Source: Roseburia sp. AF12-17LB (GTDB lineage Bacteria > Bacillota > Clostridia > Lachnospirales > Lachnospiraceae). Taken from it: a stretch of 64,000 nucleotides of DNA. A model generated the notes under the pieces. It worked only from the letters and a program-made list of their open reading frames with translations, was not told where the DNA came from and ran no database searches. Below, one piece after another: positions 1 through 64,000 of this stretch. The number at the start of each line of letters is the position of its first letter. The stretch's first letter is position 1. The DNA is taken from positions 283,455 through 347,454 of the forward strand of contig NZ_QUHR01000003.1 in assembly GCF_003479605.1 (NCBI RefSeq). The letters are read 5' to 3'. The position numbers and the translations under genes are program-made.

Positions 1-1007
1 TAATCCGGTGTAAACTTAATGGTTACTTTGGTGCCTGCTTTAAATTCGGCATAGCCAAAGTCTCCATCCAGTCTTGTGGATGCATCTGCTATATTTCCAC
101 CTGCCAGTTCTGCTGCATTTACCACAGTTCCATCCCCTAACTGTGCACTGATTATTTCCACGCTTCCATGTTCAATAACGCAGTCATTTCCAAATCCATG
201 CTGTTCTGCTACTGTAAGGGATGGTGCCCATATAATATTATAACTACGGCTGCTGTTCGTAGTCAGTGCTACTTCAATCTGATAGGAATCTGCCGGAGCC
301 ACTTCAAATTCCAGATTGTCTGTCGTTCCACCTAATGGAATTGCTGTTCCATTTACCATAATGGATGCAAATGCATAACCAAAATCTGCTGCAATTGCCA
401 CTCTGTGCTGCTGCGTCTTATCTCCAGCAAAGCTGCCCGATATATTCGTTCCCATTCCGGAACCAATCCTCATGCCATCTATCTGTAAGTCTCCAATTGC
501 TCCTCCCACTGCAGTTGCTGTAACTGCAATTGTTTCTCCGGATGCCGGACCCGTTGTGGAACCACCGCCTCCGGATGCTGCAGTACGAAATTCCAGAATC
601 AGTTCCACCTGCTCTGAGGCACTTACAGAAAATGCCTGTCCTCCCTCTGATGTAAGTATATTCTTGTCAAGGCTTGCATCCTGTGCACCATTTTTATTCA
701 CCTGACAGTGATTGATTATTGTATCCGTTCCACATACTACTTTAAAATGTACCGTATGATCAAGACTGTCATCCGGTCTGTTTATTTCTATTGGTGTATC
801 ATTATATGCAGTCTGGTTTACTTCTGTCCATTCAGCCGCCGTATCCCATTTATAATACACGGTTCCGGTCGCTGTGCTGTCCTGTCTTGCAATTCTGACC
901 ACTGCTTTCTGTCCATCAGCTTTTACAATCATGCCGGCACTTCCCATAAATAATGAAAATACCATAAAAAAGCTTAACAACCAGGAAATTTTCTTTCGCA
1001 TCTTCAT
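1..1007 (-). CDS. Secreted protein, N-terminal part (runs off left edge)
   Basis: The frame is open from an ATG at 1007 to the window edge, giving 335 codons with no stop. A GGAG at 1014-1017 sits 6 nt upstream and selects this start. Residues 1-30 form a signal peptide: basic start (MKMRKK), hydrophobic core, then a likely cleavage near VKADG. The mature part is low in Cys and rich in Thr, Gly and Ala, with a Gly/Ser linker (ASGGGGSTTG) near residue 145. I recognise no catalytic motif. Its start lies 21 nt after a 33-residue peptide gene, so the two are probably co-transcribed. Function unknown; a surface or extracellular role is inferred from the signal peptide. Confidence 0.75.
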   Translation of the reverse strand, partial: MKMRKKISWLLSFFMVFSLFMGSAGMIVKADGQKAVVRIARQDSTATGTVYYKWDTAAEWTEVNQTAYNDTPIEINRPDDSLDHTVHFKVVCGTDTIINHCQVNKNGAQDASLDKNILTSEGGQAFSVSASEQVELILEFRTAASGGGGSTTGPASGETIAVTATAVGGAIGDLQIDGMRIGSGMGTNISGSFAGDKTQQHRVAIAADFGYAFASIMVNGTAIPLGGTTDNLEFEVAPADSYQIEVALTTNSSRSYNIIWAPSLTVAEQHGFGNDCVIEHGSVEIISAQLGDGTVVNAAELAGGNIADASTRLDGDFGYAEFKAGTKVTIKFTPD

Positions 1008-1028
1008 TTTTTTCTCCTTTACTTTCTT

Positions 1029-1130
1029 CTATAAACTGCCACTTCCACCGCACACATTGCAGGCTCCGCTGCCTCCCAGTACCACCAGCATAAGCAGACA
1101 AAGCAATCCTCTAATGGATTTTTTTCTCAC
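1029..1130 (-). CDS. 33-residue GTG-started hydrophobic Cys/Gly peptide
   Basis: A GTG at 1130 is preceded at 6 nt by a perfect AAGGAGG (1137-1143), and the frame runs 33 codons to TAG. The peptide has a basic start (VRKKS), a Leu/Val-rich membrane-like core, then a small-residue stretch GGSGACNVCGGSGSL with a C-X2-C. It resembles a short signal-peptide-like or lipoprotein-like product, and its tail looks like one CxxCxGxG zinc-type unit. It lies directly upstream of the secreted-protein gene. The strong ribosome-binding site argues that it is translated. I know of no family; it may be a leader peptide, secreted signal or coupling ORF. Confidence 0.55.
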   Translation of the reverse strand: MRKKSIRGLLCLLMLVVLGGSGACNVCGGSGSL

Positions 1131-1159
1131 GTTTTTCCTCCTTCCTTTTCTGTCCTTTT

Positions 1160-1214
1160 ACTATATGAATATACGCTTTTCCCACCTGTTTTGATAAGTT
1201 TACATTTGTCTCAT
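1160..1214 (-). promoter_or_regulatory. Candidate activator-dependent promoter with putative LuxR-type operator
   Basis: Possible -10 boxes are TATAGT (1160-1165) and TATATT (1168-1173). Neither has a good -35; the best for the second is TATCAA (1191-1196). Just upstream lies ATGAGACAAATGT (minus strand, 1202-1214), nearly identical to two sites before the MFS-LuxR gene. A weak -35 with an adjacent repeated site fits an activated promoter. Inference only. Confidence 0.35.
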
Positions 1215-1233
1215 GTTAGGGATTTTCCACAAT

Positions 1234-2679
1234 TTATGGCTGTTTCCAGCTATAATAAAACTGAAGAAGCCCAATTCTCGACTTCGTCTCTGTCTTTTCA
1301 TTTAAAGAGGCCATATAACGGTACAATGCTGCTCTTGAAATATATAGCTGCTCTGCTATTACCTGCGCACTTTCATCAGAAGAAAGCAATAACCTTAACA
1401 CATCCTGCTCCCTGTTTGTAAGTGCATAATTCTTCACAAACGCCTGAAATTTATCCTCCAAAAATTTTTCACGTTCTTTTTCCAACATTTTCGCCATATT
1501 TTCTTCCTGTATATCCATACGAAACTGTACCATATACAAATATACCAGCATACTGATAACTGCAAATAAAATCAATGCTATGATGCTGATGCGCATTCCA
1601 TCCCCGGTCTCTATCAGCATCAGGGAAATAGTTCCTGTAATCCCGACACAGATATTATTTGTTGCCCTTCCAAGTCCAGCCCATAACTCCGGTACTTTCA
1701 TATAATAGGAAAGGTCCATAAAACTGGTGGTAAAATATACCACAAAGAAGCCTGCGGACAAATAGAACACAATAAGACCTGCCATAAATGGTCCGCCCCA
1801 GACTATTATCACTACACACATTGTTGAAAGCAGTGTCACACAGTACATCATAATCTGCATAAATCTATGCTCTTTTATATCAAAAAGTACTCCTGCCAAC
1901 AGTCCGCTTACCGCAAGCAATAATCTCGGCCACTGACCAATATCTACACTTCCACCTGCATGTACTAAAGTTACTGCATTGTCCAGACTGGAAAAAATGC
2001 ATGTCATCAGAACCACTATCGAAATCAAAAGCAATGCCGCAAGCATCGGATGCCGGAGGCTTCGCCTGTTATTCTTCCGGATATCAGTATCTGAATCTGA
2101 CCCTGAATCCTCTGCTCCTACTACCCCCCGGCTGCATTCCAGACTCAGTCTGCGAACCAGCAATACCATTGCCGCCAGAAAAACGGAAAGTGCAACAGAC
2201 TCTACAGTGCTGTTATGTATCAGATTATTGCTGATAAACTGAAGCAGTAATCCAAATGCATATCCAAATCCAACGGTTTGTGCAAGTCCTTTTTCTGTCG
2301 AAAGGCTTACCACAGCATAATAATGTACAGCACTTCCAATCATGCCATATAAAATATAAAGCAGGAATCCGGATAAAAGCATACTTCGATAGGACAAATG
2401 CTCCTGAATTACGAAAATGCAGATGATTCCTGCTATCGGCAATAAATATAAACCTATCTCCCGCATCTTCTGGTTAAAATAACGGTTAATGCATGGGAAT
2501 AACAGGAATCCTATTACGCTGATTCCCAGCACATAGTTCTGTGCCCTTACTACTCCTGCGGAATCTGTTGCATAGCGTATCATATTGTCAAACAGATACT
2601 CCGAGCCTAAAAATATATAATTGAAAATAGCCAGCACTGCTATGATTCGAATTCTTTCTGGTTTCATAAATTGTCTCAT
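1234..2679 (-). CDS. MFS-like 12-TM membrane protein with C-terminal LuxR-type HTH regulator domain
   Basis: The protein has 481 residues. Residues 10-400 hold about twelve hydrophobic segments in two halves, separated by an acidic then basic loop (EDSGSDSDTDIRKNNRR) near residue 195, as in MFS-like folds. A charged helix (QEENMAKMLEKEREKFLEDK) leads to a C-terminal LuxR/GerE-type HTH with TNREQDVLRLLL and AEQLYISRAALYRYMASL. Such membrane-bound LuxR regulators are known mainly from Coriobacteriia. The inferred role is a ligand-sensing, membrane-tethered transcription factor. The gene lies downstream of the ribosomal cluster behind a terminator and has its own promoter. The likely target is the adjacent downstream peptide/secreted-protein unit. 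Confidence 0.8.
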   Translation of the reverse strand: MRQFMKPERIRIIAVLAIFNYIFLGSEYLFDNMIRYATDSAGVVRAQNYVLGISVIGFLLFPCINRYFNQKMREIGLYLLPIAGIICIFVIQEHLSYRSMLLSGFLLYILYGMIGSAVHYYAVVSLSTEKGLAQTVGFGYAFGLLLQFISNNLIHNSTVESVALSVFLAAMVLLVRRLSLECSRGVVGAEDSGSDSDTDIRKNNRRSLRHPMLAALLLISIVVLMTCIFSSLDNAVTLVHAGGSVDIGQWPRLLLAVSGLLAGVLFDIKEHRFMQIMMYCVTLLSTMCVVIIVWGGPFMAGLIVFYLSAGFFVVYFTTSFMDLSYYMKVPELWAGLGRATNNICVGITGTISLMLIETGDGMRISIIALILFAVISMLVYLYMVQFRMDIQEENMAKMLEKEREKFLEDKFQAFVKNYALTNREQDVLRLLLSSDESAQVIAEQLYISRAALYRYMASLNEKTETKSRIGLLQFYYSWKQP

Positions 2680-2715
2680 TGTCTGTTCCCTGCTCCATTC
2701 TTTTGTCTTAATTTC

Positions 2716-2758
2716 ATTATATACAATTGTCTCTTTCCATCAAGTTGACAAATGTCTC
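2716..2758 (-). promoter_or_regulatory. Promoter of MFS-LuxR gene with two copies of a GAGACA-AWTTGT motif
   Basis: The -10 is TATAAT (2716-2721), followed by a 16-nt spacer and -35 TTGATG (2738-2743). GAGACAATTGT lies inside the spacer (2723-2733) and GAGACATTTGT lies just upstream of the -35 (2748-2758), with starts 25 nt apart. A third copy occurs at 1202-1214. The arrangement suggests autoregulation by the LuxR-type domain (inference). Confidence 0.5.
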
Positions 2759-2775
2759 ATTTCCTGGAAACAAGC

Positions 2776-2813
2776 AAAAAAAAGCCAGGACACGAATGTC
2801 CTGACTCTTTTTT
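2776..2813 (-). terminator. Terminator after rplQ
   Basis: A ten-base-pair stem (2783-2792 with 2797-2806, loop CGAA) is followed on the minus strand by a run of eight U. The one imperfect pair is G-U on the minus strand and C/A on the plus strand, so the hairpin is built for minus-strand transcription. It closes the ribosomal cluster. Confidence 0.85.
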
Positions 2814-2835
2814 GATTCATATAAAACGATGTTAA

Positions 2836-3372
2836 TTATACTAACTCGATAAGAACTTCTAAAGCTCCGTCACCTTTACGCTGACCAATCTTTACGATTC
2901 TTGTGTAACCACCGTTACGGTCTGCATACTTAGGTGCGATTTCGTCGAATAATTTTGCAACTAAATCAACTTTCTTTGTATTTTTCTTCTTTCCTGCTGC
3001 TTCTGTAGGAACTTCAGTTACAGGATAAAGAACTTTTAACATCTCTCTTCTTGCATGAAGACGGGAAGGATTATCCTTCTTGATTGTTTTTTCAACTTCG
3101 TCATATACAGTAACTTTCTTACCATCTACAACTTCTTTTACTCTCTTGCCGTCTTTGTCTTTTCTTGCAACTTTAGCTTTTACAGTAACTTCTTCGAAGT
3201 TATCTTTCTCACGAACTGCCATTGCAATAAGGCCTTCTGCAATTTTACGGATTTCTTTTGCTTTTGCTTCTGTGGTAACAATTTTACCATTGTTTAATAA
3301 TGCTGTTACCTGATTTCTCAGTAATGCTTTTCTCTGGGAAGATGTTCTTCCTAATTTTCTATACTTTGCCAT
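2836..3372 (-). CDS. rplQ: 50S ribosomal protein L17, enlarged form
   Basis: Large-subunit protein near the peptide exit tunnel. The start MAKYRKLGRTSSQ is fixed by GGAGG at 3380-3384; an upstream in-frame extension lacks a ribosome-binding site and L17 homology. At 178 residues it exceeds the usual 115-130. The extra block lies roughly at residues 60-120 (KVARKDKDGKRVKEVVDGKK onward, including a KKKNTKK stretch), between the conserved N-terminal helices and the C-terminal GGYTRIVKIGQRKGDGA motif. Similar insertions are known in Clostridia; their role is unknown to me. It is the last gene of the cluster, followed by a terminator. Confidence 0.95.
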   Translation of the reverse strand: MAKYRKLGRTSSQRKALLRNQVTALLNNGKIVTTEAKAKEIRKIAEGLIAMAVREKDNFEEVTVKAKVARKDKDGKRVKEVVDGKKVTVYDEVEKTIKKDNPSRLHARREMLKVLYPVTEVPTEAAGKKKNTKKVDLVAKLFDEIAPKYADRNGGYTRIVKIGQRKGDGALEVLIELV

Positions 3373-3401
3373 TTTTATTCCTCCATTTGTGGTACATCCG
3401 G

Positions 3402-3481
3402 CCATGCTCATCGGACTTACTTACCGAATGCTTGTTTTGTGCCACTCATGAACCAACATCACCACGCTCGTCGGACTTACT
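3402..3481. repeat. Two 20-nt direct repeats exactly 60 nt apart, between rpoA and rplQ
   Basis: Copies at 3402-3421 and 3462-3481 match at 18 of 20 positions (core CATGCTCATCGGACTTACT against CACGCTCGTCGGACTTACT on the plus strand). They fill the 131-nt rpoA-rplQ spacer, which is longer than most in the cluster. I see no reading frame with a start signal here. They may be an RNA structural element or remnants of a duplication. Confidence 0.6.
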
Positions 3482-3503
3482 GGTGCTGCTGCACTGAGTT
3501 ATC

Positions 3504-4466
3504 TTAAACCTCGTCGCCCTGATTGAGCTGAAGGCCTAATTCTTTTAATTTTGCTAATACTTCTTCCAAAGACTTACGTCCAAGGTTACGAACTTTCATC
3601 ATATCTTCCGGTGTACGGTTTGTAAGTTCTTCAACAGTATTGATACCTGCTCTCTTCAAGCAGTTGTAAGAACGTACGGATAACTCCAGTTCGTCAATGT
3701 TCATCTCAAGAACTTTTTCCTTCGCATTGTCTTCTTTCTCAATCATGACTTCTGCTGTCTTAGCATTCTCGGAAAGGTCAATGAAAAGACTTAAGTGCTC
3801 GCTTAATACCTTTGCAGCTAAGCTGACTGCTTCATCTGGAGCAAGTGTTCCATTGGTATATACGTCAAGTGTCAGTTTATCGTAATCGGTAATCTGACCC
3901 ACACGGGTATTCTGAATGGATAAGTTCACACGCTCTACCGGTGTATAGATAGAATCTACTGCGATTACACCAATTGGTAAATCTGCATCTTTGTTCTTAT
4001 CTGCGCTGACATAACCTCTACCTTTGGTAATGGTTAATTCCATGTATAATTTGGAATCAGCACCGCCGTTTAAGTGTGCAATTACTAAATCCGGATTCAT
4101 AATCTGAATATCCTGATCTACCTGAATATCTGCTGCTGTAACAACGCCTTCACCACTGAACTCAATGTAAGCTACCTTAGGCTCATCATCAGCGCTGTTA
4201 TTACGGATTGCAAGCTCTTTGATGTTCATAATGATTTCAGTAACATCTTCCTTTACGCCAGGAATAGAACTGAACTCATGAAGTACACCATCGATTTTAA
4301 CCTGACTTACTGCTGCACCTGGCAGGGATGACAACATGATTCTTCTTAAAGAATTACCAAGTGTTGTACCATATCCTCTTTCCAAAGGTTCGCATACGAA
4401 TCTTCCATATCTTTTGTCTTCAGAAATTTCAGCAATTTCAATTGTTGGTTTTTGAAAATCGAACAC
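3504..4466 (-). CDS. rpoA: DNA-directed RNA polymerase subunit alpha
   Basis: 320 residues, normal length for the family. The N-terminal domain (1-235) shows the dimerisation and assembly motifs [19 protein letters not shown] and [12 protein letters not shown]. The C-terminal domain (about 255-310) shows the DNA- and activator-contact helices [16 protein letters not shown] and [20 protein letters not shown]. It organises core polymerase assembly and binds UP elements. It lies between rpsD and rplQ, the usual alpha-operon order. Confidence 0.97.
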
Positions 4467-4525
4467 TACAAAGCCCCTCCTTCTTTCGGGTAATTTGTTT
4501 CTTCTTTCAGCCCGCTAGTTTATGA

Positions 4526-5119
4526 TTATTTAGAATACAACTCGACGATAAGCATCTCGTCTACTGGTACATCAATCATTTCTCTGGAAGGTAACTCTTT
4601 TACGGTTCCCTGCATTTTCTCTGCATCAACATCAAGCCATTCCGGAACTAATCTGCCGCCAGCTACTTCTACGACATCTTTCATTCTCTGGGAATTTTTA
4701 CGGCTCTCTTTGATTTCGATTACATCGCCAGCTTTTACCAGGTAAGAAGGAATGTTAACTAACTTTCCGTTAACTGTAACGAATTTGTGGTCAACGATCT
4801 GTCTTGCTTCTCTTCTGGTTCTTGCAAATCCAAGACGGAAGATAACATTATCAAGACGGCTCTCTAAGATAGTCATCAGGTTTGTACCTGTCATACCTTT
4901 CATCTGGTCTGCTTTATCATAATAGTTACGGAATGGTTTCTCTAATACTCCGTAAATGAATTTTGCTTTCTGTTTTTCGCGAAGCTGAAGGCCATACTCA
5001 GATACCTTCTTGTTCGCTCTCTTTAATTCTCTGTTAGATTTTTTATCATATCCCAAATAACTTGGCTCTAAACCAAGAGATCTGCATCTTTTCAGAACAG
5101 GAACTTTATTTACTGCCAT
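4526..5119 (-). CDS. rpsD: 30S ribosomal protein S4
   Basis: 197 residues. This primary 16S rRNA binder of the 30S body is also, in many bacteria, a translational repressor. The S4 RNA-binding domain is visible at about 90-150 (LESRLDNVIFRLGFARTRREARQIVDHKFVTVNGK). The N-terminus MAVNKVPVLKRCRSLG has one Cys only, so this is the form without the four-Cys zinc site. In this cluster rpsD sits inside the alpha operon between rpsK and rpoA, as in Clostridia, rather than alone as in Bacillus. Confidence 0.96.
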   Translation of the reverse strand: MAVNKVPVLKRCRSLGLEPSYLGYDKKSNRELKRANKKVSEYGLQLREKQKAKFIYGVLEKPFRNYYDKADQMKGMTGTNLMTILESRLDNVIFRLGFARTRREARQIVDHKFVTVNGKLVNIPSYLVKAGDVIEIKESRKNSQRMKDVVEVAGGRLVPEWLDVDAEKMQGTVKELPSREMIDVPVDEMLIVELYSK

Positions 5120-5137
5120 TTTAGATATCCCTCCTAA

Positions 5138-5530
5138 TTATACTCTACGACGTTTTGGTGGACGACATCCATTATGAGGAACTGGAGTTACGTCACGAAT
5201 AGAAAGAACTTCAAGTCCGGCTGCCTGAAGGGCACGGATTGCTGCTTCTCTTCCTGATCCTGGTCCTTTAACCATAACATCAACTGTTTTTAATCCATGT
5301 ATAAGAGCTGCTTTTGTAGCAGTTTCTGCTGCCATCTGTGCAGCATATGGAGTAGATTTCTTTGAACCTCTAAATCCAAGACCACCGGCACTTGCCCATG
5401 ATAATGCATTACCTTCAGCATCTGTTAATGTAACGATGGTGTTATTGAAGGATGCCTGAATATGTGCCTGTCCATGTTCAACGTTTTTTCTTACACGCTT
5501 TTTTGTCACTTTTTTTGTAACTTTAGCCAT
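5138..5530 (-). CDS. rpsK: 30S ribosomal protein S11
   Basis: 130 residues. Platform protein that contacts mRNA at the Shine-Dalgarno helix and 16S helix 45. Family signatures are [37 protein letters not shown] and the C-terminal [17 protein letters not shown]. The basic N-terminus ([11 protein letters not shown]) is typical. It lies 50 nt after rpsM in normal alpha-operon order. Confidence 0.97.
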
Positions 5531-5580
5531 ATCTAAACTAACCTACTTTCTTAAATTTAAAATTATAAAGTTGCCAAGAA

Positions 5581-5949
5581 TTATTTTTTCTTGTTTGCAA
5601 CAGTTCTCTTAGGACCTTTTCTTGTTCTTGCATTGGTCTTTGTTTTCTGACCACGAACCGGAAGTCCTTTTCTATGACGGATTCCACGATAGCATCCGAT
5701 TTCCTGTAATCTCTTGATATCAAGAGCTGTCTGACGTCTTAAGTCACCTTCTACAACCTGAGTCTCATCGATTACTGCACTAATTCTTTTTACCTCGTCG
5801 TCAGTTAAGTCTCTGCAACGGGTATCAGGATTAACGTTTGCCTCAGCAAGGATACGGTCAGCACTAACTCTGCCGATTCCATAGATATAAGTCAAACCAA
5901 TCTCAACACGTTTTTCTCTTGGTAAATCTACACCTGCAATACGAGCCAT
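5581..5949 (-). CDS. rpsM: 30S ribosomal protein S13
   Basis: 122 residues. Head protein that contacts the P-site tRNA and the L5 bridge. It begins [21 protein letters not shown], the family hallmark, and ends in the basic tail [20 protein letters not shown], which reaches the decoding region. An overlapping frame at 5538-5723 is a shadow. A 262-nt spacer separates it from rpmJ upstream. Confidence 0.97.
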
Positions 5950-6211
5950 GTGTGTTTACACCTCCATATAGATTTCTTTGTTAATAGTAAGGAATTCCAA
6001 AGACCCATGCAGCTGCGGTTTCCCGCCCTGAAATGTGTGCATACACCTTTTTCTTCCTATAGTAATGATTGCTTAGCAATCCCAGCCACAATCTGCTGCA
6101 TCCTCTCGGTATGTAAGGACTGCGCAACAGACCACGCGCGTTCGCGTTATATTATGAACAGCACATTCTCATGCGCTGCAGCCGCACATAATTTTTCAAA
6201 CAAAGTGGAAA
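5950..6211. other. Unusually long spacer in the cluster (rpmJ-rpsM)
   Basis: 262 nt without a convincing gene in a cluster where most spacers are under 60 nt. It holds a perfect hairpin GATTGC-TTA-GCAATC at 6067-6081 with no U-run, so it is not a typical terminator, and a CG-rich patch near 6131-6146. It could be an RNA processing site or a regulatory target. Confidence 0.4.
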
Positions 6212-6325
6212 TTAACCCTGTCTCTGTTTGTGCTTAGGGTTTTCACAGATGATTCTGATGCTTCCCTTTCTTTTGATAACTTTGCACTTCTCGCAAATAG
6301 GTTTAACTGATGATCTTACCTTCAC
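6212..6325 (-). CDS. rpmJ: 50S ribosomal protein L36
   Basis: 37 residues, too short for most gene calls. It starts at GTG (6325), with AAGGAGG at 6334-6340 eight nt upstream; the nearby ATG is followed by a stop. Sequence begins [20 protein letters not shown] and has the C-X2-C, C and H zinc ligands (CEKC, IIC, PKH). It is the zinc-binding L36 form, which binds 23S rRNA near the L6/L16 region. It lies between infA and rpsM, its standard place. Confidence 0.95.
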
Positions 6326-6495
6326 AGCATAATCCTCCTTTCTACTTGCCTGCGCCCCGGAAAACCTGTTTCCATGGGTATTTCTCTTTTCTTTCTGCTA
6401 AACAGCATAATATGCCCTTGTTTTCACAAAAGCGTCCATTTAGCATTTTAGCATAGAAATTCCGAAAAATCAACTACTTTTCTCGAATTTTCTCC

Positions 6496-6714
6496 TTATT
6501 TATCTCTCCAGATAATTCTGCCCTTTGTCAGATCATATGGAGACATCTCAATCGTAACCTTATCACCTGGTAAGATACGAATGAAATTCATTCTTAATTT
6601 GCCGCTGATATGCGCCAGTACCTGATGGCCATTCTCAAGCTGCACCTGAAACATTGCGTTTGGAAGCTTTTCCAAAATTGTTCCTTCTACTTCAATTACA
6701 TCTGCCTTTGACAT
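6496..6714 (-). CDS. infA: Translation initiation factor IF-1
   Basis: 72 residues, the standard length. A single S1-like OB fold: [20 protein letters not shown], then [22 protein letters not shown] and the C-terminal [13 protein letters not shown]. It binds the ribosomal A site during initiation. It follows the KOW-protein gene by 19 nt, and a 170-nt spacer separates it from rpmJ. Strong ribosome-binding site just upstream. Confidence 0.97.
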
Positions 6715-6733
6715 TTTCTTTCCTCCTGCTAAA

Positions 6734-7000
6734 TCAATCTTTTCTGGTTAATATATATTGCTCATAAGCCTTAATCAGCTTTGCTGCTTTTGCATTTTCT
6801 GTAAGCCCCGGGTTATTTACTGCTTCTAAGACTTCCTGCGGAAGCTTTTTTACAAGCTGTACATGTTTGTAGCTTTTCTTTCTCGGCCGGTCACAGGTTC
6901 TTGTGGTTCCATTTACAAGATAGACGAATTTTTCATCCTGTGACTGCACTACATAGTACTGATTCCGGTCGTGACCTGCCTTTACTCTTGCCAGATACAT
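6734..7000 (-). CDS. KOW-domain RNA-binding protein (L14e/L27e-like)
   Basis: 88 residues. The N-terminal half resembles a KOW RNA-binding motif ([26 protein letters not shown], then a basic [19 protein letters not shown]). Clostridial genomes often carry such a gene between map and infA. It overlaps the end of map by 19 nt, so translation is probably coupled. A start-proximal GAGGAGG supports the ATG at 7000. The exact role is unknown; a ribosome-associated function is inferred from domain and location. Confidence 0.85.
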
Positions 7001-7764
7001 TCTCTTTCCTCCTCTGTCAATGTAAGGATTTCCGGTCTTCCTTCTGTAATCAAAATGGTGTTTTCATAATGTGCAGATAAGGAACCATCGTAGGTTACTA
7101 CTGTCCATTCATCATCCATCCATTCCACATCCGGGCTTCCGGCATTTATCATCGGCTCAACTGCCAATGTCATTCCTGCCTTCAGCTTCAGTCCTCTTCT
7201 CCACTGACGGAAATTCGGAATCTCCGGTTCCTCATGAAGATGGGTTCCAATGCCATGCCCTACCAGATCATATACAACTCCGTAGCCGTAGCTTTCTGCA
7301 TAATCTCCGATTGCTCCTGAGATTTCATAAAGCCTTCTTCCGGCTCTTGCATACTGCATTCCCTGGAAAAAGCTTTCCCGGGTTCTTTCTATTAAAAGAG
7401 CAGCCTCTTTACTGATTTCACCAACTCCATGGGTTCTTGCCGCATCGGAATGATATCCCTTATAGATAAGACCGGTATCAAGGCTTACGATATCGCCTTC
7501 CTTAATAATATGGTCTTTTCTTGGAATTCCATGAACAACTTCGTCGTTGACCGATACACAGACGGATGCCGGATAGCCCTGATAATTCAGGAAATTCGGT
7601 TCGCAGCCAAGGCTGCGGATGGTCTCTTCTCCGATTTTATCAATCTCCCATGTGCTGATTCCAGGTTTGATTGCACGTTCCAGTTCCTGATGTACTTTAG
7701 CAAGATACTTTCCTGCCTGACGCATCAGCTCTATTTCTTCTGCTGATTTAATCGTAACCGACAT
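6982..7764 (-). CDS. map: Methionine aminopeptidase, type I
   Basis: 260 residues. It removes initiator Met from nascent proteins in the cytosol and uses two metal ions. The pita-bread fold motifs are clear: SVNDEVVHGIP, the metal ligands in VSLDTGLIYKGYHSDAARTHGVG, LVGHGIGTHLHEEPEIPNF, and the late ligand in VTYDGSLSAHYENTILIT. No N-terminal SH3-binding zinc extension is present. It starts 3 nt after the adk stop and overlaps the KOW gene. Confidence 0.96.
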   Translation of the reverse strand: MSVTIKSAEEIELMRQAGKYLAKVHQELERAIKPGISTWEIDKIGEETIRSLGCEPNFLNYQGYPASVCVSVNDEVVHGIPRKDHIIKEGDIVSLDTGLIYKGYHSDAARTHGVGEISKEAALLIERTRESFFQGMQYARAGRRLYEISGAIGDYAESYGYGVVYDLVGHGIGTHLHEEPEIPNFRQWRRGLKLKAGMTLAVEPMINAGSPDVEWMDDEWTVVTYDGSLSAHYENTILITEGRPEILTLTEEERECIWQE

Positions 7765-7767
7765 TAT

Positions 7768-8412
7768 TTACGCTCCTAAGATTGTAACGATGGCTTTGAA
7801 TACTTCATCCATCGGCTGTGTTCCGTCTACAGATTTTAAAATGCCCTGATTCTTATAATAATCAATCAATGGCTGTGTCTGCTCATGATATACTTTTAAT
7901 CTCTTCTGAACTGTCTCTGGCTTATCATCTTCACGCAATACGATTTCGCTGCCACAACGGTCACAGATTCCTTCTACCTTTGGTGGAATGGAAATAAGAT
8001 GATAGGTTGCTCCACAATTTAAGCAGGCTCTTCTGCCGCTCATACGATTTACGATATTTTCGTCTGGAACATCTACATCAATTGCATAGTCCATCTTCTC
8101 GTTTATTTTACCAAGTGCTGCATCCAATGCTTCTGCCTGAGGAATGGTTCTTGGAAAACCGTCCAGTACGAAGCCGTTCTTGCAGTCATCCTGCTGTATT
8201 CTGTCCATTACCAGATCACAGGTTAATTCATCCGGAACTAAAGCTCCCTGGTCCATATACTGTTTTGCTTTCTTGCCTAATTCTGTTCCGTTTTTGATAT
8301 TTGCACGGAAAATATCTCCTGTTGAGATGTGTGGAATAGAATATTTATCTGCAATCTGTTTTGCCTGTGTACCTTTACCAGCACCCGGCGCTCCTAACAT
8401 AATAATTTTCAT
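7768..8412 (-). CDS. adk: Adenylate kinase, zinc-LID form
   Basis: 214 residues. It interconverts ATP + AMP and 2 ADP in the cytosol. The P-loop GAPGAGKGT is at 7-15 and the AMP-binding DGFPRT near 84. The long LID domain carries four Cys in two C-X2-C pairs (CLNCG and CDRCG), the zinc-binding type common in Gram-positives. It lies between secY and map as in other Firmicutes; the secY-adk spacer is 117 nt. Confidence 0.97.
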
Positions 8413-8529
8413 ATAAAGAAAACCTCCTGTTTACCTTCTTCTTTGCAAGCTAATCTGCTTTTTCTTCTATAAACAACTTTAGTGCACCACAGGAGACGCT
8501 GCATTTGCAGCACCCCCTTCTGGTACACA

Positions 8530-9846
8530 TTAGTCATTCAAAAATCCTTTATAGTAACGAACTAACATCTGGGATTCGATCTGTTTAATTGTCTCGATAA
8601 CAACACCTACGATAATGATGATAGATGTTCCACCGAAAGATACGTTTGCTTTAAATACTCCATTGAAGAAGATTGGAATAACTGCAACAATGGATAAGCC
8701 TGCCGCACCGATAAAGACAATGTAATTTAAAATCCGATTCAGATAATCGCTGGTTGGTTTTCCAGGTCTGATACCCGGGATAAATCCACCCTGTCTCTTC
8801 ATGTTGTTCGCAATCTCCAGCGGATTGAATGTAATGGATGTATAGAAGTATGCAAATGCAATAATCAATACAAGATATACAGCCAAACCAATGCTGTAGA
8901 TTGGCTCCTGTGGGTTGCACCAGTTAGACTGGGATAATCCCTTTAAAATCTTACTGCCAATTCCTGTTCCATTGCCCTTTCCTAAGAGAGACGCAATAAC
9001 AACCGGGAACTGCATTAAAGACTGTGCGAAGATAACCGGAATAACTCCACCGGTATTTACTTTCAGAGGAATATGCGTAGACTGACCGCCTACCTGTTTT
9101 CTTCCCTGAATTTTCTTCGAATATTGTACCGGAATCTTTCTCTGAGCTGCCTGAAGGACAACGACAAAGACAACGGTTACTAAAATGATTGCTGCGATAA
9201 TTACTACTGCAAGAACTGCTTTTGCAGGAATCTTTCCTTTTACAAACTGCTCATACAGTGTTCCAAAATCGCTAGGAATTCGTGAAATAATGTTGATTAC
9301 AAGTACGATAGAAATACCGTTTCCAACACCCTTTTCCGTAATTCTCTCACCAATCCACATAAGTACTGCAGAACCTGCTGTCAAGGTTACAATTACCTGA
9401 AGAACCGTAAGCCATCCTTTATCGGTCAGATAACCGCTTCTGGAGAATCCGATTGCCATTGCAATTGCTTCGATTAAAGCCAGAGCAACAGTCACATAAC
9501 GTGTAATCTCTGCAATTTTCTTTCTTCCCTCTTCGCCGTCACGCTGCATCTCTTCCAGTTTTGGAATTGCAATCGTCAACAGCTGCATGATGATGGAAGA
9601 TGTGATATATGGTGTGATATTCAATGCAAAGACGGACATCTGTAAGAATGAACCGCCTGTTACTGCATCGAAAAAGTTAAACGCATCACTACTCTGATTA
9701 GCAAACCAGTCTGCAAACACATTCCGGTCAACACCCGGAATCGGTAACTGTGAACCGATTCGGATGATAATCAGCATAAAAAAGGTAAATAAAATTCTAT
9801 TTCTAATATCTTTTACTTTAAATGCGTTACGAACTGTATCAAACAT
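8530..9846 (-). CDS. secY: Protein translocase subunit SecY
   Basis: 438 residues, ten transmembrane segments. Forms the protein-conducting channel of the Sec pathway with SecE and SecG. Family hallmarks: FTFFMLIIIRIGSQLPIPGVD at the first helix, the plug region SDAFNFFDAVTGGSFLQMSVFALNITPYITSSI, and NPLEIANNMKRQGGFIPGIRPGKPT before the last helices. Its ATG overlaps the rplO stop (TAATG), which indicates coupled translation. Confidence 0.97.
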   Translation of the reverse strand: MFDTVRNAFKVKDIRNRILFTFFMLIIIRIGSQLPIPGVDRNVFADWFANQSSDAFNFFDAVTGGSFLQMSVFALNITPYITSSIIMQLLTIAIPKLEEMQRDGEEGRKKIAEITRYVTVALALIEAIAMAIGFSRSGYLTDKGWLTVLQVIVTLTAGSAVLMWIGERITEKGVGNGISIVLVINIISRIPSDFGTLYEQFVKGKIPAKAVLAVVIIAAIILVTVVFVVVLQAAQRKIPVQYSKKIQGRKQVGGQSTHIPLKVNTGGVIPVIFAQSLMQFPVVIASLLGKGNGTGIGSKILKGLSQSNWCNPQEPIYSIGLAVYLVLIIAFAYFYTSITFNPLEIANNMKRQGGFIPGIRPGKPTSDYLNRILNYIVFIGAAGLSIVAVIPIFFNGVFKANVSFGGTSIIIIVGVVIETIKQIESQMLVRYYKGFLND

Positions 9847-10295
9847 TAGATCACCTCAGCTTTTCCACCAAGAGCCTCGATTTTTTCTTTTGCGCTTGCG
9901 CTGAATGCATTAGCCTGAACTGTGAGCTTCTTAGTAAGTTCGCCGTTTCCAAGGATCTTAACTCCATCTCTTGGATTCTTTACGATACCTTTTTCCAGTA
10001 AAGTTTCAACAGATACTACTGCATCGTTGTCAAATACTTCAAGAGCAGATACATTGATTCCAACGATAGTCTTGGAATTAATACATTTGAAACCTCTCTT
10101 CGGTAATCTTCTGTATAAAGGCATCTGGCCACCTTCAAAGCCTGGTCTTGGAGCTCCGGAACGAGCTTTCTGTCCCTTGTGTCCTTTACCAGCGGTCTTA
10201 CCGTTTCCTGAACCGTGACCACGGCCTCTTCTGAAATTATCACTATGCTTAGAACCTAATGCCGGCTGTAAATTGGATAAATCCATTTCTGGCAC
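9846..10295 (-). CDS. rplO: 50S ribosomal protein L15
   Basis: 149 residues. Late-assembly 23S rRNA binder. The N-terminal Gly/Arg-rich extension ([34 protein letters not shown]) and the motif [19 protein letters not shown] identify it; the globular C-terminus ends AEVI. Its stop overlaps the secY start. It follows rpmD in normal spc order. Confidence 0.96.
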
Positions 10296-10311
10296 CTCCT
10301 TATCTCTATAA

Positions 10312-10491
10312 TTAGATTTCTTCTACTTTCACTAAATGTCTTACCTGCTGAATCATTCCTCTAACAGCTTTGTTATCCGGACGTTCAACTGATGCGCCAA
10401 TTTTCTTAAGACCTAATGCTTCTACTGTCTTTTTATTCTTTGGCACTGCACCGATAGTAGATTTTACGAGTGTAATTTTTAAATTTGCCAT
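10312..10491 (-). CDS. rpmD: 50S ribosomal protein L30
   Basis: 59 residues. Sequence begins [20 protein letters not shown] and contains [23 protein letters not shown], the L30 signature. The start has AAGGAGG a few nt upstream. Short form typical of bacteria. It lies 13 nt after rpsE and 16 nt before rplO. Confidence 0.95.
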
Positions 10492-10504
10492 TTCTTATTC
10501 CTCC

Positions 10505-11014
10505 TTAACCTACTACTTCTTCTACAGATAATCCACGAAGTTTTGCAACTTCTTCCGGGGATTTCAGTTTGCTTAAAGCATCGATAGTAGCAAGTACTAC
10601 GTTCTGCTTATTGTTGGAACCAAGAGATTTTGTACGAATATTCTCGATTCCTGCCAGCTCACATACGTTACGAGCCGGACCGCCTGCGATAACACCGGTA
10701 CCTTCTGGAGCTCTCTTTAATAAAACAGATGCACCAGTATGTTTTCCGCTGATATCATGAGTAATACTATTGTTCTCATCTAATTTTACAGTGATAAGTT
10801 TTTTCATAGCATCTTCTTTTCCTTTGCGGATTGCTTCAGGAATTTCAGTTGCTTTTCCAAGTCCTGCGCCCACATGACCATTGCCGTCACCAACAACAAC
10901 AAGAGCTGTGAAACGCATGTTACGTCCACCTTTTACAACTTTCGTAACGCGCTTGATTGATACCACTTTTTCTGTTAATTCTAATTGACTAGCATCAATA
11001 ATTGTACGTTTCAT
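10505..11014 (-). CDS. rpsE: 30S ribosomal protein S5
   Basis: 169 residues. Contributes to decoding accuracy and to the mRNA entry helicase site. The double-stranded-RNA-binding N-domain shows [26 protein letters not shown], and the C-domain shows [22 protein letters not shown] with [11 protein letters not shown]. It lies 18 nt downstream of rplR. Confidence 0.97.
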
Positions 11015-11032
11015 GTACTGTTTTCCTCCTTA

Positions 11033-11401
11033 TTAGAATTCTAATCCAGCTTCTCTTGCTGCGTCAGCTAATGCTTTTACTTTTCCGGAATATATGAAAC
11101 CGCCTCTATCAAAGACAACTGTTGTAATACCTTTTTCTAATGCTTTCTTTGCAATTGCAGTACCAACCTGTGCCGCTGCATCAACGTTATTAGTCTTCTC
11201 GCAAGCTGCTTTTACATCTTTATCCATTGTAGATGCTGCTACGAGGGTATTGCCAACTGTATCGTCAATAATCTGAGCGTACATATGATTATTACTTCTA
11301 AACACAGCTAAACGTGGTCTCTCTGCTGTTCCAGCCAGGCGATTACGCAGTCTTCTATGTTTATTTTCACGAGCTGCTGTTCTTGATTCTTTATTAACCA
11401 T
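11033..11401 (-). CDS. rplR: 50S ribosomal protein L18
   Basis: 122 residues. Binds 5S rRNA together with L5. Signatures are [32 protein letters not shown] and the C-terminal [28 protein letters not shown]. Begins [17 protein letters not shown]. Normal length and position between rplF and rpsE. Confidence 0.96.
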
Positions 11402-11419
11402 CTCTCGTCACTCCTTTAA

Positions 11420-11959
11420 TTATTTCTTACCAGTTTTACCAACTTTACGTCTAATAACTTCATCAGCATATTTGATACCTTTTCCTTTGTAAGGTTCAGG
11501 TCTTCTCTTATCTCTGATTTCAGCTGCGTACTGGCCAACTTTTTCTTTATCGATACCTTTGATGATAATCTTGTTACCATCTACTGTAGACTCTAATCCT
11601 TCTGGATCTTCCATCTCTACCGGATGAGAATATCCAAGGTTTAATGTAAGTTTCTTTCCTGCTTTAGATGCTCTGTAACCTACACCATTTACTTCAAGTT
11701 CTTTGGTAAATCCATCTGTTACACCAACAACCATGTTGTGAATCAGTGTTCTTGTTAATCCGTGTAAGGATTTCATTTTCTTCAAATCATTTGGTCTTGT
11801 AACGGTTACTTCAGAACCTTCTACTTTGATTTCCATCTCGGATGGTAATACTCTGCTTAATGTTCCTTTTGGACCCTTTACAGTCACCTGATTATTTTCT
11901 GCTAATTCCACAGTAACACCTGCTGGAATTGCGATTGGCATTCTTCCAATTCGTGACAT
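11420..11959 (-). CDS. rplF: 50S ribosomal protein L6
   Basis: 179 residues, two repeated L6 domains. Located near the factor-binding site and sarcin-ricin loop. It begins [15 protein letters not shown]; the C-terminal signature [22 protein letters not shown] is complete. Upstream lies a 190-nt spacer to rpsH, long for this cluster. Confidence 0.96.
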
Positions 11960-12149
11960 GCCCGTACCTCCTGTATAATTTGTGGTTTATTGTTACCTGC
12001 GCTATGCCTTAAGAATATACTCTTAAGGTAGTTCTGCTCGCTCACTCCGCGCCGCACCCCAAAGGGCTTGCGCTCAGTAATCTCACAGAACGGCTTTCAC
12101 ACTAGCCTCAATCTTCGCCTGCGGCTCGATTTCATCAAGTGTTCAATGC
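11960..12149. other. Long spacer between rpsH and rplF with hairpin
   Basis: 190 nt with no gene that I can support. An inverted repeat CCTTAAG / CTTAAGG (12007-12013 and 12022-12028) forms a small hairpin without a U-run. A GC-rich stretch follows. It may be a processing site or neutral spacer. Confidence 0.35.
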
Positions 12150-12554
12150 CTACCAAACAAATGCTAATACTTCGCCACCAACCTGAAGCTTTCTAGCCTC
12201 TTTGTCAGTGATGATTCCCTGGTTTGTGGAAAGAATTGCGATTCCAAGTCCACCAAGTACCTTAGGAAGATTATCTTTACCAGCGTATACACGAAGTCCT
12301 GGTTTAGAAATTCTCTTCAGTCCGGTAATAATCTTTTCATTCTTATCTGCACCATATTTTAAGGTTACACGAATGGTCTTAAAGATTCCATCTTCAATGA
12401 TGTCATATTTTGCAATGTATCCTTCTCTTACTAAAATGTCTGCGATTGCCACTTTGATTTTAGAAGCCGGGATATCAACTGTATCATGTTTTGCAGTGTT
12501 TGCATTACGGATTCTTGTAAGCATATCTGCAATTGGATCACTTGTCATTGTCAT
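12150..12554 (-). CDS. rpsH: 30S ribosomal protein S8
   Basis: 134 residues. Primary 16S binder at helix 21; in E. coli it is the translational repressor of the spc operon, and I see no comparable target drawn out here. It begins [24 protein letters not shown] and ends in [33 protein letters not shown], the S8 C-domain. It follows rpsN after a 115-nt spacer. Confidence 0.96.
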
Positions 12555-12669
12555 GATGTGTCTGCCTCCTATTATTCTTCTCTTTCTTTGTTGTAGATGT
12601 TCTCCGTCAAGTTCGACCTACGCCACAAGGGCTTCGGTCTCACTCAATTTAAGAGAATGGCTTTACAGC

Positions 12670-12855
12670 CTACCAGCTTGCTTTCTTTACGCCCGGAATC
12701 TGACCTTTGTAAGCCAGTTCACGGAAGCAAACTCTACAGATTCCATATTTTCTTAAATATGCATGTGGACGACCACAGATTCTGCAACGATTGTATTCTC
12801 TAGAAGAGAATTTCTGTTTACGCTGCTGTTTTACTTTCATAGAAGTCTTTGCCAT
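12670..12855 (-). CDS. rpsN: 30S ribosomal protein S14, zinc (short) form
   Basis: 61 residues. Head protein of the 30S. Two C-X2-C pairs (CRICG and CRVCF) make the zinc finger, so this is the zinc-dependent S14 form, not the longer Cys-free paralogue. It ends [14 protein letters not shown], the family C-terminus. It starts 17 nt after the rplE stop. Confidence 0.96.
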
Positions 12856-12872
12856 TTAAATTCCCTCCTGTC

Positions 12873-13412
12873 TTATTTAGCGAATGGCATATTGAATAAT
12901 GTCAATAATTCGCGTGCTTCTTCGTCTGTCTTTGCAGTTGTTACGAAAATAATATCCATTCCTCTTACTTTATCAACCTTATCGAATTCAATTTCAGGGA
13001 AAATGATCTGCTCTTTGATACCAAGAGCGTAGTTACCTCTACCGTCGAAAGCGTTCGGATTAACTCCTCTGAAGTCACGTACTCGTGGTAAAGCTAAGTT
13101 TACCAGACGGTCTACGAACTCATACATCTTCTCGCCTCTTAAAGTAACTTTACATCCGATCGGCATTCCTTCTCTTAACTTGAAGTTAGCGATGGAATTC
13201 TTTGCCTTTGTAGTAACTGGTTTCTGACCGGAAATTGTTTCCATATCTTTCATAGCTGACTCTAAGATTTTAGCGTTTTCTTTTGCTTCACCAACACCCA
13301 TGTTGATAACAATCTTAGAAAGCTTTGGTACTTCCATAATGTTTTTATAGCCGAACTTTTTGGTCATTGCATCAATGATCTCGTTCTGGTACTGATCTTT
13401 AAGTCTACTCAA
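12873..13412 (-). CDS. rplE: 50S ribosomal protein L5
   Basis: 179 residues. 5S rRNA-binding protein that forms the bridge to S13. Signatures: [49 protein letters not shown] and [26 protein letters not shown]. Complete and normal length; 24 nt after rplX. Confidence 0.97.
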
Positions 13413-13436
13413 CTTGCTGCTCCTCCTCTCTTACGA

Positions 13437-13748
13437 TTAATCGATTACATCACCTGTAGATTTTGCATAACGTACTTTCTTATCTCCATCCATTTTGAAA
13501 CCTACACGGGTAGCTTTTCCTTTGTGAAGATACATTACGTTAGAAGCATCAATAGGTCCTTCCTGATGGATGATTCCACCCTGCTGGTTAGCCATGCTTG
13601 GTTTTGCATGTTTTGTTACCATATTGATACCTTCAACAAGTAAAGTATTGTTTTTCTTATTTACAGCAATTACTTTGCCTTCTTTGTCTTTGTCTTTTCC
13701 AGCGATTACCTTTACAGTATCACCTTTTTTAATTTTCAAGCTTGCCAT
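13437..13748 (-). CDS. rplX: 50S ribosomal protein L24
   Basis: 103 residues from [24 protein letters not shown]. An AGGAGGT at 13757-13763 eight nt upstream fixes this start; a longer in-frame extension upstream has no L24 homology. The KOW motif is at residues 7-34. L24 is one of the two assembly-initiator proteins of the 50S subunit. Its ribosome-binding site lies inside the end of rplN. Confidence 0.95.
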
Positions 13749-13761
13749 TTTCGGGTACCTC

Positions 13762-14130
13762 CTACAATACTTCCGGAGCCAGAGAAACAATTTTCATAAA
13801 CTGTTTTTCACGAAGCTCTCTTGCTACTGGTCCAAAAATACGAGTTCCTCTTGGGGTTTTATCATCTTTGATAATAACTGCAGCGTTTTCATCGAATTTG
13901 ATATAAGAGCCATCTTTACGACGAGCACCTTTTACTGTACGAACAACGACTGCCTTTACAACGTCACCTTTTTTAACAACGCCGCCTGGTGTTGCATCTT
14001 TAACAGTAGCTGTAATTACATCACCAATATTTGCATATCTTCTGGTTGAACCGCCCATAACACGGATGCACAGCAATTCTTTTGCTCCAGTGTTATCAGC
14101 AACCTTAAGTCTGGTTTCCTGTTGTACCAT
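13762..14130 (-). CDS. rplN: 50S ribosomal protein L14
   Basis: 122 residues. Forms an intersubunit bridge and the docking site of RsfS. It begins [22 protein letters not shown] and contains [30 protein letters not shown], the family signature, ending in [11 protein letters not shown]. Normal length. Confidence 0.97.
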
Positions 14131-14148
14131 GCCGGTAGCCTCCTTCTA

Positions 14149-14406
14149 TTATTTTGCTCTTTCCATAATCTCTACAAGTCTCCATCTCTTATCTTTAGAG
14201 AGTGGTCTTGTTTCCATTACTCTGACGGTATCACCGATTTTACACTCGTTGTTCTCATCATGAGCTTTTAATTTGTATGTCTTCTTTACGATCTTGTTAT
14301 ATAATGCATGTCTTACGTTATCTTTAACAGCAACAACAATGGTCTTATCCATTTTATCACTTACAACAACGCCTACACGTGTTTTTCTAAGATTTCTTTC
14401 TTCCAC
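14149..14406 (-). CDS. rpsQ: 30S ribosomal protein S17
   Basis: 85 residues. Primary 16S rRNA binder with an OB fold. Signatures: [21 protein letters not shown] and the C-terminal [23 protein letters not shown]. Complete; rpmC lies 64 nt upstream. Confidence 0.96.
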
Positions 14407-14470
14407 GACGAATCTCCTTTCATTTATGATTGCCTGTTTGCCTGCTTAAGCAGGTATGATTCTTTTGAAA

Positions 14471-14680
14471 TTATTCAGCAACTTTTTCTTTCTGAGTAAT
14501 AACGGTCTGGATTCTGGCAATATTCTTTCTAACTTCTTTGATTCTGCTCGTGTTATCCAGCTGATTTGTTGCGTTCTGGAATCTCAAATTGAAAAGTTCT
14601 TTTTTAGCTTCAACCAACTGCATTTTTAAATCAGCAGCGGACTGTGTGTTTAATTCTTCTAAATATTTACTAGTTTTCAT
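14471..14680 (-). CDS. rpmC: 50S ribosomal protein L29
   Basis: 69 residues starting [11 protein letters not shown]. An AGGCGGTG seven nt upstream selects this ATG over an in-frame GTG nine nt earlier. It lies at the exit tunnel, where SRP and trigger factor dock. The motif [22 protein letters not shown] is diagnostic. The start overlaps the rplP stop by 11 nt, so translation is probably coupled. Confidence 0.94.
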
Positions 14681-15107
14681 TTGATTCACCGCCTTCTAAG
14701 TCTGCACGAGAAACCACTTTGCATTTACAAGGTAATTTGTGTGTAGCAAGACGTAATGCCTCTTTTGCAACCTCATCAGATACATCAGAGATTTCAAATA
14801 ATACACGTCCTGGTTTTACTACAGCTACCCAGTACTCTAAAGTTCCTTTTCCGGAACCCATACGGGTTTCTGCTGGTTTTGCAGTTACTGGTTTGTCTGG
14901 GAAAATTTTAATCCAGACACGGCCACCACGCTTAATATATCTTGTCATAGCAATACGGGCTGCCTCAATCTGATTGGAACGAATCCAGCATGGTTCAAGT
15001 GCTACGATACCGTAGGAACCATTTGTAATTTTATTTCCTCTCATCGCTTTTCCGGCCATAGAACCACGGAACTGTTTACGATGTTTTACTCTCTTAGGCA
15101 TTAACAT
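14670..15107 (-). CDS. rplP: 50S ribosomal protein L16
   Basis: 145 residues. Located near the A-site tRNA elbow. It begins [21 protein letters not shown]; the first ATG is preferred because the GGAGGA lies about 8 nt before it. Signatures: [44 protein letters not shown] and [24 protein letters not shown]. Its start overlaps the rpsC stop by one base (TAATG). Confidence 0.96.
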
Positions 15108-15763
15108 TACTGAACTCCTCCTTCCTTATTTCCTTTTGTAGGAAGTACTTCTCCTTTATAAATCCAAACTTTAACACCAACTTTACCGTATGTGGTGTCT
15201 GCTTCAGCAAATCCATACTCGATATCTGCTCTTAATGTCTGAAGTGGAATAGTTCCTTCTGAATAAAACTCGGTACGAGCCATATCAGCTCCGCCAAGAC
15301 GTCCGGATACGGATGCCTTAATACCCTTTGCTCCAGCTTTCATACATCTTCCCATACAGGATTTCATTGCTCTACGGAAGGAAACACGGTTCTCTAACTG
15401 AAGTGCAATGTTCTCAGCTACTAACTGAGCATCTTTGTCTGGTCTCTTTACTTCTTTGATATCTACAACAAGTTTCTTGTCTGTAAATTTCTGTAATTCA
15501 GCTTTTACTTTCTCGATTTCAGCTCCGCCTTTACCGATTACAACGCCCGGCTTAGCTGTGTAAAGGATAACCTTTACTCTGTCGGATGCTCTTTCGATTT
15601 CAATCTTAGAAACACCTGCAGCATATAATTTCTTTTTCAGAAATGTTCTGATGTTATAGTCTTCTACTAAGAAATCAGCAAAATCAGATTCTGCGTACCA
15701 TTTGGAATCCCAGTCTTTGATAACGCCGACTCTTAAGCCATGAGGATTAACCTTCTGTCCCAT
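15107..15763 (-). CDS. rpsC: 30S ribosomal protein S3
   Basis: 218 residues from [14 protein letters not shown]. The AGGAGGG at 15769-15775, five nt upstream, fixes the start; seven codons upstream lack homology. The KH domain (about 40-110, with [14 protein letters not shown]) and the C-terminal S3 domain ([31 protein letters not shown]) are complete. It guards the mRNA entry channel. The ribosome-binding site overlaps the end of rplV. Confidence 0.97.
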
Positions 15764-15773
15764 GTTTGCCCTC

Positions 15774-16160
15774 CTATCTTTCATTCAGCACAATTGTTAA
15801 GTGGCTTGTTCTCTTCTCGATTCTGTAAGCTCTACCCTGTGCTCTTGGTCTGATTCTCTTCATTGTTGGTCCTTTGTTTGCGTAGCACTCCTCAACATAA
15901 AGGTTTTCTGTGCTCATTCCGTTATTGTTCTCTGCATTTGCAATAGCAGATTTTAATAACTTCTCTATTACGCTTGATGCGTATCTTGGATTGTAAGTTA
16001 CAATTGCAAGTGCTGTCTCAACGTCTTTACCGCGGATAGCATCTAATACGAAACAAGCTTTCTGAACTGACATTCTTGCATAAGACAACTTTGCGGAAGG
16101 TCTAGTATCTTTTACTGCATTTCTTTCTCTCTTAATCTGACTTCTATGTCCTTTTGCCAT
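15774..16160 (-). CDS. rplV: 50S ribosomal protein L22
   Basis: 128 residues. Its extended loop lines the exit tunnel and is a macrolide-resistance hot spot. Signatures: [24 protein letters not shown] and the hairpin region [32 protein letters not shown]. No unusual change seen in the loop. It follows rpsS by 27 nt. Confidence 0.96.
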
Positions 16161-16187
16161 GAGTGAAACCTCCTTTCAAAATTCTAT

Positions 16188-16469
16188 TTATCTAACGCCT
16201 GATTTCTTCTCGTCTTTTCCATGGCCTCTGTAAGTTCTTGTTGCTACGAACTCACCGAGTTTGTGTCCAACCATATCCTCTGTGACATATACAGGAACAT
16301 GTTTTCTTCCGTCATGAACAGCAATTGTATGTCCAACGAAGGATGGGAAAATTGTGGAACGACGTGACCATGTCTTGATAACTGATTTATCATTTGCTGC
16401 GTTCATAGCATCTACTTTTTTCAGTAAGCTTTCGTCTGCAAATGGTCCTTTTTTAAGTGATCTTGCCAT
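16188..16469 (-). CDS. rpsS: 30S ribosomal protein S19
   Basis: 93 residues. Head protein that contacts S13 and 23S rRNA. It begins [21 protein letters not shown] and contains [43 protein letters not shown], the family core. Normal length, 18 nt downstream of rplB. Confidence 0.97.
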
Positions 16470-16487
16470 TTTATTTCCTCCTATCTA

Positions 16488-17330
16488 CTATTTAATAGCT
16501 CTGCCGTCTCTTCTTCTTACGATTAACTTGTTAGAAGCTTTTTTCTTCTTACGTGTCTTAAGTCCAAGAGCAGGTTTGCCCCAAGGTGTACATGGGCCTG
16601 GACGTCCAACTGGTGCCTTACCTTCTCCACCACCGTGTGGATGGTCATTCGGGTTCATAACAGAACCGCGGACTGTCGGGCGGATACCCATGTGACGTTT
16701 ACGTCCTGCTTTACCGATATTTACAAGGTTGTGGTCACCGTTACCGATTACACCAATGGATGCACGGCAGTTCAGAGGAACCATTCTCATTTCTCCTGAA
16801 GGAAGACGAAGTGTTGCGTATTTTCCTTCTTTAGCCATCAACTGTGCGCTGTTACCTGCAGAACGTACTAACTGTCCGCCCTTGCCAGCGTATAACTCAA
16901 TGTTGTGTACCTGGGTACCTACCGGGATGTTCTCCAGTGGTAAGCAGTTTCCAACTCTTACTTCTGCTTCTGCTCCGTTCATAACAGTCATTCCATCTGT
17001 TAATCCTTCTGGAGCAAGGATATATGCTTTCTCGCCATCTGCATAACTAATTAAAGCGATGTTAGCTGTTCTGTTTGGATCGTACTCGATTCCGATTACA
17101 GTTGCCGGGATACCATCTTTTCTTCTCTTGAAGTCGATGATTCTGTATTTTCTTCTGTTTCCACCACCCTGGTGTCTTACTGTAATTTTACCCTGATTGT
17201 TACGACCGGAGTTCTTCTTTAAAGAAGTTGTAAGGGATTTCTCAGGAGTCTTCTTTGTGATTTCAGAGAAATCAGATCCAGTCATATTTCTTCTGGAAGG
17301 TGTATATGGGTTGTATGTCTTAATTCCCAT
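16488..17330 (-). CDS. rplB: 50S ribosomal protein L2
   Basis: 280 residues. Needed for subunit association and peptidyl-transferase activity. Signatures include [25 protein letters not shown], the central OB/SH3 domains and the conserved [45 protein letters not shown]. The conserved His of the HPHGGGEG segment is present. Complete. Confidence 0.98.
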
Positions 17331-17398
17331 TGTTTTTCTCCTTTCAATAAATAAGTTTATTATCGCACTTTTCTGTGCCTAGCTGAGTTTCCCGGATT

Positions 17399-17698
17399 TT
17401 ACAGTCCGGAGAAAATCTCGATATCTGCACTATCTTCTGTTAACTGAACGATAGCTTTCTTTGTTTTCGCAGTTTTTCCAACTACAGCACCACGTCTTTT
17501 GTTCTTGCCCTCCTGGTTCATTGTGTTAACCTTGGCAACCTTAGCGCCTTCGAACATTTTCTCAACTGCTTCTTTAATCATGGTCTTGTTAGCTTCCGGA
17601 TGTACTAAGAAAGTATATTTCTTTTCTCCCATAGCTGCCATACTCTTCTCAGTTACTACTGGTTTGAGGATTACATCATAATACTGTACGTTTGCCAT
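17399..17698 (-). CDS. rplW: 50S ribosomal protein L23
   Basis: 99 residues. Main docking site of SRP and trigger factor at the tunnel exit. Motifs: [43 protein letters not shown] and the basic loop [17 protein letters not shown]. Its ATG overlaps the rplD stop by one base (TAATG). Confidence 0.96.
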
Positions 17699-18318
17699 TA
17701 TGCATACACCTCCTCGATTTTTTCAACAGCAGCCTTTGTTGCTACTACTGTGTCATATTTCAATACATCAAATACGTTCATTTCGCTGGTCTGTGTTGTC
17801 TTAACAGTTGCAATGTTTGCAGCGGATTTGATTACGTTTGTATCCATGTCGCCTAAAATAACTAATGCTTTGTCTGCTTTCAGATTGTTCATAACCTCTG
17901 CGAATTTCTTTGTTTTGATTTCGTCTAATTTCAGCTCATCAACAACGATGAATTTATTCTCCTGAACTTTAGATGTTAAAACAGATTTTAAAGCTGCTCT
18001 CTTTTCTTTCTTGTTTAATTTGAAAGAATAGTCTCTTGGTACTGGAGCGAATACTGTACCACCGCCAGTCCACTGTGGAGATCTTGTTGAACCCTGTCTT
18101 GCATGACCAGTTCCTTTCTGTCTCCAAGGTTTTCTTCCGCCACCGGATACTTCAGAACGTGTCTTAGCTTTCTGAGTTCCCTGACGATTGTTAGCTAACT
18201 GCTGAACTACTGCCATGTGTACCAGATGTTCGTTAATTTCTACACCGAATACAGCATCGTTTAAGTCCATATTGCCAACTTCTTTGCCTTCCATATTATA
18301 AACAGATACTTTAGCCAT
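17698..18318 (-). CDS. rplD: 50S ribosomal protein L4
   Basis: 206 residues. Its internal loop reaches the exit tunnel, and in E. coli it represses the S10 operon. The loop [39 protein letters not shown] is intact. Start has AAGGAGG. Whether it controls the leader at 19433-19654 here is unknown. Confidence 0.97.
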
Positions 18319-18345
18319 CTGTGTGTTCCTCCTTTCTTAAATGCA

Positions 18346-19029
18346 CTATTTTGCTGCTTTTACTGATTCTTTGATTGTTACTAAAGCTTTCTTAGGTCCT
18401 GGAACAGCACCTTTGATTAAAAGCAGGTTGTTCTCTGCGTCTACTCTTACAACTTCAAGGTTCTGAGTTGTAATCTTAACGCTTCCCATATGTCCTGGCA
18501 TTCCTTTGCCCTTGAATACACGGCTAGGTGTAGAACAGGAACCATTGGAACCCTGATGACGATGGAATTTAGAACCGTGAGCCATAGGTCCTCTATGCTG
18601 ACCAAGTCTCTTAATAGCGCCCTGGAATCCTTTACCTTTAGAAATTGCAGTTGCGTCTACATGATCGCCTTCTGCAAAGATATCTGCTTTGATTTCATCT
18701 GCAAGATTATAATCAGCTGCATTTTCAAGCTTGAACTCTCTTACAAATCTCTTTCCAGACACACCAGCTTTTTTGAAATGTCCCATTTCAGCTTTGTTTA
18801 CGCCATGTCTGTTTCTGATTTCTTTCTTACCGTTGGCATCTTTGTTCACAACTTTTTCTTTCTTGTCAACAAAACCAACCTGTACTGCACTGTATCCGTC
18901 GTTTTCAACAGTTTTAATCTGTGTTACTACACAAGGACCAGCCTGTAATACAGTTACCGGCACTAATACGCCGTCTGCATTGAAGATTTGAGTCATTCCG
19001 ACTTTTGTTGCTAAAATTGCTTTCTTCAT
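18346..19029 (-). CDS. rplC: 50S ribosomal protein L3
   Basis: 227 residues from [20 protein letters not shown]; a GGAGG just upstream fixes this start, and 15 upstream in-frame codons are not L3. The central extension toward the peptidyl-transferase centre is present ([17 protein letters not shown] and [15 protein letters not shown]). Assembly-initiator protein of the 50S subunit. Confidence 0.97.
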
Positions 19030-19120
19030 TATCTTTCCTCCTGTTTTTCTACAGCGGAACGGTTTCCCGTTCATCCTAGAAAGCCTTGCGGCCCCTCAGG
19101 ATTTACTACTTGTTTTGACT

Positions 19121-19432
19121 TTATTTCATTTTGATATCGATGTAGACACCAGCCGGCATTTCTAATCTTGATAATGCATCAACTGTTTTCTGTGTCGGAG
19201 CAATGATATCAATCAGTCTCTTATGAGTTCTCTGCTCGAACTGTTCTCTGGAATCTTTGTACTTGTGTACTGCTCTAAGAATGGTAACTACCTCTTTCTT
19301 AGTTGGCAGCGGCACCGGTCCGCTCACCTGTGATCCGTTTTTCTTTACAGTCTCGATGATTTTTTTTGCTGATGAATCTACTAATTCGTGATCATAAGCT
19401 TTCAATGTGATTCTCATTACTTGACTTGCCAT
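19121..19432 (-). CDS. rpsJ: 30S ribosomal protein S10
   Basis: 103 residues from [29 protein letters not shown] at 19444-19450 lies 11 nt upstream, slightly long. In-frame codons upstream belong to the leader. S10 is also NusE, the antitermination and NusG-contact factor. Motifs: [40 protein letters not shown]. It is the first gene of the cluster here; no rpsL, rpsG, fusA or tuf lies directly upstream. Confidence 0.97.
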
Positions 19433-19654
19433 AAAAAAAGTCGCCTCCTTTTCGCACTTTAATTCAGTACGACAAGCGGTGACTGTACACTTCTCCGTGT
19501 GTGTCATAAGCTTTACACACGTTGTTTCTACCTCTGTAGACCATATTCGTGATACAGTGACTTGTCGCCAGTTTCCTAACTTGACATTCGCTCCACGGAA
19601 AACCTGCCACAGTGGGCAGCAACCTCACGCTTCTACGCTATCAATGTCACAGCA
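19433..19654 (-). promoter_or_regulatory. Structured 5' leader of the S10 cluster
   Basis: About 220 nt lie between the predicted transcription start and rpsJ. A long-range helix can form between 19554-19566 and 19471-19486 (GACAAG with CTTGTC, plus an adjoining ACTGT/ACAGT). It encloses a hairpin CGTGTGT/ACACACG (19496-19502, 19515-19521). A second hairpin CTGCC/GGCAG lies at 19604-19619. This looks like a ribosomal-protein leader; the protein ligand is not determined. Confidence 0.55.
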
Positions 19655-19660
19655 AGGATT

Positions 19661-19689
19661 AGTATACACGACAGGTTACGCTTTTGCAA
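19661..19689 (-). promoter_or_regulatory. Sigma-A promoter of the S10 cluster
   Basis: -35 TTGCAA (19684-19689), 17-nt spacer, -10 TATACT (19661-19666), reading on the minus strand. Near-consensus with optimal spacing, as expected for ribosomal genes. Confidence 0.8.
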
Positions 19690-19782
19690 TACTTTTTTTA
19701 GAAAAATTGTATTTTTTTGTGTACAATCCATTTCCTATCTTTTTTACGGTATTTTTCACTTCTGCCTTGTTTTTTCATTATA

Positions 19783-19834
19783 AAAAGCTGTTTACTTGCC
19801 GGCATCCTTTTGCCATTGCAAATAAACAGCTTTT
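19783..19834 (-). terminator. Terminator after putP
   Basis: Arms of 17 nt (19783-19799 and 19818-19834) pair at 16 positions around an 18-nt loop, followed by U-rich sequence on the minus strand. It begins 9 nt after the putP stop and separates putP from the ribosomal promoter. Confidence 0.8.
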
Positions 19835-19842
19835 CTTTTCTA

Positions 19843-21414
19843 TTATAATTCTATGCTCTTGTCAGCAACATCTGCAAATTCTTTCTGCATTTCCTCGCTT
19901 GGTGCTTTGGTGCAAAGACTCACAATTACGATACAGATTAAACTTAAGAAGAATCCTACCAGAAGGGAATAGATTCCGGTTCCGGTTCCAAGTGTTACCA
20001 TGGCACCGTCTGCGTTTTTCATCAAAGGAATATAATCCCAGATGATAACTGCCAGACCGCCGGATATAATTCCTGCAATTGCTCCCGGTTTGTTCGTACG
20101 CTTCCAGAACAGGGATAATACTACCAGTGGTCCAAATGCGGCGCCAAAGCCTGCCCATGCATTGGATACCAGTCCCATGATGGAGTTGTTCGGATTCAGT
20201 GCAATGATATAAGCAATAATCGCAACTACCACTACGGTAATACGGCTGACCATAAGAACCTTTTTATCACTTGCTTCTTTATTTACTACACCTTTGTATA
20301 TATCTTCTGATACGGAAGATGCAGTTACTAAAAGCTGTGAATCTGCAGTAGACATAATTGCTGCAAGGATTCCGCACAGGAAGATTCCTGCAACAAACGG
20401 CAATGCATACTGCTTCGTAAACAAATGTGTAATCATATTAATGAATACATTTTCCGCAGAATCTGCCCCGGCGCTTCCAAGCACTTCCGGATACAGGTAC
20501 GCCCTTCCAACCACACCGATGATGCAGGCAAAAGTTAAGGATAATGCTACCCAGACAATTGCAATACCTTTGGATTTATTTAATTCTTTCTGGCTCTTTA
20601 CCGCCATAAATCTGGTCAGGATATGAGGCATTCCGCAATATCCCAATCCCCATGCGAGCTGTGAAATAATATCGATGGCGCGATATGGCTCTCCACCATT
20701 CTGCCAGAGGCTCATATAGGAATCGCTTCCTCCTGCTACTCCGCTGGCATCTAAAAGTTCTCTTAATCCGCCATTGCCACTTACCACCGCATATGCCATC
20801 AGAGGCACTGCAAGAAGTGCAACCAGCATCAGCATTCCCTGGATAAAGTCTGTTACACATACTGCCATAAAACCTCCCATGAAGGTATACAGTAAAATAA
20901 CAACTGCACCGATGGTTAAAGCTACGGTATAATCAACACCGGTTACTGCATGGAACAATTTTCCGCCTGCTGCAAATGCAGATGCAGTATATACCAGGAA
21001 GAATACGACTATTACTATAGAAGAAATACACAACAACACATTCTTCTTATCATGGAAACGATTCTGGAAATACTCCGGTAAAGTCAGGGAGTTATTGGCA
21101 CGGATGGTATATCTGCGCAGTCTTCCGGAAATAAATATCCAGTTGCAGACCGTTCCAATAAACAGTCCAATAGCAATCCATGCCTGACCGGTTCCAAATG
21201 CATATACCGCACCCGGAAGTCCCATCAGAAGCCATCCGCTCATATCAGATGCCTGTGCACTTAATGCTGCCACCCAGCCGCTTAAGCCTCTTCCTCCAAG
21301 AAAATAATCTTCTGAATTCTTTGTACTTTTCATATATTTCGCACCTATGGCAATCATCACACCCATATATACCACAAATGCTGCAAGAATCCACAGCACG
21401 TTACTGTTAAACAT
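19843..21414 (-). CDS. putP: Sodium/proline symporter (SSS family)
   Basis: 523 residues, about thirteen transmembrane helices. It couples Na+ entry to proline uptake across the plasma membrane. LeuT-fold SSS motifs are clear: NSEDYFLGGRGLSGWVAALSAQASDMSGWLLMGLPGA in helices 1-2, ANNSLTLPEYFQNRF, and TADSQLLVTASSVSEDIYKG near residue 345, which includes the Na2-site Ser/Thr region. AGGAGG precedes the ATG. It is monocistronic, between a divergent hypothetical gene and the ribosomal cluster. The proline substrate is inferred from family resemblance. Confidence 0.9.
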   Translation of the reverse strand: MFNSNVLWILAAFVVYMGVMIAIGAKYMKSTKNSEDYFLGGRGLSGWVAALSAQASDMSGWLLMGLPGAVYAFGTGQAWIAIGLFIGTVCNWIFISGRLRRYTIRANNSLTLPEYFQNRFHDKKNVLLCISSIVIVVFFLVYTASAFAAGGKLFHAVTGVDYTVALTIGAVVILLYTFMGGFMAVCVTDFIQGMLMLVALLAVPLMAYAVVSGNGGLRELLDASGVAGGSDSYMSLWQNGGEPYRAIDIISQLAWGLGYCGMPHILTRFMAVKSQKELNKSKGIAIVWVALSLTFACIIGVVGRAYLYPEVLGSAGADSAENVFINMITHLFTKQYALPFVAGIFLCGILAAIMSTADSQLLVTASSVSEDIYKGVVNKEASDKKVLMVSRITVVVVAIIAYIIALNPNNSIMGLVSNAWAGFGAAFGPLVVLSLFWKRTNKPGAIAGIISGGLAVIIWDYIPLMKNADGAMVTLGTGTGIYSLLVGFFLSLICIVIVSLCTKAPSEEMQKEFADVADKSIEL

Positions 21415-21573
21415 AAAATGTCCTCCTCTTAAATTACTTAATATTTAGAATAGCAATTGTTTGTTTTGTTGTAAAGTCTTATTTTATTTTGCCGATATTA
21501 TTTATATAGTAGATTCTCATAAACGGCATATGTGAAAATGGATTTTCACAGAACTTTTCAAGGAGGAAAAGAT

Positions 21574-22392
21574 ATGAATCTCAAACTCGAAAATTCACTT
21601 GTGGTTCTTTCCCAACGGAAAAAGGAACAGGGGCTCCCGCAGCGGCCTACCAAAAAAGAACGGAACCAGGAGCTGACCCGGGAGGAACGCCTGTTACAGC
21701 ATTATCAGGAACAGATTTCCCAGATGCACGAAAGTAATTTCCAGCAGGAGCTTCAGGCAAAATTAGATTCCGGTCAGGAATTAACTCCGGAGGAAGAACA
21801 GTATTTAGAAAAAGTCAATCCGGATGCTTTAAAGGAACATGAAAAGCTAAAGGAAGAAGTGGCAGCTTACCGCAAACAGCTTCAAAACTGCCGTACCAAA
21901 AAGGACGTTGAAAAGCTAAAACTCTATAAAATGGGGCAGTTTATGTCTGAAGTTAAGACAGTTTCCAATGACCCCCACATTCCAAAAGCCAAGAAAAAGG
22001 CTATGTTAGAGCAGATTTTAAAGCGTACCTATGCCATTGAAAAAGAACACAATGATTATACCAAGACGCCGGAATATCAGACAAAACCGGACAAAGAGCC
22101 TTACGAAGATGTAAGTCCAGCCGATAAGGATAAAAGTTCTGCCGATTCAACCGATGCAACGACATCCGATTCTACCGATAATGCAGAAATCTCTTCCGGT
22201 TCAGATTCTACCGAAGAGTCTGTTGGTGCAGCGGATAATGGCTCAGATAAGCACACTGCCGATTTGGTCAAAGCAGAGCATGACGATAAGTCTGGTGAAG
22301 AACCTGTCACTGCTCAGTCTGTACGACGCGAAATTAGTATCCATCTTTCCGGACTCCGTAAAAAAGCAGCTCATATTGATGCCAGCGTGTAA
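21574..22392 (+). CDS. Hydrophilic coiled-coil protein with Ser/Asp-rich tail, unknown function
   Basis: 272 residues starting MNLKLENSLVVLSQRKKEQG; AAGGAGG at 21560-21566 selects this ATG over an earlier in-frame one. Residues 20-165 are highly charged and helical, with heptad-like Glu/Lys/Leu spacing. Residues 185-245 are a low-complexity Asp/Ser/Thr/Ala region (STDATTSDSTDNAEISSGSD), probably disordered, followed by a short amphipathic helix ISIHLSGLRKKAAHIDASV. No signal peptide or membrane segment. Monocistronic and divergent from putP. I do not recognise the family. Confidence 0.75.
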   Translation: MNLKLENSLVVLSQRKKEQGLPQRPTKKERNQELTREERLLQHYQEQISQMHESNFQQELQAKLDSGQELTPEEEQYLEKVNPDALKEHEKLKEEVAAYRKQLQNCRTKKDVEKLKLYKMGQFMSEVKTVSNDPHIPKAKKKAMLEQILKRTYAIEKEHNDYTKTPEYQTKPDKEPYEDVSPADKDKSSADSTDATTSDSTDNAEISSGSDSTEESVGAADNGSDKHTADLVKAEHDDKSGEEPVTAQSVRREISIHLSGLRKKAAHIDASV

Positions 22393-22585
22393 GGCAGATG
22401 GGGATTTCTTCTTATTTTATTGTTTACAGATATCAGGAAAACAGATAGAATGATATGATATAGGTGATTCGATGATATTTTTAAGGTTTTTGAGAGAAAG
22501 ATGATTTCATTCTGTCAACGACCTGAATACAATACATCTGCATTACCTTATATAATATAATGAATACAAAAGGGGGAGACATTTT

Positions 22586-23281
22586 ATGCAATGTCAATCA
22601 TGCGGAACACAATATCCAGATAACTTTAGAACCTGCCCGAACTGCGGTGCACCGGCTCCAATGCCAAACCAGCGTCCATACAACGGACAGCCAAATCCTT
22701 ATAATGGACAGCCCCAATTTAATAACGCTCAGCAGAACCCTTATAATGGACAGCCTCAGTTTAACAATGCTCAGCAGAACCCTTATAATGGACAGCCTCA
22801 GTTTAACAATGCTCAGCAGAACCCTTATAATGGACAGCCTCAGTTTAACAATGCTCAGCAATATCCTTATGGCAATCCATACGCTGCACCGAATCAGGTT
22901 CCACCGGGAATGAGTAAACACGATTTCTATCATTCTCCACTCTGCAAGAAATACAGAGGAAATATTATTGCTTCTTCTGTTATCATTTATATATGTGTAG
23001 GAATTAATCTGCTTCTTATTGCTTTTTTACATAATTATACCTCACTGATTGATGCTGCAATTATGCTCGGACTCGGACTTGCTATTCATCTTGCGCAGAG
23101 CCGTGTATGCTCCATTTTACTTTGTGTCTATGGCGTCATTAATACCATTTTCGTATTCCTTTCGTCGGGAGAGTTTGGCGGATGGCTGATTCTTGTGGCA
23201 GCAATTTATGCTATTGTGGCAACTTTCCAGTATCAGGGTGCTTGGAATAAATATAACAGGAATGGTCAGATTCCTTATTAA
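22586..23281 (+). CDS. Zinc-ribbon membrane protein with Asn/Gln-rich tandem repeats
   Basis: 231 residues. A zinc ribbon opens the protein (CQSCGTQYPDNFRTCPNCG, two C-X2-C). Residues 33-95 are four tandem 14-residue repeats of NPYNGQPQFNNAQQ. The rest has four hydrophobic segments, ending with a short polar tail. The architecture (zinc ribbon, disordered linker, small membrane domain) is common in Firmicutes proteins of unknown role. A GGGGGAG lies before the ATG. Single gene; it ends directly before two AT palindromes and the T-box of the next gene. Confidence 0.8.
   Translation: MQCQSCGTQYPDNFRTCPNCGAPAPMPNQRPYNGQPNPYNGQPQFNNAQQNPYNGQPQFNNAQQNPYNGQPQFNNAQQNPYNGQPQFNNAQQYPYGNPYAAPNQVPPGMSKHDFYHSPLCKKYRGNIIASSVIIYICVGINLLLIAFLHNYTSLIDAAIMLGLGLAIHLAQSRVCSILLCVYGVINTIFVFLSSGEFGGWLILVAAIYAIVATFQYQGAWNKYNRNGQIPY
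22694..22861 (+). repeat. Four 42-bp coding tandem repeats
   Basis: Copies start at 22694, 22736, 22778 and 22820. Copies 2 to 4 are identical except for the last base of copy 4; copy 1 has several silent changes. They encode NPYNGQPQFNNAQQ. The near identity suggests recent expansion, and copy number may vary between strains. Confidence 0.95.
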
Positions 23282-23298
23282 AATATATCAATATAAGT

Positions 23299-23342
23299 GA
23301 TTAAATTTAATCATACACAAATGTACTTTTTTGTGTTAGTAT
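23299..23342 (+). promoter_or_regulatory. Tandem palindromes and weak promoter before the leu T-box
   Basis: A perfect 14-nt palindrome GATTAAATTTAATC (23299-23312) is followed by an inverted repeat ACACAAA...TTTGTGT (23315-23321, 23330-23336). A candidate promoter, TACACA (23314-23319), 17-nt spacer, TAGTAT (23337-23342), overlaps the second repeat. The placement fits an operator. The palindromes could instead be a weak terminator of the preceding gene. Confidence 0.4.
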
Positions 23343-23364
23343 TACCAAAGACATTTGAAAAAGG

Positions 23365-23625
23365 CTATGAAAAGGAATAGTAACTGTCAGGAATTCTCTC
23401 AGAAAGCCGCCGGTTGATGCAAGACGGCAGAAGGAATACAGTGAACTCGCCTTGAAGCTGCCGGCTGAACCCTATAGTAGGTCGCGACGGACTCCCACCG
23501 TTACCCGGGAATAGCATGATAGTGCTAATGAGTGCATGTAACAACATGAAACAGAGTGGTACCGCGAAGGTTTTCTTTCGTCTCTATGATTCATCTTCGA
23601 ATGATAGAGACGGAAGATTTTTTTT
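23365..23625 (+). promoter_or_regulatory. T-box riboswitch, leucine specifier (CUC)
   Basis: Stem I shows the AGUA (23379-23382) and GAA (23443-23445) strands of the specifier loop, with the codon CUC at 23446-23448, which reads leucine. The conserved T-box core is GAGTGGTACCGCG (23554-23566). A terminator hairpin follows (arms near 23579-23587 and 23604-23612) with eight U at 23618-23625. Uncharged tRNA-Leu should favour antitermination and expression of the downstream synthase. Confidence 0.9.
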
Positions 23626-23674
23626 ACGCAGGTTACGCTGCAACATAATCAGAATATTTTTTTGGAGGTTCAAT

Positions 23675-25669
23675 ATGAAAGGATACGAAAAATATCAGCG
23701 TGCATATTTTATGCCGCCTGAATGTACTTATGACTGGGTAAAGAAGGATTATATCGACAAGCCGCCTATCTGGTGCTCCGTTGATTTACGTGATGGCAAC
23801 CAGGCTCTGATTGAGCCGATGAGCTTAGAGGAAAAGCTGCAGTTCTTTGAAATGCTGGTTAAAATCGGTTTCAAAGAAATTGAAGTTGGTTTCCCTGCTG
23901 CTTCCGAGACAGAATACAACTTTATGCGCGCCTTAATCGACCGCAATATGATTCCGGACGATGTTACCGTCCAGGTTCTGACCCAGGCAAGAGAGCATAT
24001 CATCAAGAAAACCTTTGAAGCGGTAAAAGGTGCTCCGCACGCAGTCATTCATCTTTACAATTCTACCTCTGTTGCACAGCGTGAGCAGGTATTTAAAAAG
24101 AGCAAAGAGGAAGTAAAACAGATCGCCATTGACGGGGCAAAGCTTTTGAATAAACTGGCTTCTGAGACCGAAGGTAACTTCTCCTTCGAATACAGCCCGG
24201 AAAGTTTCCCGGGAACTGAAGTGGACTATGCCGTGGAAGTCTGCAACGCAGTACTTGATGTATGGCAGCCAAAGGCTTCTAATAAAGCAATCATTAATAT
24301 TCCAACCACTGTTGAAAATGCAATGCCGCATGTATTTGCCACTCAGGTAGAATACATTCACAAGCATTTGAAATATCGTGATGCCGTAACACTTTCCCTG
24401 CATCCACACAACGACCGTGGCTGCGGTGTCTGTGACGCAGAGCTTGGCATTCTTGCCGGAGCCGACCGTATCGAAGGAACTCTTTTCGGTAATGGTGAGC
24501 GTACCGGTAATGTAGATATCATCACACTTGCCATGAACATGTTCTCACACGGCGTTGATCCGAAGCTTAACTTCTCCAACCTGCCTGCAATCCGTGAGAA
24601 ATATGAAAATTTTACCAGAATGCACGTTTACGAACGTCAGCCATATGCCGGTGATCTGGTATTTACCGCTTTCTCCGGTTCCCATCAGGATGCCATTGCC
24701 AAAGGTATGGCATGGCGTGAAGAGAAAAAGCTCAACGAGTGGTCTGTCCCTTATCTTCCGGTTGACCCAATGGATGTGGGCAGAACTTACGATTCTGACG
24801 TTATCCGTATCAACAGCCAGTCCGGTAAAGGTGGCGTAAACTACATTTTGAAACAGAACTTTGGCATTTCTCTGCCAGAGAAAATGCGTGAGGAAGTCGG
24901 CTATCTGGTAAAACATGTTTCCGATGAAGAGCACAAAGAGCTGTCTCCACAGTGGGTATATGAAATCTTTGAAGATAAGTATGTAAAACGCCAGCCTTAC
25001 TTCCAGATTGAAGAATGTCACTTCAAACAGGTGGATGGTATTATGGCAGAAGCTACGATTGTTCATGGTGGGCAGAACCGCCTGGTAAGTGCCAACGGAA
25101 ATGGCCGTCTGGATGCTGTCAGCAACATTATCAAACAGTACTTCGGCATCAGCTATGAGCTGTCCATATACGAAGAACACGCTTTGAGCCATGGTTCTTC
25201 TTCCAAGGCTATGTCCTATGTAGGAATCACCTGCTATGGTCAGATGTACTGGGGTGTTGGTATCGACGACGATATCATCAAATCCTCTATCAGCGCACTG
25301 GTTGTTGCAGTAAATCAGGTTCCTTCCATAAAATCCAGTGTTGAGATTCAGGATAAGCGCTTAATGGAAATGAAGAATTACATTCAGACAAACTACCAGA
25401 CCGTTACCTTAGAGGATATGGCAAAACAGTTCCACCTCTCTGAGCCGTACATTTCCAAATATATTAAGGAAAAATCCGGTCAGACATTCGTTGAACTGGT
25501 TCAGGGTGTCCGCATGAAAAAAGCAAGAACTCTTTTAAAGAACGGAAATATGACTGTTGAAAACATTGCATACTCCGTGGGTTATCAGAATGTAGAACAT
25601 TTCAACCGCCTCTTTAAAAAGAAATACGAGATGACACCGGTACAGTACCGCAATTCCTGTAGTAAATAA
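23675..25669 (+). CDS. leuA: 2-isopropylmalate synthase fused to a C-terminal AraC-type DNA-binding domain
   Basis: 664 residues starting [12 protein letters not shown] after TTTTGGAGG. Residues 1-440 are the HMGL-like barrel of the first leucine-pathway enzyme (acetyl-CoA plus 2-ketoisovalerate): DLRDGNQ at 37-43, HPHNDRG at 243-249 and NGERTGN at 273-279 supply metal and substrate ligands. Residues 445-555 match the LeuA regulatory/dimer domain. Residues 560-664 are a complete AraC/XylS module with two helix-turn-helix motifs ([20 protein letters not shown] and [32 protein letters not shown]). Catalytic residues appear intact, so the protein may be enzyme and regulator at once (inference). 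The T-box upstream confirms leucine control. No other leu gene is nearby. Confidence 0.93.
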
Positions 25670-25698
25670 ATCCTGATTTAAGAATTTAATTCAAATTT

Positions 25699-25748
25699 AA
25701 AAAACGCTTAGGCTTTGTACTGTAAAAGTACTCGGACTAAGCGTTTTT
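25699..25748 (+). terminator. Terminator after leuA-AraC fusion
   Basis: Arms AAAACGCTTAG / CTAAGCGTTTT flank an inner GTACT/AGTAC stem and are followed by T-rich sequence. The A-run on the other side means it may act in both directions, for this gene and the convergent lacI gene. Confidence 0.8.
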
Positions 25749-25847
25749 CCGTAGTTTCTATCTTCCCGGAAAACTGTTATTTCCAACCGGCCATCAGGTC
25801 TGATTAACTGCCGTATCTGATTGCTGCGATATCAGTCAGCTGCGATA

Positions 25848-26852
25848 TCAGGTCGACTGCCTTACAATCAATGTCGGGATTGTAATATAAGACTGGGCAT
25901 ACAGATTCGGTTTTCTGATTTTCTGGAGGATGTATTTTCCCGCCTGTATTCCCATGTCATACATATCAATATTTACTACGGTCAGCTGCGGCTTCAATAT
26001 CTGTGAAAATGGATAATCATCAAAAGTAATGACCCTGATATCCGAAGGTATCTCTATTCCGGCATGATGTAATGCATTGACGCAGCCATAGGCAATGTAA
26101 TTGTTGGCACAGATAATGCCATCCGGTCTTACTTTATTGGAAAGAATCTCTTTGGTCATCTCATATCCACTGTCACATTGGGATTCCCCTCGCTGCACAT
26201 AATCTTTCGGCACCAGCACATCATGCTCATTCAGAACCGACAACACGCCGTCCAGACGGTGCATGGAAATCTTATCCTCTTCCGTTCCGCCAATAAATGC
26301 AAGGGACTGACAGCCCTGCTCCAGCAGATGTTTCGCTGCCAGCTCACCCGCCAGGCGGTTATCAATATCAATCCAGCAGAAATGGCTGGTAAAGTTAGGA
26401 TTGCCAATCACCAGATGAGGAATGGATTCCTGAAAAATCATTTCATCCAGTTCTTTAGAAATAACAGCCGCATGAATGATATAGCCGTCTGCCGCCTTCT
26501 CTTCTGCTGCTTTGTGGATATAATCCCTCGCTTCTACAGATGACATATTCTTTATCACCAGGCTATAGCCTTTTTCCGTTAAGACATGCTCCATCCCACA
26601 CACCATTTCAAACATATGCGGGTTGGCAAATCCTGCATTCTTCCCCAGCGAGGTCACAAAGACAATGGTCTTTGTAGACTGTGTGACAAAATTTCTCGCC
26701 CGGAGATTCGGATGGTAATCCAGTTCCTGCATAACCTTTTTCACCCGGTCTATGGTCTCCTGAGAAATGGAATAAGAGCCATTCATAACCTTTGAGACCG
26801 TTGCCGTAGACACTCCTGCCTGCTTTGCCACATCCTTAATCGTAACCGCCAT
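25848..26852 (-). CDS. LacI-family repressor of the maltodextrin locus
   Basis: 334 residues from MAVTIKDVAKQAGVS; AAGGA seven nt upstream selects this ATG. The HTH and hinge helix are at 1-60 (VTIKDVAKQAGVSTATVSKVMNGSYSISQETIDRVKKVMQELDYHPNLRAR), and the periplasmic-binding-like sensor domain at 65-330 (e.g. ITFDDYPFSQILKPQLTVVNID). It lies 87 nt downstream of the GH13 gene on the same strand. The likely effector is a maltooligosaccharide and the likely target the operator at 33071-33084; both are inferences from location. Confidence 0.88.
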   Translation of the reverse strand: MAVTIKDVAKQAGVSTATVSKVMNGSYSISQETIDRVKKVMQELDYHPNLRARNFVTQSTKTIVFVTSLGKNAGFANPHMFEMVCGMEHVLTEKGYSLVIKNMSSVEARDYIHKAAEEKAADGYIIHAAVISKELDEMIFQESIPHLVIGNPNFTSHFCWIDIDNRLAGELAAKHLLEQGCQSLAFIGGTEEDKISMHRLDGVLSVLNEHDVLVPKDYVQRGESQCDSGYEMTKEILSNKVRPDGIICANNYIAYGCVNALHHAGIEIPSDIRVITFDDYPFSQILKPQLTVVNIDMYDMGIQAGKYILQKIRKPNLYAQSYITIPTLIVRQST

Positions 26853-26939
26853 TTTCTGTCCTTTCTGCGCCAAAATAATTTTCCGCCATCATATCTGCAT
26901 GCTATTGCCCGATATCCTGTTACCATGCAATGCGTGCTA

Positions 26940-28748
26940 TCACTCTTCCACTCTGCCTTTCATTATTACATAACCGTAGCCGTCTAATTTGCTTCCCAGC
27001 AGTCCATGCACCAACAGAATCTCACTCTGTCCACTGCCCGACTCTGCCAGAAATGCCGCAACGTCCATCGGTTCTTCATTCCTGTTTATCATAACACGAA
27101 TCCGTTCTGTGTCACTATATCTTTCATAAATATAGAACCCGCCTTTTTTCTGGGTATAAACCGTGCGGAAATCACCTCTTCGCAGCAGTTCTTCATGCAG
27201 GCGCAACCGAATCAGGCTTTGCATAAAGTCAAAAAGAGTATCGCCCGAATTCTGTTCACCAGATTTTTCCCGGAGTCCCTTTTCTTCCATTGTTTTTGCT
27301 TTGCATGCCTTTTTCCATGGCATTGCCTGCCGGTAGTCCGCCTCTTCAATTCCGGTTATGCCAAGCTCATCACCATAGAAAACGGACGGCATGCCCGGAA
27401 ATGTCATCTGGAAAATCAGTGCCAGCCGGTACTGCCATTCATGTTCATTACAAAGGGAATAGAACCGGCTCACATCATGGCTGTCTAAGAGATTTAACTG
27501 TGCAAATACCGTCTGTTCCCGGTAACGCATCCGCATATTTGTAACCCGGCTGTCAAATGCTGCGCTGCTGATGCTCTCTTCTCCAAAGAAGCGTTTACAG
27601 TGTTTCCGGAAATCATAATTCATCGTTGAATCAAATATGGTTCCATCCAGCCAGTGATTGGCAGTCTCCCAGACTTCACCGATTAAGATTGCCTCCGGGT
27701 TGACTTCTTTTACTTCCCGGTAGAATCTGCGCCACAGGGCATCATTAATCTCACTTGCCACATCTAACCGCCAGCCATCTGTGTGAAATTCTTCCACCCA
27801 GTATCGCCCTACTTTGCAGATAAAATCTGCCACTTCCGGGTTTGCCGTATCAAGCTTTGGCATCATCCGCTCGTAACCGAAGCATTCGTAATTCGGATAC
27901 TCCTCCGGGTCTTTGGGGCGGATAACCGGGAATTGCAATCCATAGAACCAGCCCTTTTTATCGGATGCTTCGCCTTTCTGCACCACATCCTCAAAAGCCG
28001 GAAAATGCCAGCCGCAATGGTTAAATACGCCATCAATAATCACCCGGATTCCGTTGGCATGGAAGGTGTCCACCAGCTCTTTAAAATCATCATTTGTTCC
28101 AAAGCATGGGTCAATGTGAAAATAATCCAGCAAATCATATTTATGATATTCGCCTGCTGCAAATATCGGATTAATGTAGATGGCATTGACGCCAAGGTTT
28201 TTCAGGTAATCCACATTTTCGGTAATGCCCTTAAGACAGCCTCCCAGCTTTCCCCTTACCACATTTCCTTCAAAGGTGGCTTCTGTTGGCCTGCCGCTGA
28301 TATACGTTTTTCCTGTAGCAAAGCTGTCCGGAAAAATGTTGTAAATAACGGCATCCTTCGCCCACTCCGGTGGTCTTACGATGTCTGCTCTGTGATTAAA
28401 GGGAAGCTGGTAATATTCGGAGCGGTCATCCACCAGTTTTGCACTGAAGCAGTCTCCGTAATAATAAATTTCTTCCGTCCCACTTTCCAGCCTGAAATAA
28501 TAGCACAGCCGCTTATAGGGGCGCACCAGCTTCACCTCATAATAGTCAAATAATTCACTGCCTGCCACCACATGCATTTCTGCTTCCGTGAAAATTACCG
28601 GTGTCAGGCGGCATGCCCGGTCTCCGAAATACAACCTGCAGCGTTTGATATCATCTTTGGCTGTACGGAGCCGGATTGTCACATGCTCTTCGTCTGTTCC
28701 ATATGCATACTGTGACATGGGTATATGTAAAATTGCACTTTTGTTCAT
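26940..28748 (-). CDS. Cytoplasmic neopullulanase/cyclomaltodextrinase-like GH13 enzyme
   Basis: 602 residues, no signal peptide. An N-terminal beta-sandwich of the CBM34 type (1-125) precedes the GH13 barrel. Conserved regions: VIIDGVFNHCG (region I), DGWRLDVASE with nucleophile Asp (II), ILIGEVWE with acid/base Glu (III), and NLLDSHDVSRF with the third Asp (IV). A C-terminal beta-domain ends the protein. This is the domain plan of subfamily GH13_20, which cleaves alpha-1,4 links in imported maltodextrins and cyclodextrins. It is the fifth gene of the operon, directly after malG. Confidence 0.92.
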   Translation of the reverse strand: MNKSAILHIPMSQYAYGTDEEHVTIRLRTAKDDIKRCRLYFGDRACRLTPVIFTEAEMHVVAGSELFDYYEVKLVRPYKRLCYYFRLESGTEEIYYYGDCFSAKLVDDRSEYYQLPFNHRADIVRPPEWAKDAVIYNIFPDSFATGKTYISGRPTEATFEGNVVRGKLGGCLKGITENVDYLKNLGVNAIYINPIFAAGEYHKYDLLDYFHIDPCFGTNDDFKELVDTFHANGIRVIIDGVFNHCGWHFPAFEDVVQKGEASDKKGWFYGLQFPVIRPKDPEEYPNYECFGYERMMPKLDTANPEVADFICKVGRYWVEEFHTDGWRLDVASEINDALWRRFYREVKEVNPEAILIGEVWETANHWLDGTIFDSTMNYDFRKHCKRFFGEESISSAAFDSRVTNMRMRYREQTVFAQLNLLDSHDVSRFYSLCNEHEWQYRLALIFQMTFPGMPSVFYGDELGITGIEEADYRQAMPWKKACKAKTMEEKGLREKSGEQNSGDTLFDFMQSLIRLRLHEELLRRGDFRTVYTQKKGGFYIYERYSDTERIRVMINRNEEPMDVAAFLAESGSGQSEILLVHGLLGSKLDGYGYVIMKGRVEE

Positions 28749-28765
28749 TCTCTGTCCAGCCTTTC

Positions 28766-29608
28766 TTAACCTTTTACACCTCCGGAGGTCAGTCCGGTTG
28801 TCATATTTTTCTGAAGTGCAAAGAACACAATCAGAATTGGTATCGATACCACAATGGACGCTGCCGCAAATATCGGCCAGCTTCCGCTCATTTCCGTTGC
28901 CTGCAGGGAATATAAGCCTGCTGCTAACGTATAGGTATCGGAACCTGTCATAAAATTGATTGCAAAAATGTATTCATTCCATACATAGATAAGCACCATC
29001 ATGGCTGTTACTGCGATGGTCGGCTTTGCAAGCGGCAGTACAATTCTCGTCACAAGCTGCACAGGCGTTGTACCGTCAATCATTGCCGCCTCTTCAATTT
29101 CTACCGGAATCGTGTCAAAATATCCTTTCATATTCCACAGGGCAAATACTGCCATGGTTCCCGTGTATACAATAATCAGACCTGTTCTGGTATTAATCAG
29201 TCCCATGGGTGACAGCAGCTTATACAGCGCTGTCATGGAAAGCAGGGATGGAAATGCATAGAGCAGTATCAGTGTCCGAAGGATTGCTTTTCTGCCCGGA
29301 AATTCCTTTCTGGAGAAAACATATGCCGCCGGAATTCCTGTTCCAAGGGAAATTCCAAGGGTTACTACTGCTAATATCAGACTGTTTTTCAGCCACAGCA
29401 TAATCGGTTTTTCCGTAAATACTGCTTTATAATTTGCCAGGGTGAAATGCTTCGGAAGGAAAGAAAAATTTGTACTCAATAAGCTGTTATCCGCATTTAG
29501 GGACACGGAAAATGCATACAATACCGGCACCAATACCACAAAGCAAAGCAGGATAAGAAAGATATTTGCAAAGACGAGTCCAATATTTTCTCTGGTTCGT
29601 TTCTTCAT
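28766..29608 (-). CDS. malG: Maltodextrin-type ABC transporter permease (MalG-like)
   Basis: 280 residues, six transmembrane helices. The EAA loop that contacts the ATPase is EEAAMIDGTTPVQLVTRIVLPLAKP near residue 190. It ends MTTGLTSGGVKG, the C-terminal tail typical of MalG permeases. One base separates it from the malF stop, so the two are translated together. The substrate assignment rests on the neighbouring GH13 enzyme and starch-binding protein. No ATPase gene lies in the operon, so a shared MsmX-type ATPase elsewhere is expected. Confidence 0.92.
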   Translation of the reverse strand: MKKRTRENIGLVFANIFLILLCFVVLVPVLYAFSVSLNADNSLLSTNFSFLPKHFTLANYKAVFTEKPIMLWLKNSLILAVVTLGISLGTGIPAAYVFSRKEFPGRKAILRTLILLYAFPSLLSMTALYKLLSPMGLINTRTGLIIVYTGTMAVFALWNMKGYFDTIPVEIEEAAMIDGTTPVQLVTRIVLPLAKPTIAVTAMMVLIYVWNEYIFAINFMTGSDTYTLAAGLYSLQATEMSGSWPIFAAASIVVSIPILIVFFALQKNMTTGLTSGGVKG

Positions 29609-29609
29609 G

Positions 29610-30509
29610 TTAGTCCGTCTCCTCCTTTGGCTTCATATTGGTCAGCACAGAAAATACAATCAGAATGACAAATATTATCATGGAAATTGCAGAACTGTAG
29701 CCGTAATTGTTCGTTATAAATGCCTTTTCATAGGCATAGGTCAGGATTGTCTGCAGATTCGACCCGGTCTTGGCACCCACCTGCTGCGTCAGCAGGAACA
29801 GGATATCAAACTGCTTAAAGGTGGTGAATGTTGTAATTACGACCGATGGTGCAATGATTGGCTTGATCATGGGAATCGTAATATACCACATTTTTTGTAA
29901 CCAGGTTGCTCCGTCCAAAACAGCACTTTCGTAAAAGCTCTTTTCAATACTCTGCAATGCACCGTCCATAATCGTTATCATAAATGGAAGTGCCAGCCAG
30001 AGGTTTACGGTGGTACAGCATAAAAATGCCATACCATCGCTGCCCAGCCATTTTACCGGCCCGATGTTGTACTTTGCCAGCCACTGATTGAGCAAACCGA
30101 ACTGGGAGTTAAACATTCCTGTTTTCCACAGAAGAATGGATACATAACCCGGCATTGCCCAGGGGAAAATCAGCAGCGTCTTATATAGATTTCTCAGGCG
30201 GAGCCGCTTTAGGTTCAGCAGATTTGCCAGCAAGAATGCTATGATAAGCTGCAACACCATGTTTATAATTGTCCATAAAATCGTTACCAGAAATGCCTGT
30301 ATAAAGCCATTATCCAGCACCAGCAGGGCATCCTTATAATTTTTCAGTCCAATCAGTTCATAATTATTCCAGTGATACACATTCATATTGGTCAGTGAAA
30401 TGTACCCGGTATACAGGATTGGAAAGATTACGATGAGCAAAATCAGTATCAGGGATGGTGCCGACCAGGAATAGGCAAACAGGATTTCTTTTTTCTTATT
30501 TTTCTTCAA
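29610..30509 (-). CDS. malF: Maltodextrin-type ABC transporter permease (MalF-like)
   Basis: 299 residues, six predicted membrane segments. The EAA motif is YESAVLDGATWLQKMWYITIPMIKP near residue 195. It is the compact MalF form without the large periplasmic loop of E. coli MalF, as usual in Gram-positives. It lies 4 nt after the binding-protein gene and one nt before malG. Partner of MalG in the membrane. Confidence 0.92.
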   Translation of the reverse strand: MKKNKKKEILFAYSWSAPSLILILLIVIFPILYTGYISLTNMNVYHWNNYELIGLKNYKDALLVLDNGFIQAFLVTILWTIINMVLQLIIAFLLANLLNLKRLRLRNLYKTLLIFPWAMPGYVSILLWKTGMFNSQFGLLNQWLAKYNIGPVKWLGSDGMAFLCCTTVNLWLALPFMITIMDGALQSIEKSFYESAVLDGATWLQKMWYITIPMIKPIIAPSVVITTFTTFKQFDILFLLTQQVGAKTGSNLQTILTYAYEKAFITNNYGYSSAISMIIFVILIVFSVLTNMKPKEETD

Positions 30510-30513
30510 TTTG

Positions 30514-31740
30514 TTACCTCATACTTTCAATCAACTGCAACGCCTCCTGCTGCGCCGCCTCTGCACTTTCCGTCACATCTTTTCCACTCATGTTGACATC
30601 GGTTAAAAGATTACCAACCACCGTCCACATTACATCCATTTCCGGAATATTCGGCATCGGTACTGCATGTTCTGCGGTATCGTGCATTGCCATAACCACT
30701 TCATCTGATGTGATTTCATCCATTTCATAGCAGCTTTCCATCGCCGGTGCACAGCCGCTTGCTTTTGCAAGATCCACCTCTACTTCCGGATCCATCAGGG
30801 CACGAAGTACTTTTTCTACCGCATCCTTCTTATTTTCTGCAGCATTTTTCAGCACATGAATTCCCTGCACTCCCATATATGGAGAAATCGGATTTCCGGT
30901 CTCGTCAATTACCGGCATTGCTGCCACACCAACGTCCATTCCGCTTTCTCTTACGGTTGGCACCAGCCAAGGCCCTGCAATGGTAGAATGTGCCATACCT
31001 TCTTTAAACAGGGTATTTACCGTTGCATACTCCGTCTCGCCCGGCATCAAATCCACAAATTTCTTGTGATATTCCAGGGCTGCAATGGTTTCTTTGGAAT
31101 CCAGCCCCGGTGTGCCATCAGCTGAGAGAATCGTACCGTTAAAGCCATTGATCCAGCCTGCTGCATAGTATGGCGTACTGTGCTGTTCCACAAAGCCATA
31201 ATGTCCGCCGGCAGTGTTATCCTGCATATATTGATACAGTTCTTCCGTAGTCTGCGGCACTTCATCATCCTTCATATAAAGCCGGTTATACATGAATAAC
31301 AAAGTCTCGTAATAGACAGGAAGCTGATAGATTTTTCCCTTGTAGGTTGCTGCCTCTAAGGTATTATCCATATATACATCCAGCTCCTCTTCCGGGATAA
31401 TGTCTGTAATCGGTGCAAGAATGTCCATCTCTGCATATACTCCAATTTTATCATGGGCAAAGAAATACATATCCGGTGCTGCTTTCGGGTCACTTCCCAC
31501 CATCTTAAGGCTTTCTGTCAAATCACTTTTCTTCTCCAGCACAACATGCACATCCGGTTCCAGTTCCTCCAGTTTCTTCTGAAGGACTTCCGCCACTGCA
31601 TCTTCTTTATCATGCCAGATTGTTATGGTAGTCTTATCCGTCTCTGACACGCTGTTTCCTCCACAGCCGCTTAACAATCCTGCTGCCATGGTAAGTGTAA
31701 GCGCCATTGACATCAATTTACTTCTAACTCTTCTTCTCAC
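30514..31740 (-). CDS. malE: Extracellular maltodextrin-binding lipoprotein (MalE-like)
   Basis: 408 residues. Lipoprotein signal with lipobox LLSGC (Cys 26) anchors it outside the membrane. The family-1 solute-binding fold is visible: TITIWHDKEDAVAEVLQKKLEE, PDMYFFAHDKIGVYAEMDIL, YQLPVYYETLLFMYNRLYM and AHSTIAGPWLVPTVRESGMDVGVAAMP. These match maltose/maltodextrin-binding proteins. It lies between the CBM26-like surface protein gene and malF. The sugar specificity is inferred from context. Confidence 0.9.
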   Translation of the reverse strand: MRRRVRSKLMSMALTLTMAAGLLSGCGGNSVSETDKTTITIWHDKEDAVAEVLQKKLEELEPDVHVVLEKKSDLTESLKMVGSDPKAAPDMYFFAHDKIGVYAEMDILAPITDIIPEEELDVYMDNTLEAATYKGKIYQLPVYYETLLFMYNRLYMKDDEVPQTTEELYQYMQDNTAGGHYGFVEQHSTPYYAAGWINGFNGTILSADGTPGLDSKETIAALEYHKKFVDLMPGETEYATVNTLFKEGMAHSTIAGPWLVPTVRESGMDVGVAAMPVIDETGNPISPYMGVQGIHVLKNAAENKKDAVEKVLRALMDPEVEVDLAKASGCAPAMESCYEMDEITSDEVVMAMHDTAEHAVPMPNIPEMDVMWTVVGNLLTDVNMSGKDVTESAEAAQQEALQLIESMR

Positions 31741-31796
31741 TTCTGTCCTCCTGTCTTTTACTTGTGACTTTTTCTTGGTTCTTATTTGTTTAATCT

Positions 31797-32960
31797 TTAT
31801 TTATTTTTTGCATTTTTCTTTGCTACAACCACTATAATTACAACTGCTACCGCAATAACCACAATGCCGATTACAATCGGAGCACTATTATTGTTTCCTG
31901 CCTCTGCTGTTTCTGCCGGAGCTTCGGTTGCCGGTTCTGCTGCCTCATCTACCTGTGGCTCTTCATAGCTTACTTCAAAGTTATCGGCATCTTTTACCAC
32001 AAGCCAGATATCCTTTCCTGTATCCACAGAAATATCACTGGTCTGAACACTTCCTTCATTTCCATTGACAATAATGGAATTTACCCAGCCCGGTACTTCT
32101 TTTATGAGCCATCCATTTTCGCCTTCTTCTAAGGCTTCGCCCGGCCAGGATGCAAATGCATTGGTTCCGTCCGGTGCCGACCATGCCCAAAGGCAAGGTG
32201 CATCCCAGTCAGACGGTGTGATTACATGTACGGTTATATTTGCCACCTCTGCTTTATCCGGGTCTGTATAACTAAAATCTGCTTTTCCGTCTGCATCTAC
32301 TGTAACCCAGACTTCTGCGGCATCAATAGAAATGTCATCGGTCTGAACACTTCCTTCGTTGGCATTGATAATGATAGAATTTACCCAGATTGGAGCTTTG
32401 GCGGTATACCAGCCGTTGTCATCCTGCTTCATTTCCATGCCCGGCCATGCTTCAAATGCGTTAGTTCCATCCGGTGCTGACCATGCCCAGAGGCAAGGAT
32501 TTTCCCAGCCTGCATCTACTTTTGCATGGATTGCAAATTTCTCCACATATTCCGGTGTCTCACCGGTGGTCTGCTTGTCATAGGTTACTTCTGCATTATC
32601 TGCATCTGTTACGGTAATCCAGCAGTCTTTTTCTCCATCCAGTACCTGCTCTGCAGTCTGGACATTTCCATCATTGGCATTTACAATCACATGATTTACC
32701 CAGGTTGGAACCCAGATGTAATACCAGCCTTCATTTGCGCTGTCTGCTTCCATCTCTTCGCCCGGCCACGCCTCAAATGCATTATTTCCATCATCATCCC
32801 ATGCCCAGACACATGGATTTTCCCAGTCCTGTGGCACCTGTACATATACTGCTTTCTTTGCATCCGTTGCTTCATCTGCTTTTATTGTCTGCGGTATCAT
32901 GGCTATCGTCAATACTGCCATAAAGCAAAATGCGATTATTTTTTTCATCACTTTACTCAT
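31797..32960 (-). CDS. Membrane-anchored starch-binding protein with three CBM26-like modules
   Basis: 387 residues from MSKVMKKIIAFCFMAV; AGGAGG seven nt upstream selects this ATG over earlier in-frame codons. A signal peptide (1-28) is followed by three repeats at about 36-128, 140-233 and 240-333. Each holds the aromatic pattern W-ENPC-WAW...NAFEAWPG...GWY...WVN-IIVNAN-G-VQT, typical of CBM26 starch-binding domains. An acidic Ala/Pro/Thr linker (334-357) leads to one transmembrane helix (359-380) and a basic tail. No catalytic domain and no LPXTG. It is the first gene of the operon and probably captures starch or maltodextrin at the cell surface for the MalEFG importer. Confidence 0.85.
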   Translation of the reverse strand: MSKVMKKIIAFCFMAVLTIAMIPQTIKADEATDAKKAVYVQVPQDWENPCVWAWDDDGNNAFEAWPGEEMEADSANEGWYYIWVPTWVNHVIVNANDGNVQTAEQVLDGEKDCWITVTDADNAEVTYDKQTTGETPEYVEKFAIHAKVDAGWENPCLWAWSAPDGTNAFEAWPGMEMKQDDNGWYTAKAPIWVNSIIINANEGSVQTDDISIDAAEVWVTVDADGKADFSYTDPDKAEVANITVHVITPSDWDAPCLWAWSAPDGTNAFASWPGEALEEGENGWLIKEVPGWVNSIIVNGNEGSVQTSDISVDTGKDIWLVVKDADNFEVSYEEPQVDEAAEPATEAPAETAEAGNNNSAPIVIGIVVIAVAVVIIVVVAKKNAKNK

Positions 32961-33031
32961 AAACATTCCTCCTATACATCCTTCATCAGTATCTTCCAAA
33001 ACAATCTGCGCGCTTTTTGTTTGATAAGCTG

Positions 33032-33084
33032 ATTATATTTCACCCGAAATTGTCGGTCAATTCTTATTTAGGTAATCGTTTTCC
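33032..33084 (-). promoter_or_regulatory. Promoter and candidate LacI-type operator of the maltodextrin operon
   Basis: -35 TTGACC (33055-33060), 17-nt spacer, -10 TATAAT (33032-33037) on the minus strand. Just upstream lies GGAAAACGATTACC (33071-33084), a CG-centred, partly symmetric site like LacI-family operators (also similar to a cre site). Binding by the LacI protein at 25848 is inferred. Confidence 0.6.
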
Positions 33085-33233
33085 TTTATTTTATGGTGAT
33101 TTTTACTAATTTGTTTTGGATTTTTTGTAGATGTTTCACAGTGATTTCTTATCAATGTGCATAAAGAGGAAAATTTTGTGAATTATTAACGAAACAGTTT
33201 CCCTGTGGTTTCCTTACCAGATACCGGAAAATG

Positions 33234-33256
33234 TAAGAAATACGCTTTGCGAATTT
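33234..33256. repeat. Half copy of a dispersed palindrome
   Basis: AAGAAATACGCTTTGCGAAT resembles the left half and loop of the palindrome found complete at 54478-54502. It sits beside a terminator in an intergenic region. Confidence 0.4.
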
Positions 33257-33265
33257 CCCGCAAAA

Positions 33266-33297
33266 AAGGTATACCGGCAGCAGCCGATATACCTTTC
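33266..33297 (-). terminator. Terminator after the TraX-like gene
   Basis: Arms AGGTATACCGGC and GCCGATATACCT (about 33268-33279 and 33283-33294) flank AGCA, with a U-run on the minus strand. It abuts the stop of the TraX-like gene. Confidence 0.75.
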
Positions 33298-34200
33298 TTA
33301 TTTATAATAACTTATACCATACAATACCAGAAATTGCAGCGGATATGCCGCATAAAACAGCCATTTAAGGCTTTTGCCACGCTCTCCGTTGCACGCCAGC
33401 ATAATTGGCAATGCGCCTATCATCATCCATTGATAGAACTCCGTAAGTAGGGATAAATCCGATGTTCCAAGAGGAATACCCACAAACGAACTGCCAAAAT
33501 ATATGACATCCGCTAATTTATGATAGCCCCAAAAAGAAAACCTGCTCATAATCCGATACAGAATATCTCCCTGACACATAAACATATATGCCCCACAGAA
33601 CAGGATATAATGCAGCGCAAGCTTCCCCTTTTTCTCTACTGCACAATACAGCCATATTCCCAGCACAATAAAGAACACGCCGCCTTCCGCATCCCAGATT
33701 CCACCCAGTAGTGGGAAAATATAATTTGTCCGCAAGACTGTTTGCAACAGTGCATTACCGCGCCATACGTAATCAAACGCCTCTGCCAGAATTGCAAGTC
33801 CCATTACCATAGCCTGCCAGAAGATATATATTCCAATGTATGTAAAAAACTTTTTCTTCTCTTTCCGGCTTTCCCATATACAGATAAGCACTCCCGCACA
33901 AAACAGGGTTGTAAATATATTATGATTTTTCGGTTGATACGCCACATAGTCCAGTTTTCTCTGCAGCATACACATAATCTGATTAAAAAATACCATTCCG
34001 ACATTCGCCAGATACAGGCGCAACAGATATTTCTTTCGATTTCTTGTATGACGGAACCCCACCGCCAGTGCATAGAAAAACAGCGGTGCTGCTAATCTTC
34101 CCAGCCACCGAAACCATATAGGCGAGTCCGGAAAGAACTCGCCTATATGGTCCATCAGCATCAAGATTAATGCTATGATTTTGATTGTGAATATGTTCAT
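33298..34200 (-). CDS. TraX-family membrane protein
   Basis: 300 residues, about eight to nine membrane segments. The start MNIFTIKIIALILMLMDHIGEFF and RWLGRLAAPLFFYALAVGFRHTRNRKKYLLRLY match the TraX family, named after the F-plasmid pilin acetylase. In Firmicutes chromosomes these are usually orphan proteins of unknown role, perhaps acyl transfer to surface molecules. AGAGGA precedes the ATG. No conjugation gene is nearby, so there is no reason to infer a plasmid role. Confidence 0.75.
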   Translation of the reverse strand: MNIFTIKIIALILMLMDHIGEFFPDSPIWFRWLGRLAAPLFFYALAVGFRHTRNRKKYLLRLYLANVGMVFFNQIMCMLQRKLDYVAYQPKNHNIFTTLFCAGVLICIWESRKEKKKFFTYIGIYIFWQAMVMGLAILAEAFDYVWRGNALLQTVLRTNYIFPLLGGIWDAEGGVFFIVLGIWLYCAVEKKGKLALHYILFCGAYMFMCQGDILYRIMSRFSFWGYHKLADVIYFGSSFVGIPLGTSDLSLLTEFYQWMMIGALPIMLACNGERGKSLKWLFYAAYPLQFLVLYGISYYK

Positions 34201-34319
34201 TTTTCATCCTCTGATATACCGATTTTACCGTCGATATAAATATTGCTCATGCCTCTCGTGCTTTTCTCCCGTATTTTCTGTTCATTCTTATATCTCGAAA
34301 TAACTTTCTCCCTTTGCTG

Positions 34320-34751
34320 CTAATAGGTGACTGTACTGCTATATGTTGTTATTGTTTCACCATTCACAGTATAAACTGCACGCACACGATAATTTCCTCT
34401 TGTGCCAGCGACGTAACTCTTGGACAAAACCAAATCATAACCTGTTGTTGAATCAAACCAGCTTGTTACATCCGACCATCTTGTACCGGACTGTCTCTGT
34501 AATGTCATGGTAACTGATATGGATGCTTTTGCTTTTGCATACACAGCCGCATGTGCCTTAAACATAGAGCCATCCAGCCTTAATCCCGTATTATAGGATG
34601 AAATATTGGCATATCTTGCTTCTGCGATTCTGTCCACACAGCTATCCAAATCTGCACCATACACTATCGCACTGCTGCTTGCCATACATATACAAAGGCA
34701 TAGCGTGCAAAAAATACCCAGGATTTTCTTTTTTAATGTTTTTCTTTCCAT
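34320..34751 (-). CDS. Small secreted protein, unknown function
   Basis: 143 residues with a signal peptide (basic MERKTLKKK, hydrophobic core, cleavage near IVYGADL). The mature 110 residues are beta-rich and Thr/Ser/Tyr-rich, with one Cys (DSCVDRIAEARYANISSY) and a repeated TVNGETITTYSSTVTY end. Strong GGAGG before ATG. It lies 109 nt downstream of the anti-sigma gene on the same strand, so it may be part of the ECF regulon. I do not recognise the family. Confidence 0.75.
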   Translation of the reverse strand: MERKTLKKKILGIFCTLCLCICMASSSAIVYGADLDSCVDRIAEARYANISSYNTGLRLDGSMFKAHAAVYAKAKASISVTMTLQRQSGTRWSDVTSWFDSTTGYDLVLSKSYVAGTRGNYRVRAVYTVNGETITTYSSTVTY

Positions 34752-34860
34752 TACAAAACCTCCTTTCCACCTGTTCTACTTATGTAACAAATGACAAAGA
34801 GGTTTTATGACAGTTTTTTCCAATTTTTTTATTTTTTGTAATAATATTTCATTTCACTTA

Positions 34861-35610
34861 CTATTTTATTGTTTCTGCCATCCTGATTAACTCTTCTTTC
34901 GTCAAACCTCCTGCAATCAGATAAAGATACTTTCCATCTTTCCAAACAAGATTTCCTCTTTCTTCATTCAATGCGTCATCTGGAATAAAGTATCCTTTGA
35001 CATCCTCAATCATAACTTCCTGCTGCTCACTTCCACTAGAACTGATTCCTATATTATCCACTCTATCATTGCGCATTTGCTGATACCACAGAGATTTTCC
35101 CCTGTTCCCCATATAACATTGTACACATTCTCCTATATCTTCGTAATATGCCTCCCTTTCCAGTGTATACCCTTCTGGCACCCACTGCGGTTTCTTGCAG
35201 ACAAATTCGAAATTTTCCTCCGAATCCGGTTCAGCTCCAATCTCCGCTGTGTTCTTTGCGTTGTCCTCTATTGCCACCATTTCCAGATTCTCCGGTTCAC
35301 CCAGATTCAGTTGCACATGGTCAGTATAGCCAGTCAGAATATATTTTCCAAGCAGGCTCTGGAAAAAGCTTCTGCCCGCTACAGTTGTTCCGAGAAGCAA
35401 TACCAGTACTGCCACAACCACAATGACGCGCCGTCTGCCATGCACCGGATAAAGTGCCGGTATCGTGCGTTTTCCCATGCCCGGTTGCAGCAGCACTTTT
35501 ATTTTCTTTCGAAATATCCTTGAAAAGCGATGCTTTGGTGCAGCCATTGCGTGCTTATAATCTGCCTCACACGCCGATGTGATGGCATCCTTCAGTTCCT
35601 GTTCTGTCAT
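34861..35610 (-). CDS. Membrane anti-sigma factor-like protein with DUF4367-type domain
   Basis: 249 residues. A cytosolic N-terminal 65 residues, one membrane helix (RRRVIVVVAVLVLLLGTTVAG), then an outer domain of about 160 residues. The end resembles DUF4367 (VWKDGKYLYLIAGGLTKEELIRMAETIK), which often accompanies ECF sigma factors in Lachnospiraceae. It overlaps the sigma-factor stop by four bases (ATGA), so the two are coupled. The anti-sigma role is inferred from architecture and context. Confidence 0.8.
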   Translation of the reverse strand: MTEQELKDAITSACEADYKHAMAAPKHRFSRIFRKKIKVLLQPGMGKRTIPALYPVHGRRRVIVVVAVLVLLLGTTVAGRSFFQSLLGKYILTGYTDHVQLNLGEPENLEMVAIEDNAKNTAEIGAEPDSEENFEFVCKKPQWVPEGYTLEREAYYEDIGECVQCYMGNRGKSLWYQQMRNDRVDNIGISSSGSEQQEVMIEDVKGYFIPDDALNEERGNLVWKDGKYLYLIAGGLTKEELIRMAETIK

Positions 35611-36152
35611 AATGAATTCCCCTTCTCTAACTTTTCCTGCAGTTTCTTCCTTGCCCTGCTGGAAATGTGTCTTGCATTGTCAACTGTTGTGTCAAGAGCA
35701 GTTGCAATTTCTTCATAGCTCAATTCATTATAATATCGTAAATATAATACGTCCTTATATGGATATTTCATTCTGCCGATAAGTTCTGACATGCTGCTGC
35801 CATCCGGAAGTTCAAAGATTTCTCCGTCTCCCTGAGACTCCTGCAGCAGATTTTCAATCGTATCCTCGTCCATTTTGCTTTCGCGGTTCCGCCTACGATA
35901 TACATTAATTGCTCTGCTCCTAACTATAGTAACAATATAGTTCCACGCTTTATGACAGTTTTCACGAGAAATTTTATCTAAATTATTTATAATTGCAATA
36001 TAGCTTTCCTGCACAGCATCTTCCGCATCTGCAGAATTCTTTAAAATTCCATATGCCACATGGTACATTGCAGAGTCAAACTGCTCACTCAGCTTTCTGC
36101 AAAATTCCCTGTCCTCTTCATTTTCGATTAGTTCAAGTAACTGAAACATCAT
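35607..36152 (-). CDS. ECF-type RNA polymerase sigma factor
   Basis: 181 residues. Sigma region 2 is at about 25-95 (FDSAMYHVAYGILKNSADAEDAVQESYIAIINN) and region 4 at 125-175 (MKYPYKDVLYLRYYNELSYEEIATALDTTVDNARHISSRARKKLQE). Region 3 is absent, as in ECF factors. Its stop overlaps the anti-sigma start. The target promoter is unknown; the secreted protein at 34320 is a candidate regulon member. Confidence 0.9.
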   Translation of the reverse strand: MMFQLLELIENEEDREFCRKLSEQFDSAMYHVAYGILKNSADAEDAVQESYIAIINNLDKISRENCHKAWNYIVTIVRSRAINVYRRRNRESKMDEDTIENLLQESQGDGEIFELPDGSSMSELIGRMKYPYKDVLYLRYYNELSYEEIATALDTTVDNARHISSRARKKLQEKLEKGNSL

Positions 36153-36187
36153 ACTCTCCCATTTCCTCTGCTGTACTTTTCCGACGC

Positions 36188-37366
36188 TTATGCCGTTTTC
36201 TTTGTTAAAAGTTCATGCATGATTATCATTACAACCAGTATTGCAAATAAATAAAACGGCAGCAGTGCCACCGAAATTCCACGGGCAATCATCCCAAACA
36301 GCGGCGGCATAAGCATGGTTCCGATATAAGCAAATGCCATCTGCACACCTATAATTGCCTGGGATTTGTCTGCCCCAAAATGAGCCGGAGTAGAATGAAT
36401 GACGCATGGATAAATCGGTGCACATCCCAATCCGATAAGAACCAATCCTGCCATTGCCAGTATATTGCTTCCCGGCAATATCATTGCCACGATTCCAGCT
36501 ACGATGATTCCCTGCCCCAGTCGTATCATCTGTATATCATTTAACTTCATCGTAACAAAGCCGCTTATAGCCCGCCCTACAGTAATTCCAATAAAAAATA
36601 AGCTTGCAAATGCTGCCGCAGTCTCCGCCGGTATCCCTTTATGTAAGCTCAGATAACTGCTTGCCCATAATCCGGTAGTCTGTTCCAATGCACAGTAGCA
36701 GAAGAAACAGAGCATTACTTCCCTGGCTCCGCTAATCTTTAGTATTTCGCGAACCGATAAAACCTTCTTTCCGTTTTCTGCCTGGTCTGTCTGTAGTTCT
36801 TCCACCTCAGTCTCTTCTGTCCTTCCTTTCCACAACGGAAGACTAAATATTAAAACAGAAGTTAATATCACCTGTATAATACCAATATATCGATAGCCCA
36901 TATTCCAGCCCTGCCCCATGGAAAGCGCGATTCCCATGATGTAAGGACCTGCCGTTGCTCCAACACCCCACATACAATGGAGCCAGCTCATATGGCGGCT
37001 TTCATAATGTAATGCCACATAATTGTTTAAAGACGCATCTACACTTCCTGCACCAAGACCATAGGGAATTGCCCACAGACACAATGCCCAGAAGGAGTGG
37101 GAAAAAGAGAATCCAAACAAAGCCACCGCCGTTGCAGCTACGCTGATTGCAGTTACTTTTCCGGTTCCAAGCTTCTTCGTAAGTCTGTCACTTTGCAGGC
37201 TGGATACAATTGTTCCGGCGGATATAATCATGGAAATAATTCCCGCATAGGAAATCGGCACGCCAAACTGCTGATACATGGTCGGCCAGGCGGAACCAAG
37301 AAGGGAATCCGGCAGTCCCAGACTGATAAATGCGAGATAAATAATTGCCAGTAATAATTGTGTCAT
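36188..37366 (-). CDS. Major facilitator superfamily transporter
   Basis: 392 residues from MTQLLLAIIYLAF with twelve membrane helices. AGGAGG ten nt upstream supports this start over an earlier one. The loop SLQSDRLTKKLGTGKV is the MFS A-motif, and the IGLGCAPIYPCVIHSTPAHFGADKSQAIIGVQMAFAYIG segment resembles FucP/Bsr-type sugar or small-molecule permeases. Its ATG overlaps the stop of the YbaK-like gene (ATGA). Substrate unknown. Confidence 0.85.
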   Translation of the reverse strand: MTQLLLAIIYLAFISLGLPDSLLGSAWPTMYQQFGVPISYAGIISMIISAGTIVSSLQSDRLTKKLGTGKVTAISVAATAVALFGFSFSHSFWALCLWAIPYGLGAGSVDASLNNYVALHYESRHMSWLHCMWGVGATAGPYIMGIALSMGQGWNMGYRYIGIIQVILTSVLIFSLPLWKGRTEETEVEELQTDQAENGKKVLSVREILKISGAREVMLCFFCYCALEQTTGLWASSYLSLHKGIPAETAAAFASLFFIGITVGRAISGFVTMKLNDIQMIRLGQGIIVAGIVAMILPGSNILAMAGLVLIGLGCAPIYPCVIHSTPAHFGADKSQAIIGVQMAFAYIGTMLMPPLFGMIARGISVALLPFYLFAILVVMIIMHELLTKKTA

Positions 37367-37839
37367 GCTTGCTGTTCCTCCTTGCAGATATTCACCCATT
37401 CCTGATATCCGGAACACTGTTCCAGTTCCGGGATTGTCAGCTCAATGGCGCTGTTTCCACTGCCACATGCCGGAAATACTGTTTCAAATTTTTTCAGGCT
37501 TTCATCGAGATATACTTTTATACCCTCTTTGATTCCAAAAGGGCAGACTCCGCCAACGGCGTGTCCGATATAGTCTTCCACTGCCGCTGCCGGAATCATT
37601 TTTGCTTTGGTTCCGAAGGTTGTCTTATATTTGTGGTTGTCGATTCTGGCATCTCCTGCAGCTACAATCAGAATCGGCTGTTCTCCCACCAGAAAAGAAA
37701 GCGTCTTTGCAATACGCTCCGGCTCACAATGAAGTGCTTCTGCTGCCAGTTCCACTGTCGCACTGGATTCTGCCAGCTCCATAATCCGCTCCTCCATTCC
37801 AAATTCTTTTAAATATGCTCGCGCGCGTTCGATTGACAT
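37363..37839 (-). CDS. YbaK/EbsC-type aminoacyl-tRNA deacylase
   Basis: 158 residues from MSIERARAYLKEFG; AAGGAAG seven nt upstream supports this start. The family removes misacylated amino acids from tRNA. Motifs: ALHCEPERIAKTLSFLVGEQPILIVAAGDARIDNHKYK with the conserved Lys of KTL, and GHAVGGVCPFGIKEGIKVYLDESL. It sits after hydF (23 nt) and overlaps the MFS gene, so it is probably co-transcribed with the hydrogenase maturation genes. The exact substrate is not predictable. Confidence 0.88.
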   Translation of the reverse strand: MSIERARAYLKEFGMEERIMELAESSATVELAAEALHCEPERIAKTLSFLVGEQPILIVAAGDARIDNHKYKTTFGTKAKMIPAAAVEDYIGHAVGGVCPFGIKEGIKVYLDESLKKFETVFPACGSGNSAIELTIPELEQCSGYQEWVNICKEEQQA

Positions 37840-37862
37840 AGTTACGCTTCCTTTCATCATTT

Positions 37863-39053
37863 CTAATAGCTGATTTTATCAAGAATTCCAGACAGATATG
37901 CAATGGCAACACCATAGTTGCTCATTGGAACTTTCTGTTCTTTTGCACGTTCAATTCTCGTCATGACATATTTTTTATTAAACATACAGGCTCCGCACTG
38001 AATTATTAAATCATAATTAGATAAGTCTTTTGGGAAATCTGTTCCGCTGACGATATCCACTGTCAGTCCTGCTCCGATACGTTTTCTCAGCATATTCGGA
38101 ATTTTCTCCCTGCCGATATCCTCTTTCAGTGGTGCATGGGTGCAGCATTCTGCAATCAGTACCTTTGATTCTTCCGTAAGACTGCTAATGGCTGCTGCGC
38201 TCTCTTTGTAGTAAGCGAAATCTCCCTTGTACTCTGCAAACAATACGGAAAATGAGGTCAGAAGACTTTCCTGCGGCTTCTTATCATATACTGTGCGGAA
38301 AACCTGGGAGTCAGTAATAATAAGCTTCGGTGGTCGTGCCAGCGCCGCCAGCGTATCCTCTAACTTATCCGTTGTGCAGCTCATTACCAGACATTTATGA
38401 TCCAGCAAATCACGGATGGTCTGTACCTGTGGCAGAATCAGTCTGCCCTTTGGTGCCTGGATATCCTGCGGCATAACAAGAAGGACCAAATCTCCTTCTT
38501 CTACCAGTGCTCCGGTTATGGTTTCTTCACCATAATCATCCGGCACAAGTCTTATTAATTCTTCTTTAAACTTTTCTATATCTTCCTTGCTTTTCGAGCT
38601 GATAACAAGAATTTCCTGTTTTGTCTCTTCCTTAAGCTGTGCTGCTATAGCATCTGAACCGGTCAGAGTATCCGCCTTGCTCAATACACACAAAATCGGC
38701 GTATGTTTCTCTTTAAAATAACGGAACCATTCTAACTCTGCGCTATATTCTTCTCCTGAAAACAGCAATACTGCAATATCCGTTTTCTCTGCGGCTTTTT
38801 CCGTCTTCTCTACACGCATTTTCCCCAGTTCGCCTACATCATCCACTCCCGCCGTGTCAATAAATACACACGGACCGATACCGTGCACCTCCATCGGCTT
38901 GTAGACGGGATCCGTTGTCGTTCCCGCCACATCCGATACAATTGCTACCTGTTGTCCGGTAAATGCATTAATCAGAGAAGATTTTCCGCTGTTTCTTTTG
39001 CCATAAAAACCGATATGTATCCGGTTTGCACTTGGTGTTTCATTCAATGACAT
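37863..39053 (-). CDS. hydF: [FeFe]-hydrogenase maturation GTPase HydF
   Basis: 396 residues from MSLNETPSANRIHIGFYG; AGGAGG nine nt upstream fixes the start. The GTPase domain has Walker A GKRNSGKS (18-25), DVAGTTTDP, DTAGVDD and LSKAD. The C-terminal cluster domain has the conserved ECCTHAPL and CGACMF cysteines that bind a 4Fe-4S cluster. HydF is the scaffold on which the di-iron precursor of the H-cluster is built before transfer to HydA. It follows hydG by 13 nt. Confidence 0.95.
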   Translation of the reverse strand: MSLNETPSANRIHIGFYGKRNSGKSSLINAFTGQQVAIVSDVAGTTTDPVYKPMEVHGIGPCVFIDTAGVDDVGELGKMRVEKTEKAAEKTDIAVLLFSGEEYSAELEWFRYFKEKHTPILCVLSKADTLTGSDAIAAQLKEETKQEILVISSKSKEDIEKFKEELIRLVPDDYGEETITGALVEEGDLVLLVMPQDIQAPKGRLILPQVQTIRDLLDHKCLVMSCTTDKLEDTLAALARPPKLIITDSQVFRTVYDKKPQESLLTSFSVLFAEYKGDFAYYKESAAAISSLTEESKVLIAECCTHAPLKEDIGREKIPNMLRKRIGAGLTVDIVSGTDFPKDLSNYDLIIQCGACMFNKKYVMTRIERAKEQKVPMSNYGVAIAYLSGILDKISY

Positions 39054-39066
39054 CGCTAAAGACCTC

Positions 39067-40485
39067 CTAGAATCTGAAATCGCGCTGTCCTTCCTCAATT
39101 TCTTTCAGATGACGTTTTGCAATTTCTCTTGTTTTTTCATTTGGTACTTTCTCTATCTCCTTAGCAATCAACGCTTCTCCGATTTTTCTGGTATCTTCAG
39201 AAGCATAATCAATCAAATATTCCTTCAATGTCATCAGTGCATTCGGATGACAGCAGTTTAAAATCTGCTGGTTCTTGCACAGACTCATGAAACGGTCTCC
39301 CGTTCTTCCCTCTCGATAGCATGCGGTACAGAAGCTTGGGATATAACCCATATCCATCAGCCAGTGTACTACCTCATCCAGAGTTCTGGTATCGCTGACA
39401 TCAAACTGCTCGGAACGCTCGTCTTCCGGCTCCGGATGATCATAGCCACCTACGGAAGTCTTGGAACCACCACTAATCTGGGATACACCAAGGCGGATAA
39501 CTTTCTCACGTACCGCCTGGCTCTCTCTGGTAGAAATAATCATTCCGGTATACGGAACTGCCACACGGATACATGCACAGATTTTTGCAAAAATATCATC
39601 ACTGATGCCGTTGTCGAATACATCCGGATCAATGTCATCGGCACGTTTGATTCGTGGCACGCTGATGGTATGTGGTCCTACTCCATGCACTGCCTCCAAA
39701 TGTTCTGCATGCATCAGAAGTCCTGCAAATTCGTATTTGTAAAGTTCCAGTCCAAAAAGTACACCTAAGCCAACATCATCGATGCCGCCTTCCATGGCAC
39801 GGTCCATGGCTTCGGTATGATATGCATAATCATGCTTTGGTCCGGTTGGATGTAATTTTTCATAGCTTTCTTTATGATAAGTTTCCTGAAAAAGGATATA
39901 AGTTCCGATTCCGGCCTCTTTTAATTTCCGGTAATTTTCTACGGTTGTTGCAGCAATATTTACATTAACACGACGAATTGCGCCGTTTTTGTGCTTAATG
40001 CTGTAAATGGTCTTAATACACTCTAAGATATATTCGATTGGATTATTCACCGGGTCTTCGCCTGCTTCAATTGCCAGACGCTTGTGTCCCATATCCTGTA
40101 ATGCCGTTACTTCCTGACGCACTTCATCCTGTGTCAGCTTCTTACGGGCAATATGCTTATTTTTTCCATGGTACGGGCAATACACACATCCATTGATACA
40201 GTAATTGGACAGATACAATGGTGCAAACATTACAATACGATTTCCATAGAAATCTTTCTTAATCTGTTCTGCAAGGTCATATACTTCCTGGATTTTTTCT
40301 TCGTTCTCGCAGGCCAGCAATACTGATGCTTCTCTGTGAGTAAGCCCTTTCCGTAATTTTGCCTTTGCAATGATTTCGTTAATAAGGGCAAGATTGTCCT
40401 TATTTGCCTCGGCATATGCCAGAGTCTCTTCAATCTCTTCGTGGCAGATAAATTCTTCTGCCTTTAATGATGCTTTGTTATACAT
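39067..40485 (-). CDS. hydG: [FeFe]-hydrogenase maturation radical SAM tyrosine lyase HydG
   Basis: 472 residues. It cleaves tyrosine to give the CO and CN ligands of the H-cluster. The radical-SAM motif C-X3-C-X2-C is at 96-103 (CINGCVYC). A second, C-terminal cluster motif is intact (CTACYREGRTGDRFMSLC, then CC). The second cluster separates HydG from the thiamine enzyme ThiH. AAAGGA precedes the ATG. It lies between hydE and hydF. Confidence 0.96.
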   Translation of the reverse strand: MYNKASLKAEEFICHEEIEETLAYAEANKDNLALINEIIAKAKLRKGLTHREASVLLACENEEKIQEVYDLAEQIKKDFYGNRIVMFAPLYLSNYCINGCVYCPYHGKNKHIARKKLTQDEVRQEVTALQDMGHKRLAIEAGEDPVNNPIEYILECIKTIYSIKHKNGAIRRVNVNIAATTVENYRKLKEAGIGTYILFQETYHKESYEKLHPTGPKHDYAYHTEAMDRAMEGGIDDVGLGVLFGLELYKYEFAGLLMHAEHLEAVHGVGPHTISVPRIKRADDIDPDVFDNGISDDIFAKICACIRVAVPYTGMIISTRESQAVREKVIRLGVSQISGGSKTSVGGYDHPEPEDERSEQFDVSDTRTLDEVVHWLMDMGYIPSFCTACYREGRTGDRFMSLCKNQQILNCCHPNALMTLKEYLIDYASEDTRKIGEALIAKEIEKVPNEKTREIAKRHLKEIEEGQRDFRF

Positions 40486-40570
40486 AATGTTTCCTTTCTT
40501 CCGGGTCAGAAGCTCTTTCCCGTTGGTTATTATATGGTGATTTAAGAAATACCTCTTGTATTTCCTTTAT

Positions 40571-41626
40571 TTATATAAATGGTGAATCTCCTCTTGAGAC
40601 CACCAGTTTATATCCAATGGATTCCATACGGTTGCCAAGACATCCACGGCATTCCGCTGCCTCTTCCCCGGTACAGATTTTATTATCGTAAAGGGCATAC
40701 TTCTTCCGCACCTTTACCGGTGACAGATTCGGCATTACCACATTTCCTCCTGCTAAAATGCCAAGCTCCCTGCCCCTTGAATGGATAGTTCCCAATGCTG
40801 TAGTTGCCGGAAGCAATACCTTCGGCAGCATCAGGCGGATAACTGCCAGTAAAAACAGCGTCATTTCAAGACTTCCCGGTTCCATCTCTCCAAACGGCGT
40901 ATCCTTTTGTGGAATAAACGGGCCGATTCCTACCATATGCGGATTGAATGCTTTCATAAAAGCAAGGTCTTCCACCAGATTATCTATGGTCTGATAAGGA
41001 GAACCTACCATAATGCCACACCCCACCTGATAACCGATTTCCTTTAAGGTATACAGGCACTGCTTGCGGTTTTTAAGAGACATTTCTGCCGGATGGAGCT
41101 TCCCATAATGGGCTTCATTCGCGGTCTCATGACGCAATAAATAGCGGTCTGCTCCTGCCGTGTAAAGTCTTTCATAGCTTTCCCGGCTCCGCTCTCCTAA
41201 GGACAGTGTAATGGCACAGTCCGGGTAAGCAGCTTTTATCTTATGAAGTAAATCTTCCAGTAAATCATCTGTATAATAGCCGTCTTCGCCCCCCTGCAGG
41301 ACAAAGGTACGAAAGCCTAATGCATAACCGCTTTCACAGCAGGATAAGATTTCTTCTTCCCTCAGGCGGTAGCGTTCTGCATTCTGATTGCTTCTTCGGA
41401 TGCCGCAATAGATGCAGTCATTCTTACAGTAATTGGATATTTCAATCAGTCCTCTGGTATAGACTTCATTTCCAAAGGTCTCTTTCTGTCTTTTTCTCGC
41501 CAGTTCAAAGCCGTACTCTGCAATTTCTTTATCGGTATGCAGTTCTAATAATTCTTTATATTCTGTCTCTGTAAGCCGTGTATCCTCATACAGCTTATCA
41601 AATAATTCTTTCCCTCTATTCTTCAT
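40571..41626 (-). CDS. hydE: [FeFe]-hydrogenase maturation radical SAM enzyme HydE
   Basis: 351 residues. The radical-SAM cluster motif is at 67-74 (CKNDCIYC). It is thought to help build the dithiomethylamine bridge of the H-cluster. Family segments: RYLLRHETANEAHYGKLHP, YQVGCGIMVGSPYQT and GIGPFIPQKDTPF. Its start overlaps the TM1266-like gene by 11 nt. The hydA and electron-transfer genes are not in this window. Confidence 0.95.
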   Translation of the reverse strand: MKNRGKELFDKLYEDTRLTETEYKELLELHTDKEIAEYGFELARKRQKETFGNEVYTRGLIEISNYCKNDCIYCGIRRSNQNAERYRLREEEILSCCESGYALGFRTFVLQGGEDGYYTDDLLEDLLHKIKAAYPDCAITLSLGERSRESYERLYTAGADRYLLRHETANEAHYGKLHPAEMSLKNRKQCLYTLKEIGYQVGCGIMVGSPYQTIDNLVEDLAFMKAFNPHMVGIGPFIPQKDTPFGEMEPGSLEMTLFLLAVIRLMLPKVLLPATTALGTIHSRGRELGILAGGNVVMPNLSPVKVRKKYALYDNKICTGEEAAECRGCLGNRMESIGYKLVVSRGDSPFI

Positions 41627-41885
41627 GTCTGGTCACCACACTGGAATATGCTGTTTTTACACTGATTCCCGGTAATTTTCCGATTTTACCGGTCAGTGCA
41701 CTGATGGTATCCTGCGGTGCATCGATTGCTATACTTACGATATTTATGCCTCTCTCCCGGTATGGAATTCCCATTCTTCCGATAATATAAGCTGCATATT
41801 CATGTAAAATTTCATTTAATGCTCCGACAGATTCGTCCTTTTCTATTACAATGCCGATTACAGCCACTCTGGTATCTGCTGCCAT
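41616..41885 (-). CDS. Iron-only hydrogenase system regulator (TM1266 type)
   Basis: 89 residues from MAADTRVAVIGIVIEKDESV; GAGGAACGA lies upstream at normal spacing. One ACT-like fold, similar to NikR C-domains and to the TM1266 family that accompanies HydE/F/G in Clostridia and Thermotoga. Motifs: LNEILHEYAAYIIGRMGIPYRERGINIVSIAIDAPQDTISALTGKIGKLPGISVKTAYS. Proposed role: regulator or binder in hydrogenase maturation. It is the first gene of the hyd unit and overlaps hydE. Confidence 0.9.
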   Translation of the reverse strand: MAADTRVAVIGIVIEKDESVGALNEILHEYAAYIIGRMGIPYRERGINIVSIAIDAPQDTISALTGKIGKLPGISVKTAYSSVVTRHEE

Positions 41886-42067
41886 ATCTTCGTTCCTCTT
41901 GTTTCTCTGAATCAATACAATTTCAACGCTTATTTTACGTTTCTAGTATAAGAGATTTATTTTTGGATTACAATTGTTAAGCTCTGGTTTTATGCGTATT
42001 TATTGTATTTTTTTACATACCAGACCTGTTGCCGGCAGCTTTTTATGTATGACCGGCTGCAATCTAC

Positions 42068-42091
42068 AAGAAATACGCTTTGCGAGTTTTT
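42068..42091. repeat. Partial copy of the dispersed palindrome
   Basis: AAGAAATACGCTTTGCGAGT repeats the half element seen at 33234 and the core of the full palindrome at 54478. Beside it lies a separate inverted repeat CTTTATAGGAAA / TTTCCTGTAAAG (about 42094-42121). Both lie between the hyd genes and the giant-protein gene. Confidence 0.4.
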
Positions 42092-42122
42092 TACTTTATA
42101 GGAAAGCAATTTCCTGTAAAGC

Positions 42123-42169
42123 AAAAAGGGATTCTGCTCCTTCCTTTCATCCGAAACAGAATCCCTTTT
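42123..42169 (-). terminator. Terminator after the giant secreted protein
   Basis: Arms AAAGGGATTCTG and CAGAATCCCTTT (42125-42136, 42157-42168) with a U-run on the minus strand. It begins 13 nt after the stop. Confidence 0.85.
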
Positions 42170-42181
42170 CTTTCACACTTT

Positions 42182-45100
42182 TTAATTTCCTTTACGTCCT
42201 TCTTTATAACCACTTCCAATATAATGCATATAATAGGATTTTAAATCATTTCCAAAGGCGTTTTGAAGATCATTATATCTATTCTTATATTTTTTTACAT
42301 TAAAGGAGTCTTTTGCCTGTCTTCCTTCATTCATACCACACTCCACAAAATGTCTCAATGCGGCTGTATCATCACCATAAAACGCTGCCTTAAGGTCAGA
42401 ATATTTGCTGATGTAATAATTGTAGTCATATACCAGACTGTAATCCACTCCATTGTATACGGTTACAGGATTCTTAAGCACGCCATTTCCTGTTGCTTTA
42501 CGTCCTTCCCGATAGCCACTGCCAATATAATGCATATAATATGCTTTCAGATTTCTTCCAAATGCACTTCTTAAGTCTGCATAATTAGCACGGTAAGCTG
42601 CTACATTAAAGGATGCTTTTCCCTGACGCCCCTCATTCATACCACATTCCACAAAGTGACGTAAGGTTGCATTTTCATCACCATTAAATGCCGCTTTAAT
42701 ATCCGGATATTTGTTGATGTAGTAATTGTAGTCATATACCAGCTTGTAATCCACGCCATTGTATACGGTTGTCGGATTCTGCAGTTCTGTACTTCCGGTT
42801 GCTACTCGTCCCTCTGCATATCCATTGATGCGATAATGATCATAATATGCTCTCAGATTATTTCCAAATGCACTTCTTAAATCCGCATACCGGGCACGAT
42901 AAGATGCAACATTGAAGTTTGCAATTGCCTGACGGCCTTCTGCCTCACCATTATTTACAAAATGTGCAAAAATTGCTTCTGTATTGCCGCCAAATGCTTT
43001 TGCTACATCAGGGTTATTCTTTATGTAATAATTTAAGTCAAAGACCCTTTCATAGCCTGCACCAAATACGGTAGTCGTTGCATATGCACACCGCATTTTA
43101 TATCCGCCACCACTTACATATACATGGATATTATATACACCCACATTATTCTTATGATTTGCAATATTGGCATGCACGATAAAGGTATCTGCATCTACTC
43201 TGGATGCGTTATACCATACAATATCGCTCTGATCAGCCTTTGTCCAGACCGGAACACTAACAGAAGTCACATAACTTGGAACTCCATCCACAACAATATC
43301 AAAGGTTCCTGCTGCTGCATTCCTGCTCTGAACGATTACGTCAGAAGTCAGCACTGGTTCTGTGATAGCAAAGGACTTTGTCACGCTGCCCTTATAGTCT
43401 CCAATTCCTGTAATGGTTACATAAGCTGTTCCTACAGAATAATTGTCACGATAAGAAAGCTTGTAGTCTACATTTTCTTTCAACATTGTTGTCCCATCTT
43501 TGACAACAACCGGCGGAGTCAGCAGTCTTCCATTATAAGTCTGTGATGCAACTGCCAGAACCGTACAATTTTCAATGCTCTTTTCTTTAATTACAAAGGT
43601 AACAACTTTTTCTCCGGAGTATACACCAATACCGGAAATGATTACCCTTGCAGTTCCCACATTTCTATTGTTACTGTAGCTTACCGTATAATCAACATCT
43701 TCTGTTAATACCTTGCTTCCCATCTTAACGACCGGAACCGGCTTATAAGTCTGTCCGGTATACTGCTCTGAAGCAGGGATTCCGGTAACTGTTGCTTTGG
43801 ATAAGCTGTTGCTGATTTTGAATTTCTTAACAATTGTTCCGGTATAATACTGGGTCAGTGGACGCACAGTAATGGATGCATCGCCTGCCAGCTCATTATT
43901 TGCATACGTTGTTTCATAATCTTCATTCAGCGTTAAGGTATTGCCACCACATGCCACATGGATAGACGGACATATCGGGCTTCCGGTATAAAGCTGTTCC
44001 GGAACACTGTCAATAATTGCATCCTCAAGGCTTGCCACAATATTGAAGTAAACGCGCTTGGTCTCATCATAGTTGCCAAGTCCTTTAATTACTACCCATG
44101 ACTCTCCTGCCCTTAAGTTGTTGCCATTGACAACCTGATAATCCTTCCCTTCTACCAGAAGCTTTCCGTTGTCATAAATCGTCAGTGCCGGGCGGATGTA
44201 ATTGCCGGTATACTTCTGATCCGGGATTGCTTCTGCCACAGCATTTCCAATATCATGTTTGGTAATCTTATAGTATACCGTAATGCTATCTTTGTAGTTA
44301 CCGCTTTCGGTTGCAGTTACCGTTGCACTTGCGGTTCCGATTGCTGTGTTGTTCTCATAGGTTACTTCATACTGGGAAGAATCAATGGTTAATCCGGTAG
44401 AAGTATCTTTTAAAGTAAGTACCGGTTTAATCTCGCTTCCGGTATAATCTACGTTATCGGTTCCGGTAATCTCAATATCTGCAGAAGTAAGTGACTTTCT
44501 TGCAATCTGATATGGATATACAGCTGTTCCTACATATCCGGTCTGGTCATTTTCCGTACCAACGATTCCAACATATACCGTTCCAGCATGAATCAGGTCA
44601 ATGGCACTTGCTTCCGTTGTACAATCTTTATCAATATAGTATTTTACAATGTAATCTTCGTTTTCTGTCAGATAGCTTCCGGTCTTATTGAACTTCACCT
44701 GAATGTTCTTCGGTTTGGTATCAAGACCGTTATATACAGTATCGGAAATTCCAGTTACCGTTAAAGTATCATTGGAAAGTAAGGTACCTATGGTAAACTT
44801 CTCAATTCGTGTTCCACTGTAATTACCCTGTCCGGTTACTTTAATCCACGCAGTTCCCACCTGACTGTTATTGGTAGAATATTCATAAGTAAAGTCTGTT
44901 CCATTTATCAGTGCTACAATTCCATTTTCCGAATTATCTTTCAGGCTGATATTTGGTGTATAAGTAGTACCCTGAATATAAGGATAGTTCCGGTTTGCCG
45001 GGTCAAAGCCTGTATCAGAAGCATCAGATAACGCCGCACTGATATTCTCAGAAGAAAGATCCCTTGCCAGAATAGAGAACGGAATCGTCTTGCTTCCGGT

Positions 45101-48100
45101 ATAGTTGGTGGTATCCTTCGGAGTAATCTGGACAAACGGTCCGGAAGTTCCATTTGCATCTTTTACAGCTTCATTATTAAAGTAAGCTGCCGTATAATCC
45201 ACATTGCGAACCAGCGGTTCTGCACTGGTGGATGTCATATAAACATTTAATTCCGGTTCATACTTGGTTTTTAACGGTACATACTGTGGATCTTCTATTT
45301 TAGAGTATACTAAATCTTCAACATTTTTCTTTAAAATGTTAAACTCTACAGTTGCAGTTCCGGTACAGCTTGCCACACCGTGGATTGCTGCATATGGCGC
45401 ATTTGCCCCGCCGGCGTTCGCTGCATTGATATTATTGCGATACTCATCCACCACATAATCCGTGTCTAACGTAAGGGTCTGTTCTTTGTTATTTTCATCA
45501 TTAAATGTTAATTTAATTTCAGGTTCCTGCGCCTCACCATTGTAGGTTACGTCAGCAATTGTCTTGCTTACCGTAGACAAATCACGTTTTGTAATGGTAA
45601 ATGTCTTAGTCAGTGTTCCCTTGTAATTGCCCTTACCGATTACAGTAATGGTTTCGGTTGCACCTGCCGGTGCACTGGATGGATTATCTGCATCCGTCTG
45701 GTAATACACACTATAGTTTGCCGGGTCAATTACTTCTGAACCGCCAATCTTCTTAATGACCAGAGAATCCGGCTTAATCAGCTTACCGGTATAAACATAG
45801 CTGTCCGCAATTCCGGTAATCTCATAATCTTCCATATGAATGGAATCAATGGTAAATGCTTTCGCCTTGGTGGTTCCCATCAATTTACCGTTTGCTGTTG
45901 CCTGAATGACTACACATGGTCCGTTCTCGCCATTTGCTGCTGCAACTGCAGTATTCTTACGATAAGTTACCGTATAATCTTTTCCTTCTTCCAAGGTATC
46001 AAAGGTAGAACCGGTTAATGCATATTTCACAACCGGAACCGGTCTGATTTCCTGTCCGGTATAGGAGAATACATCTCCACCTAAGTCAATGCTTAAATCA
46101 TCACTGCCCAGGTCGTATTTAATCGCAAACTTCGCCGATTTCTCACCACTGAAATAAGTTCCGGTTCCCTCAATCGTTACGATTGGGTCAGTCAGTGAAA
46201 CAGATTTACCATTTACAATGCTCTTAATGTTGTAGTCTGTTCCAAGTGCCAAAGTCTTGCCATCACATACTACAGTCATATTTTCAATTGGCTGTGTGGT
46301 TGTATTGTATTCGCTTCCAGTATATTTCTGTGCCGGAATCGTAATCTCAGCATCTTCAATTTTACCGGTAATTGCAAAATTCGCAACATAGCTGCCTACC
46401 CAGTGATTCTTCTCAATTCCGGTAATGAGTACACTGGCCTGCCCTGGAACAGTATTATTTCTATAAGACACGCTGTAATGTGTTCCCTCTATCAGACGTT
46501 CCTGGGTATCGCTGCCTTTTACATACACGGTAACGGTAGGTTTCATTCCGCCGGATGCTGCCTGTGCCTTATCATACTCAATGGTATCATAGCTTAACTT
46601 CACTTCAATCTGGTCAGCAGAATTATTCATATCTCCATCATAGTAGAAGTAACTATTCTTGGTTCCCTTAAAGTTACCGGTTCCTTCAATGGTAATATCC
46701 TGCTGTCCTACTTTAAATTTATCTACCTGGGTCGGAGTATAGGTATAATCTACGCCAGGCTGCAGTGTATATGAATATTCTCCAATTCCGGACTCATTCG
46801 GAAAACTCTGTGTTACTGTGAAATCCGGAATATTCTTTTTAAAAATGTAACTCATTCCCTGCAAAGATACGCCTACACCATCAATACTCTTCCGCTGAAT
46901 AATAAACTGATTAGAGCCTGCAATCTTATCTGCAGTATAATCTGCACTTTCCAGCACACCGGTGTAATTTCCGATACCCTGGATTCTTACATAAGTTGTT
47001 CCTGCATTGGTCTTCTCGGCTGCTGTTGCAACATTCTGGAAATCTGCATCAGAATATACTTCAAACTGATAATCCTTATTCGTTGACAATAAGCTGGAAG
47101 AATCTCCATAGCTTACTTTTACGGAAGGAGTCAGTACTTTATTGGCATAAACCGGACTATTTACATCTACCCGGAGTTTGCTTAATTCGTTGATATCCTT
47201 CTGATTAATGGTATAGCTTACGGTTGTTGTTCCTGTATAGTTGCTGTTTTCTGCCGCCTTTAAGGTCAGAGTTGCAATTCCCGCATTGATTGCATTTTCA
47301 CTGCTTTCAATACTGTATTCCTTATCGGTCAGAATATAGCCATTGGTGGTAGGGTACTGTAATACAACACCATCTCCGTCTGCGGTAGTAGAAATTACAA
47401 CTTTCTGCTCAATTCCATTATATGTATAAGTTCCATTTACTCTTGCATTCAGTTCAGATATATCTTTCTTTGCAATGACTGCATATCCGGAAATATCTCC
47501 ATAATACTGACCCTTGCCGGATACTACGAAGTAAATCGTCCCCGCATTGATAAATGCCTCATTTGTCTCAGAGCTTACAACATTCTTATGTGCTGCATCA
47601 CTATAGAAGGAAATGCTATAGGACGACGAATCCGGAATTGCATCCATCATTTTTGTCTCAATTGCCTGAATCATTTCATCCTTATGGGAATTGCGGTTAT
47701 AGGTTCCACCGGAAATATTAAATGCCGGCACAACGGTCGCAATATTTGCTCCAATAAAGAATGTGGTTGTTGCGGTTCCGGTATAATTCTTACCGTCTAC
47801 CGCTTTGATTCTGACATATACTTTTCCGGAATTCTTATGTTCTGAAACCTGTTTACATAATTCATCGTCATAATATCCTTCAACTTCATAATCCACGCCT
47901 GCAACCAGTACACGGTTTCCATCAGATACACTGATACCCGGCTCCACTGCTTCTCCGGTATAACCGCAGTTGCTTGCAGTTACGGTCAGCGTGCTCATGT
48001 TCTTTGGTGTGATTTTATAAGAAGTACGGATACTTCCGCCTAAATTAGCATAAGTTCCAAGACCGCTGATTAATACATAATAAGTACCTGCGTCCACCGG

Positions 48101-50305
48101 CTCTGCAATGACCTTCTTGTATGCAGAATCCGTAAAATAAGTAACCTTAAAGTCTTCGCCCTGTACCAGGCCTTTGGCGCCGTTATTATCAGTAATACGG
48201 ATTGCCGGTACCTGCATGCTGCCATTGTATTCAAAGGTAACCTGTGTCGGATCATAGTTTGCAGAACCTGCAACGATATTACACTCGCATTCATTTAATT
48301 TTCTTGGCACAATACTGAAGGTTCCACGGTTCACGCCACCCTCTGCCAGTGCATAATCTCCAGTCAGTCTGATATAAGCCTTTGCATTGTTGGTTCCAAT
48401 TTCGATGTTATCTTCACAGGAAACCACTTCTACATACTGGCTGTCCAAGGTGACATTTTTACTACCTTCTTTATAATAAACGGTAATATTTGCAGGATCC
48501 GGCACAACAGCACTACCGGTATAAGTCTGGTCTGTAATTACAATATCTGTCGGGCTGATGTTCTTTGGCTTAATCATATAAGTATATACTCTTTCGCCTC
48601 CGGCATAGTTACTGCCATCCAGACCGGTTATCTTAAGATAATAGGTTGCTGCATGAATCAGTTCCTGTATGCCCGTAGTGTCTTCCTTATCGTCTGCCGG
48701 TTCAGTACATTCCGAATCACGATAAACAGCATAGTCAAAATCCGTTCCTTTTTTCAAAGCATTCCCCTCATCATCGGTTGCCGTCAGGGATAATACTTTG
48801 CTCTTGCCGTCAAAGAAGCTGGAATAACTGGTATCTTTATTAATGACACCTGCTTCTGTTCCGTTGATTGCCAGCTTAAAGGTACATTTATCTAAAGATT
48901 TTGCTACAATATCAAAATAAATCGGCTCTGCCTTGGTTCCAAGGTCTCCTTCGTAGTAATCCAGTCCGGTTACCTTCACATAATATCTTCCAATAGAAGT
49001 CGGTTCAGATACAGTCTTGGTATACTCCGCATCTTTATAATAAGTAATCTTATATCTGGAATCACTGATGACATCACCGGATGTATTGGAGACGGTAATG
49101 TTTGGCACATTTTTCTTGCCATTGTATTCCAGTTCATTTTTATCCAATACTGCTTTGCCAAGCTTGTCATAGATCTCAAAGTTGATAAATGCGTTTCCGG
49201 TTAAATTTCCGGTTCCGGTAATAATCAGGTTATTGGTTCCGGTCTGTCCTGCAGTAGTTTCATTTCGGTATGCCACGTTGTAGTTGCCGGCAGGAATCTC
49301 AACGCCATTCAACTTCACTACTACCTCATTGGTCATATCCGGTTTACTATTCTTTACATAATAATATTTATCACTCTTTAAGGAAACACTGATGCCTGCT
49401 GCACTTAAATCTGCCTTGCCAATCAGGAAATTAAAGGTCTTGCTGCCCCGGTACAGAGAAGAAGAATTCGCTGTTACTGTCATCTTCGCTGTTCCGGCAT
49501 TCGTATTGTCTGCCCAGCTGGTGGTATAGTCAGACGCCTGGATTCCTGCGGAGTTCTGGCTGTCAACCAGTGTAAATTCCGGTCTCTGTGCAGTTCCGGT
49601 ATAAGTAGAATCACTCAGTCCATTGGAAACAGTTACAGAATCTGCCCCGATATTATAGTAAATATTGTAACGGTTCTCTGCAATTGTTCCGGAAAATGTA
49701 TAGTTACTGCTGCTCTTTAATACAATTTTAAAGGAATGTGTTCCTACTGTGGTATTGCTTCCGGATGTATATTCTACGTTATAATCATCTGCTGAAAGGT
49801 TTACCATGGTAGGAGTACCGCTTATGATACCATACACCCCTGTAATCGTCGGTAATACATCACTTCCTGTATAATATACATATCCGTCTTCACCGGTTCC
49901 TTCCACCCCTTTATAATTAACACCGATATAGCTTAACTTCTGCTGTGCAATCGTAAAGCTCTTGGTGGTCTGCCATCTGTGGCTGTCTCCGATACCAACG
50001 ATATCAATATATGCTGTTCCTGCGCTGGTATTATTACGGTAATAAACGGAGTAATCCTCTTTTTCTTTCAAAGTTTCTCCAGCAATCTGGACCGTAACTG
50101 CCGGCTTAACCTCCTGTCCGGTATAAGTATAGGTATCATTTCCGGTTGCAGTTGCACCATTTGCATCCGCTCCTAATGTAATGCTTCCATTGCTCGGAAA
50201 TGCATCCGCCGCCTCTGCCGGTATTGCCGGAAGAACGCCTGCAATCATACAAACACTTAAAACTAATACCAGTATTCTTTTTCCAACATCCTTGTACTTA
50301 CGCAT
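42182..50305 (-). CDS. Giant secreted repeat protein (Ig-like repeats, GBS Bsp-like, NPDV-type C-terminal repeats)
   Basis: 2707 residues from MRKYKDVGKRILVLV; AAGGAG seven nt upstream selects this start. A signal peptide ends near PAEAAD. Then about 25 degenerate repeats of 80-95 residues follow, with the pattern YTG-x-x-x-P (e.g. YTGQEVKP, YNGKKNVP, YTGSAVVP), G-DY-V-Y-N, GTA-V-I-G-G-Y-G. These look like bacterial Ig-like (MBG-type) modules. Near residue 2330 is a GBS Bsp-like repeat (FDIVVDGVPSYVTSVSVPVW). The last 290 residues are three repeats of about 104 residues, each with two motifs of the type YYINKYPDIKAAF...HFVECGMNEGR. No LPXTG. Likely a surface adhesin or fibre (inference). Confidence 0.85.
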   Translation of the reverse strand: MRKYKDVGKRILVLVLSVCMIAGVLPAIPAEAADAFPSNGSITLGADANGATATGNDTYTYTGQEVKPAVTVQIAGETLKEKEDYSVYYRNNTSAGTAYIDIVGIGDSHRWQTTKSFTIAQQKLSYIGVNYKGVEGTGEDGYVYYTGSDVLPTITGVYGIISGTPTMVNLSADDYNVEYTSGSNTTVGTHSFKIVLKSSSNYTFSGTIAENRYNIYYNIGADSVTVSNGLSDSTYTGTAQRPEFTLVDSQNSAGIQASDYTTSWADNTNAGTAKMTVTANSSSLYRGSKTFNFLIGKADLSAAGISVSLKSDKYYYVKNSKPDMTNEVVVKLNGVEIPAGNYNVAYRNETTAGQTGTNNLIITGTGNLTGNAFINFEIYDKLGKAVLDKNELEYNGKKNVPNITVSNTSGDVISDSRYKITYYKDAEYTKTVSEPTSIGRYYVKVTGLDYYEGDLGTKAEPIYFDIVAKSLDKCTFKLAINGTEAGVINKDTSYSSFFDGKSKVLSLTATDDEGNALKKGTDFDYAVYRDSECTEPADDKEDTTGIQELIHAATYYLKITGLDGSNYAGGERVYTYMIKPKNISPTDIVITDQTYTGSAVVPDPANITVYYKEGSKNVTLDSQYVEVVSCEDNIEIGTNNAKAYIRLTGDYALAEGGVNRGTFSIVPRKLNECECNIVAGSANYDPTQVTFEYNGSMQVPAIRITDNNGAKGLVQGEDFKVTYFTDSAYKKVIAEPVDAGTYYVLISGLGTYANLGGSIRTSYKITPKNMSTLTVTASNCGYTGEAVEPGISVSDGNRVLVAGVDYEVEGYYDDELCKQVSEHKNSGKVYVRIKAVDGKNYTGTATTTFFIGANIATVVPAFNISGGTYNRNSHKDEMIQAIETKMMDAIPDSSSYSISFYSDAAHKNVVSSETNEAFINAGTIYFVVSGKGQYYGDISGYAVIAKKDISELNARVNGTYTYNGIEQKVVISTTADGDGVVLQYPTTNGYILTDKEYSIESSENAINAGIATLTLKAAENSNYTGTTTVSYTINQKDINELSKLRVDVNSPVYANKVLTPSVKVSYGDSSSLLSTNKDYQFEVYSDADFQNVATAAEKTNAGTTYVRIQGIGNYTGVLESADYTADKIAGSNQFIIQRKSIDGVGVSLQGMSYIFKKNIPDFTVTQSFPNESGIGEYSYTLQPGVDYTYTPTQVDKFKVGQQDITIEGTGNFKGTKNSYFYYDGDMNNSADQIEVKLSYDTIEYDKAQAASGGMKPTVTVYVKGSDTQERLIEGTHYSVSYRNNTVPGQASVLITGIEKNHWVGSYVANFAITGKIEDAEITIPAQKYTGSEYNTTTQPIENMTVVCDGKTLALGTDYNIKSIVNGKSVSLTDPIVTIEGTGTYFSGEKSAKFAIKYDLGSDDLSIDLGGDVFSYTGQEIRPVPVVKYALTGSTFDTLEEGKDYTVTYRKNTAVAAANGENGPCVVIQATANGKLMGTTKAKAFTIDSIHMEDYEITGIADSYVYTGKLIKPDSLVIKKIGGSEVIDPANYSVYYQTDADNPSSAPAGATETITVIGKGNYKGTLTKTFTITKRDLSTVSKTIADVTYNGEAQEPEIKLTFNDENNKEQTLTLDTDYVVDEYRNNINAANAGGANAPYAAIHGVASCTGTATVEFNILKKNVEDLVYSKIEDPQYVPLKTKYEPELNVYMTSTSAEPLVRNVDYTAAYFNNEAVKDANGTSGPFVQITPKDTTNYTGSKTIPFSILARDLSSENISAALSDASDTGFDPANRNYPYIQGTTYTPNISLKDNSENGIVALINGTDFTYEYSTNNSQVGTAWIKVTGQGNYSGTRIEKFTIGTLLSNDTLTVTGISDTVYNGLDTKPKNIQVKFNKTGSYLTENEDYIVKYYIDKDCTTEASAIDLIHAGTVYVGIVGTENDQTGYVGTAVYPYQIARKSLTSADIEITGTDNVDYTGSEIKPVLTLKDTSTGLTIDSSQYEVTYENNTAIGTASATVTATESGNYKDSITVYYKITKHDIGNAVAEAIPDQKYTGNYIRPALTIYDNGKLLVEGKDYQVVNGNNLRAGESWVVIKGLGNYDETKRVYFNIVASLEDAIIDSVPEQLYTGSPICPSIHVACGGNTLTLNEDYETTYANNELAGDASITVRPLTQYYTGTIVKKFKISNSLSKATVTGIPASEQYTGQTYKPVPVVKMGSKVLTEDVDYTVSYSNNRNVGTARVIISGIGVYSGEKVVTFVIKEKSIENCTVLAVASQTYNGRLLTPPVVVKDGTTMLKENVDYKLSYRDNYSVGTAYVTITGIGDYKGSVTKSFAITEPVLTSDVIVQSRNAAAGTFDIVVDGVPSYVTSVSVPVWTKADQSDIVWYNASRVDADTFIVHANIANHKNNVGVYNIHVYVSGGGYKMRCAYATTTVFGAGYERVFDLNYYIKNNPDVAKAFGGNTEAIFAHFVNNGEAEGRQAIANFNVASYRARYADLRSAFGNNLRAYYDHYRINGYAEGRVATGSTELQNPTTVYNGVDYKLVYDYNYYINKYPDIKAAFNGDENATLRHFVECGMNEGRQGKASFNVAAYRANYADLRSAFGRNLKAYYMHYIGSGYREGRKATGNGVLKNPVTVYNGVDYSLVYDYNYYISKYSDLKAAFYGDDTAALRHFVECGMNEGRQAKDSFNVKKYKNRYNDLQNAFGNDLKSYYMHYIGSGYKEGRKGN
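42185..43060 (-). repeat. Three 312-bp coding repeats at the 3' end of the giant gene
   Basis: The repeat period is about 104 codons (near 42437 and 42749 on the plus strand, marked by CCATTGTATACGGTT). Copies 2 and 3 are clearly more alike than copy 1, which suggests stepwise duplication. Each copy encodes an NYYI-type unit followed by a SFNV-AY-A-Y-DLR-AFG unit. Confidence 0.7.
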
Positions 50306-50350
50306 AGAACCTCTCCTTGTTGCTTGTTGTTTCCTCATCTTTTTATCTTT

Positions 50351-50379
50351 ACTATATTCCTTTTGCTTTTCAGATTCAA
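50351..50379 (-). promoter_or_regulatory. Promoter of the giant-protein gene
   Basis: -35 TTGAAT (50374-50379), exact 17-nt spacer, -10 TATAGT (50351-50356), minus strand. It is divergent from the TPP riboswitch promoter about 135 nt away. Confidence 0.6.
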
Positions 50380-50512
50380 GAGTAACCCTTTTTTCTAAAA
50401 AAGCGCAGAAAAAGACACTTCTAAACCTTTTATCGACCGGAAGTTACTTTTTCTTTATATTTTCCAGCGGATTTTTTCATTTTTTAGAAAATCTTTTTCA
50501 GAAAATTAACAC

Positions 50513-50541
50513 TTGACATTTTATACTACCACTGTTACCAT
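50513..50541 (+). promoter_or_regulatory. Promoter of thiT
   Basis: -35 TTGACA (50513-50518), 17-nt spacer, -10 TACCAT (50536-50541) with an upstream TGT that makes an extended -10. It transcribes the TPP riboswitch. Confidence 0.6.
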
Positions 50542-50566
50542 TACAAACTGAAAACAAAACATCACT

Positions 50567-50655
50567 TTGCTAGGGGCGCCTTTGGCTGAGAAACGCATCT
50601 GCGTTGACCCTTATTACTTGAACCGGATAATACCGGCGTAAGGAAGCACATAGTT
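50567..50655 (+). promoter_or_regulatory. TPP (thiamine pyrophosphate) riboswitch
   Basis: The conserved THI-box segments are present in order: GGGGCGC, CTGAGA, ACCCTT, then an ACTTGAACCGGATAATACC block and GCGTAAGGAAGC. It sits 42 nt before a thiamine transporter gene, so TPP should repress it. The TAAGGAGG is at 50682-50689, after the aptamer; I did not resolve whether control is at transcription or translation. Confidence 0.93.
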
Positions 50656-50696
50656 CAACCTCCTGGCAGAGTATCATCTTTAAGGAGGATTTTTTT

Positions 50697-51353
50697 ATGT
50701 CAATTTTTGCAACATACGACGGCTCATCTTACCAGCTTACCACCGCAGGTTTTACAGCCCTCGTTATCATCATGATTGCCATTCTTCTGATTGGCTGTGC
50801 TATCTTCGGTGGAAAGAAGAAATTCAGTGCAAAGCAGCTTGCATTTTCGGCTATGGCAATTGCCCTTGCCATGGTAACTTCCATGATTAAACTTTTCGAT
50901 ATGCCAATGGGCGGTTCCGTTACTTTACTGAGCATGTTATTCATCGTTCTGATTGGTTACTGGTACGGTCTGGGTGCCGGCTTAACCGCAGCTTTTGCTT
51001 ACGGAATTCTGCAGTTAGTCGTTGACCCTTACATCATCAGTGTTCCACAGATGTTAGTGGACTACCTCTTCGCCTTTGGTGCATTAGGACTTTCCGGACT
51101 TTTCAGCAAATCCAAACATGGACTTATCAAAGGTTATATCGCTGGTGTATTAGGCCGATACTTCTTCGCATTCCTTTCCGGCTGGATTTTCTTCGGCATG
51201 TATGCTCCGGAAGAATTCCCGAATGCAGTGGTATACTCTCTTGCTTACAACGGTGCATACCTTGGTGCAGAAGCACTTATTACATTAATCATTATCTGTC
51301 TGCCACCAGTCCAGAAGGCATTGAATGCCGTTAAGGATATGGCAAATTCATAA
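50697..51353 (+). CDS. thiT: Thiamine-specific ECF transporter S component ThiT
   Basis: 218 residues, about six membrane helices after a short N-terminal segment. It captures thiamine and joins an EcfA/EcfA'/EcfT energy module made elsewhere; that module is not in this window. Family features: KKFSAKQLAFSAMAIALAMVTSMIKLFDMPMGGSVTLLSMLFIVLIGYWYG and the conserved binding segment GLTAAFAYGILQLVVDPYI. It is under the TPP riboswitch, which fits the assignment. Confidence 0.93.
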   Translation: MSIFATYDGSSYQLTTAGFTALVIIMIAILLIGCAIFGGKKKFSAKQLAFSAMAIALAMVTSMIKLFDMPMGGSVTLLSMLFIVLIGYWYGLGAGLTAAFAYGILQLVVDPYIISVPQMLVDYLFAFGALGLSGLFSKSKHGLIKGYIAGVLGRYFFAFLSGWIFFGMYAPEEFPNAVVYSLAYNGAYLGAEALITLIIICLPPVQKALNAVKDMANS

Positions 51354-51366
51354 TATGATTCTGTCC

Positions 51367-51407
51367 AAAAAGAGCGTCTTTCCTAATTAGGAAAGAACGC
51401 TCTTTTT
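51367..51407. terminator. Bidirectional terminator between thiT and the NSS transporter gene
   Basis: A near-perfect hairpin: AAAAAGAGCGT (51367-51377) pairs with ACGCTCTTTTT (51397-51407), with an inner CTTTCC/GGAAAG stem around AATTA. Flanking A and T runs serve both convergent genes. Confidence 0.85.
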
Positions 51408-51471
51408 GATTACGCGAGTAGCGAGAAAAATCGCATGCTTGCATGCAGATTTGACGAGCACCGCGATAACT

Positions 51472-51501
51472 CGAGAAACTCGCAAAGCGTGTTTCTCGTA
51501 G
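51472..51501. repeat. Full copy of the dispersed palindrome
   Basis: Arms GAGAAACTCGC and GCGTGTTTCTC around AAA, followed by GTAG, the same end as the copy at 54478-54506. An adjacent hairpin GCATGC-TT-GCATGC at 51434-51447 may be part of a larger element (51412-51501). Confidence 0.6.
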
Positions 51502-51534
51502 TTGCATTTCTGTATTTTCTTAATTTGTCATTCA

Positions 51535-52908
51535 TTACATCTGAATCCAGCCGAAAGCATTTGCTATGGAACTGATTAAAATAATCGCTGCAAAGATCGG
51601 ACAAAGGTATTTTATCATCACTGTAAATATCTTTTTCCTGCGGAACGGGCTGCCGCCCCGGGTTACTTCTTCTTCAATCCGCTGCACTCCCACCACTCTT
51701 GATACCAGAAGGCAGGTTGCAATAGCCGCAATCGGCATCATCACGGAGTTCGTCAGGAAATCAAAGAAATCAAGAATCTGCATTCCGATAATTTTTACGT
51801 TCGCCAATGGTCCATATCCCAGTGTGGAAAGACTTCCCAGAAGAAGCATTACAATGCCGACAATTACCGTTGCTTTCCGTCTTTCCCAGCCCAGTTCATC
51901 TTCAAAAGTCGATACTGCACTTTCCGTTAATGCAATAGAACTTGTGATTGCTGCAAACAGCACCAGTACAAAAAACAAAATTCCGACTCCGGTTCCAAGT
52001 CCCATGCTGTCAAATACTTTTGGAATCGTAATAAACATCAATGATGGACCCGCCTGCAGTGTTTCCGGATTTCCACCGGAAAATGCAAAGACTGCCGGAA
52101 TAATCATCAGCCCTGCCATCATGGCAATCGCTGTATCGAAGATTTCCACGTTCTTCGTGGACTCCTCAATAGAAACTTCCTTCTTCATATAAGAACCAAA
52201 AGTAACGAGAATTCCCATGGCAATGGACAGGGAATAAAACATCTGTCCCATGGCTGTTACTACCGTCATCCAGGAAAAATTTTCAAAATTTGGAATCAGA
52301 AAATATTTAACTCCTTTTAATGCTCCCGGTCTGCTTACGGAATAAACCGTTATTAATATAGAAAGAACAACCAGCACCGGCATCATAAATCTGGATACCC
52401 GTTCAATACCATTCCGGACGCCGGCAAAGATAATCCCCAACGTAAATACTGCAAAAAAAGCAAAGCAGATTTCTGTGGAAAGTCCGCTGGAAATGAAATC
52501 AGAAAAATATCCATCCGATGCAAGCTTACTGCCATTTCCCCTGATATATTCCACCAGATATTTCATTACCCAGCCGCCAATTACAGAATAATATGGCACG
52601 ATTAAAACCGGAATAATCGCATTTATCCAGCCACCGAAAGAGAGCCAGCGGGATTTTCCAAAGGTATGATATGCTCCCACCGGGCTCTTCTTCGTCATTC
52701 TTCCGATAGAAGTCTCCGCCATAATCATCGTATATCCAAAAGTCAGTGCAAGTATAATATAAATCAGCAGAAAGATTCCTCCCCCATACTTTGCCGCAAG
52801 ATATGGGAATCTCCATATGTTTCCCAGTCCCACAGAAGCGCCTGCTGCTGATAATACAAACCCTATCTTCCCCGAAAATGTACTTCTTTTCTCATTCTGT
52901 GCCTTCAT
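51535..52908 (-). CDS. Neurotransmitter:sodium symporter (NSS) family transporter
   Basis: 457 residues from MKAQNEKRSTFSGKIGFVLSAAG; AGGAGA nine nt upstream fits this start. About eleven to twelve membrane helices of the LeuT fold. The signature GFVLSAAGASVGLGNIWRFPYLAAKYGGGIFLLIY carries the Na+ and substrate-binding residues of helix 1. Members move amino acids with Na+. The exact amino acid cannot be told from sequence. Upstream is the promoter region of the hsp20 unit, read divergently. Confidence 0.92.
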   Translation of the reverse strand: MKAQNEKRSTFSGKIGFVLSAAGASVGLGNIWRFPYLAAKYGGGIFLLIYIILALTFGYTMIMAETSIGRMTKKSPVGAYHTFGKSRWLSFGGWINAIIPVLIVPYYSVIGGWVMKYLVEYIRGNGSKLASDGYFSDFISSGLSTEICFAFFAVFTLGIIFAGVRNGIERVSRFMMPVLVVLSILITVYSVSRPGALKGVKYFLIPNFENFSWMTVVTAMGQMFYSLSIAMGILVTFGSYMKKEVSIEESTKNVEIFDTAIAMMAGLMIIPAVFAFSGGNPETLQAGPSLMFITIPKVFDSMGLGTGVGILFFVLVLFAAITSSIALTESAVSTFEDELGWERRKATVIVGIVMLLLGSLSTLGYGPLANVKIIGMQILDFFDFLTNSVMMPIAAIATCLLVSRVVGVQRIEEEVTRGGSPFRRKKIFTVMIKYLCPIFAAIILISSIANAFGWIQM

Positions 52909-53138
52909 TTTGTTTTTTCTCCTAAACTCATAATTTCCATGACGCAAAGTTATAGAAATCATAACACAGTCTCATAGTTCCTGCAATATTCTTTCCTTTT
53001 TATCATGCTGCCTCTTATTTTCCCCCTATATTTCTGCATTATATCTCCATATATTTCATTTGTTTTTACAGTGCATTCCCATGTTTTTTCTTTGTTTTTG
53101 CACAATTTGTGTTTTTTCACAAATTTTTCACAATTTTA

Positions 53139-53165
53139 TTAGCACTCACCTCTTGACAGTGCTAA
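53139..53165. promoter_or_regulatory. CIRCE operator (HrcA-binding)
   Basis: TTAGCACTC, nine-nt spacer, CAGTGCTAA. It matches the CIRCE consensus except for one base in the second arm (C for G). It overlaps the -35 box, so HrcA should repress this promoter until heat shock. hrcA itself is not in the window. Confidence 0.9.
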
Positions 53166-53181
53166 TAATTGGTGCTATAAC
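53153..53181 (+). promoter_or_regulatory. Heat-shock promoter of the hsp20 unit
   Basis: -35 TTGACA (53153-53158), 17-nt spacer, -10 TATAAC (53176-53181). The -35 lies inside the CIRCE element. It drives hsp20 copy 1, the 41-residue gene and hsp20 copy 2, with an untranslated leader of about 105 nt. Confidence 0.85.
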
Positions 53182-53291
53182 GTAGTCAGAACAAAGGAGA
53201 GGAACAAAAAGAGGTTCCTAAAACATCCCGGTTCCAAAGAAACAAGGTAAACAAGCATAGATAGATTTATTTAAAAAAGGAGAGATGACTT

Positions 53292-53759
53292 ATGTTGATG
53301 CCTAGTATTTTTGGAGAGAATTTATTTGATGACTTCTTTGAGGATTTTCCATGGATGGACGATAACATGGATATGAAAAAAACTGAGAAAAAACTTTACG
53401 GTCGTAGAGCCGCACGTCTGATGAAGACAGATATAAAGGAGCAGGACAATGGTTACGAACTGGTCATTGATTTACCTGGATTTAAGAAAGACGAAGTAAG
53501 TGCTTCCTTAGAAAATGGTTACCTGACCATCAGTGCCGCCAAAGGCTTGGATGAGGATGATAAAGATAAGAAATCCGGCAAGTACATCCGTAAGGAACGT
53601 TATTCCGGAGCCTGCAGCCGAAGCTTTTATGTTGGCGATGCCGTTACCGAAGAAGATATCAAGGGCGAATTTAAACACGGTATTTTAAAACTCTTCGTTC
53701 CGAAGAAAGAAGCAAAACCTGCAGTAGAAGACCACAAATATATTGCAATTGAAGGATAA
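53292..53759 (+). CDS. hsp20: Small heat-shock protein Hsp20, copy 1
   Basis: 155 residues. ATP-independent holdase that binds unfolding proteins in the cytosol. The alpha-crystallin domain is at about 45-140: MKTDIKEQDNGYELVIDLPGFKKDEVSASLENGYLTISA and GACSRSFYVGDAVTEEDIKGEFKHGILKLFVPKKEAKP. N-terminal region acidic with DDFFEDFPWMDD. The tail VPKKEAKPAVEDHKYIAIEG matches that of copy 2, so the two arose by tandem duplication. First gene of a CIRCE-controlled unit. Confidence 0.95.
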   Translation: MLMPSIFGENLFDDFFEDFPWMDDNMDMKKTEKKLYGRRAARLMKTDIKEQDNGYELVIDLPGFKKDEVSASLENGYLTISAAKGLDEDDKDKKSGKYIRKERYSGACSRSFYVGDAVTEEDIKGEFKHGILKLFVPKKEAKPAVEDHKYIAIEG

Positions 53760-53815
53760 TTTCAGACATTGTATTTCAGATATCTGATGATGTAAAAGAA
53801 AGGAAGCATGTTATT

Positions 53816-53941
53816 ATGTCAGATAAAAATCCAAAACATCCATTAAAGAAGAAGAAAGTAAAAACAAAAATTAATGTAGCCGACCATGAGGCTGTTGAAG
53901 AAGCCAGAGAAGCTCACAGAAATAAAAAACATTATTATTAA
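53816..53941 (+). CDS. 41-residue basic protein between the hsp20 copies
   Basis: ATG at 53816 with AAAGGAAG about 10 nt upstream; stop at 53939-53941. The sequence MSDKNPKHPLKKKKVKTKIN has a strongly basic first half, followed by an acidic amphipathic helix (VADHEAVEEAREAHRN) and KKHYY. It lies in the same transcript as two Hsp20 genes. No family recognised. A heat-shock role is inferred only from location. Confidence 0.6.
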   Translation: MSDKNPKHPLKKKKVKTKINVADHEAVEEAREAHRNKKHYY

Positions 53942-53972
53942 TTACAACAATTATTTTCAGGAGGAATGACTT

Positions 53973-54413
53973 ATGTTAGTACCAAGTATTTTTTCAAACA
54001 ACTTTGTAGATGATATATTCGATGATGTATTTCCATTCGGAGCTTACAATGCTCCTGCTGCAGACAACCGCGCTGCCATGAACACTGACGTTAAGGAATT
54101 TGACGACAGATATGAACTGGAATTTGAACTTCCGGGCTTTAAGAAAGAAGATATCCAGGCTGAGCTGAAAGACGGATACCTCATCGTCAATGCCAAACAC
54201 CAGGACAACAAGGACGAAAAAGACAAAGATGGCAAATATATCCGTAAAGAACGTTACTATGGCTCTTACCAGCGTAGTTTCTATGTCGGAGATGGCGTTA
54301 CTCAGGATGACATCAAAGGCGGTTTTGAAAATGGTATCCTGACTCTGACCGTTCCGAAGAAAGAAGCAAAACCTGCTGTGGAAGAAAAGAAATATATTTC
54401 CATTGAGGGATAA
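53973..54413 (+). CDS. hsp20: Small heat-shock protein Hsp20, copy 2
   Basis: 146 residues. Same domain plan as copy 1: MNTDVKEFDDRYELEFELPGFKKEDIQAELKDGYLIVNA and GSYQRSFYVGDGVTQDDIKGGFENGILTLTVPKKEAKP. The I-L-T-L-T-V segment corresponds to the last core strand. AGGAGG precedes the ATG. The N-terminus differs from copy 1 (DDVFPFGAYNAPAADN), so substrate range may differ. The terminator follows directly. Confidence 0.95.
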   Translation: MLVPSIFSNNFVDDIFDDVFPFGAYNAPAADNRAAMNTDVKEFDDRYELEFELPGFKKEDIQAELKDGYLIVNAKHQDNKDEKDKDGKYIRKERYYGSYQRSFYVGDGVTQDDIKGGFENGILTLTVPKKEAKPAVEEKKYISIEG

Positions 54414-54430
54414 TACCAGGATAATTAAAA

Positions 54431-54474
54431 GGAAAAAGGGGCGGTGTGAGTATTCACACCGCCTCTCCTTTTTA
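54431..54474 (+). terminator. Terminator after hsp20 copy 2
   Basis: GC-rich arms GGCGGTGTGA and TCACACCGCC (54440-54449, 54454-54463) around GTAT-type loop, extended by AAGG/CCTT, with five T at the end. Confidence 0.85.
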
Positions 54475-54477
54475 TGT

Positions 54478-54506
54478 GAGAAACACGCTTTGCGTGTTTC
54501 TCGTAG
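54478..54506. repeat. Full copy of the dispersed palindrome
   Basis: Perfect inverted repeat: GAGAAACACGC (54478-54488), loop TTT, GCGTGTTTCTC (54492-54502), followed by GTAG. Near-identical arms and the same GTAG end occur at 51472-51501; half copies lie at 33234 and 42068. It is always intergenic and next to a terminator. Confidence 0.65.
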
Positions 54507-54517
54507 TTTAGCTGACA

Positions 54518-54997
54518 TTACTTTATCGTCGATGCCCGCTGTCTGATATTCTTATTAAAATTAATCACATTGTGATTATATTCTTCATCCATCAGTTCAG
54601 AATGAATCATAAAATCTGCGGTCGCTTTATTATTGGCAATCGGAATGTCATAGACCTGGGCAATACGAAGCAATGCTTTTACATCCGGGTCATGAGGTGC
54701 TGCAGTAAGCGGGTCTGAAAAGAAAATAACGAAGTCTATTTTTCCCTCTACTATCTTGGCACCAATCTGCTGGTCTCCACCCAGCGGGCCACTATTATAG
54801 CCCTTAACCGGCAGTCCCGTCTGGTCTGTAATCATCTTTGCAGTTGTTCCTGTTCCACACAGAAAATGTTTCTTTAAAGTCTCTGCATTGTCTTTACACC
54901 ACTGGATCAGTTCTGCTTTCTTTCCATCATGGGCAATCAATGCAATATTTTTCTGTTTTCCGATTGTCAAAGTAAGAAAATCCGGTTCCATACTCAT
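54518..54997 (-). CDS. mgsA: Methylglyoxal synthase
   Basis: 159 residues, the usual family length. It converts dihydroxyacetone phosphate to methylglyoxal, a glycolysis bypass used when phosphate is low. Motifs: [30 protein letters not shown] and [42 protein letters not shown]. The catalytic Asp and His residues are in the [14 protein letters not shown] block. AGGAGA nine nt upstream. Monocistronic. Confidence 0.95.
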
Positions 54998-55170
54998 ATT
55001 GTGTCTTCTCCTTTATTGTATTATTTTCCAACCATTTCATTTATCAAGTGAAAATCAACTCCTGATAAACAATTGCAGCTCGCCAATCACGCTTATATGT
55101 TGGCTTGCTTACGCTCATTATAACATGACAGGATGATTCCAGACAATGTTTGGGTAGAAATCTTCATATA

Positions 55171-55206
55171 AAAAACGAGCACACCTAACAGTGTACTCGT
55201 TTTTTT
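55171..55206 (-). terminator. Terminator after tRNA-Pro
   Basis: Arms ACGAGCACAC and GTGTACTCGT around a CTAACA loop, with a U-run on the minus strand. It is adjacent to the tRNA 3' end. Confidence 0.8.
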
Positions 55207-55208
55207 CG

Positions 55209-55282
55209 TCGATGCGACAGGATTTGAACCTGCGACCTCTGCGTCCCGAACGCAGCGCTCTACCAAGCTGAGCCACGCATCG
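55209..55282 (-). tRNA. tRNA-Pro (anticodon CGG)
   Basis: Acceptor stem CGATGCG/CGCATCG, D-arm GGCTCAGCTTGGTAGAGC, anticodon stem CTGCG/CGCAG with loop TTCGGGA (anticodon CGG), T-arm GCAGGTTCAAATCCTGT. Discriminator A; CCA is not encoded. A terminator follows. Confidence 0.95.
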
Positions 55283-55450
55283 TTATTCAGTTCTTTCACA
55301 CGCTCAACTATATTAGCATATATCACATTTTTTGTCCAGTAATATTTTTATTTTCTTTTCTACTTAATCGTTTTATGTTATACTTAAGTCAATCATAAGA
55401 ACGGCTTTTACAATGCCGAAGCAACTTTTTTTACCAGAGAAAGGCACATT

Positions 55451-57769
55451 ATGGAGAACAACCAGAGACCAACCATTGCAATTATGTTAGGTGACACCCA
55501 GTCCAGCTACTCAGAAGACTTACTTCGAGGCTTCTATACCTGTGCCAGAGAAGAAGATATCAATATTATTTTTCTGATGGGACCTCAGATGCCACAATAT
55601 TGTAAAGATATTTTATCCTGCAGTTTTGACGGGGACTATAATTATCAGTTTGATACGATTTATGATTATGTGCATTTTACCAAACCAGATGCACTCATTA
55701 TTACCTATGGTTCTCTTTCTATTTTTAAAAGCAACCAGGTAAAGGCAGACTTTCTTTCCCATTATAAAGATATTCCATTTCTGATGTTAGAGGACACACC
55801 GGACGATCCTGACATTCCATACCTGATTGCGGACAACTACAACGGCATGCGGCAATGTATCGAGCATCTTGTGAATGTCCATGGCTATCGTAAGATTGCT
55901 TTTGTAGCAGGACCAGCTAACAACAAAGACTCCAATGAACGGCTGAAAGCCTACCGCGATGTTATGGCGGAACATCAGCTTCCGGTCACGAATGATATGG
56001 TCGTCTATGGCAACTACTCAGAGCTTGTCACCGAGCAGGTGGAATATATTCTAGACCACAACCCGGAATTAGAGGCAATTGCTTTTGCAAATGATAATAT
56101 GGCAAAGGCAGGATACCGCGTCTGTGCTGCAAGAGACCTTTTGGTGGGACACGATATTGCCATTACCGGCTTTGACGACATTGACCACGCCAAAACCATG
56201 GAACCACCACTGACCAGTGTTTCCCACAGCAGTTTCCAGTTCAGCTACCAGGCATTGCAGAATGCACTGATGCTCTGTCAGGGAAAGAAGCCACAATCCT
56301 GCCGGATGTCAGCCATTTTTCACCAGAGAAGCTCCTGCGGCTGCCAGCTGCACACCGGCTTTACCACACTGCGTCATATCAGCATGGAGCAGCTGCACGA
56401 TTTTATACACCAGCAGGTCGATGCTATGGCTGAGGAATTATTCTCTTCCATTTCATACGAAAAAGATCGTAATTACTATACCGAAGTTCTACATGCATAT
56501 TTTGAAAATATATATGAAGAAATCTTTATCCGGAAGGGAACTGACTTCTCCAACGAGCCTCTGATTCGTTATCTGAGAAAGCTTACTGCATATCCCCATA
56601 TTTCCGGGGAAATGCTCTTAGAGCAACTTACTTCATTACTCCGTACACTGATTAACTTCTCGGAGGAAGAACCGCTGCAGACACAGCTTTCCGGCATTTT
56701 ATCCTTTACCCAGCAATACGTTCATTCTGCGGATGTCTTCCGGCTGGAAAAAGAAATCATGGATTCTAACCGGAAAGCCTGGTTTGTACCTTCCTTTACA
56801 AGAGATTTGATTAACTCCGGTGCCAATTTCAAAGAAACGATTACACATATCATGGAGCGGCTGCATCTAATGAATGTCAAAAGTTCCTTCTTTTTCTTCT
56901 TTGACAAACCGGTCATTCATCAGGAAAATGAGCTTGCAGAGTATCCGGATGAAATCTATCTGGCAGCATATTACCATGATGAAAAATCAGTCTACCATGA
57001 ACCGGGCAAACGTCCAAAAGTAACGACTGCCAATGGATTTTCCAGTTTTCTTCCAAAGGAACACAGCCACTGCTATACATCATTTATCCTCTTTTCCGGA
57101 GATGAACAGTTCGGTCTGCTGCTTTGCGAAGTGGAACAGAAAGATATTTCCTTTATGCAGATTTGCAGCCTCCAGATTGGTGCACTCCTGCATTTTATCC
57201 AGTTAAATGCCAGCGAACGCCAGATTCAGAAAGAATTGCAGGATTCCATGAAAGTCATTCAGGAGCAGAACAGCATCTTAAGTTATATCTCTGAATATGA
57301 CGATTTAAGCCAGCTTTTGAACCGCCGTGGATTTATGGAACGGGCATCCCATGCAATTGAATCCAATTCCGGCAAAAAGGCTTATCTTCTCTTTGGTGAC
57401 TTAGACCACTTAAAAGAAATCAATGACTGTTTCTCACATCTTGCCGGTGATTTTGCATTGCGTACCGTATCTGAACGGCTCCGGAAATGCCTGCCGAAAG
57501 ATGCCATTACTGCAAGACTCGGTGGAGATGAATTTGTATCCTTTATCTTAACAGATATACCGGATTTCAAAGAACAGCTTTTAAAGAATCTGAAAACAGA
57601 GAGTGATGCTTTTAATGCCTTATGCGATAAACCTTTCTATGTAGAAATCTCTGTCGGCATCTACGACTTCTACTGTAATCCGCAGATGGACTTAACAGAC
57701 ATATTAAAGCATTCCGACGCAATCCTCTACGAGGAAAAGGTCAAACGGCGTGCAAGTATTAAAAAGTAG
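55451..57769 (+). CDS. LacI-type sensor fused to GGDEF diguanylate cyclase
   Basis: 772 residues. Residues 8-290 form a periplasmic-binding-like fold as in LacI regulators (PTIAIMLGDTQSSYSEDLLRGFY, YRKIAFVAGPANNKDSNERLKAY, AIAFANDNMAKAGYRV, IAITGFDDIDHAKTMEPPLTSVSH), but there is no N-terminal HTH, signal peptide or membrane helix. A helical linker region (300-600) leads to the GGDEF domain (about 610-770) with GGDEF at 691-695, so it should make c-di-GMP. The inhibitory RxxD site is degenerate (LPKD). Role inferred: cytosolic sugar- or metabolite-responsive c-di-GMP synthase. Single gene. Confidence 0.88.
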   Translation: MENNQRPTIAIMLGDTQSSYSEDLLRGFYTCAREEDINIIFLMGPQMPQYCKDILSCSFDGDYNYQFDTIYDYVHFTKPDALIITYGSLSIFKSNQVKADFLSHYKDIPFLMLEDTPDDPDIPYLIADNYNGMRQCIEHLVNVHGYRKIAFVAGPANNKDSNERLKAYRDVMAEHQLPVTNDMVVYGNYSELVTEQVEYILDHNPELEAIAFANDNMAKAGYRVCAARDLLVGHDIAITGFDDIDHAKTMEPPLTSVSHSSFQFSYQALQNALMLCQGKKPQSCRMSAIFHQRSSCGCQLHTGFTTLRHISMEQLHDFIHQQVDAMAEELFSSISYEKDRNYYTEVLHAYFENIYEEIFIRKGTDFSNEPLIRYLRKLTAYPHISGEMLLEQLTSLLRTLINFSEEEPLQTQLSGILSFTQQYVHSADVFRLEKEIMDSNRKAWFVPSFTRDLINSGANFKETITHIMERLHLMNVKSSFFFFFDKPVIHQENELAEYPDEIYLAAYYHDEKSVYHEPGKRPKVTTANGFSSFLPKEHSHCYTSFILFSGDEQFGLLLCEVEQKDISFMQICSLQIGALLHFIQLNASERQIQKELQDSMKVIQEQNSILSYISEYDDLSQLLNRRGFMERASHAIESNSGKKAYLLFGDLDHLKEINDCFSHLAGDFALRTVSERLRKCLPKDAITARLGGDEFVSFILTDIPDFKEQLLKNLKTESDAFNALCDKPFYVEISVGIYDFYCNPQMDLTDILKHSDAILYEEKVKRRASIKK

Positions 57770-57819
57770 GCTATGTTTTTCTATAAGCTGCAAGAAACAC
57801 ACGCTATGAAAATAGCGGA

Positions 57820-57851
57820 AAAAAAGCCGGATGGTCAACCCATCCGGCTTT
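57820..57851 (-). terminator. Terminator after the 45-residue membrane protein gene
   Basis: Arms AAAGCCGGATGG and CCATCCGGCTTT flank TCAAC, with a U-run on the minus strand. It lies just after the stop at 57866. Confidence 0.8.
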
Positions 57852-57865
57852 CTGAAACCGCTCTT

Positions 57866-58003
57866 TTATTCATCCATTCCCCATTTATCTTTCATGTACT
57901 CTTTTCCGAATCCAGAACCGATATTTTCATTGATTCTACGTCCGAAGCAGGCATAAAATCCAATCATTGCGGCGAATATCAGAATTCCAATAAATATAAC
58001 CAT
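57866..58003 (-). CDS. 45-residue single-pass membrane protein
   Basis: Starts MVIFIGILIFAAMIGFYACFGRR; GGAGG nine nt upstream chooses this ATG over longer in-frame codons. One N-terminal membrane helix (2-20), then a basic/acidic tail ending KEYMKDKWGMDE. It lies 70 nt after aroB on the same strand and has its own terminator. Function unknown; similar micro-proteins are common in Clostridia. Confidence 0.55.
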   Translation of the reverse strand: MVIFIGILIFAAMIGFYACFGRRINENIGSGFGKEYMKDKWGMDE

Positions 58004-58073
58004 AGTAAGCACCCTCCCTGCGTCACTTTGTTTTTCCAAGTATAACATAAGCCACCCGGAATGTCATCTTTTT

Positions 58074-59189
58074 CTATTTCATATTCATAATAATCTCTCT
58101 TGCGACAGCTTCCTCTACCGGTGTTGCAAATACACCCTCTTCAAATTCCACGATTCCGCCAATTCCTTTTTCTACTACGAAACGAAGTTTTCCATCCCGG
58201 ACTTTCTTGTCCGTATATAATTTCTTAACCAGCGCTTCTCTATCGATATATTCCGGAATCTCTACCGGCAGCTTCGCTTTCTCCAGCAGATTCTTCACTT
58301 CTGCCTTCTCTTCTTCTGTCATATAACCAAGTCTGTGGGCAAGTTCCGTCTGTGCAATCATTCCAATGGAAAGTGCTTCCCCATGAAGTAGTTTATAATC
58401 ACTGACTGTTTCTATGGCACGTCCTACGGTATGTCCAAGATTTAAGATTTCCCTTAAGCCCTGTTCTTTTTCATCCTTCATTACCACGGCATATTTTATC
58501 TGACAGTTCTTCTTTGCGATGTATTCACAGGCTTCTCTGTCTCCCGCGAAAATATCTTCCATATGTTTTTCCAGGAATTCAAACATTTCCTTATCTGCCA
58601 TGCAGGCATGCTTGATTGTCTCTGCCATACCACTGGAGAGCTGCCGCTGTGGCAATGTCTTCCATGCAGCAATATCAAGATATACCTTCTCCGGCTGATT
58701 AAACAGCCCAATCAGATTCGTTGCCAATGGCGTATCTACTGCTGTCTTTCCTCCGACCGATGCATCTGCCGCCGCCAGAAGTGTCGTAGCATAATTAATA
58801 AATGGCACGCCTCTGCCATAGGTTCCTGCCAGAAATCCAGACAAATCCGTCACTACACCGCCGCCCACGGCAATGATGCAGCAGTCTCTCCGAAAGCCAG
58901 CCTCAAGCATGGCATCTTCTACTTCTTCCTTTGTCTTTCTGGTCTTACTGGTTTCTCCTGCTGCAAAGACAAACTCCTTTGCCTGATAACCTGCTTCCTG
59001 CAGCAGTTCAGCAATGTGTTCTGCATAAAGTTCCTTTACAATGCTATCTGTAATTACCGCAAACTTCTTAATCTTCCCAACCAGTCCATTTTTTAAATCA
59101 TCAATTAATTTTTCCTGCAACTGGTAGCCAATCTCTATTTCATAGCTGTCATCTACTACTTTTTTTAATTCTACCTGAAATACGCTCAT
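58074..59189 (-). CDS. aroB: 3-dehydroquinate synthase
   Basis: 371 residues. It cyclises DAHP to 3-dehydroquinate in the shikimate pathway, using NAD+ and a divalent metal. Motifs: VGGGVVTDLSGFLAGTYGRGVPFINYATTLLAAADASVGGKTAVDT, SSGMAETIKHACM, NLGHTVGRAIE and LLHGEALSIGM with the metal-binding His and Glu residues. Other shikimate genes are not in the window. Complete and normal length. Confidence 0.96.
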   Translation of the reverse strand: MSVFQVELKKVVDDSYEIEIGYQLQEKLIDDLKNGLVGKIKKFAVITDSIVKELYAEHIAELLQEAGYQAKEFVFAAGETSKTRKTKEEVEDAMLEAGFRRDCCIIAVGGGVVTDLSGFLAGTYGRGVPFINYATTLLAAADASVGGKTAVDTPLATNLIGLFNQPEKVYLDIAAWKTLPQRQLSSGMAETIKHACMADKEMFEFLEKHMEDIFAGDREACEYIAKKNCQIKYAVVMKDEKEQGLREILNLGHTVGRAIETVSDYKLLHGEALSIGMIAQTELAHRLGYMTEEEKAEVKNLLEKAKLPVEIPEYIDREALVKKLYTDKKVRDGKLRFVVEKGIGGIVEFEEGVFATPVEEAVAREIIMNMK

Positions 59190-59251
59190 GTTTTCTCCGT
59201 TCTATCCTGTGTCTTGTAAATCTGCGTCTGTCTCAGATTTTTATTTCGTTT

Positions 59252-59280
59252 ATTATACTATTTTGCTCTTTTCTCTGCAA
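59252..59280 (-). promoter_or_regulatory. Promoter of aroB
   Basis: -35 TTGCAG (59275-59280), 17-nt spacer, -10 TATAAT (59252-59257), minus strand. It lies about 60 nt before the aroB start. Confidence 0.65.
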
Positions 59281-59330
59281 CCACCGAAACTCTAATCGAA
59301 AGAAATTCCCAGTTTGTGAAATATCCTATT

Positions 59331-60230
59331 TCATGTCAGATGTTCCTCTATGTATGTAATATATGGCTTCTTATTTACCTTATCCTGATTTGCCACATAC
59401 CAGTCATAAGCTTCTTTTAACCCATCCGCCAATGGCTTTGTTTCTTTCATAAGTGCAAGCTGTTTCCTGACATCCAGTGCATATTCATAATTATAAAAGC
59501 TGAAGTAATTGCGCTGTTCTTCCTCCGCTGGAACTTCCACAAACTCCGGCTGCTTTCCTGCCGCCTGATAGCACAGAGTTACCCAGTCACGAATGGATAT
59601 GCTTTCTTTATTTCCAACATTGAAAATATGCTGCTTTGGTTGTTTTTCCACCAGAATATCTATAAATCTACACAAATCCTCCACATGAAAAAATTGCAGC
59701 TTCATGCCGCCCTCCTGTGGCAGATAAAATTTCCGGTTTTCCAATGCACAGTCAAATACAAAGGCTTCCCGGTATACATTATTCATCGGTCCATATAAAT
59801 AAGGCGGTCTAAGGATATATGCCTTCGGATTTCTCTGCATCAGTGCTGTCTCAGCCGCTATTTTATTTGTTCCATATGCACCCCAGTGCACATTTTCTGC
59901 AAGCTGTATTTCTTCCGTAAATGGTGCCGGCGCATATTCCGGATATACGGCACTTGAACTTATAAGAACATAATCTTTGTAACTTTCCAATGCATTCAGC
60001 AAATCCTCCACATCTTCCCTGGTATATGCGGTATCAATTACCAGGTCAAAATGCAGTCCCTGCAGTGCATCACCGATTGCATGCCGGTCTGCCTGAATCA
60101 GTTTTACAGCCGCCGACTGCGGTCTGGTGTTTCGATTTAACACATAAACCTCATCACCTTTTGCCACATAATGCTCTGCAATAAACCGACTCACAAATAC
60201 AGTGCCACCAGTTACCAAGATTTTTCTCAT
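59331..60230 (-). CDS. NAD-dependent epimerase/dehydratase (SDR family)
   Basis: 299 residues. Rossmann fold at the N-terminus (KILVTGGTVFVSRFIAEHYVAKGDEVYVLNR), catalytic Ser region LISSSAVYP and the Tyr-Lys pair YGTNK. The C-terminal part, with FHVEDLCRFIDILVE and HIFNVGNKESISIRDWV, matches nucleotide-sugar epimerases. The dinucleotide motif reads GGTVFVSR rather than GGAGFIG, a divergent form. It lies 36 nt downstream of the GNAT gene. Substrate unknown. Confidence 0.88.
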   Translation of the reverse strand: MRKILVTGGTVFVSRFIAEHYVAKGDEVYVLNRNTRPQSAAVKLIQADRHAIGDALQGLHFDLVIDTAYTREDVEDLLNALESYKDYVLISSSAVYPEYAPAPFTEEIQLAENVHWGAYGTNKIAAETALMQRNPKAYILRPPYLYGPMNNVYREAFVFDCALENRKFYLPQEGGMKLQFFHVEDLCRFIDILVEKQPKQHIFNVGNKESISIRDWVTLCYQAAGKQPEFVEVPAEEEQRNYFSFYNYEYALDVRKQLALMKETKPLADGLKEAYDWYVANQDKVNKKPYITYIEEHLT

Positions 60231-60266
60231 ACTTCTCCTCCTTGTGCATGGGTTTTTATGAAATTT

Positions 60267-60731
60267 TTATTTTCCCCGCTCTAATGTTAAAACCATACAT
60301 TCTTTGGATTCGGTAAATCCGCAGGCATGATACAAGGCTCTGCCACTCTCCGTTGTATCCAGACTCAGTTCTGTCACACCACGCAATTTGGCTTCATTTA
60401 TCAGAAGTTCCATCATGTGGCGGGCAATTCCCTGTCCACGATAGTCCTTCTTCGTATATACATTCATAATATGTCCACGTTTTCCGGTAGGATGGACAAA
60501 TGTCGGCATGACCTCAATATAGCTGACCGATGCACAGCCAACTACTTTTCTTCCATCCATTGCCAGAATTGTCGTCTGATTGCCATCTTCAAAATACAAT
60601 CTGCTGCTGTCGACCAGATTATCCGGAAATATATCATCCTCTGACAAATCATTTACTTCCCGAAGCATCTCCAGCCGGGTACTCATCAGATTCTCCATAT
60701 CTCTTCGTGACGCATTCATATATGTTATCAT
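60267..60731 (-). CDS. GNAT-family N-acetyltransferase
   Basis: 154 residues from MITYMNASRRDMENLM; GGAGGA about six nt upstream picks this ATG among several. The acetyl-CoA-binding motif is MNVYTKKDYRGQGIARHMMELLINEAKLRG, with the R/Q-x-x-G-x-G/A pattern (RGQGIA), followed by LDTTESGRALYHACGF. Substrate unknown. Probably co-transcribed with the epimerase gene downstream. Confidence 0.88.
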   Translation of the reverse strand: MITYMNASRRDMENLMSTRLEMLREVNDLSEDDIFPDNLVDSSRLYFEDGNQTTILAMDGRKVVGCASVSYIEVMPTFVHPTGKRGHIMNVYTKKDYRGQGIARHMMELLINEAKLRGVTELSLDTTESGRALYHACGFTESKECMVLTLERGK

Positions 60732-60815
60732 AATCATTCCTCCAGGTCGCATTTTTTCTGTCTTCTTCGTACAGCAGTATCATATCACAGAACGGAGGAA
60801 ATAATACTTAATTTT

Positions 60816-61319
60816 TTATGATTCTTTGATTTCCATATAAAATGTCACATTCTTACAATCATATCCTACGAACTTCAGTCGATTTTTTCCCTCTTTCAAC
60901 TGAATAGAATAGGTAGTCAGTTCATTCACTTCAGAATCCGGCGTACATTCCACCACCGTTGACACATTTCCATCCTCATCAATCTGCACCAGCTTTGCTT
61001 TTCCTTCATCCAGCGTAAACACAAGCGTTATATCTACCCACGTCGCGCTGCTGCAATTCGCTTCCCAGAGTGTCTCCCTGCCATCAAATTTTCCAACGGT
61101 GTATGTCACATTATTTCCATAATTATTCAATACACTATTTGTTTTAGCATACCGGTCCCCACCCTCTGCTATCTGAATATCTGAATCGTACTGCTCTTTT
61201 GCAAATTTATTATTACAGCCAGTAAGCAATAGCCCCATAACTAAAATACATACTATGCCAAATCTTTTCATTTTCCCTGTAATCTTGTTTTTCATTCTAT
61301 TTTTAATCTTCCTTTTCAT
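60816..61319 (-). CDS. Lipoprotein, unknown function
   Basis: 167 residues. Very basic start (MKRKIKNRMKNKITGKMKR), hydrophobic stretch, and lipobox LLTGC (Cys 35). The mature domain is about 130 residues with repeated Thr/Val/Tyr strands (TYTVGKFDGRETLWEANC, TLVFTLDEGKAKLVQIDEDGN). AAGGAAG precedes the ATG. It lies 51 nt after the small membrane protein gene on the same strand. No family recognised. Confidence 0.75.
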   Translation of the reverse strand: MKRKIKNRMKNKITGKMKRFGIVCILVMGLLLTGCNNKFAKEQYDSDIQIAEGGDRYAKTNSVLNNYGNNVTYTVGKFDGRETLWEANCSSATWVDITLVFTLDEGKAKLVQIDEDGNVSTVVECTPDSEVNELTTYSIQLKEGKNRLKFVGYDCKNVTFYMEIKES

Positions 61320-61370
61320 TTACACTTCCTTTGCGTTCTCTCTTCTTTTCCGTTCACTCTTCCTCTTCAT

Positions 61371-61538
61371 TCACTCTTCTCTATCACCGATTGCATGAAC
61401 AACGCAGGCAAATCCCGCAACCATCGAAAATAAAATAGCTCCTCCCATTGAATTGTCCAAAAAATCCCCCATAAAGAAACCTACAATTCCCGCAAGTACC
61501 ATAATACAAACTGCATCCACTGCTTTAAATTTTCTCAT
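61371..61538 (-). CDS. 55-residue two-helix membrane protein
   Basis: ATG at 61538 with GGAGG eight nt upstream; stop at 61371-61373. Sequence MRKFKAVDAVCIMVLAGIVG shows a first membrane helix; a second (AILFSMVAGFACVVHAI) follows a GDFLDNSMGG loop. The tail is GDREE. It is probably co-transcribed with the lipoprotein gene downstream. Function unknown. Confidence 0.65.
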   Translation of the reverse strand: MRKFKAVDAVCIMVLAGIVGFFMGDFLDNSMGGAILFSMVAGFACVVHAIGDREE

Positions 61539-61905
61539 AAAAATACCTCCGTTTTTTGCGCTCTTCTTGTTTTTAACTTCTATTTGCCCACAACAATTTA
61601 CATATCATATTATACTTATTATTGTTTCGCATGTATATAGCTTATCTTTAGCTTTCTTTTATGAATTACTTTTTGACTTTCTTTTTTTAATGAAATAAAG
61701 ACGAAGGGATTCAAAAATGCTGTTAAAAATAGATGAACGCCAAAATATCAACTCCACGATGTTGTTTTGCCGAACACTTTTAAACGTTATTCCCATGTTT
61801 CTTTCCTCCATGTCATAATTTTTAATACAATAACTATTGAAACAAAAGCTGAGAAAAAGAAATGCTACAATTAAAAAATGCAGTCATTCCTTTTTCTCTA
61901 TACAT
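61539..61905. other. Intergenic stretch beside the mobile-element remnant
   Basis: 367 nt. I see no convincing gene. It holds the first copy of a 21-nt direct repeat (61700-61720), and AT-rich sequence with low-quality promoter-like matches near 61610-61640. Confidence 0.5.
61700..61720. repeat. Left copy of a 21-nt direct repeat flanking the mobile-element remnant
   Basis: GACGAAGGGATTCAAAAATGC matches GATGAAGGGGTTCAAAAATGC at 63818-63838 in 19 of 21 positions. Both copies are in the same orientation, 2118 nt apart, and enclose the chimeric gene and recombinase fragment. Possible attachment-site or duplication remnant. Confidence 0.5.
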
Positions 61906-63370
61906 TTATTCTGTTGTTTCAACCTCTTCTTGCGGTGTCACATCATATAGCCATACTCCTTTTTTCTCTTTCTTATTTAAATTCAATGTGTTTTTCGTTT
62001 TAGTTCGTGAATATCCTGTATATAGTTGTTCATCATCAGATTGTGACAACCATCCACAAGTCATCGGATAACCTTTGCTCAAAATCGGTTCATCATAGTA
62101 TATGAATCCACTCATTGTAATTTCTCCCCCAATACTTATATTTACCTCTTCATGCACCTCTATCTCATATTCATTAAGTTCTTCTTCTGTTACATTCGAC
62201 CAATCTTCGTAAAAAGTGTAAAATTTTACTTCTTTATTGATAGTCGTCCCGATTAATGAATTCAGCTCAGAATATATATCAGTATTCATAAATCCATATT
62301 TAGGAGAAACATTTGTTATCAATAACTCTATTTCTGATTCATACGAGTCCTTTTCCTCGTTAAAATTATCCTGATTAATAACACGATACAAACCAGACAC
62401 TGTAATATCGTTCATAAGTTTACTATACCGTTTTTCTTCTTCTCCATATTTTACTTCTGGTTCATCATAGAAAATCATAAATTCATCATCCGTAAATATA
62501 ATCTTGGAATCCTTTGAACTAGTATCATAATCCACTTCAAGATTGCCTAGTTTTACTGTTTCTGGTTGAAATCCACCATTTACAAGGTCATCCTTACTTG
62601 TCATTCTCCATTCACCTCTAAGAATATCCTGTGTAATAGTTGTTTCATCTGAAGTGCCTTTTTCAAATTCTTCAATTTGTTTCTCTAATTCTGACAATTC
62701 ACTTTGTCCTTTGTCGGTAAAATCTGTTTCTGTTGTTTCTGTTGTTTTAGACACTTCTTGCTCATCCGTTTCTTTTTGTTGTTGCCCACAAGAAGTCAAT
62801 ATATTTCCTTTTGTCTCTGATTCATCTGCATTCACTCCATCTAAAGCCTTTTGTGCTTCAGCGGGTTCATTTTCCTGCTCATTTGACATGACTTCATGGC
62901 TAAATTCGAAGTAAACCTGATTGCAGTGGTAATCTGTACCATCAGTTTCATTGATTTCAACAATAATCAGCTTCAAAAGCCTTCTAAGTAACTGCTTTAA
63001 TCTTATTTCCAGTTTGGAACACTTTAAATCTAGTAAAGAATAGGCTGCCTTAATTGCTATATTGGTTGTTGCATTTGTGTCCTTAAGTCCTGCTGTATTC
63101 ACCCCCATTCCAAACCGGTAAATATTTTTTTCATCCAATTCAAGTTTTGCCTGTCTCGTCTGATATGGCACATCCACGGTCTTGACATCAACACCGCCGT
63201 CATCATCCACACCAATTATTTTTTTGTCTTCAGGTTGGTCTGCAATTCTTCCAAATTATCACCCTGAAAACCTTTCACCACATGAATAGGAGTATCAAAA
63301 TCAATCAGGTTATTTGAAAGGCTGCTTACTATATTTGATATATCCCTAGAACGTAATGAATTGACCGTAA
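61906..63370 (-). pseudogene. Phage portal protein fragment fused to a lipoprotein-like sequence
   Basis: The frame open from 63210 encodes 434 residues. Residues 1-120 look like an SPP1-type phage portal fragment (VDVKTVDVPYQTRQAKLELDEKNIYRFGMGVNT). The upstream 150 nt continue it in another frame (LIDFDTPIHVVKGFQGDNLEELQTNLKTK), broken at a run of seven A (63219-63225 on the plus strand), where eight would restore the frame. From about residue 137 the sequence is ILTSCGQQQKETDE, a lipobox-like L-T-S-C, followed by an acidic Thr-rich linker and a domain of about 230 residues. A deletion apparently joined a portal gene to a lipoprotein gene just before its Cys. Probably not a working portal; expression of the C-terminal part is uncertain. 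Confidence 0.65.
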
Positions 63371-63382
63371 ACAAGGCTTTAG

Positions 63383-63816
63383 CCCTTTGATGGCAATAAT
63401 CCTTACTTTAAGGGTACAAAATCCGTAAATGGCAATCGTATAGTTCCCATACCACCATTTTTAATGAATTTATTTCAGAATACATAAAGGCCTTACCAGG
63501 AACCAATCTCTTCTATTCTGCCAATAATGAATATATGACTGCTTCTGCTTATAATAAGATGTGGTCTAATATTATTTCCAAAATGAATGTTGCTGCCAGT
63601 GGGTCAAATAAGATTAAAATAATAACCAGACTGACCGCGCATATCTTTCGGCATAATTACTGTGCAAACTTATGTTATCAGATGCCAAACATCAGTATTA
63701 AAAGAATTGCACAATTATTAGGTGATTCTGAGGAGATGGTTTTAGAGGTTTATAATCATGTTCTGGAACAGAAAGAAAACGTGCAGGAAGTAGTAAAAAA
63801 TTCAATTAATTTTTGA
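63383..63816 (+). pseudogene. Tyrosine recombinase (phage integrase) C-terminal fragment, frameshifted
   Basis: Residues DGNNPYFKGTKSVNGNRIVPIPPFL (63389 on) continue in another frame as EFISEYIKALPGTNLFYSANNEY. A run of five T (63458-63462) marks the likely one-base change. The catalytic part is present: HIFRHNYCANLCYQ with Arg-His, LLGDSEEMVLEVYNHV with the nucleophile Tyr. The N-terminal half is missing, so this is a decayed integrase. It is convergent with the portal fragment at its 5' end and lies beside tRNA-Lys. Confidence 0.8.
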
Positions 63817-63817
63817 A

Positions 63818-63838
63818 GATGAAGGGGTTCAAAAATGC
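63818..63838. repeat. Right copy of the 21-nt direct repeat
   Basis: Second copy (GATGAAGGGGTTCAAAAATGC), directly after the recombinase stop. See the copy at 61700. Confidence 0.5.
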
Positions 63839-63900
63839 CCTTGAAGATGGGGTGAAGATGAATATTTAGGCTTACTTAGCACTACTTCCGATTACTCACA

Positions 63901-63944
63901 AAAATGGCGGAAATACTGTATTTATCAGTATTTCCGCCATTTTT
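63901..63944 (-). terminator. Terminator after tRNA-Lys
   Basis: Perfect 18-nt inverted arms (63901-63918 and 63927-63944 approximately) around TATTTAT, with A/T flanks. It reads on the minus strand after the tRNA. Confidence 0.8.
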
Positions 63945-63950
63945 AACTAA

Positions 63951-64000
63951 TGAGACATCGGGGATTCGAACCCCGGACAACTTGATTAAAAGTCAAGTGC
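63951..64000 (-). tRNA. tRNA-Lys (anticodon UUU), 3' part, cut by the window edge
   Basis: The visible part gives the anticodon stem CTTGA/TCAAG with loop CTTTTAA (anticodon TTT), T-arm CGGGG TTCGAAT CCCCG and acceptor strand ATGTCTC with discriminator A. The 5' half is beyond 64000. Confidence 0.93.

Follow-up and report, generated by a model that had tools for sequence, protein, structure and literature searches.

Investigating a stretch of 64,000 nucleotides from Roseburia sp. AF12-17LB, the whole of which is referred to here as the window, we observed a leuA gene that continues in frame into an AraC-type DNA-binding domain and is preceded by a candidate operator, a promoter element and a T-box leader. 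The features are as follows, with coordinates counted within the window:

23275-23315, forward strand: candidate operator O1, 41 bp, consensus about TTAAAATAnATCAATAAAAnTGATTAAATTTAATCATT, found as a de novo motif and proposed as the site of the AraC domain
23334-23342, forward strand: extended -10 element, TG at 23334-23335 and TAGTAT at 23337-23342
23358-23588, forward strand: T-box leader RF00230, 126.6 bits with a gathering score of 93 (Rfam)
23446-23448, forward strand: CTC, a leucine codon in the T-box leader, read from the sequence
23664-23668, forward strand: ribosome-binding site GGAGG, read from the sequence
23675-25669, forward strand: leuA-araC fusion gene, 664 aa in a single stop-free frame (open reading frame, Pfam and NCBIfam)
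23768-24595, forward strand: catalytic HMGL-like domain, residues 32-307 (Pfam)
24653-24853, forward strand: IPMS_D2 post-catalytic domain, residues 327-393 (Pfam)
24941-25321, forward strand: LeuA_dimer allosteric domain, residues 423-549 (Pfam, 79.3 bits)
25322-25372, forward strand: linker, residues 550-566, fast-evolving (median dN/dS 0.573; pLDDT below 50 at residues 556-558)
25373-25654, forward strand: AraC-type DNA-binding domain, residues 567-660 (Pfam, conservation, predicted helices)
Within the AraC part: first helix-turn-helix (HTH1), helices 579-586 and 590-601, and second (HTH2), helices 628-634 and 640-651 (structure prediction)

The CTC at 23446-23448 is presumably the specifier position of the T-box. 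Upstream of the operator lies an open reading frame (22586-23281) with repeated PYNGQPQFNNAQQN units, whose N-terminus we take to be zinc-ribbon-like.

A sequence-only reading of this DNA had described an uninterrupted fusion with intact synthase motifs, an intact LeuA regulatory domain and a full AraC module with two HTHs, and all of this is borne out: the 664 residues at 23675-25669 are free of stops, the quoted catalytic motifs are present in the translation, Pfam places LeuA_dimer at residues 423-549, and both HTH_18 (residues 582-660, 76.8 bits against a cutoff of 33.6) and HTH_AraC (residues 622-660, 51.1 bits against 26.6) exceed their Pfam cutoffs. With helices predicted at both HTHs as well, the AraC part has the two-HTH composition of an AraC/XylS domain. 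The synthase part reaches 796.7 bits with the 2-isopropylmalate synthase profile PRK03739/NF002991 (NCBIfam cutoff 455), and its catalytic motifs and fold are those of a LeuA of the PRK03739 type. In LeuA_dimer, G475, N476 and G477 (the GNG loop) as well as Y499 are invariant among 77 aligned sequences, the assignment of leucine-contacting residues in this domain being one that we presume. Enzyme and DNA-binding domain are both conserved in one chain, which is the architecture of a trigger enzyme.

Judged by its substitution pattern, the AraC part is under purifying selection. Among 118 fused sequences, its median pairwise dN/dS is 0.13 (525 usable pairs); the catalytic part stands at 0.058 (433 pairs), the LeuA domain at 0.149 (851) and the linker at 0.573 (2247), the sets of pairs differing between the parts because saturated pairs drop out. 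Residues of the HTHs are near-invariant in the same 118 sequences: Y592, S594, E641, F643 and R645 at 1.00, K595 and H642 at 0.98. Alignments A1 and A2 were made without L038 (genome G076, with a stop inside the match) and without some near-duplicates. The structure model has a pTM of 0.64, with pLDDT below 50 at residues 556-558, and because of this pTM the placing of the domains in the model was not used as evidence; a fold search with the whole model covered well residues 19-379 only.

The same full-length fusion, 99% identical, is present in the nearest genome compared. We sampled 396 genomes of the family, each at least 90% complete, and at least 95 of them carry a fusion reaching residue 655 or beyond, at identities down to 64% among the matches listed; this count is a lower bound, as matches were listed down to about E 4e-255, and two of the 95 full-length rows (G076 and G100) have one stop counted inside the match. 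Non-fused relatives among the matches listed end at about residue 548-577. Alignment of the C-terminal part with public genome contigs gave at least 584 stretches encoding a relative, and in all of the best 80, which were kept, the end of the AraC part is reached; among these 80 are Butyrivibrio, Roseburia, Agathobacter, Coprococcus comes, Dorea, Merdimonas faecis and Claveliimonas bilis, the fusion of the last lying on a complete chromosome, and, from the Negativicutes, Sporomusa silvacetica and a metagenome-assembled Pelosinus genome. The record of Butyrivibrio sp. MB2005 is likewise fused. A protein search of 5.8 billion sequences gave 5842 matches, of which the 120 listed all have the full domain set, and where the database gives names among the matches listed, these are 2-isopropylmalate synthase only. 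Three genomes (G017, G022 and G030) possess two leuA genes each, one fused and one plain, about 50% identical.

A search for the same domain pair in other genomes had been put forward as a check, and it succeeded in those at least 95 of 396 family genomes and in named records such as Butyrivibrio, Coprococcus comes and Sporomusa; since so many family genomes and named public records carry it, the fusion is no accident. That it arose by an assembly error or as a local accident has a vanishingly small probability in view of the at least 95 of 396 genomes, Butyrivibrio sp. MB2005 and the complete Claveliimonas bilis chromosome, and we regard this explanation as ruled out by the 99% identical neighbour genome together with the wide recurrence.

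A new finding is the 41-bp operator that precedes fused leuA genes. Motif discovery was run on the upstream regions of fused genes without any prior motif, and the dyad obtained was then extended to 41 bp. Of 105 nonredundant fused upstreams, 65 contain the dyad, ATCAA-N7-GATTA, which is absent from all three shuffled sets (0.17 with a pseudocount; the commonest dyad across the three sets counted 15), and the 41-bp motif reaches 25 bits or more in 99 of the 105 (up to 1000 bases, on the strand of the gene). O1 is the only strong match in the 64-kb window, with 49.4 bits against 7.5 for the best of 20 first-order shuffles; the sole other match above 5 bits (16.1) lies at the same place on the reverse strand. 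The operator starts 93-319 bases before the start codon, and 400 or more where a T-box leader intervenes. Its matrix shows self-similarity of two kinds, a direct repeat at 22-23 bp and inverted repeats with centres at 19 and 30.5, and as both fit, no half-site arrangement is claimed. From 87 of 100 operator sites a site model, R1, was built, as was alignment A3. Among 24 more divergent fused upstreams, nine of which were picked because R1 matched them weakly or nowhere, 16 score at least 10 bits (one of them, L338, repeats L021) and eight score below; weak operators of 14-20 bits stand at the fused loci L091, L087, L068 and L020, two of them on the other strand.

The presence of this site was compared with that of the AraC part in 142 leuA loci, at a threshold of 10 bits and with a scoring matrix trained on fused loci: AraC part and operator occur together at 107, at one (L128) the AraC part stands without an operator, both are lacking at 34, and an operator by itself was seen at none, so that the operator is found at 107 of the 108 loci with an AraC part and at 0 of the 34 without. 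The plain second leuA genes of G022, G017 and G030 (L311-L313) are without an operator, the fused copies (L016, L018, L021) have one, and in G362, which belongs to the same genus as the fused G113, the AraC part has been lost and the operator is absent. The operator follows the AraC part, not LeuA. The size of these counts should be taken with caution: because gene and promoter are inherited as a pair, they represent few independent events, and in a tree that took 122 of the 142 LeuA rows both traits change four times, with three of three independent contrasts concordant (sign test p 0.25), too few for the formal test of co-inheritance to reach significance. A conserved DNA site is present and tied to the domain, and we infer that the AraC domain is its binder; it is because this upstream site comes and goes with the AraC domain that LeuA-AraC, the first enzyme of leucine synthesis, very probably acts as a switch of its own gene as well.

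The sequence-only reading held that separate genes in relatives, with a stop at residue 555-560, would make the fusion an assembly or local accident. Such an arrangement does exist in two genomes, G088 (L180:1400-1700) and G101 (L339:1660-2100), where the LeuA frame ends in the linker and the AraC part follows directly behind in another frame, in G101 with the break at a run of eight A; both retain the operator (50.7 and 25.0 bits), and at the 34 non-fused leuA loci scored for the operator no AraC part lies within 400 bases. Each of the two may be a natural split or a slippage site, or may reflect a sequencing error. The Sporomusa silvacetica and Pelosinus loci (L103 and L138) combine fusion, operator and T-box and cluster inside the fused Lachnospiraceae clade; for these Negativicutes fusions a transfer of the whole unit is suggested.

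Transcription control had been expected to act in addition to the T-box, which holds for the window, where the RF00230 leader is present, but not for the T-box as a general partner: of 115 sufficiently long fused upstreams, counted without dereplication, a pattern search found its sequence mark in just 24. Rfam identified a T-box in 3 of 20 fused loci and in 2 of 12 of another fused batch (Sporomusa and Pelosinus), L021 being in both batches. Among 20 upstream regions fetched for non-fused genes, 11 have a T-box; the 20 include the split G101 gene, which lacks one. Most fused loci examined do without a T-box; the window keeps both T-box and operator. Two further RNA elements were noted, namely Clostridiales-1 RNA (RF01699) beside the T-box upstream of non-fused leuA (L306:122-285 and L296:229-387) and a tetrahydrofolate riboswitch (RF01831, L020:1235-1337) adjoining the fused leuA of G013.

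The position of the operator relative to the promoter is likewise conserved. Counting offsets from the first base of the operator as 0, the -10 hexamer of the window lies at +62 to +67 as in related loci; this offset is the modal one in 63 of 98 loci, the prevailing bases being T in 93%, A in 96%, A in 89% and T in 93%, and an extended TG is found in 83 of 98. The -35 position coincides with the downstream edge of the operator, and a match to TTGACA of at least 4/6 is present in 36 of 98 loci, against about 13 at random places. An operator at the edge of a weak -35 is the usual layout of an AraC-type activator. A second, weaker site, O2 (at least 5 bits, +56 to +75 from O1), occurs in 36 of the 98 loci and is missing in 62, and an equal control stretch upstream gave it in 0 of 98; where present it covers the -10 and the start, examples being L047, L051, L112 and L117.

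Searching whole genomes with R1, we found matches at E of 0.05 or lower in 74 of 80 fused genomes, the best lying at the leuA promoter in 67 of the 74; in the other seven it lies at leuC (G423 and G211), at leuDC (G207) or, weakly, elsewhere (G208, G013, G429 and G354). For 80 genomes outside the 95, which were taken as non-fused, no match falls below 1e-3; matches at 0.05 exist in 14 of them. Of 36 off-leuA places, 24 were read, chosen before their genes were known, and branched-chain genes lie downstream at 8 of them, compared to 0 of 12 R1 matches from non-fused controls. With gene identities taken from NCBIfam, operator sites precede leuC by about 80 bases in G211 (L163) and its congener G423, leuB by about 110 bases in G324, and further stand before leuDC (G207), ilvNC (G066 and G332, which share a genus) and ilvB (G198 and G297); the ilvB sites are 200-500 bases off and, like the ilvNC site of G332, weak (E 0.023-0.028). 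The gene at the match G211:C15 (7.5e-4) is not a branched-chain one, and 15 of 20 fetched off-leuA matches do not precede such genes. When 30 fused genomes were inspected directly, 2 had a site upstream of leuC and 2 upstream of leuB (one of the leuB sites weak, 10.8 bits), so regulation in trans would be rare. A large conserved regulon is unsupported, given these 2 of 30 each and the fact that both the pattern search and R1 point mostly to leuA alone; leuA seems to be the constant target, and sites at other pathway genes occasional additions.

What sequence comparison establishes is the fusion, its conservation, the purifying selection, the operator, the co-occurrence and the promoter geometry. 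Based on these, we consider LeuA-AraC to be a leucine-pathway enzyme and at the same time its own transcription factor, controlling leuA, with a probability of roughly three in four. The N-terminal part is predicted to carry out 2-isopropylmalate synthesis. The protein would dimerise via its LeuA domains and position two AraC domains at the operator, immediately before its own promoter; that it binds DNA is strongly inferred, and the dimer arrangement on the operator is a prediction. Bound at the -35 edge, at a fixed distance from the extended -10, the AraC domains would control leuA transcription, most likely activating it when leucine is scarce, and leucine entering the LeuA domain would switch catalysis off and simultaneously reposition the AraC domains; in few lineages the same site would have been added before leuC, leuB, leuDC, ilvNC or ilvB. 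Leucine as the signal is a fairly probable choice, made from the identity and architecture of the domains alone, and activation by the leucine-free form is rather favoured as the sign of regulation. The regulatory role suggested from the sequence at the outset, namely that the enzyme reports leucine status to transcription, is strengthened in so far as the AraC part is conserved, selected and tied to an operator at its own promoter, and rarely at leucine or branched-chain promoters, but the T-box does not accompany it as a general partner. The broadest form of the proposal is finely balanced: a widespread class of enzyme-regulators in which the feedback-inhibition domain of a pathway's first committed enzyme would have two outputs, one leucine-binding event stopping catalysis and resetting transcription of the enzyme's own gene (in some lineages also of leuB, leuCD and ilv genes), and which would replace the leucine T-box in most fused lineages.

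The same promoter architecture could also be read with the opposite sign, leucine-bound LeuA-AraC blocking its own promoter with leucine as corepressor and the weaker O2 lying over -10 and start. The occurrence of O2 in 36 of 98 loci against 0 of 98 in the control, at a position suiting repression or looping, agrees with this, while its absence from 62 of 98, the end of O1 at the -35 edge, where AraC-type activators usually sit, and a -35 that is often poor (36 of the 98 reach at least 4/6, where random places would give about 13) argue against it, and we judge repression possible, if doubtful. Trigger enzymes such as PutA respond to substrate, and as catalytic and regulatory parts share one chain, the AraC domain might bind DNA and yet sense, for example, 2-ketoisovalerate or acetyl-CoA in the active site; against this, the AraC part directly follows LeuA_dimer, whose counterpart in M. 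tuberculosis LeuA holds leucine at the dimer interface (PMC11057210), and a signal other than leucine appears unlikely to us.

The remaining rival denies the AraC part any role at the operator, which would belong to another regulator, the domain being a structural appendix. Operator and fused gene may indeed be co-inherited as a unit, with three independent contrasts only, but near-invariant DNA-contacting helices would be hard to reconcile with an appendix, the site is missing in G362 together with the AraC part and is likewise absent from plain paralogs within single genomes, and strong sites are absent in the 80 genomes taken as non-fused, all of which makes this reading very improbable.

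The fusion protein, as a putative regulator of its own gene, can be compared with several known systems. M. tuberculosis LeuA (1sr9, 3fig) shares the catalytic part and LeuA_dimer, with 45-51% identity of structure-aligned residues, but ends where the AraC domain starts in the fusion and has no DNA-binding part; its catalytic part superimposes on the model with an rmsd of 1.4, compared to about 17.6 for whole chains, a figure affected by the model's unsure placing of domains. In that enzyme the leucine pocket lies at the dimer interface of the LeuA domain (PMC11057210). With the AraC/XylS regulators (AraC, RhaS, YesN) the fusion has in common the C-terminal two-HTH domain and an operator adjoining the -35, a geometry that we take known members to have; their sensor, however, is a sugar-binding cupin or a receiver, and that of the fusion would be a whole biosynthetic enzyme with its allosteric domain. 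PutA, BirA and NadR are metabolic enzymes with built-in DNA-binding domains controlling genes of their own pathway; PutA-type enzymes differ in enzyme, DNA-binding fold and pathway, the sensor of the fusion being presumably the domain of feedback inhibition. Ada joins an AraC-type HTH with a catalytic domain and is autoregulatory, but, unlike LeuA-AraC, it is, as we understand it, a DNA repair methyltransferase whose signal is self-methylation. The leucine T-box acts on the same gene, presumably for the same purpose as the operator, but is RNA-based and missing before most fused genes. To our knowledge, few enzymes contain a DNA-binding domain of their own, and most of these belong to catabolism or cofactor metabolism. 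That enzymes become regulators by gaining such domains is a known theme (PMC3602430), and a search of the open literature by titles and abstract openings, with subscription papers and preprints outside its scope, found no description of a LeuA-AraC fusion.

LeuA-AraC deserves attention as a widespread and conserved protein that can be tested at once: the fusion offers a ready, sequence-specific prediction in terms of operator, promoter distance and mutants, and it is a candidate one-protein leucine sensor. If the proposal is true, allosteric feedback and transcription would be united in a single chain, that of a core biosynthetic enzyme found in common bacteria of gut and rumen.
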